The notes under the pieces: generated by a model
What the model saw: only the letters and a program-made list of their open reading frames with translations
Databases searched by the model: none
What the model was told of the DNA's origin: nothing
Source: Sulfurovum sp.
Lineage (GTDB): Bacteria > Campylobacterota > Campylobacteria > Campylobacterales > Sulfurovaceae
Length of the DNA: 39,106 nt
Assembly (NCBI GenBank): GCA_012329065.1
Contig: JAAXPZ010000082.1
Location: forward strand, 1-39,106
Direction: 5' to 3'
Program-made: the position numbers and the translations under genes
In this document: positions 1 to 39,106 of the stretch, piece after piece
Numbering within the stretch: the first letter of the stretch is position 1
Layout: each line of letters opens with the position of its first letter

Positions 1-1
1 C

Positions 2-700
2 GAAGGGTTTTTAACATATCTGGCGACACAAAAGAAAGTTAGTCCATCAACACAAAATCAAGCATTTAATGCCATACTGTTTCTCTATAAAGAAGTATTG
101 GGAGTAAATGTAAGTGAGTGGAACATACAGGCACTTAGAGCAAAAGAAAGAAAACATATACCTGTAGTACTTACAAAAGAAGAAGTACACAAGGTATTAC
201 AAAACCTTAATGGCATATACCAACTTGTAGTTACCCTCATGTATGGATGTGGACTTAGAATGAATGAGGTATTGAGTCTTCGTATTAAAGATGTTGACTT
301 TGGATTTAATAAATTGTATGTATGGGATAGTAAATCGCTTAGTGATAGGACAGTACCACTTCCACTTACGCTAAAAGATGAACTTCAAGTGCAGGTAAAA
401 AGTGTAGAAGCATTACATCAAAAAGATTTGGATGATGGTTACGGCAGCGTATATTTACCACATGCCTTAGAACGGAAATACCCAAATGGCAAATATGAGA
501 CAAAATGGCAATTTTTGTTTTCCATGCGTAATGTTGCAAAAGATCCTAGATCTGAAGTCATTCGTAGGCATCATGTACATGAAAAAACTTTAGGCAGAAA
601 CATAAAACAAGCATCTGTAAAGTCACAAATACACAAAAGAGTGACTTCTCATATATTTAGGTGTTTAGTCCCAAAGACTTACTCTCAGGATTTAGCTTAA
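2..700 (+). pseudogene. intI: Integron integrase (IntI-type tyrosine recombinase), 3' truncated by IS
   Basis: The frame is open from base 2 and begins outside the window, so the 5' end is missing too. The phrase around bases 40-97 (AFNAILFLYKEVLG) is typical of the IntI core-binding domain. The catalytic arginine (CGLRMNE, codon 257-259) is present. So is the IntI-specific insertion between the catalytic boxes (GYGSVYLPHALERKYP, about 440-480), which separates integron integrases from XerC/D. The frame reaches the HxxR box (HIFR, 650-661) and then enters the left end of the IS at base 662. The last twelve codons therefore belong to the IS, and the distal His/Trp and the nucleophilic Tyr are lost. 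The protein must be inactive as a recombinase. In integrons, attI and the cassettes lie upstream of intI, so any array would be left of base 1. No remainder of the gene is found to the right of the IS. Confidence 0.9.
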
Positions 701-1619
701 AATACTCAGGATTAACCTGATATATTTGAATCATTGTATCATAAGGTGTTTGAAACTTTAAAGCTTTGAGTTTTTTCTGATAATTATACAAAAGTAAAAA
801 GCTCATTGTGTGCCTTTTTAGTTCTTCGAGTGTCTCATAATGATAAAGTTTAATAGTATGACCTTTGAGCACTTTATTCATTATCTCAACTTGTCCATTT
901 GTCCATGGATGTCTAAATTTTGTAAGTCTATGTTTAATGTCGTGTTCTTCACATACCAAATCAAAAGGATGCATTTTATTTTTTGGTCTTAGATGTTTAG
1001 CCAAAAGAGCATAGGTAAATTGTGCACCATTATCTGTTAATATCGTATGAATAATAAAGGGAACATCTGTGATGAAGTTTTGCAAGAATGCACATGCAAT
1101 AACTTGTGTCATTCTTGTATGTATTTCAACATAAGTGTATTTGGTAGCTCTATCTATAGCTACGAACATATAGGCTTTACCTTCTTCACTATGAACTTCT
1201 GAGATATCTATGTGTACATATCCTATATGATACTCTTTGAATTTCTTCTTTTCTTTTTGGGTAGCATCCTCTTTGGGTAAACGACTTAATCCATGACGTT
1301 GTAGGCACCTGTGTAGGCTTGAACGTGTCATTTTAGGTATTTCATCCATCAGAGCTATAAAGACATCATCGAGTGAAAACTTTGTGACCCTTCTAAATTC
1401 ACATATGATTTGTTCTTCTTGTTCTGTCAGTACTGTTGACTTTGGAATGGTTGGACCACTTTTCTTATCTTCAGTACGTCCTGCCTTCTTCCATTTTGTA
1501 ACTGTTTTTGGATTAAGAGACAATCTCGAAGCTAGCTCAGAGATTGTCTCTTCAGACTCTTGTATTTCTTTTCTAATTCGTGGCGTTGTCTTGGCATTTG
1601 CGTGTTGTATATTTCCCAT
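657..1619 (-). CDS. IS481-family transposase
   Basis: This is a 320-aa protein with an N-terminal helix-turn-helix (about 20-60, ending NPKTVTKWKK) and an rve-type DDE core. The likely triad is D138 (HIDIS), D196 (LTDNGAQF) and E245 (NGQVEIMN), with 48 residues between the last two, which is the IS481 arrangement. The start ATG at 1619 has a strong ribosome site, AAAAGGAG, nine bases upstream. The gene runs leftward through the terminal repeat. Its stop codon (TAA, 659-657) lies outside the element, so the last codon and the stop are completed by target DNA. The enzyme looks intact and would be expected to cut and join the 14-bp ends. Confidence 0.92.
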   Translation of the reverse strand: MGNIQHANAKTTPRIRKEIQESEETISELASRLSLNPKTVTKWKKAGRTEDKKSGPTIPKSTVLTEQEEQIICEFRRVTKFSLDDVFIALMDEIPKMTRSSLHRCLQRHGLSRLPKEDATQKEKKKFKEYHIGYVHIDISEVHSEEGKAYMFVAIDRATKYTYVEIHTRMTQVIACAFLQNFITDVPFIIHTILTDNGAQFTYALLAKHLRPKNKMHPFDLVCEEHDIKHRLTKFRHPWTNGQVEIMNKVLKGHTIKLYHYETLEELKRHTMSFLLLYNYQKKLKALKFQTPYDTMIQIYQVNPEYFKLNPESKSLGLNT

Positions 1620-1675
1620 AAATCTACTCCTTTTAGGAAATTATAGCTAACTCCATGAGATTTTGGGACTAAACA
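662..1675 (-). mobile_element. IS481-type insertion sequence, 1,014 bp
   Basis: A 14-bp perfect terminal inverted repeat delimits the element: TGTTTAGTCCCAAA at 662-675 and its reverse complement at 1662-1675. It encloses one transposase gene. No target-site duplication is visible (left flank TTTAGG, right flank TATAAT), and the disrupted integrase does not resume on the right side. The simplest reading is an adjacent deletion or recombination after insertion. Family assignment rests on the single HTH plus DDE transposase; no ISfinder comparison was possible. Confidence 0.9.
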
Positions 1676-1700
1676 TATAATTATATTAAAAGCAAACAAT

Positions 1701-2603
1701 ATGGTAAAAAAAGAGATTGACTGGATAGCAGTAATTGCATTGACAATAGCCATGATGGTATGGGCTAGCTCATTTATAGCCTTGAAATCTACTATTGGGC
1801 CTATGGGGCCTATGAGCGTGATATTTGGTCGCATGGTGGTTGCAAGCTTATGTTTTGTATTTTTCATAAAATCTTTTATGAAGTTAAGGTTTACAAAAGA
1901 GGATATAAAGTACCTAGCTTTGATGGTCGTATTTGAGCCTTGCTTGTATTTTCTGTTTGAAGCAAATGCTCTTGTATTTACAACAGCGGGGCAAGCAGGT
2001 ATGATTGCTTCGACCATGCCTCTTTTGACTGCCATAGGGGCGGGGATACTTTTAAAAGAACTTATTTCAAAAAAACTTATCATCGGCTCACTTATCGCCC
2101 TTGCTGGTGTAGTATGGCTAAGCTTGTCAGCTACTAGTGAGCAAAATGCAAGTAATCCACTCCTAGGTAACACTCTTATGTTTTTTGCTATGATATGTGG
2201 ATCAGGTTATGCCATATCTATAAGGCACTTAACAAAAAGATTTTCACCTCTTTTTTTAACTGCCCTACAGGCATTTATCGGGGTTATATTTTTCTTGTCT
2301 TTTGCACTATGGGAGTACAATACAATGACCATAGACTTCAACAAAGATGCAATTTTGTGGATAGTATATCTTGGAGTTGTAGTTACGCTTGGTGGCTATG
2401 GGCTATTCAACTTCGCCCTAAGTCGTATTGAGGCTAGTAAGGCGAGTATGTTTATAAACTTGATTCCAATCTTTACACTCTTGCTAGCTTTTGTAATTCT
2501 TGGTGAGATGCTAACTTTTGTAGAGATGATAGCATCATCTATCGTTTTTCTAGGAGTATTAATAACACAAATACCAACTAAGTATTTTAAAGTAGCCAAA
2601 TAA
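1701..2603 (+). CDS. EamA/DMT-family transporter
   Basis: The 300-aa protein is almost entirely hydrophobic, with about ten predicted membrane helices arranged as two EamA repeats (roughly residues 9-140 and 150-290). The first helix carries the MVWASSFIALK signature of drug/metabolite exporters, and the second repeat ends LGEMLTFVEMIASSIVFLGV. The substrate cannot be read from sequence; members export amino acids, nucleosides or other small metabolites across the inner membrane. The ATG lies only 25 bp from the right end of the IS and has no clear Shine-Dalgarno. Its original upstream region has probably been lost, and expression may now depend on the IS junction. The YqaA-type gene follows 16 bp downstream. 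Confidence 0.88.
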   Translation: MVKKEIDWIAVIALTIAMMVWASSFIALKSTIGPMGPMSVIFGRMVVASLCFVFFIKSFMKLRFTKEDIKYLALMVVFEPCLYFLFEANALVFTTAGQAGMIASTMPLLTAIGAGILLKELISKKLIIGSLIALAGVVWLSLSATSEQNASNPLLGNTLMFFAMICGSGYAISIRHLTKRFSPLFLTALQAFIGVIFFLSFALWEYNTMTIDFNKDAILWIVYLGVVVTLGGYGLFNFALSRIEASKASMFINLIPIFTLLLAFVILGEMLTFVEMIASSIVFLGVLITQIPTKYFKVAK

Positions 2604-2619
2604 ACACAAAGGTACCAAT

Positions 2620-3036
2620 TTGGTCTATGTTACTCTTTTTTTCTCAGCTTTGGTCTCTGCTACTCTATTCCCGATGGGTAGCGAAGCACTGCTGGTATAC
2701 GATATAGAACAAGGACACCCTCTAGTATGGCTGGTAGCCATAGCGACATTTGGCAACACACTTGGAGCTGTGATTAACTACTGGCTAGGGCTTGGAGGCG
2801 AAGTGTTACTGGAGGAGAAAGGATTGATCAACCCTATCAAATTCGCAAAATTCAACCGCTGGTTTGCCAAGTATGGTGGCTGGAGTCTACTTTTGAGCTG
2901 GATGCCATTTATAGGTGACCTCTTTACTTTTGCAGCTGGGATTGCCAAGTATAGCTTTTGGAAATTTTTATTACTTGTGGCTATAGCAAAGTTAGGTAGA
3001 TACCTTGTGTTGGCTTGGGCGTGGATTACGATTTAA
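2620..3036 (+). CDS. YqaA-family (DedA-related) inner-membrane protein
   Basis: This 138-aa membrane protein starts at TTG 2620, preceded by AAAGG seven bases upstream. It has about four hydrophobic segments and the family pattern GSEALL near the start, FGNTLGAVINYWLG at about 45-58, and a central amphipathic part (FNRWFAKYGGWSLLLSWMP). YqaA proteins belong to the SNARE-associated/VTT superfamily, whose DedA members are thought to move lipids across the membrane; the function of YqaA itself is unknown. The gene is probably co-transcribed with the EamA gene. Its stop codon TAA (3034-3036) coincides with the TTAA-containing outer end of the inverted-repeat element that follows, so that insertion may have set the present C-terminus. 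Confidence 0.85.
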   Translation: MVYVTLFFSALVSATLFPMGSEALLVYDIEQGHPLVWLVAIATFGNTLGAVINYWLGLGGEVLLEEKGLINPIKFAKFNRWFAKYGGWSLLLSWMPFIGDLFTFAAGIAKYSFWKFLLLVAIAKLGRYLVLAWAWITI

Positions 3037-3203
3037 CCCAAAATATGCAATAGAATTGCCAAAATTAGCGATAGAGCTTGTACTGTGGGTGTTTGCAAAG
3101 AATTTAAGGTTAACCCTTAGGTTAATCGATGATTATTTGTAAATGCCCACAGTGCAATGACTTTTGCTAGTTTGGTGATTTCTATTGCATAATTTGGGTT
3201 TAA
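3034..3203. repeat. MITE-like element with ~66-bp imperfect terminal inverted repeats
   Basis: The left arm (3034-3100) reads TTAACCCAAAATATGCAATA and onward. The reverse complement of the right arm (3137-3203) reads TTAAACCCAAATTATGCAAT and onward. The two arms align over their whole length with roughly four in five bases identical, down to the ACTGTGGG core near their inner ends. The short centre (about 3101-3136) contains TTAAGGTTAACCC and its partial complement and has no coding capacity. Related copies lie at 38198-38289 (internally deleted) and 36988-37025 (one arm only). The element fills most of the 242 bp between the YqaA gene and the phosphatase gene. Confidence 0.8.
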
Positions 3204-3222
3204 CTACTACTGTAACAGACTC

Positions 3223-3273
3223 TTGACATAGAAACAAAATTAATGTAATGTTCTGGAAATAAATCTCTAGGAG
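3223..3273 (+). promoter_or_regulatory. Possible promoter and ribosome site for the phosphatase gene
   Basis: A TTGACA hexamer lies at 3223-3228, just outside the MITE-like element, with an AT-rich stretch and a poor -10 (TAATGT) 17 bases later. AGGAG at 3269-3273 sits five bases before the ATG. The ribosome site is convincing; the promoter is only a candidate. Confidence 0.35.
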
Positions 3274-3278
3274 TTCAG

Positions 3279-3971
3279 ATGTCTGCAAAACCAATAACAA
3301 CCATACTTTTCGATCTAGATGGGACACTCATAGACAGTGCTCCTGACCTGTGTGGATCGATCAATCATATGCTTGCCAAGCTGGACAGGGAGAGTTTCGA
3401 TGATGATATGATACATCACTGGGTAGGGAATGGTGCCCAAATGCTTGTCTCCAGAGCATTAGCTGGCAAGAGAGATATCAAATGCGAAATAGATAGCAGT
3501 CTCCTAGATAAGGCGATGGATATATTTTTATCACACTACAAAGAAAATCTATGTGTAGACACATACTTATACGACGGAGTAAAGGACACTTTAAAAAAAT
3601 TAAAGGGTCTGGAGTACCAAATAGTGATAGTCACTAACAAGCCAGTAGAGTTTGTGCAGCCTATTATCTGTAGACTAGGCATAGATGAATACATCGATTA
3701 CTTCATAGGTGGAAATTCTCTGTCAAGCAAAAAGCCAGACCCTGCACCCCTGCTGCATATTTGTGAGCATTTTGATATAGAGATCGATAAGTGTGTCATG
3801 ATAGGTGATTCTAAAAATGACATACTAGCGGCAAGAGCTTGTGACATGGATAGCATAGCAGTAAGCTACGGATATAACTATGGTGAAGATATATCTATCT
3901 ATGAGCCTGATTTCATAGTGGATAGCCTTGCAGATATTATGCCCATAATCACAGGCAAAACAAATGCATAA
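3279..3971 (+). CDS. gph: Phosphoglycolate phosphatase-like HAD hydrolase
   Basis: The 230-aa protein has all four HAD motifs. Motif I is DLDGT (D12 nucleophile, D14 acid/base), followed by LIDSAPDL as in Gph. Motif II is IVTNKP at about 116-121, motif III is the lysine in SSKKPDPAPL, and motif IV is GDSKND. The cap domain lies between residues 17 and 85. Family members remove phosphate from 2-phosphoglycolate formed by oxidative damage or Rubisco side reactions, in the cytoplasm. Close relatives act on other small phosphates, so the exact substrate is inferred. AGGAG precedes the ATG. The end overlaps the next gene by eight bases, so the two are probably translated together. Confidence 0.88.
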   Translation: MSAKPITTILFDLDGTLIDSAPDLCGSINHMLAKLDRESFDDDMIHHWVGNGAQMLVSRALAGKRDIKCEIDSSLLDKAMDIFLSHYKENLCVDTYLYDGVKDTLKKLKGLEYQIVIVTNKPVEFVQPIICRLGIDEYIDYFIGGNSLSSKKPDPAPLLHICEHFDIEIDKCVMIGDSKNDILAARACDMDSIAVSYGYNYGEDISIYEPDFIVDSLADIMPIITGKTNA

Positions 3972-5406
3972 GCATACCAAAATAGCCATCATAGGCGCAG
4001 GCGCAGCTGGAGCAACTGCAGCACTTTATCTGGGGCAGTTAGGGCTCGATGTGACATTGTACGAGAGAGAATCATCTATCATAAATGGTCCTCCTTTTTG
4101 TCACTTGCATGCTGGCGGAAACTTATATCGTGAAATATCAGATCAGCAGTGCATAGACCTACTCAGACAATCTATAGATTTTCTCAGATATTACCCTTTT
4201 GTTGTGGATTATAGACCTACTGTCATAGCGGTACCTATAGGCGACAAGGGGACAGCAATACAGCTCATACCCAGACTTAAGCTACTCAAAAACGAATATC
4301 AAAAGCTCATCGATGCTGATTCTAGTAACAAGGTACTTGGTGAGTCAGAAAACTACTACAAGCTGTATAGTAAAGACGAGATACTAAAACTAAGCAAAAA
4401 AGATACTGTGACAACACCAAAAAACTCAGATGAATGGATGATAGCAGTAGCAAAAAATATCGATTTAAACAAAGTGCAATTCCCTCTAGTTCTGGTGCAA
4501 GAGTATGGACTCAACCTATTTAGGCTTGGGGGAGGTCTCACAACACTGCTTGAAAAAATGAAAAATATAGATGTCAAGCTCAACACAACAATCACACATA
4601 TTAAGACAAATGATCGCGGATGGCAAATCAGATACCAAAATGCTGATACTGAGAGCACAAATCAGTATGACTACCTCATCAATGCGGCGGGATTTCGTAC
4701 GGGCGAGATAGATGACATGCTGGGGCTCACCTGTCAAAGAATGGTAGAATTCAAGGCAGCATATGTCACCAAGTGTGACACAAAAGGCACGCTCTGGCCA
4801 GAGATTATCTTTCATGGCAAAAGAGGGACACCAGAAGGCATGGCTCAATTTACCCCATACCCTGATGGACATTTTCAACTTCACGGTATGACAACAGATA
4901 TCACGCTGTTTGAGGGTGGCTTAGTCAGCAGTCAATCTAATTATGTTCAACCCAAGCTTCATAGCATATTTGTAGCTAAAATAGAAAAAGGCTGGCAGCC
5001 ACAAATCGTAAAAGAGCGGACAAAAGCTGCTATCAAACATCTATCCAAATTCATACCAAACTTTGCCACGGCAAACCTAGCTTCCAAGCCATTATATGGA
5101 GCTCAACAAATACCTGGATTTGATCCAGAACTCAGAGTTGCTGAAGTCTCTTTTCCCATAGAGAGATATGCCCGATGTGAGATAGTCAAAGTCTCATCTA
5201 TCATAGATATGATGGATGCTATAGTAGATAATATGAAGAAAACTGAATATCTTCCAAAAGAAACTTCTAGGGTAAGAAGCTTGGAGCATCTACAATATAT
5301 ATCTGAGGATGAGATAAACAAAAGAGCGGTAGAGATGTGTAAACTTAGAGACTATCCACAAGAGCTGGCTGGGCTCACCGTGCCGAAACAGCTTCTGTCG
5401 TTCTGA
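3964..5406 (+). CDS. FAD-dependent oxidoreductase, DAO-like fold
   Basis: The 480-aa protein opens with a dinucleotide-binding motif, IIGAGAAGATAALYLG (about 9-24), and the acidic end of the second strand (LYERE). A second conserved stretch, LINAAGFRTGEIDDM (about 239-253), is the GD/ATG-like box before the substrate domain. It resembles the DAO/glycerol-3-phosphate dehydrogenase class of flavoproteins, but I recognise no specific substrate motif. No membrane segment or signal peptide is visible. The start lies inside the end of the phosphatase gene (8-bp overlap). That pairing is suggestive of glycolate-type metabolism but does not prove it. A second, unrelated flavoprotein gene follows after 45 bp. 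Confidence 0.8.
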   Translation: MHKHTKIAIIGAGAAGATAALYLGQLGLDVTLYERESSIINGPPFCHLHAGGNLYREISDQQCIDLLRQSIDFLRYYPFVVDYRPTVIAVPIGDKGTAIQLIPRLKLLKNEYQKLIDADSSNKVLGESENYYKLYSKDEILKLSKKDTVTTPKNSDEWMIAVAKNIDLNKVQFPLVLVQEYGLNLFRLGGGLTTLLEKMKNIDVKLNTTITHIKTNDRGWQIRYQNADTESTNQYDYLINAAGFRTGEIDDMLGLTCQRMVEFKAAYVTKCDTKGTLWPEIIFHGKRGTPEGMAQFTPYPDGHFQLHGMTTDITLFEGGLVSSQSNYVQPKLHSIFVAKIEKGWQPQIVKERTKAAIKHLSKFIPNFATANLASKPLYGAQQIPGFDPELRVAEVSFPIERYARCEIVKVSSIIDMMDAIVDNMKKTEYLPKETSRVRSLEHLQYISEDEINKRAVEMCKLRDYPQELAGLTVPKQLLSF

Positions 5407-5451
5407 GGCAATTTATGAATTTGTCAATATTTTTTTAGCTATACTTTCACC

Positions 5452-6735
5452 ATGAAAAGCACTAAACTAAAATCACACTATGATGTCATTATCGTCGGCT
5501 CTGGTCCTGCTGGACTTGGTGCTGCTTTTGAGCTGGCAGAGAGTGGCAAGTACTCTATTTTGATGCTTGAAAAGAAAAAAATAAGCTCAGGAGGTCTCAG
5601 AAACGACTGCAAACAAAACTACACATACCCTGTCGGATTCCCTCTAGAGCTGTGGAGCCAAGATGAGGCTGAACCTCTACTAGAGAAAGTCAAAAAATAT
5701 TTAAACCCTACAATGAAGAGCAGACAGCATATAGAAAAATACCAAAATCGAGCCTCAAAAATAGCTGTGAATATACTCTCGATAGACCAAGCTCATGTAG
5801 GTACAGACCAGTCACCAAAGCTCATTAAATCTTTACTAGGCAAGCTAAAAAAACTTAAGGTGGATATCGCCCTAAACTGTGAAGCAAAAGCACTCAGTGA
5901 AAATAAAAAAGCATTATCTTTGATGGATGGCTCTATAATCTCATTTGAAAATATCATTTTAGCTCCAGGTAGATCTGACTATAGCTGGCTCCAAGACCAG
6001 ATGGATACTCTAGGTGTGCCTTATAGCGACAATATTGTTGATATCGGTATCAGAGTTGAGTGTAAAGAAGAATATTATCCCATAGTCAAAGATTATTATG
6101 ATCCCAAGATACTCTTCCCAAACAAAGTTCGAACTTTCTGTACAAACTCTGGCTCTGCACATATAGTGAGAGAAAAGTATGATGGGTATTATTCTATCAA
6201 CGGACACTCACTCTCCAAAGAGCATAACAAGCCAAACCATCTAGTCAACTTCGCAATGTTAAAAACCATTCGCCTAACTGAACCAGTCGTCAGCGGGCAG
6301 GAGTTTGGCAAAATACTGGGACAGATGGTCACTCAGCTAAGTGGTGGCTCTGTCATCATGCAAAGAGTAGGCGACTTCAGACTAGGAAGTAGAAGCAAAA
6401 AGGAGACATTCAACTCAGATCTTTATGATTTTGAGCCAACACTCAAAAAAGCAGTGCCAGCAGACCTATCACTCAGCATGCCAGCCAAGATACTGCGAGA
6501 CATATGGAAAGCTCTCAAGATGCTTGATACCATCATCTCTGGTGTGCTTCATCCATCCACTATCCTCTACTACCCAGAAGTCAAAACCTATTCCAATAAA
6601 CCAGAGTTCATCAACAAATATTTCATGGTAAAGGAGAGCTACTATATCATAGGTGACGGTGCAGGTACAAGCCGAGGCATCACCGCTGCATGGGCATCTG
6701 GCATAAGAGCCGCTGAGGGGATATTGACGGGTTAA
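5452..6735 (+). CDS. FAD-dependent dehydrogenase, COG2509-like
   Basis: The 427-aa protein begins with the Rossmann motif VIIVGSGPAGLGAAFELAES (about 13-32). It then has the SSGGLRNDCK element and ends with a flavin-binding motif (GDGAGTSRGITAAWASGIRA). This layout matches the family of uncharacterised FAD-dependent dehydrogenases (COG2509). The physiological substrate of that family is not established. The ATG has no Shine-Dalgarno; a -10-like TATACT (5440-5445) sits only six bases upstream, which would give a transcript starting at or near the ATG. The gene ends before a convergent ACT-domain gene. Confidence 0.82.
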   Translation: MKSTKLKSHYDVIIVGSGPAGLGAAFELAESGKYSILMLEKKKISSGGLRNDCKQNYTYPVGFPLELWSQDEAEPLLEKVKKYLNPTMKSRQHIEKYQNRASKIAVNILSIDQAHVGTDQSPKLIKSLLGKLKKLKVDIALNCEAKALSENKKALSLMDGSIISFENIILAPGRSDYSWLQDQMDTLGVPYSDNIVDIGIRVECKEEYYPIVKDYYDPKILFPNKVRTFCTNSGSAHIVREKYDGYYSINGHSLSKEHNKPNHLVNFAMLKTIRLTEPVVSGQEFGKILGQMVTQLSGGSVIMQRVGDFRLGSRSKKETFNSDLYDFEPTLKKAVPADLSLSMPAKILRDIWKALKMLDTIISGVLHPSTILYYPEVKTYSNKPEFINKYFMVKESYYIIGDGAGTSRGITAAWASGIRAAEGILTG

Positions 6736-6867
6736 AAAATAGAAAGTCCTGTCAGAGATATTGCTATAAAGTTCTATGGCTATTTATGGCTATTTCACTC
6801 TCGTTACCATCAACAAAAACTAACTATACTAATCAAGTAAACGATATTTTTAATATCTTCTTCATTT
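6736..6867. other. Convergent intergenic gap
   Basis: This 132-bp gap separates the convergent flavoprotein and ACT genes. It contains a ten-base direct tandem duplication (ATGGCTATTT, about 6775-6795) but no clear hairpin with a T-tract and no gene. Confidence 0.5.
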
Positions 6868-7281
6868 TTAAATCCTTTTGATAATATAGTTTGCTGCCTC
6901 TAGGGTATTTAAGGCTATTGCCAGCTGATCACTTTTGATTAATATATAGTCTGTATCATATGTCGAGATAACAAATATGCTAACCCCAACACCTGCTAAC
7001 AAAGATGAAATTTTTGCTAGAATACCCACCATAGAAAAGTCTAATTCACCTACAACTCTTACACATGACCATCCATCTTCACTCTGTTGGCTCTCCAAAA
7101 CGATAGAAGAACTACAAACAATGGATAATTCATTCTCACTTTTTGAAATAGTAAAAAATTTACCACTATAGACAGTATCTGGAATTTTACTATCAGGAGC
7201 TAATCTGTGAATAACGAAACTCTCATTAAGGGCATATCTATAGGAGACCCCACTTGTGTACAAATGTCTCATCCCAGTCAA
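6868..7281 (-). CDS. ACT-domain protein (COG3603-like)
   Basis: The gene encodes up to 137 aa. The C-terminal half (GELDFSMVGILAKISSLLAG, about 79-98, continuing into ISTYDTDYILIK) is an ACT domain. The N-terminal half resembles the partner domain of COG3603 proteins (GKFFTISKSENELSIVCS). ACT pairs usually bind amino acids and act as sensors; the ligand is unknown. The reading frame overlaps the end of the UbiD-family gene by 44 bases. The annotated ATG at 7281 has only a weak ribosome site, and an in-frame TTG lies six codons later, so the true start is uncertain. The two genes are likely one transcript. Confidence 0.75.
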   Translation of the reverse strand: MTGMRHLYTSGVSYRYALNESFVIHRLAPDSKIPDTVYSGKFFTISKSENELSIVCSSSIVLESQQSEDGWSCVRVVGELDFSMVGILAKISSLLAGVGVSIFVISTYDTDYILIKSDQLAIALNTLEAANYIIKRI

Positions 7282-9052
7282 TAAGCCCTCTATCTCGTAG
7301 GCTCTCTAGTACTTCTCTATTGCAGAGAGTATCAGCTGGCCACTCCCTATCATAGCCATCTTGTTCGTTCTTATTTGTACCATCTACCGCTATAAAAGGC
7401 TCCAGTATGATATCTCGCTGTGCATCTATATTGTTTACCACTCTCCAGATAAGCATATATGGATTGTCGAGATCATTGCCCTGTTCATCTACAATAATAA
7501 GCACTTTGAGATAAGGGCTGAGTTTGTGCAGTCCTGAGATAAGATACTTTTGAGATCCCTGTTTATCTACGGTGATGATACAGATAGGATTTTTTGTATC
7601 TAACATATACTGTTTGAGCCCTCTGATACTCTCGTCAATCCTTTGCATCATCCCAAGGAGCTCTTGATCTTCTAGTTGAAGCTCAATGCCATTGTCCACT
7701 TCATCACCAGTGGCATCTATCCCAAGTTTTCCACCCACAAACTGCTCTGGAGATGAGTGATCCAGATGATCTACTATGCCTTCTGTTATGAGTATCTTAT
7801 CTCTGTGCAGGCGATTGAGAATATGTCTTATGAGAGCCTCGTGATCTTCTAAGTGTGGGGCATCCTCTCCTACAAAAATTGCATGCTTTACAAAACTCAT
7901 CTGCCCTACTCCCCAAAAGGCATGCATAAACTGCTGAGCATGTCCTTTGTATAGGGTTTTCATCTTGGCAAGTATGAGATTGTGAAATACACCATTTTCA
8001 GGCATATTATAATCGATTAGATCAGGTGCCATAGGTTTTAGCATAGGCAAAAATATCCTCTCTGTTGCCCAACCCATATATTTATCTTCTAATGGCGGTT
8101 TGCCCACTACAGTAGCTTGGAAAACAGGGTTTTTCTTCATCGTGATAGCCTCTACTTCCAGTACAGGAAAAGATTCTTTTAGAGTGTAGTAGCCCGTATG
8201 GTCGCCGAAGGGGCCTTCTATCTCTGTTAGTTCTGGATCCACAAAGCCCTCTATCACCACATCTACATCTGCTGGTATATAAATATCGTTAGTCATAGAT
8301 TTGACAATACGAGCATTTTTACCTCTCACAAAACCATACAAGAGTAACTCAAACATCCCATACGGCATAGGGGCCTGTCCACACCAGATATACAGAGGGT
8401 CACCACCTATGGCAATAGAGATAGGCATCTTTTTGCCTGCTTTTTGGTACTGATCAAAAAAGTGGCTGGCATCTTTGTGTATCTGCCAATGCATTCCTAG
8501 ACGATTTTTACCATATTGTTGAAGTCTATACATCCCCAAATTTTGCATAGATCCATCAAGTGACATAGTATAGACCTGCCCCATAGTGATAAACCTACCG
8601 CCATCTTCATCCCATGTTTTTAGGATAGGAAGCATATCCAAATCCACTTCTGATTTTTGAATGATGACTTCTTGGCAAGCTCCCTTGCTCTTCAGTCTCT
8701 TTGGAAATATATTTTTTAATGCAAAAAGCTTCGGAAGCATCGCTAGCTTTGCCTTCAGTCCTTTTGGTGGCTTAAATTTCAGCAAAGCATCAATACCCTC
8801 TGCCACTTCATCGGGATGTTTGCCAAATATCTTCTGTGTAATGGCACGATTGGCAAAGATATTCATCAACACTGGCATGTCGTATTCTATACCCTTGGAT
8901 TTGTAAATCGGTTTTGTAAAAAGTATAGGCCTAGAGCTTTCTCTTTTTATCTCCAAATAAGCTACATGCGGAATCTCAAGTTCCACATCCAAAGGCTCAT
9001 TTATTATCTTCAGATCCCCATGCTCTTTGAGCCACTCTATCACATCTTCCAT
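7238..9052 (-). CDS. UbiD-family prFMN-dependent decarboxylase (probably menaquinone pathway)
   Basis: The predicted protein is 604 aa from ATG 9052, chosen because AAGGA lies eight bases upstream. A longer frame to 9115 has no such site. The UbiD signature is clear: EIEGPFGDHTGYYTLKESFP at about 275-295, followed by KKNPVFQATVVGKPPLED and a conserved C-terminal domain. UbiD enzymes use prenylated FMN to remove a carboxyl group from aromatic or unsaturated acids. Campylobacterota make menaquinone by the futalosine route, where a UbiD homologue (MqnL) is thought to act late, so that role is the likeliest one; the sequence alone does not decide it. The gene is divergent from lpxB, and the ACT gene overlaps its 3' end. 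Confidence 0.88.
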   Translation of the reverse strand: MEDVIEWLKEHGDLKIINEPLDVELEIPHVAYLEIKRESSRPILFTKPIYKSKGIEYDMPVLMNIFANRAITQKIFGKHPDEVAEGIDALLKFKPPKGLKAKLAMLPKLFALKNIFPKRLKSKGACQEVIIQKSEVDLDMLPILKTWDEDGGRFITMGQVYTMSLDGSMQNLGMYRLQQYGKNRLGMHWQIHKDASHFFDQYQKAGKKMPISIAIGGDPLYIWCGQAPMPYGMFELLLYGFVRGKNARIVKSMTNDIYIPADVDVVIEGFVDPELTEIEGPFGDHTGYYTLKESFPVLEVEAITMKKNPVFQATVVGKPPLEDKYMGWATERIFLPMLKPMAPDLIDYNMPENGVFHNLILAKMKTLYKGHAQQFMHAFWGVGQMSFVKHAIFVGEDAPHLEDHEALIRHILNRLHRDKILITEGIVDHLDHSSPEQFVGGKLGIDATGDEVDNGIELQLEDQELLGMMQRIDESIRGLKQYMLDTKNPICIITVDKQGSQKYLISGLHKLSPYLKVLIIVDEQGNDLDNPYMLIWRVVNNIDAQRDIILEPFIAVDGTNKNEQDGYDREWPADTLCNREVLESLRDRGLIDWDETFVHKWGLL

Positions 9053-9085
9053 ACTATATGTCCTTAGTGTTAAAGAATAAAGAGT

Positions 9086-9093
9086 ATTATACT
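9086..9093. promoter_or_regulatory. Overlapping divergent -10 elements
   Basis: The sequence ATTATACT gives TATACT (9088-9093) on the plus strand, 30 bases before the lpxB ATG. It also gives a consensus TATAAT (9091-9086) on the minus strand, 33 bases before the UbiD start. Neither has a good -35, as is common for sigma-70 promoters in this phylum. The two promoters would exclude one another. Confidence 0.45.
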
Positions 9094-9123
9094 GATTAAA
9101 AATAAAATGGGTCACAATTTGTC

Positions 9124-10176
9124 ATGAAAATACTAGTCTCTGCGCTGGAGCACTCTGCCAATATACATCTAAAGTCGCTACTACATCACCTACCTGAAGA
9201 CACTGAGCTTTTAGGTATATTTGACAAAGATCTAGGTGAACCGATAGTCGATTTACAGGCGGAAGCTGTCATGGGTTATGTGGATGCTATAAAAAAAATA
9301 GGGTTTTATCTAAAGCTTGCCAAACAGATGGTAGACTTGGCAGACAAAGCAGATAAAATACTTCTTATAGACTCATCTGGCTTCAATCTTCCTCTATCGA
9401 AAAAAATCAAAAATAAGTATCCAAACAAAGAGATTATATATTATATTTTGCCAGAAGCATGGGCGTGGAAAAAAGGGCGTATCAAAAAACTAGAAAACAG
9501 AATCGATACACTCGCTTCTATTCTCCCATTTGAAAAAGAATATTATGCTCCTGACATCAATATCAGATATATCGGGCATCCTCTGCTTGATCAGATAAAA
9601 GAATTCAAAACTGCTATCAATGATAATATCGAAACGATAACATATATGCCTGGCTCACGAAAAAGTATCATTCGCAAGCTAATGCCTATCTTTAGAGACA
9701 TAGCAGGAAAACTAAAGAAAAAGGCTATAGTTGTGATTCCTAATCATTTTTCACAAGAGGAGACAAATGAACTTTATGGTAATCTTAAAGGGTTTAGAGT
9801 AGAACGAGATGGTAGAAAAGCTCTACTAGAGAGTGATTTTGCCTTTATCTGCAAAGGCACTGCTACATTAGAGGCTTCTTTGATAGGAACACCATTTGTA
9901 CTAGTGTATAAATTTGCTTTCTTGGACTATATTGTATATAAATTACTAGTCAAAATTAAGTTTATAGGCTTAGGGAATATCCTACTCAAAGCATACCAAA
10001 ATAGAGTGTTGCATCCAGAGCTAATACAACATGAAGTGATAGCTCAAAATTTGATTGGTACTATGCAAGCAGTGGACAGAAGAGCATTTTATCATGATTC
10101 ATTAAATCTGATAGAATATCTACAGCATGGAAGTGCCAAGAATATTGCTAAAATCATAACAAAGAAGAAAACATGA
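9124..10176 (+). CDS. lpxB: Lipid-A-disaccharide synthase
   Basis: The 350-aa GT-B glycosyltransferase is slightly shorter than the roughly 380 aa of E. coli LpxB. It joins UDP-2,3-diacyl-glucosamine to lipid X at the inner face of the inner membrane. Family landmarks in order are the divergent N-terminal loop SALEHSANIH, LIDSSGFN with D83 matching the essential D98 of E. coli, ILPEAWAWKKGR, YIGHPLLDQI, MPGSRKS with the donor-site arginine, and KGTATLEASLIGTPFVL. It starts a tightly packed operon: its stop overlaps the next ATG in ATGA (10173-10176). The following genes would modify or acylate the sugar that LpxB later uses. Confidence 0.93.
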   Translation: MKILVSALEHSANIHLKSLLHHLPEDTELLGIFDKDLGEPIVDLQAEAVMGYVDAIKKIGFYLKLAKQMVDLADKADKILLIDSSGFNLPLSKKIKNKYPNKEIIYYILPEAWAWKKGRIKKLENRIDTLASILPFEKEYYAPDINIRYIGHPLLDQIKEFKTAINDNIETITYMPGSRKSIIRKLMPIFRDIAGKLKKKAIVVIPNHFSQEETNELYGNLKGFRVERDGRKALLESDFAFICKGTATLEASLIGTPFVLVYKFAFLDYIVYKLLVKIKFIGLGNILLKAYQNRVLHPELIQHEVIAQNLIGTMQAVDRRAFYHDSLNLIEYLQHGSAKNIAKIITKKKT

Positions 10177-11270
10177 AGATAAATTTTATAGATCTACAGG
10201 CCCAATATAAAGCATATAAAGAAGAAATAGACAAAGAGGTGCTTGAGGTGATGAGTTCAGCCCAATTTATTGGTGGAGAAAAGCTCAAAAAGCTTGAGGA
10301 TAATCTTGCCATATATACTGGAGCCAAACACGCCATAGGATGCAGTAGTGGAACAGATGCTTTACTATTATCTTTGATGGCACTTGATATTGGTGCAGGT
10401 GACGAAGTGATCACTACACCATTTACTTTTATTGCTACAGCAGAGGTCATAGCTTTGCTTGGAGCCAAATCTATTTTTGTAGATATAGAAGAGGATAACT
10501 ACAATATTGATCCCGCACTCATAGAGGCTGCTATTACAAAAAATACCAAGGCTATCATGCCTGTTTCACTCTATGGACAATGTGCAGATATGGATGCCAT
10601 AAATGACATAGCAGTCAAGTATGATACTCCTGTCATAGAAGATGCCTGCCAAAGCTTTGGTGCTACCTATAAAGGCAAAAAGTCCTGCAACTTATCTACT
10701 ATCGGATGCACCTCGTTTTTCCCGTCTAAACCATTGGGTGCTTATGGTGATGGAGGGGCTATATTTACTTCTGATGACGCTCTGGCAGAAAAGATTAGAA
10801 TGCTTCTAAATCATGGTCAAAACGAGAGGTACAGACACAAATACATAGGCATAAACGGAAGGCTAGATGCCATACAGGCAGCAGTGTTGAATGTCAAACT
10901 AGCATACTTTCATGAAGAGGTGACCAAAAGAGAAGAGATAGGGGCAAGATATAGCAATCTACTCTCAAGTACTAATGTTAGCACTCCTAAAATAGATGAG
11001 CACAATACAAGCGTATATGCACAATACTCCGTAAGAGCTCAAAACAGAGAAACACTAGCTAAACATCTCCAATCCAAAGATATTCCCACAGCAGTGCATT
11101 ATCCTATGCCACTACACCTACAAGAAGCGTTTGCTGATCTTGGTTATAGCTTAGGAGATTTTCCACTATCTGAAAAAATCAGTCAAGAGATTATGTCGTT
11201 ACCTATGAGCCCATTCCTCAAAAAAGAACAGCAAAACTTTATTGTGGACGCCATCAAGGAGATATCGTGA
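10173..11270 (+). CDS. gnnB: DegT/DnrJ/EryC1-type aminotransferase, probable GnnB
   Basis: The 365-aa PLP enzyme is of the sugar aminotransferase class. The expected residues are present: SSGTDALLL for phosphate binding (58-66), EDACQ (156-160) holding the cofactor, and SFFPSKPLGAYGDGG with the Schiff-base lysine K186. DegT enzymes aminate nucleotide-linked keto sugars. GnnB makes UDP-GlcNAc3N from the 3-keto sugar formed by GnnA. In Acidithiobacillus ferrooxidans gnnA and gnnB lie between lpxA and lpxB, and the order here (lpxB, this gene, an oxidoreductase, an LpxA-like gene) repeats that. A WbpE-like role in O-antigen sugar synthesis is the main alternative. It overlaps both neighbours and is probably translationally coupled. 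Confidence 0.85.
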   Translation: MKINFIDLQAQYKAYKEEIDKEVLEVMSSAQFIGGEKLKKLEDNLAIYTGAKHAIGCSSGTDALLLSLMALDIGAGDEVITTPFTFIATAEVIALLGAKSIFVDIEEDNYNIDPALIEAAITKNTKAIMPVSLYGQCADMDAINDIAVKYDTPVIEDACQSFGATYKGKKSCNLSTIGCTSFFPSKPLGAYGDGGAIFTSDDALAEKIRMLLNHGQNERYRHKYIGINGRLDAIQAAVLNVKLAYFHEEVTKREEIGARYSNLLSSTNVSTPKIDEHNTSVYAQYSVRAQNRETLAKHLQSKDIPTAVHYPMPLHLQEAFADLGYSLGDFPLSEKISQEIMSLPMSPFLKKEQQNFIVDAIKEIS

Positions 11271-12166
11271 TGAAAGTAGCCATTATTGGCTTGGGTGCAA
11301 TGGGTAAAAACCATTACCGTATCCTCAAAGAGCTTGAAGAAGCTGTTACTATAGTTGGGCTCTGCGATACTGTAGCTCTATATGGATATAATGAACCATG
11401 CTTTGTGGAAGTAGGTGATATGCTTGACAACACCAAGCCTGAAGCGGTTGTCATTGCAACACCTACTTTTTTGCACAAAGATATGGCACTTCAATGCATA
11501 AGCAGAGGTATTCATATCTTTATAGAAAAACCTGCTGCTGCTACAGTAGAAGATGCCAAAATTATCCAAAAAGCTGCTCAAGCTAAAGATGTCAGAAGTT
11601 GCATAGGTCATGTAGAGCGCTTCAATCCTGTAGTGCAAGCACTTCAAAATGAGCTAAAAAATAGAGAGATTTATACTATCTCTATCACTAGAGTAGGTCC
11701 TTTTCCTCCACGAATAGCAGATGTAGGTGTGCTGACTGACTTATCTGTACATGATATTGATCTCATGCGATTTATTACCGATAGAGAGATCAAGAATCAG
11801 GCGATATTTAAATCACAAAAAATACATAACCACCATGAAGATAATGCTGTACTAAACTTCGAATTAGATGACAATATCGTAGCAAATATCCTTACAAACT
11901 GGTTAACACCATTCAAAAAAAGAGTCATAGAAGTAGCGTGTAAGCAAGTATACCTAGAAGCTGACCTTATCACACAAAACCTCACAGAATACTCCGGCTA
12001 CAGCAAGCATAACTCTTATGTGGTCAGAGACTGCCATATCAAAAAGGATGAGCCACTGCTAAAAGAAATGGAAGCATTTGTACACTATGTAGAAACTGGA
12101 GCAATAGGCTCTCTAGCAAGTATAGAAGACAGTATCATTACACTAGAAGTTGCTACTCAGGTATGA
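11270..12166 (+). CDS. gnnA: Gfo/Idh/MocA-type sugar dehydrogenase, probable GnnA
   Basis: The protein is 298 aa from ATG 11270, or one codon longer from GTG 11267; AAGGAG sits just upstream of both. The N-terminal Rossmann motif is IIGLGAMGKNHYRIL. The family EKP motif (FIEKPAA, K87) and the substrate-side HVERFNP and DLSVHDIDL motifs are all present. GnnA oxidises the 3-hydroxyl of UDP-GlcNAc so that GnnB can aminate it, giving a lipid A precursor that takes an amide-linked rather than ester-linked acyl chain. The assignment rests on the partner genes; WbpB-like dehydrogenases have the same fold. Both ends overlap neighbours, and the downstream junction is ATGA. Confidence 0.83.
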   Translation: MKVAIIGLGAMGKNHYRILKELEEAVTIVGLCDTVALYGYNEPCFVEVGDMLDNTKPEAVVIATPTFLHKDMALQCISRGIHIFIEKPAAATVEDAKIIQKAAQAKDVRSCIGHVERFNPVVQALQNELKNREIYTISITRVGPFPPRIADVGVLTDLSVHDIDLMRFITDREIKNQAIFKSQKIHNHHEDNAVLNFELDDNIVANILTNWLTPFKKRVIEVACKQVYLEADLITQNLTEYSGYSKHNSYVVRDCHIKKDEPLLKEMEAFVHYVETGAIGSLASIEDSIITLEVATQV

Positions 12167-12882
12167 TTCACCCAACAGCAAAGGTTGACGCATCAGTGCA
12201 AATAGGAGCAGGTGTTACAATAGGAGCATTTTGCAATATTGGCAAAGGTGTTACTATACAAAATGGAGTCACTCTTGAGCCTCATGTCAATATTAAAGGT
12301 CACACAAACATAGATGAAAATACACATATATTTCCATTTGCAGAGATTGGAAACGATGTGGCAAGTGTTCGTATAGGAAAAAGATGTCATATCCGAGAAT
12401 TTACAAAAATTGGCATATGCTGTATTGAGGATACAAAGATAGAAATCAAGGACGACTGCTATATCATGGCATATGCTGATATAAGATCTGCTGTAGTCAT
12501 AGACCAAAGTTGTATCATTACCAACAATGTTGTATTACACTCAAATAGCAGATGTGGTCCAAAGGTAATCATTGGAGCCAAAGCAACGGTTGCTAAAAAT
12601 TGTATTGTAGGTACTGGATCAATGATAGGTGGTGTTTCGACCGTCAAGAGTAATATTCCACCATTTTGCTTAGTCGAAGGTTTTCCTTTGGCCTCGATAA
12701 GAGGGTTAAATCTGATAGGGATGAGGAGAAGCTTTGAGAACAGAGAGAGCATATCTCATGTAAAAAAAGCCTTTATGCATCTTAAGAAGTCACAATTCTC
12801 AGCCTCAGAAGCTCAGAAATTATTACCTTCGATTTCAGATACACGAGCAAAACAATTTGTTGAATTTATCGCTTCGCATTAA
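12163..12882 (+). CDS. LpxA-like left-handed beta-helix acyltransferase lacking catalytic histidines
   Basis: The 239-aa protein (usual LpxA about 260) has hexapeptide repeats through residue 165, then LpxA-specific features: IREF (78-81), MAYA (102-105), the chain-length ruler region MIGG (154-157) and GLNLIGMRR (181-189). Residues 102-189 align without gaps to the matching part of E. coli LpxA. In that alignment H122, H125 (general base), H144, H160 and H191 fall on D106, S109, N128, A144 and P175, while R204 matches R188. It is therefore not a normal O-acyltransferase. It may N-acylate the 3-amino sugar by another mechanism, be an inactive partner subunit, or be a sugar N-acetyltransferase. 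It ends the lpxB operon and converges with the response regulator gene, the stops overlapping by four bases. Confidence 0.8.
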   Translation: MIHPTAKVDASVQIGAGVTIGAFCNIGKGVTIQNGVTLEPHVNIKGHTNIDENTHIFPFAEIGNDVASVRIGKRCHIREFTKIGICCIEDTKIEIKDDCYIMAYADIRSAVVIDQSCIITNNVVLHSNSRCGPKVIIGAKATVAKNCIVGTGSMIGGVSTVKSNIPPFCLVEGFPLASIRGLNLIGMRRSFENRESISHVKKAFMHLKKSQFSASEAQKLLPSISDTRAKQFVEFIASH

Positions 12883-14141
12883 TAAATAACGACTTTATTT
12901 CTACCACCTAACTTTGCTTTGTAGAGTGCTGCATCTGCTTTTCTAAAGAGAGACAAGTTGTCATTGTCCTTCATAAGAGCAACGCCAAAACTACAGGTCA
13001 TAGAGATATCATGACAAAATAAGTGAGACTCTATAATCCTTCTTAATTCATCCGCCAGTGCACAGGCACCTTTCAAATCTGTGTCTGGAAGCAAGATTAC
13101 AAACTCTTCGCCACCCCACCTCACAAATAAATCCCTACTACGAACCTGATCCTCAATAAGCTTACTAAGCTCAATCAATACTTCATCTCCTATTGTATGC
13201 CCATACTGATCATTGATCTCTTTGAAGTAGTCTATATCTATCACTATCATGCTCAGATTCTTTTTTTCATCTTTGGCTTTTTGTATTTCAAGATCAAGCT
13301 GCTTGTTGAGCATTGCACGATTATGTAGCTGAGTGAGGTCGTCTTTGTATACTCTATTTTGATACATTTTTTTCTCCTCTTCCATCTTTGTAACTTCAGA
13401 AAGAGAAAGAATAGTGTGCTTACTTTCTGCTACATATGTAATATCTACAGCATATGTCTTAACTTTTTCTTTATTGTACTGCTTGAGTGCTATGATTCTC
13501 CGATGAGGCTCCAATAGCTGGATTTCTTCTATCCAGCTTCTTCCACTTTGATGTGACGGATAAAAACAGTCTTCTCTTTTGACCATGTTTTCAGCAAGTA
13601 CTCGGTTTTTCAAAATAGCCTCTTCAACTGTTGCTATGCCTAAAAATGACAATGCTTTATCATTCAGAAACAGAAGTTCTTTCTTTTTATCGATAACAGC
13701 TAGCAAGCTTCCCTGAAGATGTGCTATCTCATTCATAATAGTTTTTTGCTCATCATACTGCTTCTTTAATATAATTCGCTCACTTAATTCTATAATTTTT
13801 TTATCCAATTTTTTTAAATCGATGGGCTTAAGTATATAGCCATCCACCTGTAAATCAATGGCCTCCAAAAAATAGTCACTGTCACTATGTGCTGTTGTCA
13901 ATATTACTGCCTGAGTAGGATTGATTTCTCTTACTGCTTTAATCATATCTATACCATTTATTTTTGGCATTTTGATATCTGATATTACGATATCAGGATG
14001 ACAGGCATGGAACGCCTCCAGCCCTTCTTTCCCATTACTTGCTACACAGAGTTTATTAGTTGTATATCGCTGTAAAAACTCACCAAGTTCTCTTCTTATC
14101 ATGGGTTCATCTTCCACAAAAAGTATCTTGAGTTGCTCCAT
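12879..14141 (-). CDS. Response regulator with C-terminal GGDEF diguanylate cyclase
   Basis: The protein is 420 aa from ATG 14141; AAAGG lies eight bases upstream and overlaps the end of the kinase gene. A receiver domain (about 1-120) has the acidic pair E10-D11, phosphoacceptor D55 (ISDIKMP), TT switch residues and the lysine in ILKPID. A middle stretch (about 135-255) looks PAS-like but is not clearly assignable. The GGDEF domain carries an active-type GGEEF (343-347) and a complete inhibitory I-site RSRD (334-337). It should make cyclic di-GMP when phosphorylated by the adjacent kinase and be feedback-inhibited by product. The genes are one base apart, so the pair is almost certainly a cognate system. 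Confidence 0.92.
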   Translation of the reverse strand: MEQLKILFVEDEPMIRRELGEFLQRYTTNKLCVASNGKEGLEAFHACHPDIVISDIKMPKINGIDMIKAVREINPTQAVILTTAHSDSDYFLEAIDLQVDGYILKPIDLKKLDKKIIELSERIILKKQYDEQKTIMNEIAHLQGSLLAVIDKKKELLFLNDKALSFLGIATVEEAILKNRVLAENMVKREDCFYPSHQSGRSWIEEIQLLEPHRRIIALKQYNKEKVKTYAVDITYVAESKHTILSLSEVTKMEEEKKMYQNRVYKDDLTQLHNRAMLNKQLDLEIQKAKDEKKNLSMIVIDIDYFKEINDQYGHTIGDEVLIELSKLIEDQVRSRDLFVRWGGEEFVILLPDTDLKGACALADELRRIIESHLFCHDISMTCSFGVALMKDNDNLSLFRKADAALYKAKLGGRNKVVIY

Positions 14142-14142
14142 T

Positions 14143-16497
14143 TTACAAACCTTTGAAATCAAGCATTATCGAAGTGATGCCGTCATATGATACCATAGAT
14201 ATCTTGCCACCTAATTTTTCCTCTATGATAATTCTTGACATATACAGTCCAATACCGATACCATCTCGCTTAGTTGTAAAATAAGAATCAAATATTTTGT
14301 CCTGAAACTTCTCTTGTACTCCTCCTCCATTATCCGTAAAGACAATAACTCTATCCTCGAAAGAAACTTCAATTTTTCTATCTTTACTTCTGAATGCAAC
14401 CAGTGCATCTTTTGCATTGCTAATTAAACTTAAAATAACTTGTTGAAATTCACTTTGAAACCCATTTATTTCAAAGTCGTTACCATTTATTTCAAAAGAT
14501 ATGTCATACTTCTCTAGATATAATGACTGCATAGAAAATGTTGCGTCTATACTCTCTCTGACACTGAAACTCTCTTTGACTTTATCCACTTTAAAAAATC
14601 CTCTAAAGTCATCTATAGTCTGACTCATAAATTTAATTGTTTTGAGATTTTTGTCGATATACTTCTCTATAAACTCTTGATTTAGTAGATTATCCTTATG
14701 ATTGAATTCTAGATTCTGAATACTTAATCCAAGAGCATTAAGTGGCTGTCTCCATTGATGTGCAATTACACCAATCATCTCTCCCATAGCGGCCATTTTG
14801 GCTTGCTCTTGCATAGATTGATACTGAATTAAGTTTTCATGAACTTTATCTTGAATCTCTTTTTGTAGATTTTTATTTGCACCTTTGAGAATATGTTGCC
14901 TGTAAAGTATCAAAAAAAGTATCACAATAGCCACAGAGAGAAGATACCAAAAATATCGATAATCCTGTGACTGGACAAGTTTCTTGTTGTCTCCCCACTT
15001 ATCATGTATCTCTTTATATTGATAATCTGTAATTTCCGAGAGAGCTGCATCTATCCTCTCAAACAAATCTTTGTCGTTCTTGGTTATCGCCATAGATAAT
15101 CTATATCGCATATCTAAATATCCAGCGACATATAGGTTTTTCAAAGCAAACTTGTTGATATAGTATGAAGCAACTGGTAGTGTAACTACCGTACAATAAG
15201 CTTCACCTTCAGACACTTTTTTTAAAGAGCTTTTATAATCTTTTGTCTCAATTATATCTATTTGTGGATATACTTTTCGTAGTTTTGATATAAGCCCTGA
15301 TCCTTGTTTTCTAGCGATTGTTTTGTCGGCAATATCGCCCAAGCCTTCGATAAAAGGCTTATCATTTTTTGTGATAACTGCCAGTTTGTAAACCAAATAC
15401 GGGACAGTAAAGTTTGCATACTCTTTTCTTCGCTCTGTTTCAATGGCAGCAGGCAGAACCTCACATTTTCCTTTCTCAAGAAACTCCTGAGACTGCTTCC
15501 AGCTTTTGGTAGGAATTGTTTTGAACTCAACATTAAGTTTTTTTTCTATCAGGCTAAGTGTATCTATCGCAATACCTTGCATAATGGACTGATCACCTCC
15601 ATGAGCAAACTCTATAGGTGCCCAGTTGGGATTATTGCACATTGTCACTATTCTTTTTTGCTTATACGGCTTTACAATACTTTTAGTATCTAACTTATGG
15701 TGGGCATTTACATAACCAAGCCATCCACTCATAAGCACAGACAGCTCCTCGTCATTAATGCTGTACATCGCTTTTTGCAACAGGTTTCTAAGCAATTCAA
15801 GATGAGAAGCGGTAGCTATACTTAAACCTACTGCTAGTCTTCTATCAGGTATAATTACTTCATGCTCTATGCTTATATTGTTCTCTTTTATTAGATAGCT
15901 CATAATGGCGTGACTACCTACGGTTGCGTCACTAGAACCTTTTACAACAGACTTCATGCAGTCCAACAGTGATGCTCCTCTGATCAAAACAATATCAGGA
16001 TAATACGCCTCAAGAAAATAATCTATATAAAAATCCCTAGGGACACAAACTGATTTTCCTTTCAGGTTTTTCAGATTTTTTAGGAACGGACTGTTTGTTA
16101 AAATTGCTTTGTTGGTAGCAGCATATGGTTCAGTAAAGTTGAGAAATTCATCTCTTTTGGGTGTTCTACGAATATTGAGCATGACATCCAGCTTGCCATT
16201 CCTCATCATCTGCATAAAGTCGCTCCACTCATATCCGCTGATATACTTCACTTTAATACCAATCTTGTTTGCCAATAGGTTCATATAATCGATTGAGAGG
16301 CCCATAGGAGTGCCATTTTTATTGAAGTTATAAGGAGGATAGTTTTTTTCATTGTGCACGGTGATGACAGGGTTCTGTTTTAAAAATGCTTTCTCTGCAT
16401 CATCTAGCTGTATTTCTGAGCCAGAAGCTGAATGTAGAATTATACTGAGCACAAAGATGCACAATATATATAAATATAATTTTTTAAACTGTCTCAA
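14143..16497 (-). CDS. Hybrid-sensor histidine kinase with two periplasmic SBP_bac_3 domains
   Basis: The protein is 784 aa. TTG 16497 is the only reasonable in-frame start before a stop, with GGGG ten bases upstream. An N-terminal hydrophobic segment (7-22) is followed by two tandem periplasmic binding-protein domains (about 32-262 and 280-502), a membrane helix at 515-532 and a short coiled stretch. The kinase core has H-box H580 in IAHQWRQPLN, N-box SNAKDA (693-698), G1 DNGGG and G2 DGIGIGLYM. Both sensor domains keep the amino-acid-binding family look (YPPYNF, NWAPIEF). It would sense small solutes in the periplasm and pass phosphate to the downstream GGDEF regulator. It follows hemC on the same strand after a 60-bp gap. 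Confidence 0.92.
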   Translation of the reverse strand: MRQFKKLYLYILCIFVLSIILHSASGSEIQLDDAEKAFLKQNPVITVHNEKNYPPYNFNKNGTPMGLSIDYMNLLANKIGIKVKYISGYEWSDFMQMMRNGKLDVMLNIRRTPKRDEFLNFTEPYAATNKAILTNSPFLKNLKNLKGKSVCVPRDFYIDYFLEAYYPDIVLIRGASLLDCMKSVVKGSSDATVGSHAIMSYLIKENNISIEHEVIIPDRRLAVGLSIATASHLELLRNLLQKAMYSINDEELSVLMSGWLGYVNAHHKLDTKSIVKPYKQKRIVTMCNNPNWAPIEFAHGGDQSIMQGIAIDTLSLIEKKLNVEFKTIPTKSWKQSQEFLEKGKCEVLPAAIETERRKEYANFTVPYLVYKLAVITKNDKPFIEGLGDIADKTIARKQGSGLISKLRKVYPQIDIIETKDYKSSLKKVSEGEAYCTVVTLPVASYYINKFALKNLYVAGYLDMRYRLSMAITKNDKDLFERIDAALSEITDYQYKEIHDKWGDNKKLVQSQDYRYFWYLLSVAIVILFLILYRQHILKGANKNLQKEIQDKVHENLIQYQSMQEQAKMAAMGEMIGVIAHQWRQPLNALGLSIQNLEFNHKDNLLNQEFIEKYIDKNLKTIKFMSQTIDDFRGFFKVDKVKESFSVRESIDATFSMQSLYLEKYDISFEINGNDFEINGFQSEFQQVILSLISNAKDALVAFRSKDRKIEVSFEDRVIVFTDNGGGVQEKFQDKIFDSYFTTKRDGIGIGLYMSRIIIEEKLGGKISMVSYDGITSIMLDFKGL

Positions 16498-16557
16498 TAA
16501 ATTCTTGCCCCACCATGTAAGTTATTTAAGAGTAATTTTATCTAAAAAAAGTCAAAA

Positions 16558-17511
16558 CTATATTCTATCTAGCATCTCATCCTTAAAGGCAATCTTTTCT
16601 GCTTCAGATAGTATCTCCATAGCTCCATCTGATATCATATCATCGGCAAGTTCTACCCCTATATTACTGGATACTTCAAATAAAGCTGTAATTTCTTTTT
16701 GTAGTATATGTCTGCCATCTGGATAACCAAGCATAGCTCGCAGGTGCAATTCAGAGTTGATGATTCTAGCATTGACAGCTACTGGTGCTGAGCACCCTGC
16801 TCCTATTTTGGAGATAAAATCCCGCTCTACCTGAGCACAAACTTGACTGATAGGGTCATTTAGACTCATTGCTATTTCTCTAACACTCTTGTTTTTACTT
16901 ACTATCTCTATGCCTAATGACGCCTGACCCATAGGAGGAATCATGAAGTCTAACTTCTGCGTATATGGGATATCTTGGAGTAAATCTAATCTAGACAGTC
17001 CTATATAGGCCAATATAATAGCATCATATTGACCTTCAGAGAGTTTTTTAAGTCTAGTATTCACATTTCCTCTAAGGTCTTTCATGTTGAGATCTGGTCT
17101 TTTTTGCAAAAGCTGCATTCTTCTGCGTAAACTTGTAGTGCCGACAACTGCTCCCTGAGGAAGTTCTTCGAGAGACGCATATGTATGTGAGAGAAAGGCA
17201 TCACTCTGGTCTTGTCGCTTTGTGATAGAGCAAAGCTCAAGTCCTTCTGGGATATAAGTAGGTACATCTTTCAAAGAATGTACGGCTAGGTCTGCATTGC
17301 CCAAAAGCATCTCATCTTCAAGCTCTTTTGTAAAATGCCCTTTCCCTCCTATTAGGGCAAGAGGACGATCAAGTATCCTATCGCCCTTACTTGTAATCTC
17401 ATTGAGCTCTACCCTAATTTCAGGAAAGTTTTTTTCTATTTTATTTTTTACATGATATGCTTGCCATAGTGCTAACTGGCTTGCACGCGTCGCTATAACT
17501 ATCTTATCCAA
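16558..17511 (-). CDS. hemC: Hydroxymethylbilane synthase (porphobilinogen deaminase)
   Basis: The 317-aa cytoplasmic enzyme polymerises four porphobilinogens into hydroxymethylbilane. The signature residues are intact: RASQLALWQA (9-18), the catalytic aspartate D82 in HSLKDVPT, the arginine-rich GTTSLRRRMQ (124-133), RGNVNTRLKKL, and the dipyrromethane attachment cysteine C240 in GAGCSAP. Length is normal. It lies in the minus-strand operon with hemA and proS, downstream of a DsbC/G-like gene, an arrangement I recall for Campylobacter and Helicobacter (without the Dsb gene). HemA and HemC are the first and third steps from glutamyl-tRNA to uroporphyrinogen. Confidence 0.96.
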   Translation of the reverse strand: MDKIVIATRASQLALWQAYHVKNKIEKNFPEIRVELNEITSKGDRILDRPLALIGGKGHFTKELEDEMLLGNADLAVHSLKDVPTYIPEGLELCSITKRQDQSDAFLSHTYASLEELPQGAVVGTTSLRRRMQLLQKRPDLNMKDLRGNVNTRLKKLSEGQYDAIILAYIGLSRLDLLQDIPYTQKLDFMIPPMGQASLGIEIVSKNKSVREIAMSLNDPISQVCAQVERDFISKIGAGCSAPVAVNARIINSELHLRAMLGYPDGRHILQKEITALFEVSSNIGVELADDMISDGAMEILSEAEKIAFKDEMLDRI

Positions 17512-17522
17512 ACTCTAATGCC

Positions 17523-18350
17523 TTATTTTAAATATTGTTTATATTTTACCCTAGTTTCATCAAACTCACTATCAAAATATACTGTAGGAGTACCTCTGAT
17601 CATCAATTTTGTTGCTGCTTCCATATCCTGTTTGACGGCATCTTTGATCTCTTGTTTGGATATAGCTTCTTTACTGACCTCTATTTTTAACTGATCTTTT
17701 AAGGCTTTTAAAATTATATCTTCGTTGGTCTCTTTGGCAGATATTTTTAGATTATAAACATTCATTGCTTGATCCATCTTGCCTTCTTTTTGCAATACTT
17801 CCATTATCCTAGTCAATGGTTCTGCCACGGGGTGAAGCCTTAGAAGTGGCATGTGATAATAGTATAATGCTATATCTGCCTTTGTCTCTTTGAACTCCTT
17901 AAATACCTTTGGCACAAAATCTATACAAAATGGACATTGCGGATCAGAAAATATAGCTACCTTGTATTTGGCATCTTTATTACCAGCTATGAGATTTTTC
18001 TCTTTGTAATAATCTTTAGGTATATTTGGCTTGATTGTTCTTTGGTAGTCTCTTCCTGTTTTTACATTAATAAGCCCCATGGTTGCCAATCCACTTTTTA
18101 CATCTACAAATATTGTCATAGGCTCTTTAATATCCTTGCCATTGTAGTTAAGATTCACCATTACAAGATAAGCATTCCAATCGTTCGATCCTGGTATCTT
18201 TTTTGTACTGAGCGTATCTACACTCTTTACTTTGACCTGCTTATTTTTAACCACATGGTTTTTTACATATTTTTCTATATCGAATGCTTCTGCACTCAAT
18301 GCTAGAGTAGCTATTATACTACTCGTCAATAACTTCGACATCAATGACAT
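17523..18350 (-). CDS. Periplasmic DsbC/DsbG-like thioredoxin-fold protein
   Basis: The protein is 275 aa from ATG 18350. GGAG lies six bases upstream of this codon and only three before the neighbouring ATG 18353; a longer frame to 18386 lacks a ribosome site. A signal peptide ([17 protein letters not shown]) targets it to the periplasm. Residues about 25-110 form a small dimerisation-like domain. The thioredoxin domain has the active site CPFC (C139-C142) and a cis-proline in RGTPTVYF near the end. CPFC with an N-terminal extension suits disulfide isomerase or reductase activity, possibly for cytochrome or other envelope proteins; the exact partner is unknown. The gene overlaps the end of the FxsA gene by 32 bases. 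Confidence 0.85.
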   Translation of the reverse strand: MSLMSKLLTSSIIATLALSAEAFDIEKYVKNHVVKNKQVKVKSVDTLSTKKIPGSNDWNAYLVMVNLNYNGKDIKEPMTIFVDVKSGLATMGLINVKTGRDYQRTIKPNIPKDYYKEKNLIAGNKDAKYKVAIFSDPQCPFCIDFVPKVFKEFKETKADIALYYYHMPLLRLHPVAEPLTRIMEVLQKEGKMDQAMNVYNLKISAKETNEDIILKALKDQLKIEVSKEAISKQEIKDAVKQDMEAATKLMIRGTPTVYFDSEFDETRVKYKQYLK

Positions 18351-18732
18351 CATTGTCTCCTTTGTTTTTATCATATTTATTTCCATATCTATTTGATTGT
18401 TGCGGTCTCATTTTAGCCGATAATTGTAAATAGAGTGTGTAGAGCAGCAAAAAGACAGCCAACAGGTCTGTGATAACTCCAGGGATGATTAGCATCACTG
18501 CACCTAGTAGATAAGCCATGCTTGCATTATTGGCGGATTTAAGATCAAGCTTTCCCATCTGCACAGACTTCATGTTGCCCATAAAAGTATATGGAGAAAG
18601 CCTCAAAAGCATACTACCCGCCATCATTGTCAAGAGTATCCAGATAACACTTGGGAAAAAACCTATAATATCGCCAACCTTCATAGAAATAAAAAGCTCT
18701 AAAAAAAATAGAGGGATTATTGCAAGTATCAT
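18319..18732 (-). CDS. fxsA: FxsA-family membrane protein
   Basis: The 137-aa protein has about three or four membrane helices between residues 1 and 100. The FxsA pattern is [19 protein letters not shown] at the start, [13 protein letters not shown] in the second helix, and [20 protein letters not shown] in the third and fourth. The tail is polar and acidic. FxsA is named for relieving phage T7 exclusion in E. coli when overproduced; its normal role is unknown. The start overlaps the proS stop in ATGA, and a homologue occupies the same place between proS and hemC in Campylobacter as I recall. Confidence 0.88.
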
Positions 18733-20438
18733 GAAAGTCTCCGTAGAATTTCATCTAGAACATCACTACTTTTTATCTCTACTTTATCCAAGCCATCCCT
18801 AGTTATAATCTCCATTTTTCCATCAGTCAAATTTTTACCAACTACTACCGCAAGAGGAACACCAATCAGCTCAAAATCTTTTATCTTAAATCCAAACCTC
18901 TCTTTTCTATCATCCAGTAGCACCTCAATACCACGAGACCGAAGATCGCTATAGAGCTCTTCTCCTGCCTCTAATTCTTCTTCTTTTTTAATATTTGAAA
19001 TAATTATATGTACAGCAAAAGGAGAGGACTCTTTTGTCCATATGCATCCTCTATCGTCGTGATTTTGTTCTATTATTGCAGCAAGCAACCTACTAATACC
19101 AATACCATATGTTCCCATCATGAATGGTTTACTTTTGCCATTTTCATCTAAAAACTCTGCCTTTAGTGCTGAGCTATATTTTGTACCTAGCTGAAATATA
19201 TGTCCTACTTCTATGCCCTTGGTATGTTTTAGTTTCCCGTTACACTTTGGGCAGCCATCACCAGACTGCACAGCCACTAGATCTTTATATGTCACCTCAA
19301 CGCCCCTAAGGTCATAGCCTACAAAATGATAGTTTTCTTCATTGGCACCACATATTAGACTTCTTCCATCTCTAAGTCCCTCATCATAGACAACAATGAT
19401 CTCTTCTGATAAATTAGATGGTCCCATATATCCAGCTACCAAACCAGCTATCCTAAGTTCCTCTTCATTGATATCTACTAGCTCATTAGCATCTATACTA
19501 TTGCATGCTTTTGTCTCTTCTAGTTCGTCACTTCCTCTCAAGGCAAAAAGTACTATTTTACTTTCTCCCCCATCATAAAGTGCTTTTTTGGCAACTGTTT
19601 TAATCAGATAGTATGGATCAACATGAAAAAATGCACTCAAATCATCAATACTTTTAATATCGATGGTTTGAAATTTACTAGATATACTAATTTCTGGCTC
19701 ATCAGCATCACAAGCGACCATTGCTCTTTTGGCTGCCTCTATATTGGCAGCATACTCGCAGTTATCGCAGATCACAATAGTATCTTCACCACTATCTGCA
19801 ATAACCATAAACTCTTTACTAGCACTGCCGCCTATGGCACCACTATCAGCCTCCACTATGCGGTAATTCAATCCCAATCTCTTAAAAATACGACTGTAAG
19901 TCTTCTCCATCAAGTCAAAATCTGCCTTCATACCATCTTCGCTTGACGCAAAACTATAGCCGTCCTTCATTAAGAATTCACGACCTCTCATTAATCCAAA
20001 TCTAGGTCTAATCTCATCACGAAATTTAGTTTTGATTTGATAAAGGTTTATAGGCAACTGTTTGTAACTTCTGACCGTCTGACTGACCATATTTACCATC
20101 ATCTCTTCGTGTGTTGGCCCAAGTACAAAATCATTATTTTTCCTATCCTTAAATCTCAATAATTCTTTGCCATACTTCTCGAACCTGCCGCTCTCTTTCC
20201 AAAGTGATACAGGTGTAACAAAAGAGAGATCCACCTCTTGACACCCTGCCCTATCTAGTTCTTCTTTTGCTACTCTTCGGACATTATCTAATACTCTTTT
20301 CCCCAATGGGAGAAAATTATATAACCCACTTCCTACACTCTGGATATATCCTGCTCTCATAAGATAAATATGGCTAGCAAGCACTGCATCACTTGGTGCT
20401 TCTTTGCTAGTAGGAATCAACAGCTGTGTAAATCTCAT
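18729..20438 (-). CDS. proS: Prolyl-tRNA synthetase
   Basis: The 569-aa class II synthetase is of the bacterial (ProS type 1) form, with an editing insertion in the middle. Recognisable stretches are [17 protein letters not shown] at the N-terminus, motif 2 ([20 protein letters not shown], about 137-156), the INS editing domain (about 225-385), and motif 3 ([17 protein letters not shown]) before the anticodon-binding domain. It charges tRNA-Pro and hydrolyses Ala-tRNA-Pro. The start overlaps hemA in ATGA, so the two are coupled. Confidence 0.97.
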
Positions 20439-21772
20439 TCTTTCTCTCCTTTAAATCTCGCCATCATCTCAGGTGATGGTTTATGTGCATTCTTTTTGTA
20501 TTGCGTTAAGTCAGAATCGTCAGTATTTATTTCAAATACCTTTTTAAAAGCGTTGACGGCTACCTGTCCATCATTCTCTTTTGCCATATCTCTCAGATTT
20601 TTTGTAGGAATATGCAGATATTTATCAAACACTTGAGTAATCATTCTTTTAGCATTATCAGAAAACTGCTCTGGAAGGTAACCTTTATCTATAGATCTCT
20701 GTACTTCTGTTTCAATAACATCTTTGATAGACAGCCTTATTCCTTTAATTAATGGCTCTATTGTCAAAGTCTGCAACCATAGAAAGAATTCATTCGTATA
20801 CCTCAGCACAACTTCTGAGGCTTGCAGTGCTTGCTCTTCCCTCATGGCGTGATTATTCGTTGAAATTTCTTGCAAATCATCGATACGATATAGTTTGATA
20901 TTTGCCTCTGCTGGCTCCTCTATATCCCTAGGAATCGCCATATCAAACCATAGCCTATCCGCTTCCTTGTATTCTATCATAGCATTGCTAATGACAATAT
21001 CAGGTGATGATGTAGCAGAAAAAAGTAGCCTATACCGATTTAATAGTCTATGAAGTTTCTCTAGATCTACCACATTAACATTTTCACTGTTGAGCTCTTG
21101 TGCAAGTTTCTCTGCATTCGCTTTTGTACGAGATAGTAATAAAACATCTGCATCTGCCCTAAGTAGATGTTTGGCTGCCAATCTGCCCATCTCTCCACTG
21201 CCGACTACAATGCCCGTCATGCCAGTCAAAGAACCATTCATATCCGCTTTTGCCTGAGCTACAGCCACTGAAGCTATAGAGATAGGATTTTGTGAGATAT
21301 TGGTCGCATTACGCACCTCTGCTGCACATTTTACGGCATAGCTTATCACTCTATTGAGTTCCTTGCCAGCTGTATTATTTTCGTACGATAATCTAAAAGC
21401 ATCTTTGACCTGTCCTGTGATTTGAGCTTCTCCTATCACCAGAGAGTCCAGCGAAGAAACTACAGAAAATATATGCTTTATGGCTTCCTCGTCCTCTAGA
21501 TTCAATACAGAACTCTCCAATACTGCAAAATCAACACCAGTCTCTTTACACAAGATGCCAATAATAGTATGATAAGTAGAGAAATTATCCTTAGTAGCTG
21601 CAATAATTTCTATTCTATTACAGGTGTTAACAACAAATGCCTCCAGTATAAAATCAAAGCCTGTCAATAGGTTCAGATAGACTCTGATAGAATCATCATC
21701 CTGAAAAGAGATCTGCTCCCTGATCTCAAGATCACATTTTTTATAGTTGAAACTTACCACTTGATAATTCAC
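20435..21772 (-). CDS. hemA: Glutamyl-tRNA reductase
   Basis: The 445-aa enzyme reduces glutamyl-tRNA to glutamate-1-semialdehyde, the first committed step of C5-pathway haem synthesis. The catalytic cysteine is C51 in VNTCNRIEI. The signature [18 protein letters not shown] and an NADPH-binding Rossmann motif ([15 protein letters not shown]) follow, then a C-terminal dimerisation helix. The start is GTG 21772, sharing its G with the stop codon of the upstream polyprenyl synthase gene, with AGGAG six bases before. Co-transcription with proS links haem synthesis and tRNA charging on one message. Confidence 0.96.
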
Positions 21773-22668
21773 TAAAAACTCCTCTCTATCATGGATCTGG
21801 CTATATTTTCGAGAGAATTCTCTCCAGCTTCATTCATCAAAGATATTGCCTCTTCTACAAGTATTTTGGCTTCAGCAAAACATTTCTGAACAATGCCATA
21901 CTCATTCATCTTTATAGTGATCCATTGTTGATCGTCACTACTGAGTCTCTGTGCATGCAGTGAGGTCAATCGTAGTTTTTCTACTTGATCCAAAGACTCA
22001 TAGAGATATATAAAAGGCAAAGTCACCTTACCTTCTTCATAGTCATGCATGGCTGGCTTTCCAAGCTGTTCGCTAGTTTGTATAACATCCAAAAGGTCAT
22101 CAATCATCTGGAAAGCTATACCAAGATTCCTGCCATATGTACGATAAGTCTCTCTAGGTTTACCTGCCAGTAGTGCTGCTGCTTCCGCAGAAGCCTCCAT
22201 AAGAGAAGCTGTCTTCTGATATATCATCTTGAGATACTTCTGTTTGTCACTATTGAATCTCTCTGAGAGCAAAACATCATTTCGCTCACCGAGGCTCAGT
22301 TGCACTACCGCATTGGATATTACTTTAGAAACTTCTTTGTCTATATTGTTTAGCTCATAAAAGCCTTTGGAATAAAGTATGTCACCTAACATTATGGCAG
22401 TTTTGTTTCCATATATTGCATTGAGAGACGCTGTGCCACGACGAACAAACGCATCGTCAATCACATCATCATGTAGCAAACTAGCAGCATGAATCATCTC
22501 TACAATTGCAGCAGTTTTGATAGAGACTAAACTACTGCCTGCTATTTTAAGAATCAGCTTTGCTCTTAGTCTTTTGCCGTGAGGAAGCTTTGTGTACAGT
22601 GCTATTGCGTCAGCATCATTTAGATCCTCTATATATTGTGATATCTTTCTCTCTACTGCTTCTAGCAT
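21772..22668 (-). CDS. ispB: Polyprenyl diphosphate synthase
   Basis: The 298-aa trans-isoprenyl synthase has both aspartate-rich motifs: HDDVIDD (66-72) followed by RRGTAS, and FQMIDDLLD at about residue 195. GKRLR near residue 31 binds isopentenyl diphosphate. It lengthens prenyl chains for the quinone tail. The bulky residues before the first motif and the position next to hemA suit an octaprenyl- or similar long-chain enzyme making the menaquinone side chain; chain length is inferred. It follows the DUF2018-like gene by eight bases. Confidence 0.88.
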   Translation of the reverse strand: MLEAVERKISQYIEDLNDADAIALYTKLPHGKRLRAKLILKIAGSSLVSIKTAAIVEMIHAASLLHDDVIDDAFVRRGTASLNAIYGNKTAIMLGDILYSKGFYELNNIDKEVSKVISNAVVQLSLGERNDVLLSERFNSDKQKYLKMIYQKTASLMEASAEAAALLAGKPRETYRTYGRNLGIAFQMIDDLLDVIQTSEQLGKPAMHDYEEGKVTLPFIYLYESLDQVEKLRLTSLHAQRLSSDDQQWITIKMNEYGIVQKCFAEAKILVEEAISLMNEAGENSLENIARSMIERSF

Positions 22669-22676
22669 CTTTTACT

Positions 22677-22949
22677 CTATTCGCACTGTGTTACGATATT
22701 GCCCACTAACTCTATAAATAGAGATTCGACTCTAGAATCTATCTCTTTGTCTATTATTAAACTACTAATCAGTTGCTCATGTTCCTCATCAAGTCCCTTG
22801 TCTTCAAGCATCTTCTCTGCAACTGCAAAACGCCTAAACATCTTCTCTATCTCCATCTCAACTATGTTTTGGTTGGCTGTTCTAGCGATAGCGAAGTAGT
22901 TCTCTTGTGGTGTGGTATTCATAAAATCATCATCATCAAAAAGTTGCAT
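22677..22949 (-). CDS. Small helical protein, DUF2018/HP0242-like
   Basis: The 90-aa acidic protein has AAGGA six bases before its ATG. It is predicted to be almost all alpha-helix, with an acidic start (LFDDDDF), an amphipathic helix around 29-51 and further helices to the end. Sequence similarity to Helicobacter HP0242 (a knotted helical dimer of the DUF2018 family) is faint to my eye. The position at the head of the ispB-hemA-proS-hemC block is, however, where that family sits in Campylobacterota. Function is unknown. It is the first gene of a long minus-strand operon. Confidence 0.65.
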   Translation of the reverse strand: MQLFDDDDFMNTTPQENYFAIARTANQNIVEMEIEKMFRRFAVAEKMLEDKGLDEEHEQLISSLIIDKEIDSRVESLFIELVGNIVTQCE

Positions 22950-23067
22950 TTATTTTCCTTATTGTTTTAGCTATATTAAGAAAATAATTATAGCGAAGTT
23001 GACTTTGATTGTGGCAAAATTAATCCTTTTTCGGTATAGTTTCACATATAAATTCTTAAGGAAACAC

Positions 23068-23940
23068 ATGAGACTTCTTACTCTGGTTACATTTATCTGG
23101 GCATTTTCTTTTTCACTTATTGGAGTATATCTAGCTGGCAAGATCGATAGCTATTTTGCTGTACTTATCAGAGTTGTTCTAGCATCATTCATATTTCTAC
23201 CATTTACCAACTTTAAGCTAGCAAATAAATTTAAACTACAAATCATGGGCATAGGCATCATACAAGTAGGCTTGATGTATATTTTCTTCTATAAATCATT
23301 CATGTTTCTTACTGTGCCAGAGGTGTTGCTATTTACTATCTTTACTCCTATCTATATAACTATCATATACGATCTACTGAAGGGCAAGTTCAACCCTTTG
23401 TATATACTCACAGCTGCCATTGCAGTACTTGGAGCTTATGTGATAAAATCTTCACAGATTAATGATGGCTTTTTTGTAGGCTTCATGATGGTACAGGGAG
23501 CAAATATCTGTTTTGCACTGGGGCAAGTGCTATACAAGAGGCTTCTCGAGAATGATGAGCTAAAAGATATAAAGCAGTCCACGATATTTGGCTACTTTCA
23601 TTATGGTGCACTGATTGTATCTCTGATGGCATTTGTATTCTTTGGCAATATGGAGAGAATCACTCCAGATATTACACAGTGGGCAGTACTTATATGGCTT
23701 GGTATTGTGGCATCTGGTCTTGGATATTTCCTATGGAACAGAGGTGCCACACAAGTAGACTCTGGTATCCTTGCTATCATGAATAATGCAGTAGTGCCGC
23801 TAGGGCTGATTGTCAATCTTCTGCTATGGGGAAAAGATATAGACTATGTCAGCCTAGTATTTGGAGGGGGATTGATCCTGCTTGCATTATGGCTACACAA
23901 GCAAGTAATGAAGCGATCAAGTCCTCAAGTAGCACTATAG
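23068..23940 (+). CDS. EamA/DMT-family transporter
   Basis: The protein is 290 aa from ATG 23068, which is preceded by TAAGGA. An open extension upstream to 22912 overlaps the divergent gene and has no ribosome site, so it is rejected. There are about ten hydrophobic helices in two repeats; the first starts TLVTFIWAFSFSLIGVYLAG and the second ends with GLGYFLWNRGATQVDSG and a loop before the last pair. It is a small-molecule exporter of unknown substrate and only distantly similar to the EamA protein at 1701. A -10-like TATAGT at 23035-23040 could serve it. Confidence 0.87.
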   Translation: MRLLTLVTFIWAFSFSLIGVYLAGKIDSYFAVLIRVVLASFIFLPFTNFKLANKFKLQIMGIGIIQVGLMYIFFYKSFMFLTVPEVLLFTIFTPIYITIIYDLLKGKFNPLYILTAAIAVLGAYVIKSSQINDGFFVGFMMVQGANICFALGQVLYKRLLENDELKDIKQSTIFGYFHYGALIVSLMAFVFFGNMERITPDITQWAVLIWLGIVASGLGYFLWNRGATQVDSGILAIMNNAVVPLGLIVNLLLWGKDIDYVSLVFGGGLILLALWLHKQVMKRSSPQVAL

Positions 23941-24128
23941 AGAATCACCAAAATCCTTTTTGAACTTGATGACAAGCTTTTCTGAGTCTAGGAAGTCTAG
24001 GGTAGTGTTTGCATGTGTAACCACTACCATCATCAATACCATAGGACTCATGTGGTGAGTACTGTGTCTTCGCTTTTCCTTGCTATACGGGCTTCCAAGA
24101 TGGAGATTGTGGATGCTTTGAGGTATAG
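23941..24128. other. Gap between EamA gene and Fic remnant
   Basis: No convincing gene. One minus-strand frame is open for about 70 codons (24144 to a stop at 23935-23937) and reads through both neighbours' ends, with only internal ATGs and no ribosome site. It may be decayed sequence that arrived with the Fic fragment. Confidence 0.4.
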
Positions 24129-24776
24129 TTAATTCAAATTTAGCTCATATTTACTGCTTCGTCCACTAAATCCTGCGATCTCTCGGATGACCCCTTTGTC
24201 CAACATGTCTTTTAGGTGTCGAGAGGCGGTCACGGCACTTGTCTTAGTAAGTCCTCTGTACTTTTTGTTGGTTAATCCGCCTTCAAATTGCCCCTCACTT
24301 ACATCTAGCAATTTGTTAATGACTTTTAACTGTTTTTCATTCAGTTTGACTGTGTTTATCTTGTCAAAAAATTTTGTTTTAACGATGACATTTTGGATGT
24401 TACCTATAGAAAAGGTAATCGAATGTGCAATACTTTGGGTATGCCATATAACCCACTCTGTGATGTTTAAGCTATTTTTCAAACGCTGTGCATTTTCAAG
24501 TGCATCATAGTAGCCTTGTCTGTCTTGGTTTATGGCACTAGAGATAGAGTAACATCTATTGTCCAATCCCCCATCTTTAGAGAGGATGTAGTTTGTAATA
24601 GCTCTACCAATCCTTCCATTTCCGTCATCATAAGGATGTATAGACTCAAACCATAAATGTGCCACAGCACTTTTGACGATAAAGTTACTTTTTTCGTGGT
24701 TGGTGTAGTCCATAAGTGCTTCCATACTCTGAGCAATCTGCTGGAAATAAAATAAGTTTTGAAGTGTAAGTATATG
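24129..24776 (-). pseudogene. Fic-domain AMPylase-type protein, 5' truncated
   Basis: About 215 codons remain from a family whose members are usually 350-380 aa. The Fic active-site motif is complete, HPYDDGNGRIGR, including the catalytic histidine and the ATP-binding GNGR. It is followed by the second conserved helix region (SSAINQDRQGYYDALENAQR) and a C-terminal winged-helix-like domain ending SGRSSKYELN. Upstream, the frame hits TGA at 24779-24777 before any start. The missing N-terminal half, which normally carries the substrate-side domain and often the inhibitory helix, is not present between here and ftsZ. An internal ATG at 24725 could give a 198-aa product, but its ribosome site is poor. 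It is best read as a decayed accessory gene. Confidence 0.8.
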
Positions 24777-24782
24777 TCAACA

Positions 24783-24807
24783 TCATCTCGAGGGGGACAC
24801 GAGATGA
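24783..24807 (-). terminator. Hairpin just after ftsZ
   Basis: TCATCTCG (24783-24790) pairs with CGAGATGA (24800-24807) around a nine-base loop, 12 bases beyond the ftsZ stop in the direction of transcription. There is no T-tract, so it could be an mRNA 3'-end stabiliser rather than an intrinsic terminator. Confidence 0.35.
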
Positions 24808-24818
24808 ATTCACATGCT

Positions 24819-26021
24819 TTAGTCCATCTGCTTTCTAAGAAAAGTAGGAACTTCTAAAATATCTTCATTTTCACTATCATATCCACCTACTACTCTACGA
24901 TTCTGGACAGATACTGGTCTAGGAGATGCTGTATTGGCACTCATTCCTGAGAGAAGAGTTGTTGCTTCTTTGGCTTTTTTAGCTTGCTCTATGGCTACAT
25001 TTTCGTTACTGTTAAAGCCTGTAGCTACGATGGTTATCTTTACTTCGTCTATAGCCATGTTGCTGTTGGTAGTAGTACCGAAGATTACAGAAGCATCTTC
25101 GTGTGCATGATCCTCTATCGTCTCCATGGCTTCAGAAATCTGAAGGATAGGATAGTCAGGATGGATATGGAAGTGAACCAGTACACCCATAGCACCATTA
25201 ATGGAGATATTGTCAAGCAGTGGGGAGTCGATAGCCGCTTTGGCTGCATCATAAGCTGCATTGGCACCCTCACTTTTGCCTGAGCCCATCAATGCAAGTC
25301 CTCTGTGAGTCATAACAGTTTTTACATCTGCAAAGTCAAGATTTATATCATTTGGACCATGAGATAAAATCACATTGGAGATACCTGCAACTGCTTGAGA
25401 GAGAACATCATCTACCAAGCGAAAGCTCTCTTTGATTCCTAGGTTTTTTTCTACTATAGAGAGGAGCTTTTCATTGGGTATGATGACAATAGAATCACTC
25501 TCTCTTTTTAGCTCTTCTAGACCCTCTTTTGAGAGCTTTGTTCTCTTTCTGCCTTCAAACTTAAATGGACTAGTGACCACAGATACAGTCAATGCACCTA
25601 TTTCTTTGGCAGCCTGAGCTACGATAGGGGCAGCACCCGTACCAGTACCGCCTCCCATGCCTGCAGAAATAAAAACAATATCAGCGCCCGCCAGAGTCTC
25701 TTTGATGTCATCAAAACTCTCCAGTGCTGCCTCTCTGCCCTTTTCAGGTATCATGCCTGCACCAAGCCCCCTAGTGGCATTAAGTCCCAGCTGGAGCTTA
25801 GTAGGTGCAAAAGATGCATCTAAAGCTTGTGCATCAGTATTGGCAACTATAAGGTCGATTCCAGTCACTCCTTCACTTATCATATGGTTTATCATATTTC
25901 CACCGCCACCACCTATGCCTATCACCTTGATTTTTGCACCTGCAGCAGTAACTATGGACTCTATCGCAATCTCATCATCAATCGTCTCTATTTCTACATC
26001 AAAATTATCTAAATCATTCAT
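24819..26021 (-). CDS. ftsZ: Cell division protein FtsZ
   Basis: The 400-aa tubulin-like GTPase forms the Z-ring. The GTP-binding signature GGGTGTG is at 123-129, an N-terminal nucleotide loop is at [11 protein letters not shown] (37-47), and the T7 synergy loop is [11 protein letters not shown]. The far C-terminus ([13 protein letters not shown]) is the conserved tail peptide that binds FtsA. Length is normal. The ribosome site is a G-rich GGGGGAA before the ATG. It follows ftsA by 15 bases and is probably translated from the same message. Confidence 0.98.
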
Positions 26022-26036
26022 ATATTCCCCCTTTTT

Positions 26037-27452
26037 TTAAAATAACTGTTTAGCCCAGTTTGTGATTTTGGATATTATATTTCCCTCATTTGCATCTGGT
26101 CTTGGCAGATCATCAAAGGAAAAGTTATCGCTATCTTTTTCTGGATTCATATCTCTAAGCACTTTATTGCCAACTTTTTTTTCTTTTTTCCGTCTTTTTT
26201 GTGTAACAATAGCACTATTATTTTGCTGTTCATCATTAAGCCTAATATCACCAAGTTCAACCTCAGGGATATGACTCTTAGTATGTAGCATATTTTTCTC
26301 ATTATCTATCTCGTATTGAGTATGACCGCCAGTTTGATAAAGCAAAAGTCCAATGACTGTAGAGAAAGAAGGATCTTTTAGCTCGTCTATGAGACCGCCT
26401 ACATCTTTGGGATAACCGATACGAACAGGACTATTTCTAAAAATAGCAGTCGCTAGCTCCCTGATGCCTTTGAGCTTGGTCATACCACCTGTTAAAACTA
26501 TACCTGCACCGATCTGCTCACTCAATGCACTCTTGTCGATAGCATTTGCAAGAATAGAAAGTGACTCCTCAACGCGAGCCATGACTACACTATGTACCAT
26601 TTCCAATGAAATACTATTACGATTTTCTTCATCACCTATAACAGGAAGTTCGATTATTTCGTGTGTACCATTGACAAGGTCACCATGGCGTATCTTTACA
26701 TTTTCTGCAATCTGCAATGGCGTATGTAATGCCATAGAAAGGTCATTGGTGATATGATTAGAGCCTACCCCCAAGAAAGAGTTATATCTAATAGAGTTAC
26801 CTATGTGTATAATCAGATTGCTTGTCTGTCCACCCATATCGATCAATGCAACACCTAGTTCTTTCTCGTCATCTTGCAATACTGTGATAGAAGAGGCATA
26901 GCTATTGAGCACTATCCCTTCTATTTCAAGACCCGCAGATCTTACCGTTTTTTTAAGATTACTCAAGCTTGTTTTTTGGGTCAGAATAATATTGGCGTCT
27001 ACTTCTAATCTGCTGGCATTCATGCCGTATGGATCTTCTATGAAGTCTTGTTCGTCTACTCTGAAATTATACGGGAGGACATGGATTACTTCATACTCAT
27101 TTGGGATATTAGCATTATATAGTGCTGTCTCCATCAAGCGATTGATCTCTTTGGTAGAAATGTCTTTTTGAGGAATGTTAACAACACCTGTAGAGCTTAG
27201 ACTTTTCGCATAAGCATTGGATATAGAAACAGTGGCCGTAGAGATATTGTTACCTGCTATTCTTCTGGCATCGTTAAGTGCTTTCCTAATAGATTTTGAA
27301 GCTAACTCTATGTTGGTTATGATGCCCTTTTTAACCCCTTGGGATTTCGCAACACCATGACCAATAATTTGAATATCGTCGCCAGTTACCTCAGCTATGA
27401 CTGCACAAATTTTTGTTGAACCGATATCAATAGCTAAGATTGATTTACTCAA
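26037..27452 (-). CDS. ftsA: Cell division protein FtsA
   Basis: The 471-aa actin-like ATPase tethers FtsZ to the membrane. The phosphate-1 motif [15 protein letters not shown] (6-20), the phosphate-2 region ([19 protein letters not shown]) and the adenosine loop ([14 protein letters not shown]) are present. A long, charged linker (about 395-455) precedes a C-terminal amphipathic helix ([12 protein letters not shown]) that should bind the inner membrane. It sits between a PpiD/SurA-like gene and ftsZ. The product is somewhat longer than E. coli FtsA (420 aa) because of the linker. Confidence 0.96.
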
Positions 27453-27453
27453 A

Positions 27454-28923
27454 TCAAATTCCTTTTACAAACTTTTGAGCTGGATACTGCTTATTCAGCG
27501 TTTTGAAAAGATTGGATTCAAAGACACTATCCTTTATTTGATTAACATTCTCTTCAACCGTTTTAGAAAGATTATTGTCAACCTTGTCCATCTTCTGTTC
27601 TACTATTTTATAGACTATAACATTATTCGATACCGTAATCATACCGTTTTTAGCTGAAGATGTAAAGAGTTTTTGTAAAAACTGTAAAGTTTCTGGTTTA
27701 CTAAGTGGTGACATATTGTCAAATTTACTCATACTCATCCAATCTGTTGTACTCAATTGTTCATTGTCAATATTCTCCAATATCTTCTTAGAATTGGCTT
27801 CTAATATCTCACTTTTCTTCTGAGATATAAATGATTTTGACACTGCCTCTTTTGCCTGCTCAAAAGACTTCTGCTTTGGATCCATGACACTTAGAACTTT
27901 AACTGTCGCATACTTTAGCCCTATTACTTTTGGCTTGATAGTCTCACCTATATTGGCTTTGGCTATCTCTTTCCATGTATCAGCAGAAAGCTCTATACTG
28001 TTTACTGATAACTCTTTTGTCTCTGAGGCTTTAAGCTCTCCTTTTTTAAAAGCTACATAATCTTTTAAGGCCTGCTTTTTGGTCTTTTTGATCTTATACT
28101 CCTGCTCTACCACACCTTTCGCCTGCTCAAAAGAAAATTGTTTGCCGTCAGTTTGCACATAGTTGTAGCTATTCTTATCGTAGAACTCTTTGAGCTCATC
28201 TTGAGTTGCCTCTGTAGTAGATGAATCTGTCCAAAGTATCTCCAACGAATAAGAACGAGCTGTCATGTAGTTGTTTTTGAACATTTCCCAGTAAGTTTTT
28301 AGCTCTTGTTCATCTACCTCTATGGTAATATCAGAAGGCGATATGACTTTATAAGCAATTTTATCAGCTATACTAAGTGCGGATGCTAAAATATTTATCT
28401 CAAAAGGAAGTGCCTTGCTATCAAAGAAATTCATCATCTTTTTTACAGTCAATTCATCCTTAAGAACCTCTTCAAATGTTTTTGCCTTGAGTCTTCTGTT
28501 TTGTAAATAGGTATCGTAAATAACTTTACTAAATACACCCTTGTCCTGAAAGCCTTCTATGGAAGTAATATACTTTCCTAACTCATCGTCAGAGACAACA
28601 ATACCATAGTACTTAGCAAGATTTAACAGTTGCGCCTGTGAAGCAAGGGAGTTAAATGCTTGTCCTAGCAACCCCATCTCCTTGGCTTTTGCCTCGTCAA
28701 ATTGTCCTTTGAACATCTCACTATATTGACTATATAGGTTTTGGTAAGTCATGTCAAACTTCTCTTGCGTGATTTCTACTTCCCCTACTTTTCCAACAGC
28801 ACTTGCTTTTGAGCCATACTGATAACTACCCCAGCCAACAAATCCTGCACCTATAAACGCTATAGTGGCCACCCATATGGTGACGATAAGATATTTATTA
28901 TTATTCTGCATCCATGAAATCAT
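27454..28923 (-). CDS. Membrane-anchored periplasmic peptidyl-prolyl isomerase/chaperone (PpiD/SurA-like)
   Basis: The 489-aa protein has one N-terminal membrane helix (IVTIWVATIAFIGAGFVGW, about 14-32), so the bulk lies in the periplasm. Residues about 40-165 are a SurA_N-like chaperone domain with the typical GKVGEVEITQEKFD start. The middle is weakly conserved and the parvulin domain is degenerate or absent. PpiD-type proteins help fold proteins leaving the Sec channel. It lies one base before ftsA. That placement suggests co-expression with division proteins but not a direct role. Confidence 0.82.
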   Translation of the reverse strand: MISWMQNNNKYLIVTIWVATIAFIGAGFVGWGSYQYGSKASAVGKVGEVEITQEKFDMTYQNLYSQYSEMFKGQFDEAKAKEMGLLGQAFNSLASQAQLLNLAKYYGIVVSDDELGKYITSIEGFQDKGVFSKVIYDTYLQNRRLKAKTFEEVLKDELTVKKMMNFFDSKALPFEINILASALSIADKIAYKVISPSDITIEVDEQELKTYWEMFKNNYMTARSYSLEILWTDSSTTEATQDELKEFYDKNSYNYVQTDGKQFSFEQAKGVVEQEYKIKKTKKQALKDYVAFKKGELKASETKELSVNSIELSADTWKEIAKANIGETIKPKVIGLKYATVKVLSVMDPKQKSFEQAKEAVSKSFISQKKSEILEANSKKILENIDNEQLSTTDWMSMSKFDNMSPLSKPETLQFLQKLFTSSAKNGMITVSNNVIVYKIVEQKMDKVDNNLSKTVEENVNQIKDSVFESNLFKTLNKQYPAQKFVKGI

Positions 28924-28986
28924 CTCTAGTCTACCTTCGATTTAATTTTGAGCGTATTCTATTCTACTTGTGGTTAAAAAGAGGTA

Positions 28987-30417
28987 CTATTGAAAAAAGG
29001 AGCTCAATATCCCTTTTTTTCCAGAAAATCTTTCCGCATGCTTTTTTGCTCTTTCCACTCCCATCTCAGCAGCTTCTTCATACAAGAGCTGTGCGGTTTT
29101 TTTATCTTTTTTGATGCCGTAGCCATACTCATAAAGCTGTGCAAGATCGCAAATTGCTTCTGGATAGTCATGCTCTGCTAGTCTATTTATCTGAGTAAAT
29201 GCTTCAGGATAGTCTACTTTTAGTACCTCGCCTTTGAAGAGTTCTCTAGCCAACAACAACTGTGCATACTTAGATTCACTTGCAGCTGACAACAGAAGAA
29301 CCTGTGCCGCCTCTGCTATATTGCCCTCTTCTTTTTTATCTTTAAAAAGCATAATGGCATCTTTGATATCATTTTCTGTATATCCTTTGCCTGCCATTTG
29401 TTTCAATAATACTTTAACCTCGTCGATTATACCATCTTCTGCCTGCTCTACTTGCGGAAACTGGTGTCTCATATTTCTGAATTTTTGATCTATATATGAG
29501 ATAGGGGGATAGAGCCTGTTGTTTTTATCATAATCAGCTTTTCGTTTAATTTCTAGTGCAGTTTCTTCATTATTTTCTTCACCTGTATCTTGTATATTAT
29601 CGGTATTTCTGACAATATCTATATCAACACTATCAACTGTTGTCTCCACTGCTACCTGATTATCAAAATACTTTACAACTTCAGGTTCTTCGAGTAACAA
29701 CTCTTCTGCAGTATTGTCAATATTATAATCATAGCTATCTATATTTTCTACATGTGGTTCTTCCTCAGACTCTTTAGTGGTAGATTCTCCAACACCTGTC
29801 TCCACTATGTCAATCTCTTGCTGTGCAGAGATCTCTTCTTCTCTATCTATATGCTGTTGTGCACCTGTTTCGGAAACTATTTCTCCGTCTATGTCAACCA
29901 AAGACTCCACCTCTGTCTCATCAAATGGCTTGACTTCTTTATTTTCTGCTCTATTCTTATTTACATCAAGATATGCTTCGTTTTTATATACTTCTTCTTT
30001 GGCTTGTGCTACATAATTTTCAGAGGCTAGCACTGGCTCGTTATACTCAACTGTATCCTCTACGCTCTCCTCTGTCATTCTGAGCATATCGTCCAAATTT
30101 ATTGTTGTATTTGCTTGTGGCTGCATCATATCGAACAGGTTTTGTGACTCCTGTTTAGACTCTTGTTCTTGTGGTTTTCTAGCTACAGGTTCAGAAGGAG
30201 CACTACTAAAGAAACTGTCTTCCAAAGAGCTAATATAGCCCTTCATAAGAAAAAGTGCTTGTCTATAATTTCTGCTCTCAAGTAATGCTATAATCTCATT
30301 GAGATCTTCATCAAGACTTAGGTCCCTAAGCTTTTTAGCCTGTACACTCACTGTGTCATGATCAGCCATTTTTACTGCAAGGCGTACAATTTCAAATCGG
30401 ATTGTTATCTCTTCCAT
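28987..30417 (-). CDS. Sel1-repeat protein with long acidic linker
   Basis: The 476-aa protein has a helical N-terminus (1-70, resembling a small coiled hairpin). A very acidic, low-complexity middle follows (about 90-300, rich in E, D, V and T). The C-terminal part holds Sel1-like repeats (about 375-465: AQLLLARELFKGEVLKVDYP, then DLAQLYEYGYGIKKDKKTAQ). No signal peptide is visible. Sel1 repeats usually mediate protein contacts. The linker between two helical modules suggests a scaffold or regulator near the division operon. The ATG (30417) begins the leftward run sel1 / ppiD-like / ftsA / ftsZ. I know no named homologue. Confidence 0.7.
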   Translation of the reverse strand: MEEITIRFEIVRLAVKMADHDTVSVQAKKLRDLSLDEDLNEIIALLESRNYRQALFLMKGYISSLEDSFFSSAPSEPVARKPQEQESKQESQNLFDMMQPQANTTINLDDMLRMTEESVEDTVEYNEPVLASENYVAQAKEEVYKNEAYLDVNKNRAENKEVKPFDETEVESLVDIDGEIVSETGAQQHIDREEEISAQQEIDIVETGVGESTTKESEEEPHVENIDSYDYNIDNTAEELLLEEPEVVKYFDNQVAVETTVDSVDIDIVRNTDNIQDTGEENNEETALEIKRKADYDKNNRLYPPISYIDQKFRNMRHQFPQVEQAEDGIIDEVKVLLKQMAGKGYTENDIKDAIMLFKDKKEEGNIAEAAQVLLLSAASESKYAQLLLARELFKGEVLKVDYPEAFTQINRLAEHDYPEAICDLAQLYEYGYGIKKDKKTAQLLYEEAAEMGVERAKKHAERFSGKKGILSSFFQ

Positions 30418-30504
30418 TTAGTCTCCATACAACTTTTTTATACACTATCATTTATAAAATATTTCATCTAATGATATCGATAATTACTGAAAGTTTACAA
30501 ATAG

Positions 30505-31080
30505 TCATGCTGAACTATTGAGCATCAAAAGTCTAGTACTATTTTCTAGTAATGCTATTTTTTTGGCCATTTCTGTCATATCCCTATCATATGTGAATAG
30601 TCCATGACCCTTGATAAGCATTAGTTGATTTTTACTATCTTTAAAAAAATTGGTAATCTCATAAGGTGCTCTATCATACCAATCGTGAAAACTTCCAGGA
30701 TCGTATACCTCAAGGTCGCCAATATTTAGATCGCCAAAATAATCTCTGGGTGATAACTTCGCATGACTCAAGGAGTATGCTGTTGCATACGGGGGCATGG
30801 TATAACATACATATTTTGCCTGAGGCATCTCCTGATATATCTGTTCATGTATAGGCGTATCCATACTTGACATGTTCCACCTATAGTCTTTGACTCGCAC
30901 ATCTAGTTCTATGAGAGAAGTGCTACTTATCTCATCAAATATTGCTTCTTTCTTATTGATTATAAACGAATTAGACGAGATGCGTGCAGAAACAGATCCA
31001 TGATAGACACCTAAAAAGTTCTTTCGAAACATAGAGAGAGAGACAGTCCGAATCTCTTCAAAAAGATGTTTACTGTCCAC
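30505..31080 (-). CDS. Class II aldolase/adducin-family protein
   Basis: The 191-aa protein has a GTG start and AAAGGA six bases before it. The family's aldolase-like fold is suggested by SMFRKNFLGVYHGSVSARIS at about 15-34 and the loop MSSMDTPIHEQIYQEMPQAK. The metal site appears in part: H78 of the IHEQIY loop and the GHGLFTYDRD motif near 159-168, where the usual H-x-H histidine pair is not obvious (YVCYTMPPYATA replaces the typical AVVHTHSPYA). The lost histidines make catalysis doubtful. Other members are sugar-phosphate aldolases or dehydratases; no substrate is assigned. It is divergent from rsmH. Confidence 0.75.
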   Translation of the reverse strand: MDSKHLFEEIRTVSLSMFRKNFLGVYHGSVSARISSNSFIINKKEAIFDEISSTSLIELDVRVKDYRWNMSSMDTPIHEQIYQEMPQAKYVCYTMPPYATAYSLSHAKLSPRDYFGDLNIGDLEVYDPGSFHDWYDRAPYEITNFFKDSKNQLMLIKGHGLFTYDRDMTEMAKKIALLENSTRLLMLNSSA

Positions 31081-31103
31081 TTATTATCCTTTGTGGAGCT
31101 ATT

Positions 31104-31120
31104 TTTGGTATTATACCAAA
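31104..31120. promoter_or_regulatory. 17-bp perfect palindrome between divergent genes
   Basis: TTTGGTAT-T-ATACCAAA is a perfect inverted repeat around one central base, 23 bases before the aldolase start and 37 before rsmH. It contains TATAAT on the minus strand (31115-31110). It could be an operator covering both promoters. Confidence 0.45.
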
Positions 31121-31157
31121 TAATTATTACCCTACAAGGTAACAACTAGGTACAAAA

Positions 31158-32087
31158 ATGACAACTACTCCACATATACCTGTATTACTTGATTCTGTTT
31201 TGGAAAGTTTTGAGCGTTGCAATAATGGATATATCATAGACTGCACTCTAGGTTATGCTGGGCACAGCTCAGCACTACTTAAGCATCTAGATCAAATATC
31301 TATTGTCGGTATTGACAGAGATGATGAGGCGTTGTCGTTCTCTGACAAGAGATTGCAAAACTACAAAGATCGATATATGTTATACAAAGGTTCTTTCGCT
31401 CAAGTATTGACAGAGCTTACGGAGAAGCCCATCGTGGGAGTACTAGCAGACTTTGGTGTCTCTTCTCTCCAGCTTGACAAAAAGGACAGAGGATTCTCTT
31501 TTGAAAGTGATACTTTAGATATGCGTATGGACCAATGTGCTTCACTGACTGCTTATGATGTTGTCAACGAATATACCGCGAAGCAACTAAGCTATGTATT
31601 TAAACAATATGGAGAAATAATACAAGCTGATAGATTGGCAGACGAGATTGTCAAGGCTCGTACATCCTCACCCATAAAAAGTGCAAAAGAGCTAAGTAAT
31701 ATAGCAAAGAAAGTTCTATATTCTGGAGGAAAAATCCATGCTGCAACACTTATGTTCCAAGCTATCCGCATAGAAGTGAATGACGAACTTGGACAGATAG
31801 AGGGTTTGCTTGATGCTATCGAGAAAATGAAGCCAAAATCTGCCATAATATCACTGATTACTTTTCACTCACTTGAGGATAGATTAGTTAAACATAGGTT
31901 TAAAGTCTGGTCAAAAGAGTGTATTTGTGACCCAAGTGCACCAAGATGCACCTGTGGCAAAAATCATGGTCTAGGTAAAGTTTTGAGAAGAAAACCGACA
32001 ACAGCGAGCCAAAAAGAACTCACAATAAATCCTCGTAGTAGAAGTGCTAAACTTCGTTCATTCCAGTTCAAAGAGAGCTTATCATGA
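31158..32087 (+). CDS. rsmH: 16S rRNA (cytosine-1402-N4)-methyltransferase
   Basis: The 309-aa enzyme is of normal length. It starts HIPVLLDSVLESF, the classical RsmH opening. The SAM-binding strand is IIDCTLGYAGHSSALL (about 22-37), followed by VGVLADFGVSSLQLD (about 94-108). The C-terminal part has LITFHSLEDRLVKHRF and CxCG-type cysteines (CICDPSAPRCTCGK). It methylates C1402 in the ribosomal decoding site. It starts the small division run rsmH / ftsL-like / RND gene, matching the mraW-ftsL order seen in many bacteria. Its stop overlaps the next ATG (ATGA). Confidence 0.97.
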   Translation: MTTTPHIPVLLDSVLESFERCNNGYIIDCTLGYAGHSSALLKHLDQISIVGIDRDDEALSFSDKRLQNYKDRYMLYKGSFAQVLTELTEKPIVGVLADFGVSSLQLDKKDRGFSFESDTLDMRMDQCASLTAYDVVNEYTAKQLSYVFKQYGEIIQADRLADEIVKARTSSPIKSAKELSNIAKKVLYSGGKIHAATLMFQAIRIEVNDELGQIEGLLDAIEKMKPKSAIISLITFHSLEDRLVKHRFKVWSKECICDPSAPRCTCGKNHGLGKVLRRKPTTASQKELTINPRSRSAKLRSFQFKESLS

Positions 32088-32380
32088 AGTACAAAGAAAA
32101 AGGTATCACACTAGGTATATTGTCTATCGCTATCATCTCTATGGTGATCATCCTGATCTTGGCACTCATGAAAGTCTATCTTAGCAATCAAATATACCAT
32201 CAAAGTAGAAAGATTAATCTCATTGAAGCAGAAGTGGCTGCCCTAAAAGAGGAAAACAGCATACTGCAAATGAATACTGAACAGCTCAAATATAAAAACA
32301 GAATCACTGACACTATCTTTTCTATGGAAGAAAACAAAGAGATAACTGATGCTGCTGAAGCAGAAGAAACTAATGATTAG
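32084..32380 (+). CDS. FtsL-like division protein
   Basis: The 98-aa bitopic protein has a short cytoplasmic start, one membrane helix (about 8-30), then a coiled coil (about 38-70, VAALKEENSILQMNTEQLKY) and an acidic tail. The size, layout and place directly after rsmH are those of FtsL, which joins FtsB and FtsQ in the divisome. Sequence alone is too short and variable for proof. It overlaps rsmH by four bases and the RND gene by eight. Confidence 0.7.
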   Translation: MKYKEKGITLGILSIAIISMVIILILALMKVYLSNQIYHQSRKINLIEAEVAALKEENSILQMNTEQLKYKNRITDTIFSMEENKEITDAAEAEETND

Positions 32381-35300
32381 AAAATTTATAGAGTTTGCCA
32401 TAGACAGACCGATATTGAATCACATACTTTTCATACTGCTACTTATTATGGCTGTATTTGCCTATAAAAGCATTCCCAAAGAAATTTTTCCCCCCTCTCA
32501 GCTCGACAAAGTATCTATAGCTGGAGGGTATGCTGGTGCTAGTGCAGATGTACTAGACAAAATAGCAGTGAGATCAATCGAAGAGAAGTTAAAAAATATT
32601 AGCAACACTAGCAATATTGCAACTGTTATTCAAAACGGAGCTTTCCATATAGTTGCAGATATCAAATCTGGGTCAAACAAACAACTAATTCTTGGTGATA
32701 TCAAAGATATGCTAAACTCGATAAAACGAGATCTTCCATCTGACATGGATGAGCCTATCACTAAATTATTGGTCGCAGATTTTCCTCTTCTGCTTATAGC
32801 TATCTCTGGAGACAAGCCAAAACAAGCACTGATTGAAGTCGCAGAAAAACTAAAAAACAGGCTGAGTGACATCAAAGAGTTAAATGCTATAGATATACGA
32901 GGTGATGCTGATAAAGAGGTACGAGTCAAAATAAATGAATCCAAGCTTAGAGCATACAATATATCAAAAACACAGTTTTTTCAAGCGATTAGTGGACTAA
33001 GTTCCATTTATCCTGCTGGAACTTTCAAGCAGAGTGGAAAATTAATATATCTCTCAACAAAAGATGGCATAAAAGACGCAAAAGAGATAGAAAACACACT
33101 TATAGATGTGAGAGGAAGGCGTATTAGGGTAGGAGATGTTGCTACGGTTAGCTATGCTCTTGGTAAACCCCAAACCCTATCTCACTTCAATGGCAAACAA
33201 AATATCTCCATCAACACTACAAAGACCTCTGAGGGAAATGCAATTGCCTTGAGTAAGCAGATTAAAGAAATGATATCCGAGTTTCAGAAAGAGTATTCAG
33301 ATATCACCATAGAGACCTATGTGGATACATCTGTTTGGATAAAAAACCGTATCAATCTAGTTATTGGTAATATTATCTTTGGTCTCTTTTTGGTCTTTTT
33401 AGCTCTATTTATTAGTGTAAATTGGCGAATCGCTACAGTAGTTGCCATAGGTATACCTGCTAGCTTTTTCATAGCATTAGTATCAGCCGAAATACTTGGC
33501 TATAGTATGAATATGCTGACAATGCTTGGAGCATTGATCGCTCTAGGGATGCTGGTTGATGAAGCTATAGTAGTGGGTGAAAATATCTTTAGGCATATGG
33601 AGATGGGCAAATCAGCGAGAGAAGCTGCTATAGAAGGGTCTATCGAAATGTTTCCTGCTGTACTGACTGCTACAGCTACTACAGTTTTCGCATTTTTACC
33701 TTTGCTTATCATGGGTGGACAGCTTGGAATGTTTGTCAAAGTGCTGCCTGTGATGATCTCTATTTTACTTATTAGCTCATTGTTTGAGGCATTTTATTTT
33801 CTTCCACTTCATTCAAAAGAACTCTACACTATAGGCAAAACCATAGATCATCACAAACCAAGTAAGTTTTGGGATACTCTCAATAGTGTTTATGGCAAAG
33901 TATTGGGATTCTTACTAAGTTTTAAAAAGACTTCACTTTTGTTAATCATTCTCAGTATAGTGCTAGGCAGCATAGGAATGATGAAGATACTAAAATTTGA
34001 ACTTTTTCCCATGTTTGACGGTAACCAAATCTATATTAGTGGAAAAGTGGATATCAATAACAGGCTTGATGACACTCAAAGGCTGATATCTAATCTTGAG
34101 CAATCTATGTTAGATTTTGCTGACCCTGACGATATATCCAATATAACTTCTATCATAGGTATCAAATTTAATCCCGATCAAACATTTGAGACAGGAGAGC
34201 ATCTGTTTCAGATATTTATAAACCTTCATGAGAGAAAACCAAAAAATCTATTCGATAAATACATAAACCCATATATATCTGTAGAATATGATGAAAAAAG
34301 CATGATCCGAAACAAAGAATCACATGATATATTGCATGATTTGGAAAAAAAAGTCCTTTTTGGACTTGAAAGCAAAATAGGTAAAGATGGTAAAAATATT
34401 TTTAGAGACATTTCTGCCTATGTCCCTCAGGCTGGTATTGTCACAAATGATATCGAAATAGGATTAGTGAGTAGTCTAGATGCAAAAGTATTTGTCGCCA
34501 TAGAAAAGCTTGAGAAAAAGCTAAAAAGAATTGATGGTGTAACATCCATAAGTAACAATGCAAAAGAAGGGCCACTCGAGCTGAAACTTAAGATCAATAG
34601 CTATGGATATCAGTTAGGGTTCAACGAAGCAAACCTCATCAGCTCTCTAAGGGGGCTTTTTATGGAGGCAGAGTACGGAAAGATACTTGACTCCAAAGGC
34701 TTGATTAGAATACGAATAGAAGACATCAACAAAGAGGATGATTATGATATATATGCACTCTCTATAGATACTCCAGATGACAGCAGAACCGTTCTCCTAA
34801 AAGATATTGTAGATTTTGTCTATCAAAAAAGGATGCTGAAGCTATACAAAGAGGGTGGTCAAAAGATATGGACAGTTGCTGCTAATATCGACAAAGAGAA
34901 AATACTCTCTTCAGATGTAATGGATATCATAAATCCTATACTAAAAGATATAGAAAAGAGTGGGGTAAAGGTAGTCATCAAAGGTGAAGAAAAAGAAAAT
35001 CAGCGAATGATACAAGATATGACGAGAGCATCGATTATTGCCATATTTCTCATATTTATTTCACTAATTTTAATGTTTAACTCCCTCCTGCTTCCTCTTA
35101 TTGTTCTATCAAACATACCTCTATCCATATTTGGTGCCTTGGTAGGCACATATCTCTTTGGACTAAATCTAAATACAGTTGGGATAATGGGTTTTATAGG
35201 GCTTGCTGGCGTTGTTGTAAACGATGGACTTATTATGCTAGACTTTATAAAGAGAGAGAAAGAACACAAGGGTCTCATCCAAAGAGCACAGATGCGTATA

Positions 35301-35489
35301 AGACCGATACTTCTCACTTCCATCACAACGGTACTAGGGCTCTCTACTATTATGTTTTTTGCCAGTGGTCAGTCTTTGATTGTACAGCCTATGGCAGTTG
35401 CTTTGGGTTGTGGGGTAGCCTGGTCAACTCTACTCAATCTTATATATGTGCCATTGATGTATGCAGTATTATACAGAGTCAAGCAGTAG
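32373..35489 (+). CDS. RND efflux permease, AcrB/HAE-type
   Basis: The protein is 1,038 aa from ATG 32373; the longer frame from 32349 lies inside the FtsL-like gene. It has twelve expected helices: one at the N-terminus, five or six in the middle of each half. Two large periplasmic loops follow helices 1 and 7. Helix 4 carries the proton-relay acidic pair (GMLVDEAIVVGENI) and the second half has GLAGVVVNDGLIMLD. The opening FAIDRPILNHILFILLLIMA is typical. RND pumps normally need a membrane fusion protein and an outer-membrane channel, but neither is nearby, so partners must be encoded elsewhere or it acts differently. Substrate unknown. Confidence 0.9.
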   Translation: MIRKFIEFAIDRPILNHILFILLLIMAVFAYKSIPKEIFPPSQLDKVSIAGGYAGASADVLDKIAVRSIEEKLKNISNTSNIATVIQNGAFHIVADIKSGSNKQLILGDIKDMLNSIKRDLPSDMDEPITKLLVADFPLLLIAISGDKPKQALIEVAEKLKNRLSDIKELNAIDIRGDADKEVRVKINESKLRAYNISKTQFFQAISGLSSIYPAGTFKQSGKLIYLSTKDGIKDAKEIENTLIDVRGRRIRVGDVATVSYALGKPQTLSHFNGKQNISINTTKTSEGNAIALSKQIKEMISEFQKEYSDITIETYVDTSVWIKNRINLVIGNIIFGLFLVFLALFISVNWRIATVVAIGIPASFFIALVSAEILGYSMNMLTMLGALIALGMLVDEAIVVGENIFRHMEMGKSAREAAIEGSIEMFPAVLTATATTVFAFLPLLIMGGQLGMFVKVLPVMISILLISSLFEAFYFLPLHSKELYTIGKTIDHHKPSKFWDTLNSVYGKVLGFLLSFKKTSLLLIILSIVLGSIGMMKILKFELFPMFDGNQIYISGKVDINNRLDDTQRLISNLEQSMLDFADPDDISNITSIIGIKFNPDQTFETGEHLFQIFINLHERKPKNLFDKYINPYISVEYDEKSMIRNKESHDILHDLEKKVLFGLESKIGKDGKNIFRDISAYVPQAGIVTNDIEIGLVSSLDAKVFVAIEKLEKKLKRIDGVTSISNNAKEGPLELKLKINSYGYQLGFNEANLISSLRGLFMEAEYGKILDSKGLIRIRIEDINKEDDYDIYALSIDTPDDSRTVLLKDIVDFVYQKRMLKLYKEGGQKIWTVAANIDKEKILSSDVMDIINPILKDIEKSGVKVVIKGEEKENQRMIQDMTRASIIAIFLIFISLILMFNSLLLPLIVLSNIPLSIFGALVGTYLFGLNLNTVGIMGFIGLAGVVVNDGLIMLDFIKREKEHKGLIQRAQMRIRPILLTSITTVLGLSTIMFFASGQSLIVQPMAVALGCGVAWSTLLNLIYVPLMYAVLYRVKQ

Positions 35490-35507
35490 AAGAAATGGTA
35501 TTAGCTG

Positions 35508-35615
35508 CTACTCTTGTGATTTACACCTTTGTTTTCCCACTATCCATCCAATCCACAGACCCAATATAGAGCCAAGCAACAAGCACAGCGATAACTCTGA
35601 GGCAATCTCCAGCAT
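35508..35615 (-). CDS. 35-aa small membrane protein downstream of the OmpA-type gene
   Basis: This short gene starts two bases after the OmpA-type stop (ATG 35615) with AGGAGA just before it, overlapping the end of that gene. The product is about 35 aa: an acidic first turn (MLEIASE), one membrane helix rich in Gly and Leu (LCLLLGSILGLWIGWIVG) and a basic tail (KQRCKSQE). It fits the general look of small regulators that sit beside larger membrane proteins. Coding support is the ribosome site, the good spacing and the hydrophobic-then-basic layout; there is no homology evidence. Confidence 0.6.
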   Translation of the reverse strand: MLEIASELSLCLLLGSILGLWIGWIVGKQRCKSQE

Positions 35616-35616
35616 A

Positions 35617-36939
35617 TCAATCTCCTATCACTATTATTTCAACACGACGATTTTTCTTTCTATTCTCATGGGTTGTATTTGGCAGCAATGGTTTTGTCTC
35701 GCCATAGCCTACTGCCTTAATTCTATCTTTTGATATCCCTGCTTTCATTAATGCTCTTTTGGCATTATTCACTCTTCCTTGTGAGAGAAGCATATTGAAT
35801 GAATCATCACCTTCTGAGTCCGTATGTCCTGCAATCTCTATTTTGACATCAGGATAAGTCTTGAGGATTACTGCTATCTTTACTACTGCTCCCAAACCAA
35901 ATGCTGTCAAGGTTGTCTTCGCAGCGTTAAATTCAATAATCTCTGTCTCAAATAGCACACTAAGATTTTTTCTAACTTTACTATTGCTGCTTGTTGTTTT
36001 CTTATTTTTAGTATCCATCATGACTGAAATGTCTTCTGAGATCTCTTTCTCTGCTTTTTTAACAGCCTCTTTTTTTGCACGCTGCTTCTGAAGTGCCTTG
36101 ACATGCCTCTTGGCTTTAGCTCTGGCTCTTGAGCCTTTTATGGCTTTTACATCAAGTGTAGTGTTATTTTCATACTCAATGTCCAGTTTGGATAATTGCT
36201 TCTCTAGCTTCACTATCCATCGCTTATCAAACACTTTCCCAGCTATCATCAGTGTCCCATCCCTATATAACATATTGCCATCTTTGACTCTAGAAACAAA
36301 AAGAGGGATAATGTTTCCAAGTTTACCTAGGATTGCTTTTTTATCGTTTCTGTCTGGATTTATATCTTCAGCCTCTGGTATTAAAATAGCCCTAGAGTCC
36401 TCAAAGACTCTTATAAGTTTCTGCTTCTGAGAAGGGTGAGCAAATTCTCCTTTGAGGATATAGCTTTTTCCATTATACTGCTTGATATCAAAGCTAATCA
36501 ACAGTGGCTTGACAATAATTGTTTTGTTATCAACATGCATTCGAGCATCACCAAGCACTGCTTTTGATTGCTTGATAGCAGATTCACTCTCAACAACTCC
36601 AGCTATCTCTATTCCAGCATCTGTGTGGGTGATGCTACCTTTTTTGTACTGGGATACAAAAACTGGTATAAAGCTATAGACAATAGCCAAGCTACCTCTA
36701 GACTTCATCAATGCACTTGTATTGGCTTCTGAGACATCTAGGGATATACCGTGTTTTACAAACTCGTTTTTGATCTGCTTTATTGTCTGACCGCTACTAA
36801 GTGTGCCTCTAAGCTGATAAGTGTTTTCATGTTTGGAAATAGTATATGCCATAGCATGATCAAAGCTATTCCTTTGTACCCATGAACAAAGAATCAAAAG
36901 TAGTAAAAGTAGAGAGATCGGTACCCAGAGTTTTCCCAT
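35617..36939 (-). CDS. OmpA-family protein with repeated ArfA/BON-like domains
   Basis: The protein is 440 aa from ATG 36939, with AAAGGA nine bases upstream. A longer frame to 37005 begins within repeat-derived sequence and is rejected. A single membrane anchor (VPISLLLLLLILCSW, 5-19) is followed by two related alpha-beta units (about 30-150 and 160-280; phrases such as LRGTLSSGQTIKQIKNEF and LKGEFAHPSQKQKLIRVF). A basic, Lys/Ala-rich linker (about 285-330) precedes an OmpA C-terminal peptidoglycan-binding domain (about 335-440) with IEIAGHTDSEGDDSFN and NRRVEIIV. The domain order recalls mycobacterial ArfA. It would sit in the periplasm tied to the inner membrane and cell wall. Confidence 0.85.
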   Translation of the reverse strand: MGKLWVPISLLLLLLILCSWVQRNSFDHAMAYTISKHENTYQLRGTLSSGQTIKQIKNEFVKHGISLDVSEANTSALMKSRGSLAIVYSFIPVFVSQYKKGSITHTDAGIEIAGVVESESAIKQSKAVLGDARMHVDNKTIIVKPLLISFDIKQYNGKSYILKGEFAHPSQKQKLIRVFEDSRAILIPEAEDINPDRNDKKAILGKLGNIIPLFVSRVKDGNMLYRDGTLMIAGKVFDKRWIVKLEKQLSKLDIEYENNTTLDVKAIKGSRARAKAKRHVKALQKQRAKKEAVKKAEKEISEDISVMMDTKNKKTTSSNSKVRKNLSVLFETEIIEFNAAKTTLTAFGLGAVVKIAVILKTYPDVKIEIAGHTDSEGDDSFNMLLSQGRVNNAKRALMKAGISKDRIKAVGYGETKPLLPNTTHENRKKNRRVEIIVIGD

Positions 36940-36987
36940 AAAAGAGAGTCCTTTGTTGAAAATACAATTCATAAAATTGGATATCAT

Positions 36988-37025
36988 TATCGCTAATTTT
37001 GGCAATCCTATTGCATATTTTGTGA
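36988..37025 (-). repeat. Solo arm of the MITE-like element
   Basis: The reverse complement of this stretch (ATCACAAAATATGCAATAGG and onward) matches the left arm of the element at 3034-3203 over about 37 bases with few mismatches. Only the outer half of one arm is present. It lies between the OmpA-type start and the divergent AEC gene, in the likely promoter region of both. Confidence 0.65.
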
Positions 37026-37080
37026 TTATACCCTAATGAGTATTTATTTGATATAATCTCAAATAAAATAAAGGGCAGTC

Positions 37081-37992
37081 ATGGCTTCTATTATTTTGCT
37101 TCTTGCATTTCTTGCAGCTGGATACTTGCTTCAAAGAGCTATATCCAACTCTCATAGTGAAAAGTTATCCAATATACTTCATAAATTTGTTATCTACATC
37201 TCATTGCCGTCCCTTGTGCTTGTCTACATGGTGGATATGAGCTTTGATGATAATTTTCTACTACCTATCGCAAGTGCGTGGGGGATACTTGTAGTCTCTA
37301 TAGTCATGGTGCTTGTGCTTTCAAAGATCTTTAAATGGACTAGAAGAATAACAGGTGCCTTGCTCATGATAATCCCATTTGGCAACACATCATTTCTAGG
37401 TATCCCATTTACAAAAGTCTTTTTTGGAGATGCTGGCATACCATATGCTGTCATATATGACCAGCTAGGTTCATTTTTGATGCTTTCTACTGTAGGTATC
37501 ATTATATTGTCTATATATAGTGGACACAGACTGTCTGTTCCTATCATACTATACAAGCTAGTAAGCTTCCCCTCAACCATCGCTCTTGTTGTGGCATTTA
37601 TCCTTGAAGCACATATGATACCAGACTTACTCATGCTAGTGCTCAAAGGGCTTGCTTCTACTCTCACACCATTGGCTCTAGTTGTCATCGGGCTACACCT
37701 CAAGCTCAAGCTAGACAAAGATAAACTTTCTCCTATGTTTATAGGGCTTTCTATCAAGCTGATAATAGCACCACTTTTGCTATTTTTTGGCTATCTTGTG
37801 CTCGACATTGATGGACTATCCGCAGAAGTATCCATACTGGAAACTGCCATGGGACCCATGATGTCCTCAGCCATGCTAGCCATAGGAGTAGGACTCGAGA
37901 GGAGATTTGTCGCTTCTACTCTTGGTTATGGTATAGTCCTTAGTTTTATCACGCTGCCATTGATATATTGGATAAGTACAAATTTTCTATAG
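37081..37992 (+). CDS. AEC-family transporter (auxin efflux carrier fold)
   Basis: The 303-aa protein has about ten membrane helices and the AEC fold features GNTSFLGIPFTKVFFG (about 100-115) and a second half with SMLAIGV-like GPMMSSAMLAIGVGLE. AEC proteins export or import small organic acids or other metabolites; the substrate is unknown. AAAGGG precedes the ATG. The CPxCG gene follows ten bases downstream and is probably co-transcribed. Confidence 0.88.
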   Translation: MASIILLLAFLAAGYLLQRAISNSHSEKLSNILHKFVIYISLPSLVLVYMVDMSFDDNFLLPIASAWGILVVSIVMVLVLSKIFKWTRRITGALLMIIPFGNTSFLGIPFTKVFFGDAGIPYAVIYDQLGSFLMLSTVGIIILSIYSGHRLSVPIILYKLVSFPSTIALVVAFILEAHMIPDLLMLVLKGLASTLTPLALVVIGLHLKLKLDKDKLSPMFIGLSIKLIIAPLLLFFGYLVLDIDGLSAEVSILETAMGPMMSSAMLAIGVGLERRFVASTLGYGIVLSFITLPLIYWISTNFL

Positions 37993-38001
37993 GAGAACAA
38001 A

Positions 38002-38184
38002 ATGGAGCACTTTTTCACCTGCCCCTACTGCTGGGAGCAGATTTCGATGATATTAGATCCTAGCGAGGAAGATAGTGAATATATAGAAGATTGCGAGGTC
38101 TGCTGTCGTCCCATAGAGCTATTTTTCAAGTTTTCATGTGAGCGACTTGTGAGTTTTGAGGTCAGAGTCATGGAAGGTATCTAA
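38002..38184 (+). CDS. CPxCG-type cysteine-rich small protein
   Basis: The 60-aa protein has a zinc-ribbon-like pair of cysteine knuckles: CPYCWEQ near the start and CEVCCRPIEL in the middle. The second half is hydrophobic and carries one more cysteine. It belongs to the family named for its CPXCG motif, of unknown function. AGGAG lies before the start. It follows the AEC gene closely. Confidence 0.85.
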   Translation: MEHFFTCPYCWEQISMILDPSEEDSEYIEDCEVCCRPIELFFKFSCERLVSFEVRVMEGI

Positions 38185-38197
38185 TTGAGTATTTGAT

Positions 38198-38289
38198 TTC
38201 AACCCAAACCATACAATAGAATTTCCAAAATCCCACGGTGCAATGACTTTTGCTAGTTTGGTGATTTCTTTTACATATTTTGGGTTCAA
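38198..38289. repeat. Internally deleted copy of the MITE-like element
   Basis: The sequence begins TTCAACCCAAACCATACAAT and ends TACATATTTTGGGTTCAAA, so both outer ends of the element are kept. The right arm is nearly complete (about 60 bases) and nearly identical to the one at 3143-3203 from GTGCAATGAC to GGTGATTTCT. The left arm is cut to about 36 bases. The centre is missing, leaving a 92-bp hairpin 14 bp behind the CPxCG gene. Confidence 0.72.
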
Positions 38290-38349
38290 ATATGCTGTAT
38301 AACAGAAGGAAATAGTATAATTTTTTTCAATGCTGTGCAAACTAATATA

Positions 38350-38442
38350 TTATTGTTCTGAAAGCTTTTCTATAGCATAAAAAAGCACCAAAGCAAAACC
38401 TACTGCCATTGCACCAATAGCAATCAATGCTAAATCCATCAT
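38350..38442 (-). CDS. 30-aa membrane protein
   Basis: The ATG at 38442 (ATGATG) has AAAGGA four bases upstream and overlaps the stop of the preceding 63-aa gene. The product is one membrane helix (LIAIGAMAVGFALVLFYAI) flanked by MMDLA and a polar EKLSEQ end. Such proteins are often subunits or regulators of membrane complexes, but I recognise no family. A longer frame to 38535 is not supported. Confidence 0.55.
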   Translation of the reverse strand: MMDLALIAIGAMAVGFALVLFYAIEKLSEQ

Positions 38443-38630
38443 AAATCCTTTATTTCTTTTATCTTTTTTGATATTTTTTTGATGATGAGAACTAATGCTC
38501 CCATAAGCACAAAAACAAATATAGTACCAATCCAAAAAACATAATCTATATTGTTTGCATCGTATCTTTTTACAAGACTACCTGCCAATATAACCATAAG
38601 TCCAAAGATGAGACTCACAGTAATTCTCAA
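38439..38630 (-). CDS. 63-aa two-helix membrane protein, possible damaged start
   Basis: Two membrane helices (about 3-18 and 31-50: LIFGLMVILAGSLV and WIGTIFVFVLMGALVLIIKK) flank a short polar loop (KRYDANNID), and the end is lysine-rich. The only usable in-frame starts are TTG 38630 or an inner GTG, both without a ribosome site. The frame stays open for nine more sensible codons upstream (DEVKEILNT) to a stop at 38660. An ATG at 38656 lies one base out of frame with them. A single missing G would restore a normal start, so either the gene has a lesion or there is a sequencing error. It is coupled to the 30-aa gene by the overlapping ATGA. I recognise no family. Confidence 0.6.
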   Translation of the reverse strand: MRITVSLIFGLMVILAGSLVKRYDANNIDYVFWIGTIFVFVLMGALVLIIKKISKKIKEIKDL

Positions 38631-38713
38631 TGTATTTAAAATCTCTTTTACTTCATCTTATGGTTCCCATCAATTCATTATACCAAAGCAAATCAAAAAT
38701 GTCAAAAAAACCA

Positions 38714-38770
38714 GGGGTCTGGTGATTTGTGATTTGTTCTGAAAGAATGAATCATGAATCACCTGACTCC
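38714..38770. repeat. Repeat A hairpin, first copy
   Basis: GGGTCTGGTGATTTGTGATT and onward pairs, with regular TG/CA mismatches, with GAATGAATCATGAATCACCT and its GACTCCC end. The arms are about 26 bases with a five-base loop (TGAAA). The same unit recurs at 38879-38946 and partly at 38947-38992. Confidence 0.75.
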
Positions 38771-38846
38771 CGATGCAATGTAAAAGAATGTCAAAAAATA
38801 TGACACCCTCGAAATTACTACCGCAGGAAGTCCCTACGGCATCAAA

Positions 38847-38868
38847 GGGCGAACACATGGGTTCGCCC
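38847..38868. repeat. Perfect 8-bp-stem hairpin GGGCGAAC/GTTCGCCC
   Basis: GGGCGAAC, a six-base loop ACATGG, then GTTCGCCC, followed by CCTAC. GC-rich compared with all surrounding DNA. It sits between the two full copies of repeat A. Confidence 0.75.
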
Positions 38869-39106
38869 CTACTAGGAAACCAGGGGTCTGGTGATTTGTG
38901 ATTTGTTCTGAAAGAATGAATCATGAATCACCTGACTCCCGATGCATGATTTGTTCTGAAAGAATGAATCATGAATCACCTGACTCCCGATGAAATGTAA
39001 AAAAATATGGCACCCTCGAAATTACTACCGCAGGAAGTCCCTACGGCATACCGTCATTATAGCACTTTGGGCTTTATGTTGCTATGGGTCTATGACATAA
39101 CAGTGC

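What the first reader, a model, noticed from the sequence alone, without database searches (positions are those of the whole stretch)
3034..3203. Unnamed 170-bp inverted-repeat (MITE-like) element with relatives at 36988-37025 and 38198-38289
Arms of about 66 bp, no coding capacity, and three copies in 39 kb in different states (complete, internally deleted, solo arm), always in intergenic DNA beside gene ends or promoters. The TTAA end overlaps the stop codon of the YqaA gene. Arms can fold as one long RNA hairpin.
Basis: seen in the sequence. Interest (0 to 1): 0.6.

Follow-up and report, generated by a model that had tools for sequence, protein, structure and literature searches.

The report
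IS1380-linked hairpin MITE in Campylobacterales
A 162-base-pair non-coding jumping element, apparently moved by an IS1380-type transposase and able to fold on one strand into a long RNA hairpin, is scattered through many Campylobacterales genomes; its evolution suggests that the RNA shape is kept in the copies that spread.

Summary
The finding is real and mostly as described. The element is exactly 162 bp (3037-3198, CCCAAA..TTTGGG) between two 5-bp target duplications (TTTAA). The second copy (38203-38284) is an internally deleted 82-bp form with TTCAA duplications. The third is not a solo arm but a 34-bp mini-element (36991-37024) with ATTAT duplications; two more such minis lie elsewhere in the genome. 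The family spans the order: TIR matches in 47 of 120 genomes of the own family, covariance-model matches in 21 of 150 of the order, 38 near-full copies seen in one complete genome. Copies keep near-constant length (162-166 bp) and one insertion has empty sites in related species. Intact IS1380-family transposons in the same order share the ends and the 5-bp duplications, so an IS1380 transposase is the likely mover. No plasmid, phage or Rfam match, and no published description found. Most notable: one RNA strand forms a near-perfect hairpin with strong covariation; G-U pairs outnumber A-C mismatches about 9:1, whereas mutations private to single copies show no clear bias. This suggests selection on the RNA shape in source copies; its function is inferred, not shown.

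The parts
3037..3198 (+). Complete 162-bp element, canonical (hairpin RNA) strand +
   Evidence: boundaries from aligned copies; model score 171 bits on +, 88.5 on -
3032..3036 (.). Left 5-bp target duplication TTTAA; 3034-3036 is the stop codon of the upstream gene
3199..3203 (.). Right 5-bp target duplication TTTAA
3037..3056 (+). Left terminal inverted repeat CCCAAAATATGCAATAGAAT
   Evidence: shared with IS1380-family ends
3179..3198 (-). Right terminal inverted repeat (complement CCCAAATTATGCAATAGAAA)
3108..3127 (+). Central (apical) hairpin GGTTAACC-CTTA-GGTTAATC, covarying between lineages
38203..38284 (+). 82-bp internally deleted copy
   Evidence: model match 39.9 bits, E 5.7e-7; ends
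38198..38202 (.). Left target duplication TTCAA of the 82-bp copy
38285..38289 (.). Right target duplication TTCAA of the 82-bp copy
36991..37024 (-). 34-bp mini-element with degenerate ends (canonical CACAAAATATGCAATAGGATTGCCAAAATTAGCG)
   Evidence: same type as minis at G000:C70:17103-17136 and G000:C33:24946-24979
36986..36990 (.). Target duplication ATTAT beside the mini-element
37025..37029 (.). Target duplication ATTAT beside the mini-element
2620..3036 (+). VTT-domain (YqaA-like) gene whose stop codon lies in the target duplication
   Evidence: PF09335, E 1.1e-13
3279..3971 (+). Phosphoglycolate phosphatase gene downstream (context)
   Evidence: NF009695 over cut-off

Best explanation
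It is a non-autonomous, non-coding transposable element (a MITE) mobilised in trans by IS1380-family transposases. Shown by sequence: the transposition unit is CCC..GGG, about 162 bp, with terminal repeats like those of IS1380-family elements of the same order, and insertion duplicates 5 bp of mostly A+T-rich intergenic DNA. Most carrier genomes checked show no such transposase at the sensitivity used, so there the copies look orphaned. Inferred: an RNA of the canonical strand, made by read-through transcription, forms a hairpin of roughly 70 pairs, and only source elements that keep this hairpin go on multiplying. A plausible reason is that G-U wobble gives a strong RNA hairpin (an RNase III substrate, or an mRNA-end stabiliser that makes insertions tolerable) while leaving the DNA palindrome imperfect and so replicable. 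Origin by fold-back duplication of an IS1380 left end is possible but weakly supported.
For: Target duplications: 29 of 61 candidate copies perfect against 8.6 expected, excess at k=5; 17 of 38 in the complete genome G157, many not of the TTTAA type, e.g. CAAAG, AAAAC, CTCTG. Empty sites in five congeners for one insertion. Family-wide and order-wide dispersal. IS1380 link: three intact G065 copies, 1661 bp, perfect 5-bp duplications, ends CCCAAATCCGTAAATAG; G130 ends CCCAAATAACGAAATAGA; G462 CCTGGATTATGCAATAGG; G191 CCCAGATTTTGCAATAGAGTTC; G026 CCCAAATTTTGCAATC; NF033539 over cut-off for three proteins. RNA: 32 of 61 pairs with double changes, covariation 0.400 against 0.186 shuffled and at most 0.095 slid; canonical strand folds better in 40 of 42 copies; 195 G-U to 21 A-C cells; private mutations 36 to 25 (sums).
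Against: No transposition assay. Own genome lacks a detectable relative of the transposase, and G157, rich in copies, shows no PF13701 match. Beyond the terminal repeat, IS and element are not significantly alike (hints only). Intact IS copies have ends nearer the G157 type than the window type; the window-type ends come from damaged IS copies. No RNA data. Copies are related, so pair counts are not independent. Random orientation to genes means only some copies would be read into the canonical RNA.
Confidence: 0.8

Rival explanations
1. The hairpin is a host-serving regulatory or mRNA 3'-end element, kept by selection at each site; mobility is secondary.
For: Many copies lie close to gene ends; the target of the window copy and of one G157 copy holds a stop codon; strong RNA covariation.
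Against: Orientation to genes is random; private mutations in copies are close to neutral in type; half-decayed copies are common.
Confidence: 0.1
2. The strand bias of wobble pairs is mutational (for example C-to-T on an exposed strand) or inherited from one ancestor, not selected.
For: Copies share ancestry; some G-U pairs sit at the same columns in many copies.
Against: G-U occurs at 37 different pairs; private mutations give 36 G-U to 25 A-C, too weak a bias to give 9:1; a lineage 0.56 identical to the window shows the same asymmetry; many compensatory double changes.
Confidence: 0.15
3. A REP or IS200/IS605-type palindrome moved by an HUH enzyme.
For: Palindromic, intergenic, multi-copy.
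Against: Fixed 5-bp target duplications and long terminal inverted repeats; HUH elements do not duplicate the target (established knowledge).
Confidence: 0.01
4. Mobile, but moved by a transposase other than IS1380; the IS1380 ends are similar by chance or convergence.
For: Orphan state in many genomes; little similarity beyond the terminal repeat.
Against: Ends of seven IS1380 copies from several genera match the element's ends at 15 or more of 20 positions in most cases, next to A+T-rich flanks, and the duplication length agrees (PMC7527135 for ISEcp1).
Confidence: 0.12

Closest known systems
IS1380 family (Pfam PF13701, NCBIfam NF033539; ISEcp1 is a member by general knowledge)
   Same: Terminal repeat starting CCC/CC, 5-bp A+T-rich duplication (PMC7527135)
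   Different: Element has no transposase, is a near-complete palindrome of 162 bp, and its interior does not match the IS significantly
ERIC / IRU / RU-1 (enterobacteria)
   Same: Short intergenic MITE-like repeat with hairpin RNA; weak wobble bias of the same sense in E. coli copies
   Different: 127 bp and TA at the termini (PMC2229807); sequence unrelated as far as seen
YPAL / RU-2 (Yersinia, about 168 bp)
   Same: Similar size, long hairpin, intergenic, mobile
   Different: Duplications of 3-26 bp, no terminal inverted repeat, not A+T-rich (PMC2229807)
NEMIS / Correia (Neisseria)
   Same: Terminal repeats, hairpin proposed as RNase III substrate
   Different: TA termini, 107/155 bp forms (PMC2229807)
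TIMEs (Tn3-derived miniature elements)
   Same: Non-autonomous, 5-6 bp duplications, predicted RNA fold (PMC4133298)
   Different: 262 bp with 38-bp Tn3-type repeats, usually single copy; here CCC ends, 162 bp, dozens of copies

Membership tests
MITE (general) | Short, non-coding, terminal inverted repeats | tested here: met
   162 bp, no ORF of 80 aa or more, inverted ends
MITE (general) | Target-site duplication of fixed length | tested here: met
   5 bp
MITE (general) | Insertion absent from orthologous sites | tested here: met
   one G157 insertion against five congeners; not tested for the window copy
MITE (general) | Multi-copy and dispersed | tested here: met
IS1380-derived MITE | Ends match an autonomous IS1380-family element | tested here: met
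   intact elements match the G157-type ends best, damaged ones the window type
IS1380-derived MITE | Subterminal sequence also derived from the IS | tested here: inconclusive
   not significant beyond the TIR; collinear hint at the start-codon hairpin
IS1380-derived MITE | Mobilised by the transposase | not testable with these tools
   needs an assay
YPAL / RU-2 | Duplications of variable length (3-26 bp) and no terminal inverted repeats | tested here: not met
   5 bp, terminal repeats present
ERIC, NEMIS, RUP | TA at termini / TA duplication | tested here: not met
   5-bp varied duplication, CCC ends
Known Rfam families | Match at gathering score | tested here: not met
   no match in the window

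The most novel reading that the evidence does not exclude
The canonical-strand RNA hairpin is needed for the element to multiply: a DNA-transposon derivative whose propagation depends on the fold of its own RNA, keeping one structured RNA of about 162 nt across an order while individual copies decay. Sub-claim: 34-bp derivatives made of two ends almost butt-joined are themselves mobile.
Probability: 0.3. Interest if true: 0.8.

Novelty: new member of a known kind. Interest (0 to 1): 0.55.

Why it matters
Structure-forming bacterial MITEs such as ERIC and NEMIS have long been suspected of acting as RNA, with little evolutionary proof. This family offers a simple readout: count wobble pairs against A-C mismatches, in lineage consensus against private mutations. 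That separates selection on spreading copies from decay of inserted ones, and it can be applied to other families. It also ties such a MITE to IS1380, the bacterial family used as outgroup to piggyBac (PMC10813416), and shows candidate 34-bp mobile derivatives that would define a near-minimal substrate for that transposase.

Tried and rejected
Autonomous partner by TIR pairs 1-3 kb apart: a 2.6-kb candidate in G068 enclosed ordinary genes, and no convincing pair was seen among the listed TIR matches in G157. G081 transposase near a TIR: its own ends differ and the TIR there looks like a remnant. Plasmids and phages: no match; viral contigs: a single exact TIR match. Promoter inside the element: no excess over shuffles. 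Origin from the IS1380 left end through its start-codon hairpin: the spacing fits (70-74 bases from end to hairpin in four ISs against 71 in the element, counted on the sequences) but similarity is only suggestive. Local duplication or chance fails.

Full report
Observation. The inverted repeat is real and far beyond chance as RNA (-87.8 kcal/mol, z = -14.6). Its exact boundaries, set by aligning copies, are 3037-3198 (162 bp, CCC..GGG) with TTTAA on both sides. The left TTTAA contains the stop codon of the VTT-domain gene 2620-3036. The copy at 38203-38284 is an 82-bp deletion form with TTCAA duplications; the piece at 36991-37024 is a 34-bp mini-element with ATTAT duplications. Two further 34-bp minis of the same sequence type lie in other contigs of this genome, one with perfect duplications ATAAA and one with 4 of 5 matching. 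A shared junction with different duplications suggests that the minis moved as such; this is an inference.

Distribution. Full-length copies occur in the same genus, in other genera and in other families. A TIR pattern hits 47 of 120 genomes of the family, with almost no hits for the reversed control pattern. A covariance model built from 23 copies hits 21 of 150 genomes of the order in 12 of 62 genera and, in a phylum-wide draw, only genomes of the same order (8 of 200; strict filters lose weak matches). No copy was found in plasmid or phage records, and one TIR in viral contigs. The nearest named relatives of the downstream gene are mostly Campylobacterales and Sulfurovum assemblies, so the host is very probably in that group. 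Identity to an element in another family (0.816, G208) exceeds that to several same-genus copies (0.75-0.78), although the best same-genus copy is 0.89; this suggests horizontal spread.

Transposition. Five-bp direct duplications: 29 of 61 candidate copies are perfect against 8.6 expected from swapped flanks (some rows are spurious pairings, which dilutes the signal), and identity clearly exceeds the control only at k = 5. In the complete genome G157, 17 of 38 near-full copies have perfect 5-bp duplications, many not of the TTTAA type. The G157 insertion at 2102366 in TCTAA is missing from G206, G249, G260, G261 and G262; in G260 the flanks align across the joint without gaps, in the others with small gaps. 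Only 1 of 38 copies lies inside an ORF although 88% of the searched loci is coding.

Who moves it. PF13701 and the following protein search found IS1380-family transposases with matching ends. Three G065 copies are complete: 1661 bp, 450-aa transposase, perfect 5-bp duplications TTAAA, ATCAT and TTTAT. The G130 element (448 aa) has ends like the G157 element type; its duplication is not perfect. The G026, G462 and G191 copies, all damaged or incomplete in what was read, have ends like the window type. NF033539 (IS1380 family transposase) scores are over cut-off for G065, G130 and G462. ISEcp1 insertions make 5-bp repeats at A+T-rich sites (PMC7527135); that ISEcp1 belongs to IS1380 is general knowledge. 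That the transposase acts on the element is inferred from shared ends. Own genome and G157 show no such transposase at the sensitivity used.

RNA. In 23 diverse copies, 93.2% of cells pair, 32 of 61 pairs show changes on both sides, and covariation is 0.400 against 0.186 for shuffles and at most 0.095 for slid partners. Pairing is strand-specific: the canonical strand folds better in 40 of 42 copies, and the 23 copies hold 195 G-U but 21 A-C cells, with G-U at 37 different pairs. In a divergent lineage (L219, 0.56 identity to the window) the same asymmetry holds (-101.2 against -65.8). Mutations found in only one copy, in three genomes, give 36 G-U, 25 A-C and 58 transversion mismatches (sums), close to neutral; in G157 alone the ratio is 20 to 9 (p = 0.06), so a modest bias is not excluded. 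The consensus of each genome has 9-10 G-U pairs. The simplest reading is that inserted copies decay almost freely while copies that give rise to new copies keep the hairpin. Orientation to genes is random, which argues against a role in host mRNAs of one orientation. ERIC copies of E. coli, used as a yardstick, show a weaker asymmetry in the same sense (3 G-U against 0-1), so the property may be general.

Literature. No paper in the held library describes this family, and no Rfam family matches; absence from this library is weak evidence of novelty.

Limits. No expression data and no assay; most counts come from capped searches on incomplete assemblies; related copies are not independent; the fold-back origin from an IS1380 left end is only suggestive.

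Noticed in passing
window 98-1692: An integron-integrase gene fragment (TIGR02249, E 4.5e-65) runs into an IS481-family insertion sequence (transposase 657-1619, 31-nt inverted repeats at 645-675 and 1662-1692).
   Followed up: partly
window 38708-39049: Near-identical direct repeats of 70 and 56 bp near the contig end, unrelated to the element.
   Followed up: no
L207-L214 (genera g10): Longer forms of about 247 and 328 bp carry extra side hairpins at similar places, in steps of about 82 bp, as if another small palindromic repeat sits inside the element.
   Followed up: partly
L246, G157:568376-568707: One element copy appears inserted inside another copy with a different end type.
   Followed up: no
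Alignments A1 and A2, TGCTTG against CAATGA in the stem: A 2x2 internal loop (G-G and C-U mismatches) is conserved in nearly all lineages, and so is a four-base central loop, which would suit recognition by a protein.
   Followed up: no
G034:287000-288300 (L178): A 35-bp mini-element with ATAAA duplications in another genus, of different sequence from the 34-bp minis of the window genome.
   Followed up: no

Follow-up and report, generated by a model that had tools for sequence, protein, structure and literature searches.

The gnn-type operon and gene A

The window, meaning the whole stretch of DNA that was analysed, is 39,106 nucleotides long and comes from Sulfurovum sp. (contig JAAXPZ010000082.1 of assembly GCA_012329065.1). 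It is contig C68 of our genome G000, which comprises 1.94 Mb in 82 contigs and is rated 100% complete. The window contains an operon with the gene order lpxB-gnnB-gnnA-A, in which the gene ends overlap and A is the last gene. The features needed below are as follows, where B is a second LpxA encoded elsewhere in the genome and published residues are numbered as in E. coli LpxA.

9124..10176, + strand: lpxB (lipid A disaccharide synthase), gene 1 of the operon; TIGR00215 258.7 bits, cut-off 190
10173..11270, + strand: gnnB-like DegT/DnrJ/EryC1 aminotransferase; PF01041 402 bits; adjoins gnnA and A at all loci examined
11267..12166, + strand: gnnA-like UDP-GlcNAc 3-dehydrogenase (Gfo/Idh/MocA family); NF040723 231.7 bits, below the cut-off of 450
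12163..12882, + strand: gene A, an LpxA homologue without the catalytic side, proposed UDP/acyl-groove subunit; ATG at 12163, stop codon ending at 12882, 239 aa
12349..12369, + strand: site of the deleted sugar-pocket loop (E. coli Q73-K76; A residues 63-69); gap at 73-76 in 22/22 A-type sequences
12391..12402, + strand: IREF motif (A residues 77-80; E. coli R93, E94), kept in A and lost in B
12478..12492, + strand: D106 to A110, replacing H122...H125-D126 (catalytic dyad), by alignment
12541..12546, + strand: S127 N128, replacing G143 (oxyanion hole) and H144, by alignment
12592..12597, + strand: A144 K145, replacing H160 and Q161, by alignment
12709..12729, + strand: N183 to R189 (NLIGMRR), UDP pocket N198/G201/R204, kept in A and lost in B

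A sequence-only reading of this DNA had placed an LpxA-like protein at 12163-12882, within a gnn-type operon. Both points hold: the coordinates are exact, the 239-residue product is LpxA-like over its whole length, and gnnB-like and gnnA-like genes lie directly upstream. The operon therefore has the adjacent 3-dehydrogenase and DegT transaminase that the GnnA/GnnB pathway requires, and which in known cases make UDP-GlcNAc3N (PMC5644692, PMC8036547). The match of A to LpxA (PDB 1LXA, E=2.8e-29) extends over residues 2-237, and the Hexapep (PF00132) and Acetyltransf_11 (PF13720) domains both score over their cut-offs, which by sequence corresponds to the hexapeptide left-handed helix followed by the C-terminal domain of LpxA. 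A falls below the curated LpxA cut-offs (TIGR01852, 176 bits against 231; PRK05289, 183 bits against 226). However, B is also below the TIGR01852 cut-off (217 bits), and the cut-off alone is therefore not decisive.

Structure prediction for A gave no usable model. AlphaFold2, run on a 5-row alignment, gave a model with pLDDT 77, for which the Foldseek matches were right-handed helices (pectate lyases, tailspikes), none of them at E<=0.001. The fold is probably of the wrong handedness, arising from the shallow alignment. Single-sequence folding gave a pLDDT of 48.

Genes for a GGDEF response regulator and for a histidine kinase whose sensor sequence is of the periplasmic-binding type converge on the end of A, at 12879-16497 on the minus strand, an arrangement also kept in the genomes G001 and G002.

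Residues lost and kept in A

Residue alignments were made with E. coli LpxA and 25-50 canonical relatives, together with 22 A-type sequences. They bear out the losses listed in the sequence-only reading (H122, H125, H144 and H160 become D106, S109, N128 and A144), and they also place R189 of A at the conserved R204. The change at H191, which had been counted as a fifth lost histidine, is real but carries no evidence, because canonical LpxA of the order usually has R, K or H at this position. The claim that this part of the protein aligns without a gap fails close to residue 191, where sequences of the genus carry one extra residue (near 174-176).

The losses go further than had been noticed, and include D126, G143, Q161, F162 and the C-terminal KRGIP tail, while the sugar-pocket loop Q73-D74-L75-K76 is wholly deleted between residues 63 and 69 of A. 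The catalytic dyad H125-D126 and the oxyanion G143 are thus absent (S109, A110 and S127 in A, lost in 22/22 A-type sequences), and so is the GlcNAc pocket formed by the Q73-K76 loop, H144 and Q161 (loop deleted, N128, K145). The UDP pocket is present, in the form of N183 (N198), R189 (R204), M154 (M170) and M102 (M118).

The same pattern is found throughout the A-type proteins. In the 22 sequences the canonical residue is gone at 122, 125, 126, 143, 144, 160, 161 and 162, the sole exception being one H at 160, whereas M118, M170, N198, G201 and R204 are kept in all 22 wherever sequence exists. Residue loss in these proteins is not random. Positions 125 and 144 vary freely, 125 being S, A, P, N, D, F or G with no conserved replacement, and no conserved histidine is found in the cleft. 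Four residues, F59, T120, C131 and G152 (window 12289-12645), do not vary among the aligned A-type proteins and do not occur in canonical LpxA.

The second LpxA of the genome

The sequence-only reading had suggested looking for a second, canonical lpxA, possibly near fabZ. Such a copy exists, but it is not normal, in that its UDP/acyl-groove side has been lost. This protein, B (P0002, 263 aa, L001:1471-2262 on the minus strand of contig C43), is encoded between fabZ and clpX. It keeps Q73, D74, H122, H125, D126, G143, H144, H160 and Q161. B and its congeners lack R93, E94, Y120, I134, N137, G155, M170, G173, A174, S175, G201 and R203, and by majority R204; M118 and N198 are kept in the B of the window genome and are gone in the B of congeners. 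A and B are 24% identical, compared with approximately 31-38% for A and 36-43% for B against canonical LpxA of other genera.

Single LpxA proteins that lack part of the C-terminal UDP motif do exist (H. pylori 1J2Z and that of genome G037), so that the loss of R204 from B is, taken alone, weak and not decisive. What carries the argument is the joint loss from B of R93, E94, N137, M170, G173, S175, G201 and R203-R204.

No third LpxA was found in the window genome, where the next match after A and B is LpxD. Nevertheless lpxC, lpxD, lpxB and lpxK are present, and across the genus lpxC and lpxB are each found in 5/5 genomes, with one LpxB match per genome, that is, the operon copy only. The retention of these genes where there is no third LpxA counts in favour of A and B acting as a pair.

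Complementary halves of the active site

Published structures place the active site of LpxA where two adjacent subunits meet. In the E. coli structure 2QIA, one subunit contributes Q73, L75, K76, H99, H122, H125, D126, G143, H144 and Q161, and the adjacent one N198 and R205 (PMC6286764). The same subunit split is given in Table 1 of PMC7072397, which adds M118, M170 and R204 to the UDP side. In a third paper (PMC6408518) the chain assignment of some contacts disagrees with these two, and the two that agree were used here.

When the conserved published pocket positions are divided in this way, A keeps 6/7 on the UDP side and 0/13 on the catalytic side (P=0.0002), while B keeps 0/7 and 10/13, respectively (P=0.003). 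The complementarity extends beyond the pocket. Fifty canonical LpxA have 72 columns that are at least 95% conserved, and of these 34 are retained by the genus in B alone, 15 in A alone and 19 in both. Only 4/72 are kept in neither, against 10.0 expected (P=0.0013). When residues 105-185 are placed in the 18-residue register of the helix, 9/9 A-only columns lie in one sector and 15/15 B-only columns in the rest, and the 13 columns that the literature lists do not contain follow the rule as well (P=0.0006). As the sector was chosen post hoc, we regard this result as supporting, not independent, evidence.

At the level of sequence, each partner is without what the other supplies at the shared interface, as would be expected of an obligate enzyme-pseudoenzyme pair. 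A seems to have retained the substrate-binding half and B the catalytic half, and in this genus neither should work without the other.

Distribution and linkage to gnnA

A model built from the A-type alignment (A1) separates A-type proteins (at least 218 bits) from canonical LpxA (at most 181 bits), and was applied to 175 genomes of the family and 399 of the order. A-type proteins are found in 5/5 genomes of the window's genus, g1 (where contig ends truncate some copies), in 20 genomes of another family, f16, in the MAG Campylobacterales AP10.010 (L055), and in G156 and G103, two MAGs of genus g4 that are both incomplete, the copy of G103 being cut short. The B type is found in genus g1 only, in 4/5 genomes, the fifth being 80% complete; the sample is thus four sequences from one genus, and the g1 relatives are fragmented MAGs.

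Outside genus g1 the second LpxA is intact. Each A-bearing f16 genome has one, and 20/20 keep the full set of tabulated pocket residues. G156 and AP10.010 likewise carry an intact LpxA, in the fabZ-lpxA-clpX position. Since the f16 partner is intact, A cannot be essential in f16 for the reason proposed below for genus g1, which counts against the proposal.

The linkage of A to the gnn genes is tight. At every complete or partial A-type locus examined gnnB-gnnA precede A, and lpxB lies ahead of them wherever the flank reaches; the sole deviating locus (L054) begins inside A, and its upstream part is another contig (L130). In the order, gnnA is found in 82/399 genomes, namely the window genome, exactly the 20 A-bearing f16 genomes, and 61 genomes of other families without A. 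In the window's family it is found in 7/175, which are the five g1 genomes together with G103 and G156, both of which have A.

Presence of gnnA does not in itself predict loss of the histidines. Nine genomes of other families that carry gnnA (G055, G049, G264 with two copies, G209, G260, G493, G502, G037 and G052) encode ten LpxA proteins in which all histidines are kept, and all ten keep H122, H125, D126, H144, H160 and Q161. They are also all kept in 3R0S, which we take to be C. jejuni LpxA. The suggestion that these positions would be non-histidine whenever gnnA and gnnB are adjacent consequently applies to the window's family and to f16, but not in general, G264 having a full-histidine lpxA beside gnnB-gnnA.

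Two further observations concern the window's family. In five of its genomes (G009, G019, G028 and G036 of genus g6, and G010) neither query matched an LpxA at E<=1e-10, and three of them (G009, G019, G010) are 95-98% complete; either LPS has been lost or LpxA is very divergent. In G156 and G103 the gnn-A cluster is on small contigs (L061 on contig C91 and L129 on contig C40, respectively) and is most like that of f16 genus g26, which reflects either horizontal transfer or mis-binned contigs.

Selection and evolutionary history

Pairwise dN/dS is 0.04-0.12 for A-type proteins and 0.135 for one B pair, the values for the more distant pairs, where dS is high, being rough. The A-type clade is under purifying selection, and is neither a pseudogene nor a one-off.

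In the phylogenetic tree, A-type proteins form one clade (100/100) and B a separate clade (100/100), each on a long stem (approximately 1.47 and 1.26 changes per column, respectively). The A proteins of genus g1 are sister to those of f16 genus g75 and AP10.010 (100/96). The gnnA genes agree with this tree, the window gnnA being 72% identical to that of g75, and 69-72% identical to the f16 homologues that adjoin A-type genes (genera g60, g75). B nests within the canonical LpxA of the window's own family (99/96). A duplication within the genus that gave rise to both A and B is ruled out by the tree and by the AU test (p=3e-15 for a clade of genus A and B). A and B being in separate clades, their complementarity does not reflect shared ancestry. 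A single clade of all A and B is weakly rejected (p=0.025), as is one of all A together with f16's own LpxA (p=0.012). The stem of A is placed near the LpxA proteins of family f8, which include a gnn-linked one (L108).

The simplest history would be that the lpxB-gnnB-gnnA-A operon entered the genus, that a native lpxB linked to queH then disappeared, and that the native LpxA afterwards lost the face that A could supply. G156 has an lpxB adjoining a queH-like gene of the fabZ-lpxA-clpX region (L060), where the window's genus is without lpxB (L128, L133, L134).

A proposed hetero-oligomeric LpxA

On the basis of these observations, we consider it likely that A serves as a subunit without catalytic function in a hetero-oligomeric LpxA, assembling with B in a mixed trimer, and that A is optional in f16 but obligatory in genus g1. 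We infer the complex, its stoichiometry, its activity and its acceptor from the gene content, residue losses, purifying selection, phylogeny and operon linkage described above. The UDP/acyl-groove face of A would lie against the GlcNAc/catalytic face of B, to form one complete site at the B-A interface. To this site B would supply H125-D126, H122, G143, H144, H160, Q161 and the QD loop, and A would supply N198, R204, M118, M170 and G173. A trimer of A only would have no catalytic face, and one of B only would have a damaged UDP and acyl face. From the published geometry, any mixed trimer would contain one interface between a B catalytic side and an A UDP side, and hence one complete site. The composite enzyme would carry out the first acylation of lipid A, with the 3-amino sugar expected from gnnA and gnnB as the probable acceptor. 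The native LpxA of the genus would since have lost its own UDP side, making the pair mutually dependent.

In f16 the partner LpxA presumably works alone, and A would be a specificity or accessory subunit. We speculate that it contributes its own acyl groove and UDP pocket there, perhaps directing a GlcNAc-type LpxA to the 3-amino sugar. The UDP side, which a homotrimer of A could not use, is kept in all 22 A-type sequences wherever sequence exists, and this counts for a partner role. Its retention in every A-type protein, even beside an intact LpxA, is to our mind the strongest single sign that A functions against the catalytic face of another protein. A non-catalytic partner was among the possibilities raised in the sequence-only reading, and it is supported more strongly than could be known from this stretch, since the partner LpxA turns out to have lost the complementary half. 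Pairing of A with LpxD instead was considered and appears unlikely: LpxD has its own N-terminal uridine-binding domain (PMC6286764) and is full length in the window genome.

Other explanations must be weighed against this one. A could act by itself as an acyltransferase that uses a new mechanism, such as N-acylation of the 3-amino sugar, in which the more nucleophilic amine would need no general base, with the reaction of B being unrelated or ordinary. The constant adjacency of gnnA and gnnB, the retention of the UDP pocket and acyl groove, and the conserved residues peculiar to A (such as C131, T120, G152 and F59) would all fit. We nevertheless think it unlikely. The sequence-only reading had suggested that the base may be dispensable when the acceptor is an amine, but the nine gnnA-bearing genomes of other families keep every histidine. 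A new class of N-acyltransferase is likewise opposed by the ten LpxA proteins of these genomes and by the absence of any conserved residue at position 125 of A. Moreover the sugar-pocket loop is deleted, 125 and 144 are free to vary and the cleft has no conserved histidine, and the loss of the opposite half of B, only in this genus, would be left unexplained. It is decidedly improbable that A is instead a regulatory subunit, for example one that damps or stabilises LpxA and so tunes lipid A flux or acyl length, with B having changed independently while remaining an active homotrimer. A does coexist with a fully intact LpxA in f16, and some working LpxA proteins tolerate changes at 201-205; however, B has lost approximately 14 otherwise near-invariant positions along one edge, acyl-groove residues included, and such losses occur only where A is present, the 50 canonical LpxA of the order keeping those positions.

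The fast divergence of both proteins, evident from their long stems, might suggest that A and B each act on new and separate substrates, lipid A being initiated otherwise or made poorly in the genus. This is very doubtful, given that the downstream lipid A genes are kept (lpxC and lpxB in 5/5 genomes, lpxD and lpxK in the window genome) and that the losses are split along a known subunit interface. Hardly credible is the remaining explanation, that A is a decaying relic of a gnn-linked lpxA. A has lost all of its catalytic residues and its C-terminal tail, but its frame is open both in the genus and in f16, with partial copies only where some contigs end, its dN/dS is low and its UDP side is strictly retained. 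A pseudogene is ruled out by that dN/dS and by the 22 aligned A-type sequences. Nor is A a relic beside a normal lpxA, as had also been suggested, because it is under purifying selection and the fabZ-side lpxA is not normal.

Comparison with known systems

LpxA, a target in antibacterial design, is regarded as a homotrimer that needs no other subunit. Its known forms (TIGR01852, PRK05289; PDB 1LXA, 2QIA, 2JF3) share with the proteins described here full-length homology, the hexapeptide helix and the Acetyltransf_11 domain, with the UDP-pocket residues present in A and the catalytic and GlcNAc-pocket residues in B. The difference is that the known homotrimer has three identical sites, whereas here neither protein has a whole one, A being without the H125-D126 dyad, the oxyanion glycine and the sugar-pocket loop, and B without the UDP side.

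The clustering of lpxB, gnnB, gnnA and an lpxA-type gene resembles the GnnA-GnnB-LpxA route to GlcN3N lipid A of A. ferrooxidans, C. jejuni and Leptospira. In the gnnA-bearing genomes of other families examined, however, LpxA keeps all its histidines, and catalytic His120 is listed for L. interrogans LpxA (PMC7072397), while the gnn-linked LpxA described here appears catalytically empty and a second LpxA would be needed.

Trypanosome deoxyhypusine synthase and AdoMetDC-prozyme are enzyme-pseudoenzyme pairs with shared interface sites, in which an inactive paralogue completes or activates its partner, as A is proposed to do. The fold and pathway differ from those of A and B, each of which has lost the half that the other keeps, and the inactive partner would have come with a transferred operon.

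In the literature searched we found no paper on a split or hetero-oligomeric LpxA, and the only mention of an lpxA duplication found was for Geobacter sulfurreducens (PMC3087551). As far as that literature shows, a hetero-oligomeric LpxA with divided half-sites would be undescribed. If the proposal is correct, its stages survive side by side, as intact LpxA alone, intact LpxA with A, and decayed LpxA with A, and how an optional partner becomes obligatory would be a directly testable question. It would also mean that 'lpxA' annotations in these bacteria may each cover only half an enzyme.

A similar arrangement is the tandem pair of G264 (family f8; L108), in which one of two LpxA is linked to gnnB-gnnA (lpxB-lpxA-gnnB-gnnA-fabZ-lpxA-clpX), but both copies keep all histidines and the UDP side. 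In its gnn-linked copy, D74 (S) and K76 (G) are the only changes among the tabulated pocket residues. It is worth adding that the change of K76 to G is also present in G055, G260, G502 and L. interrogans LpxA (PMC7072397, Table 1), and may be a mark of 3-amino-sugar specificity.
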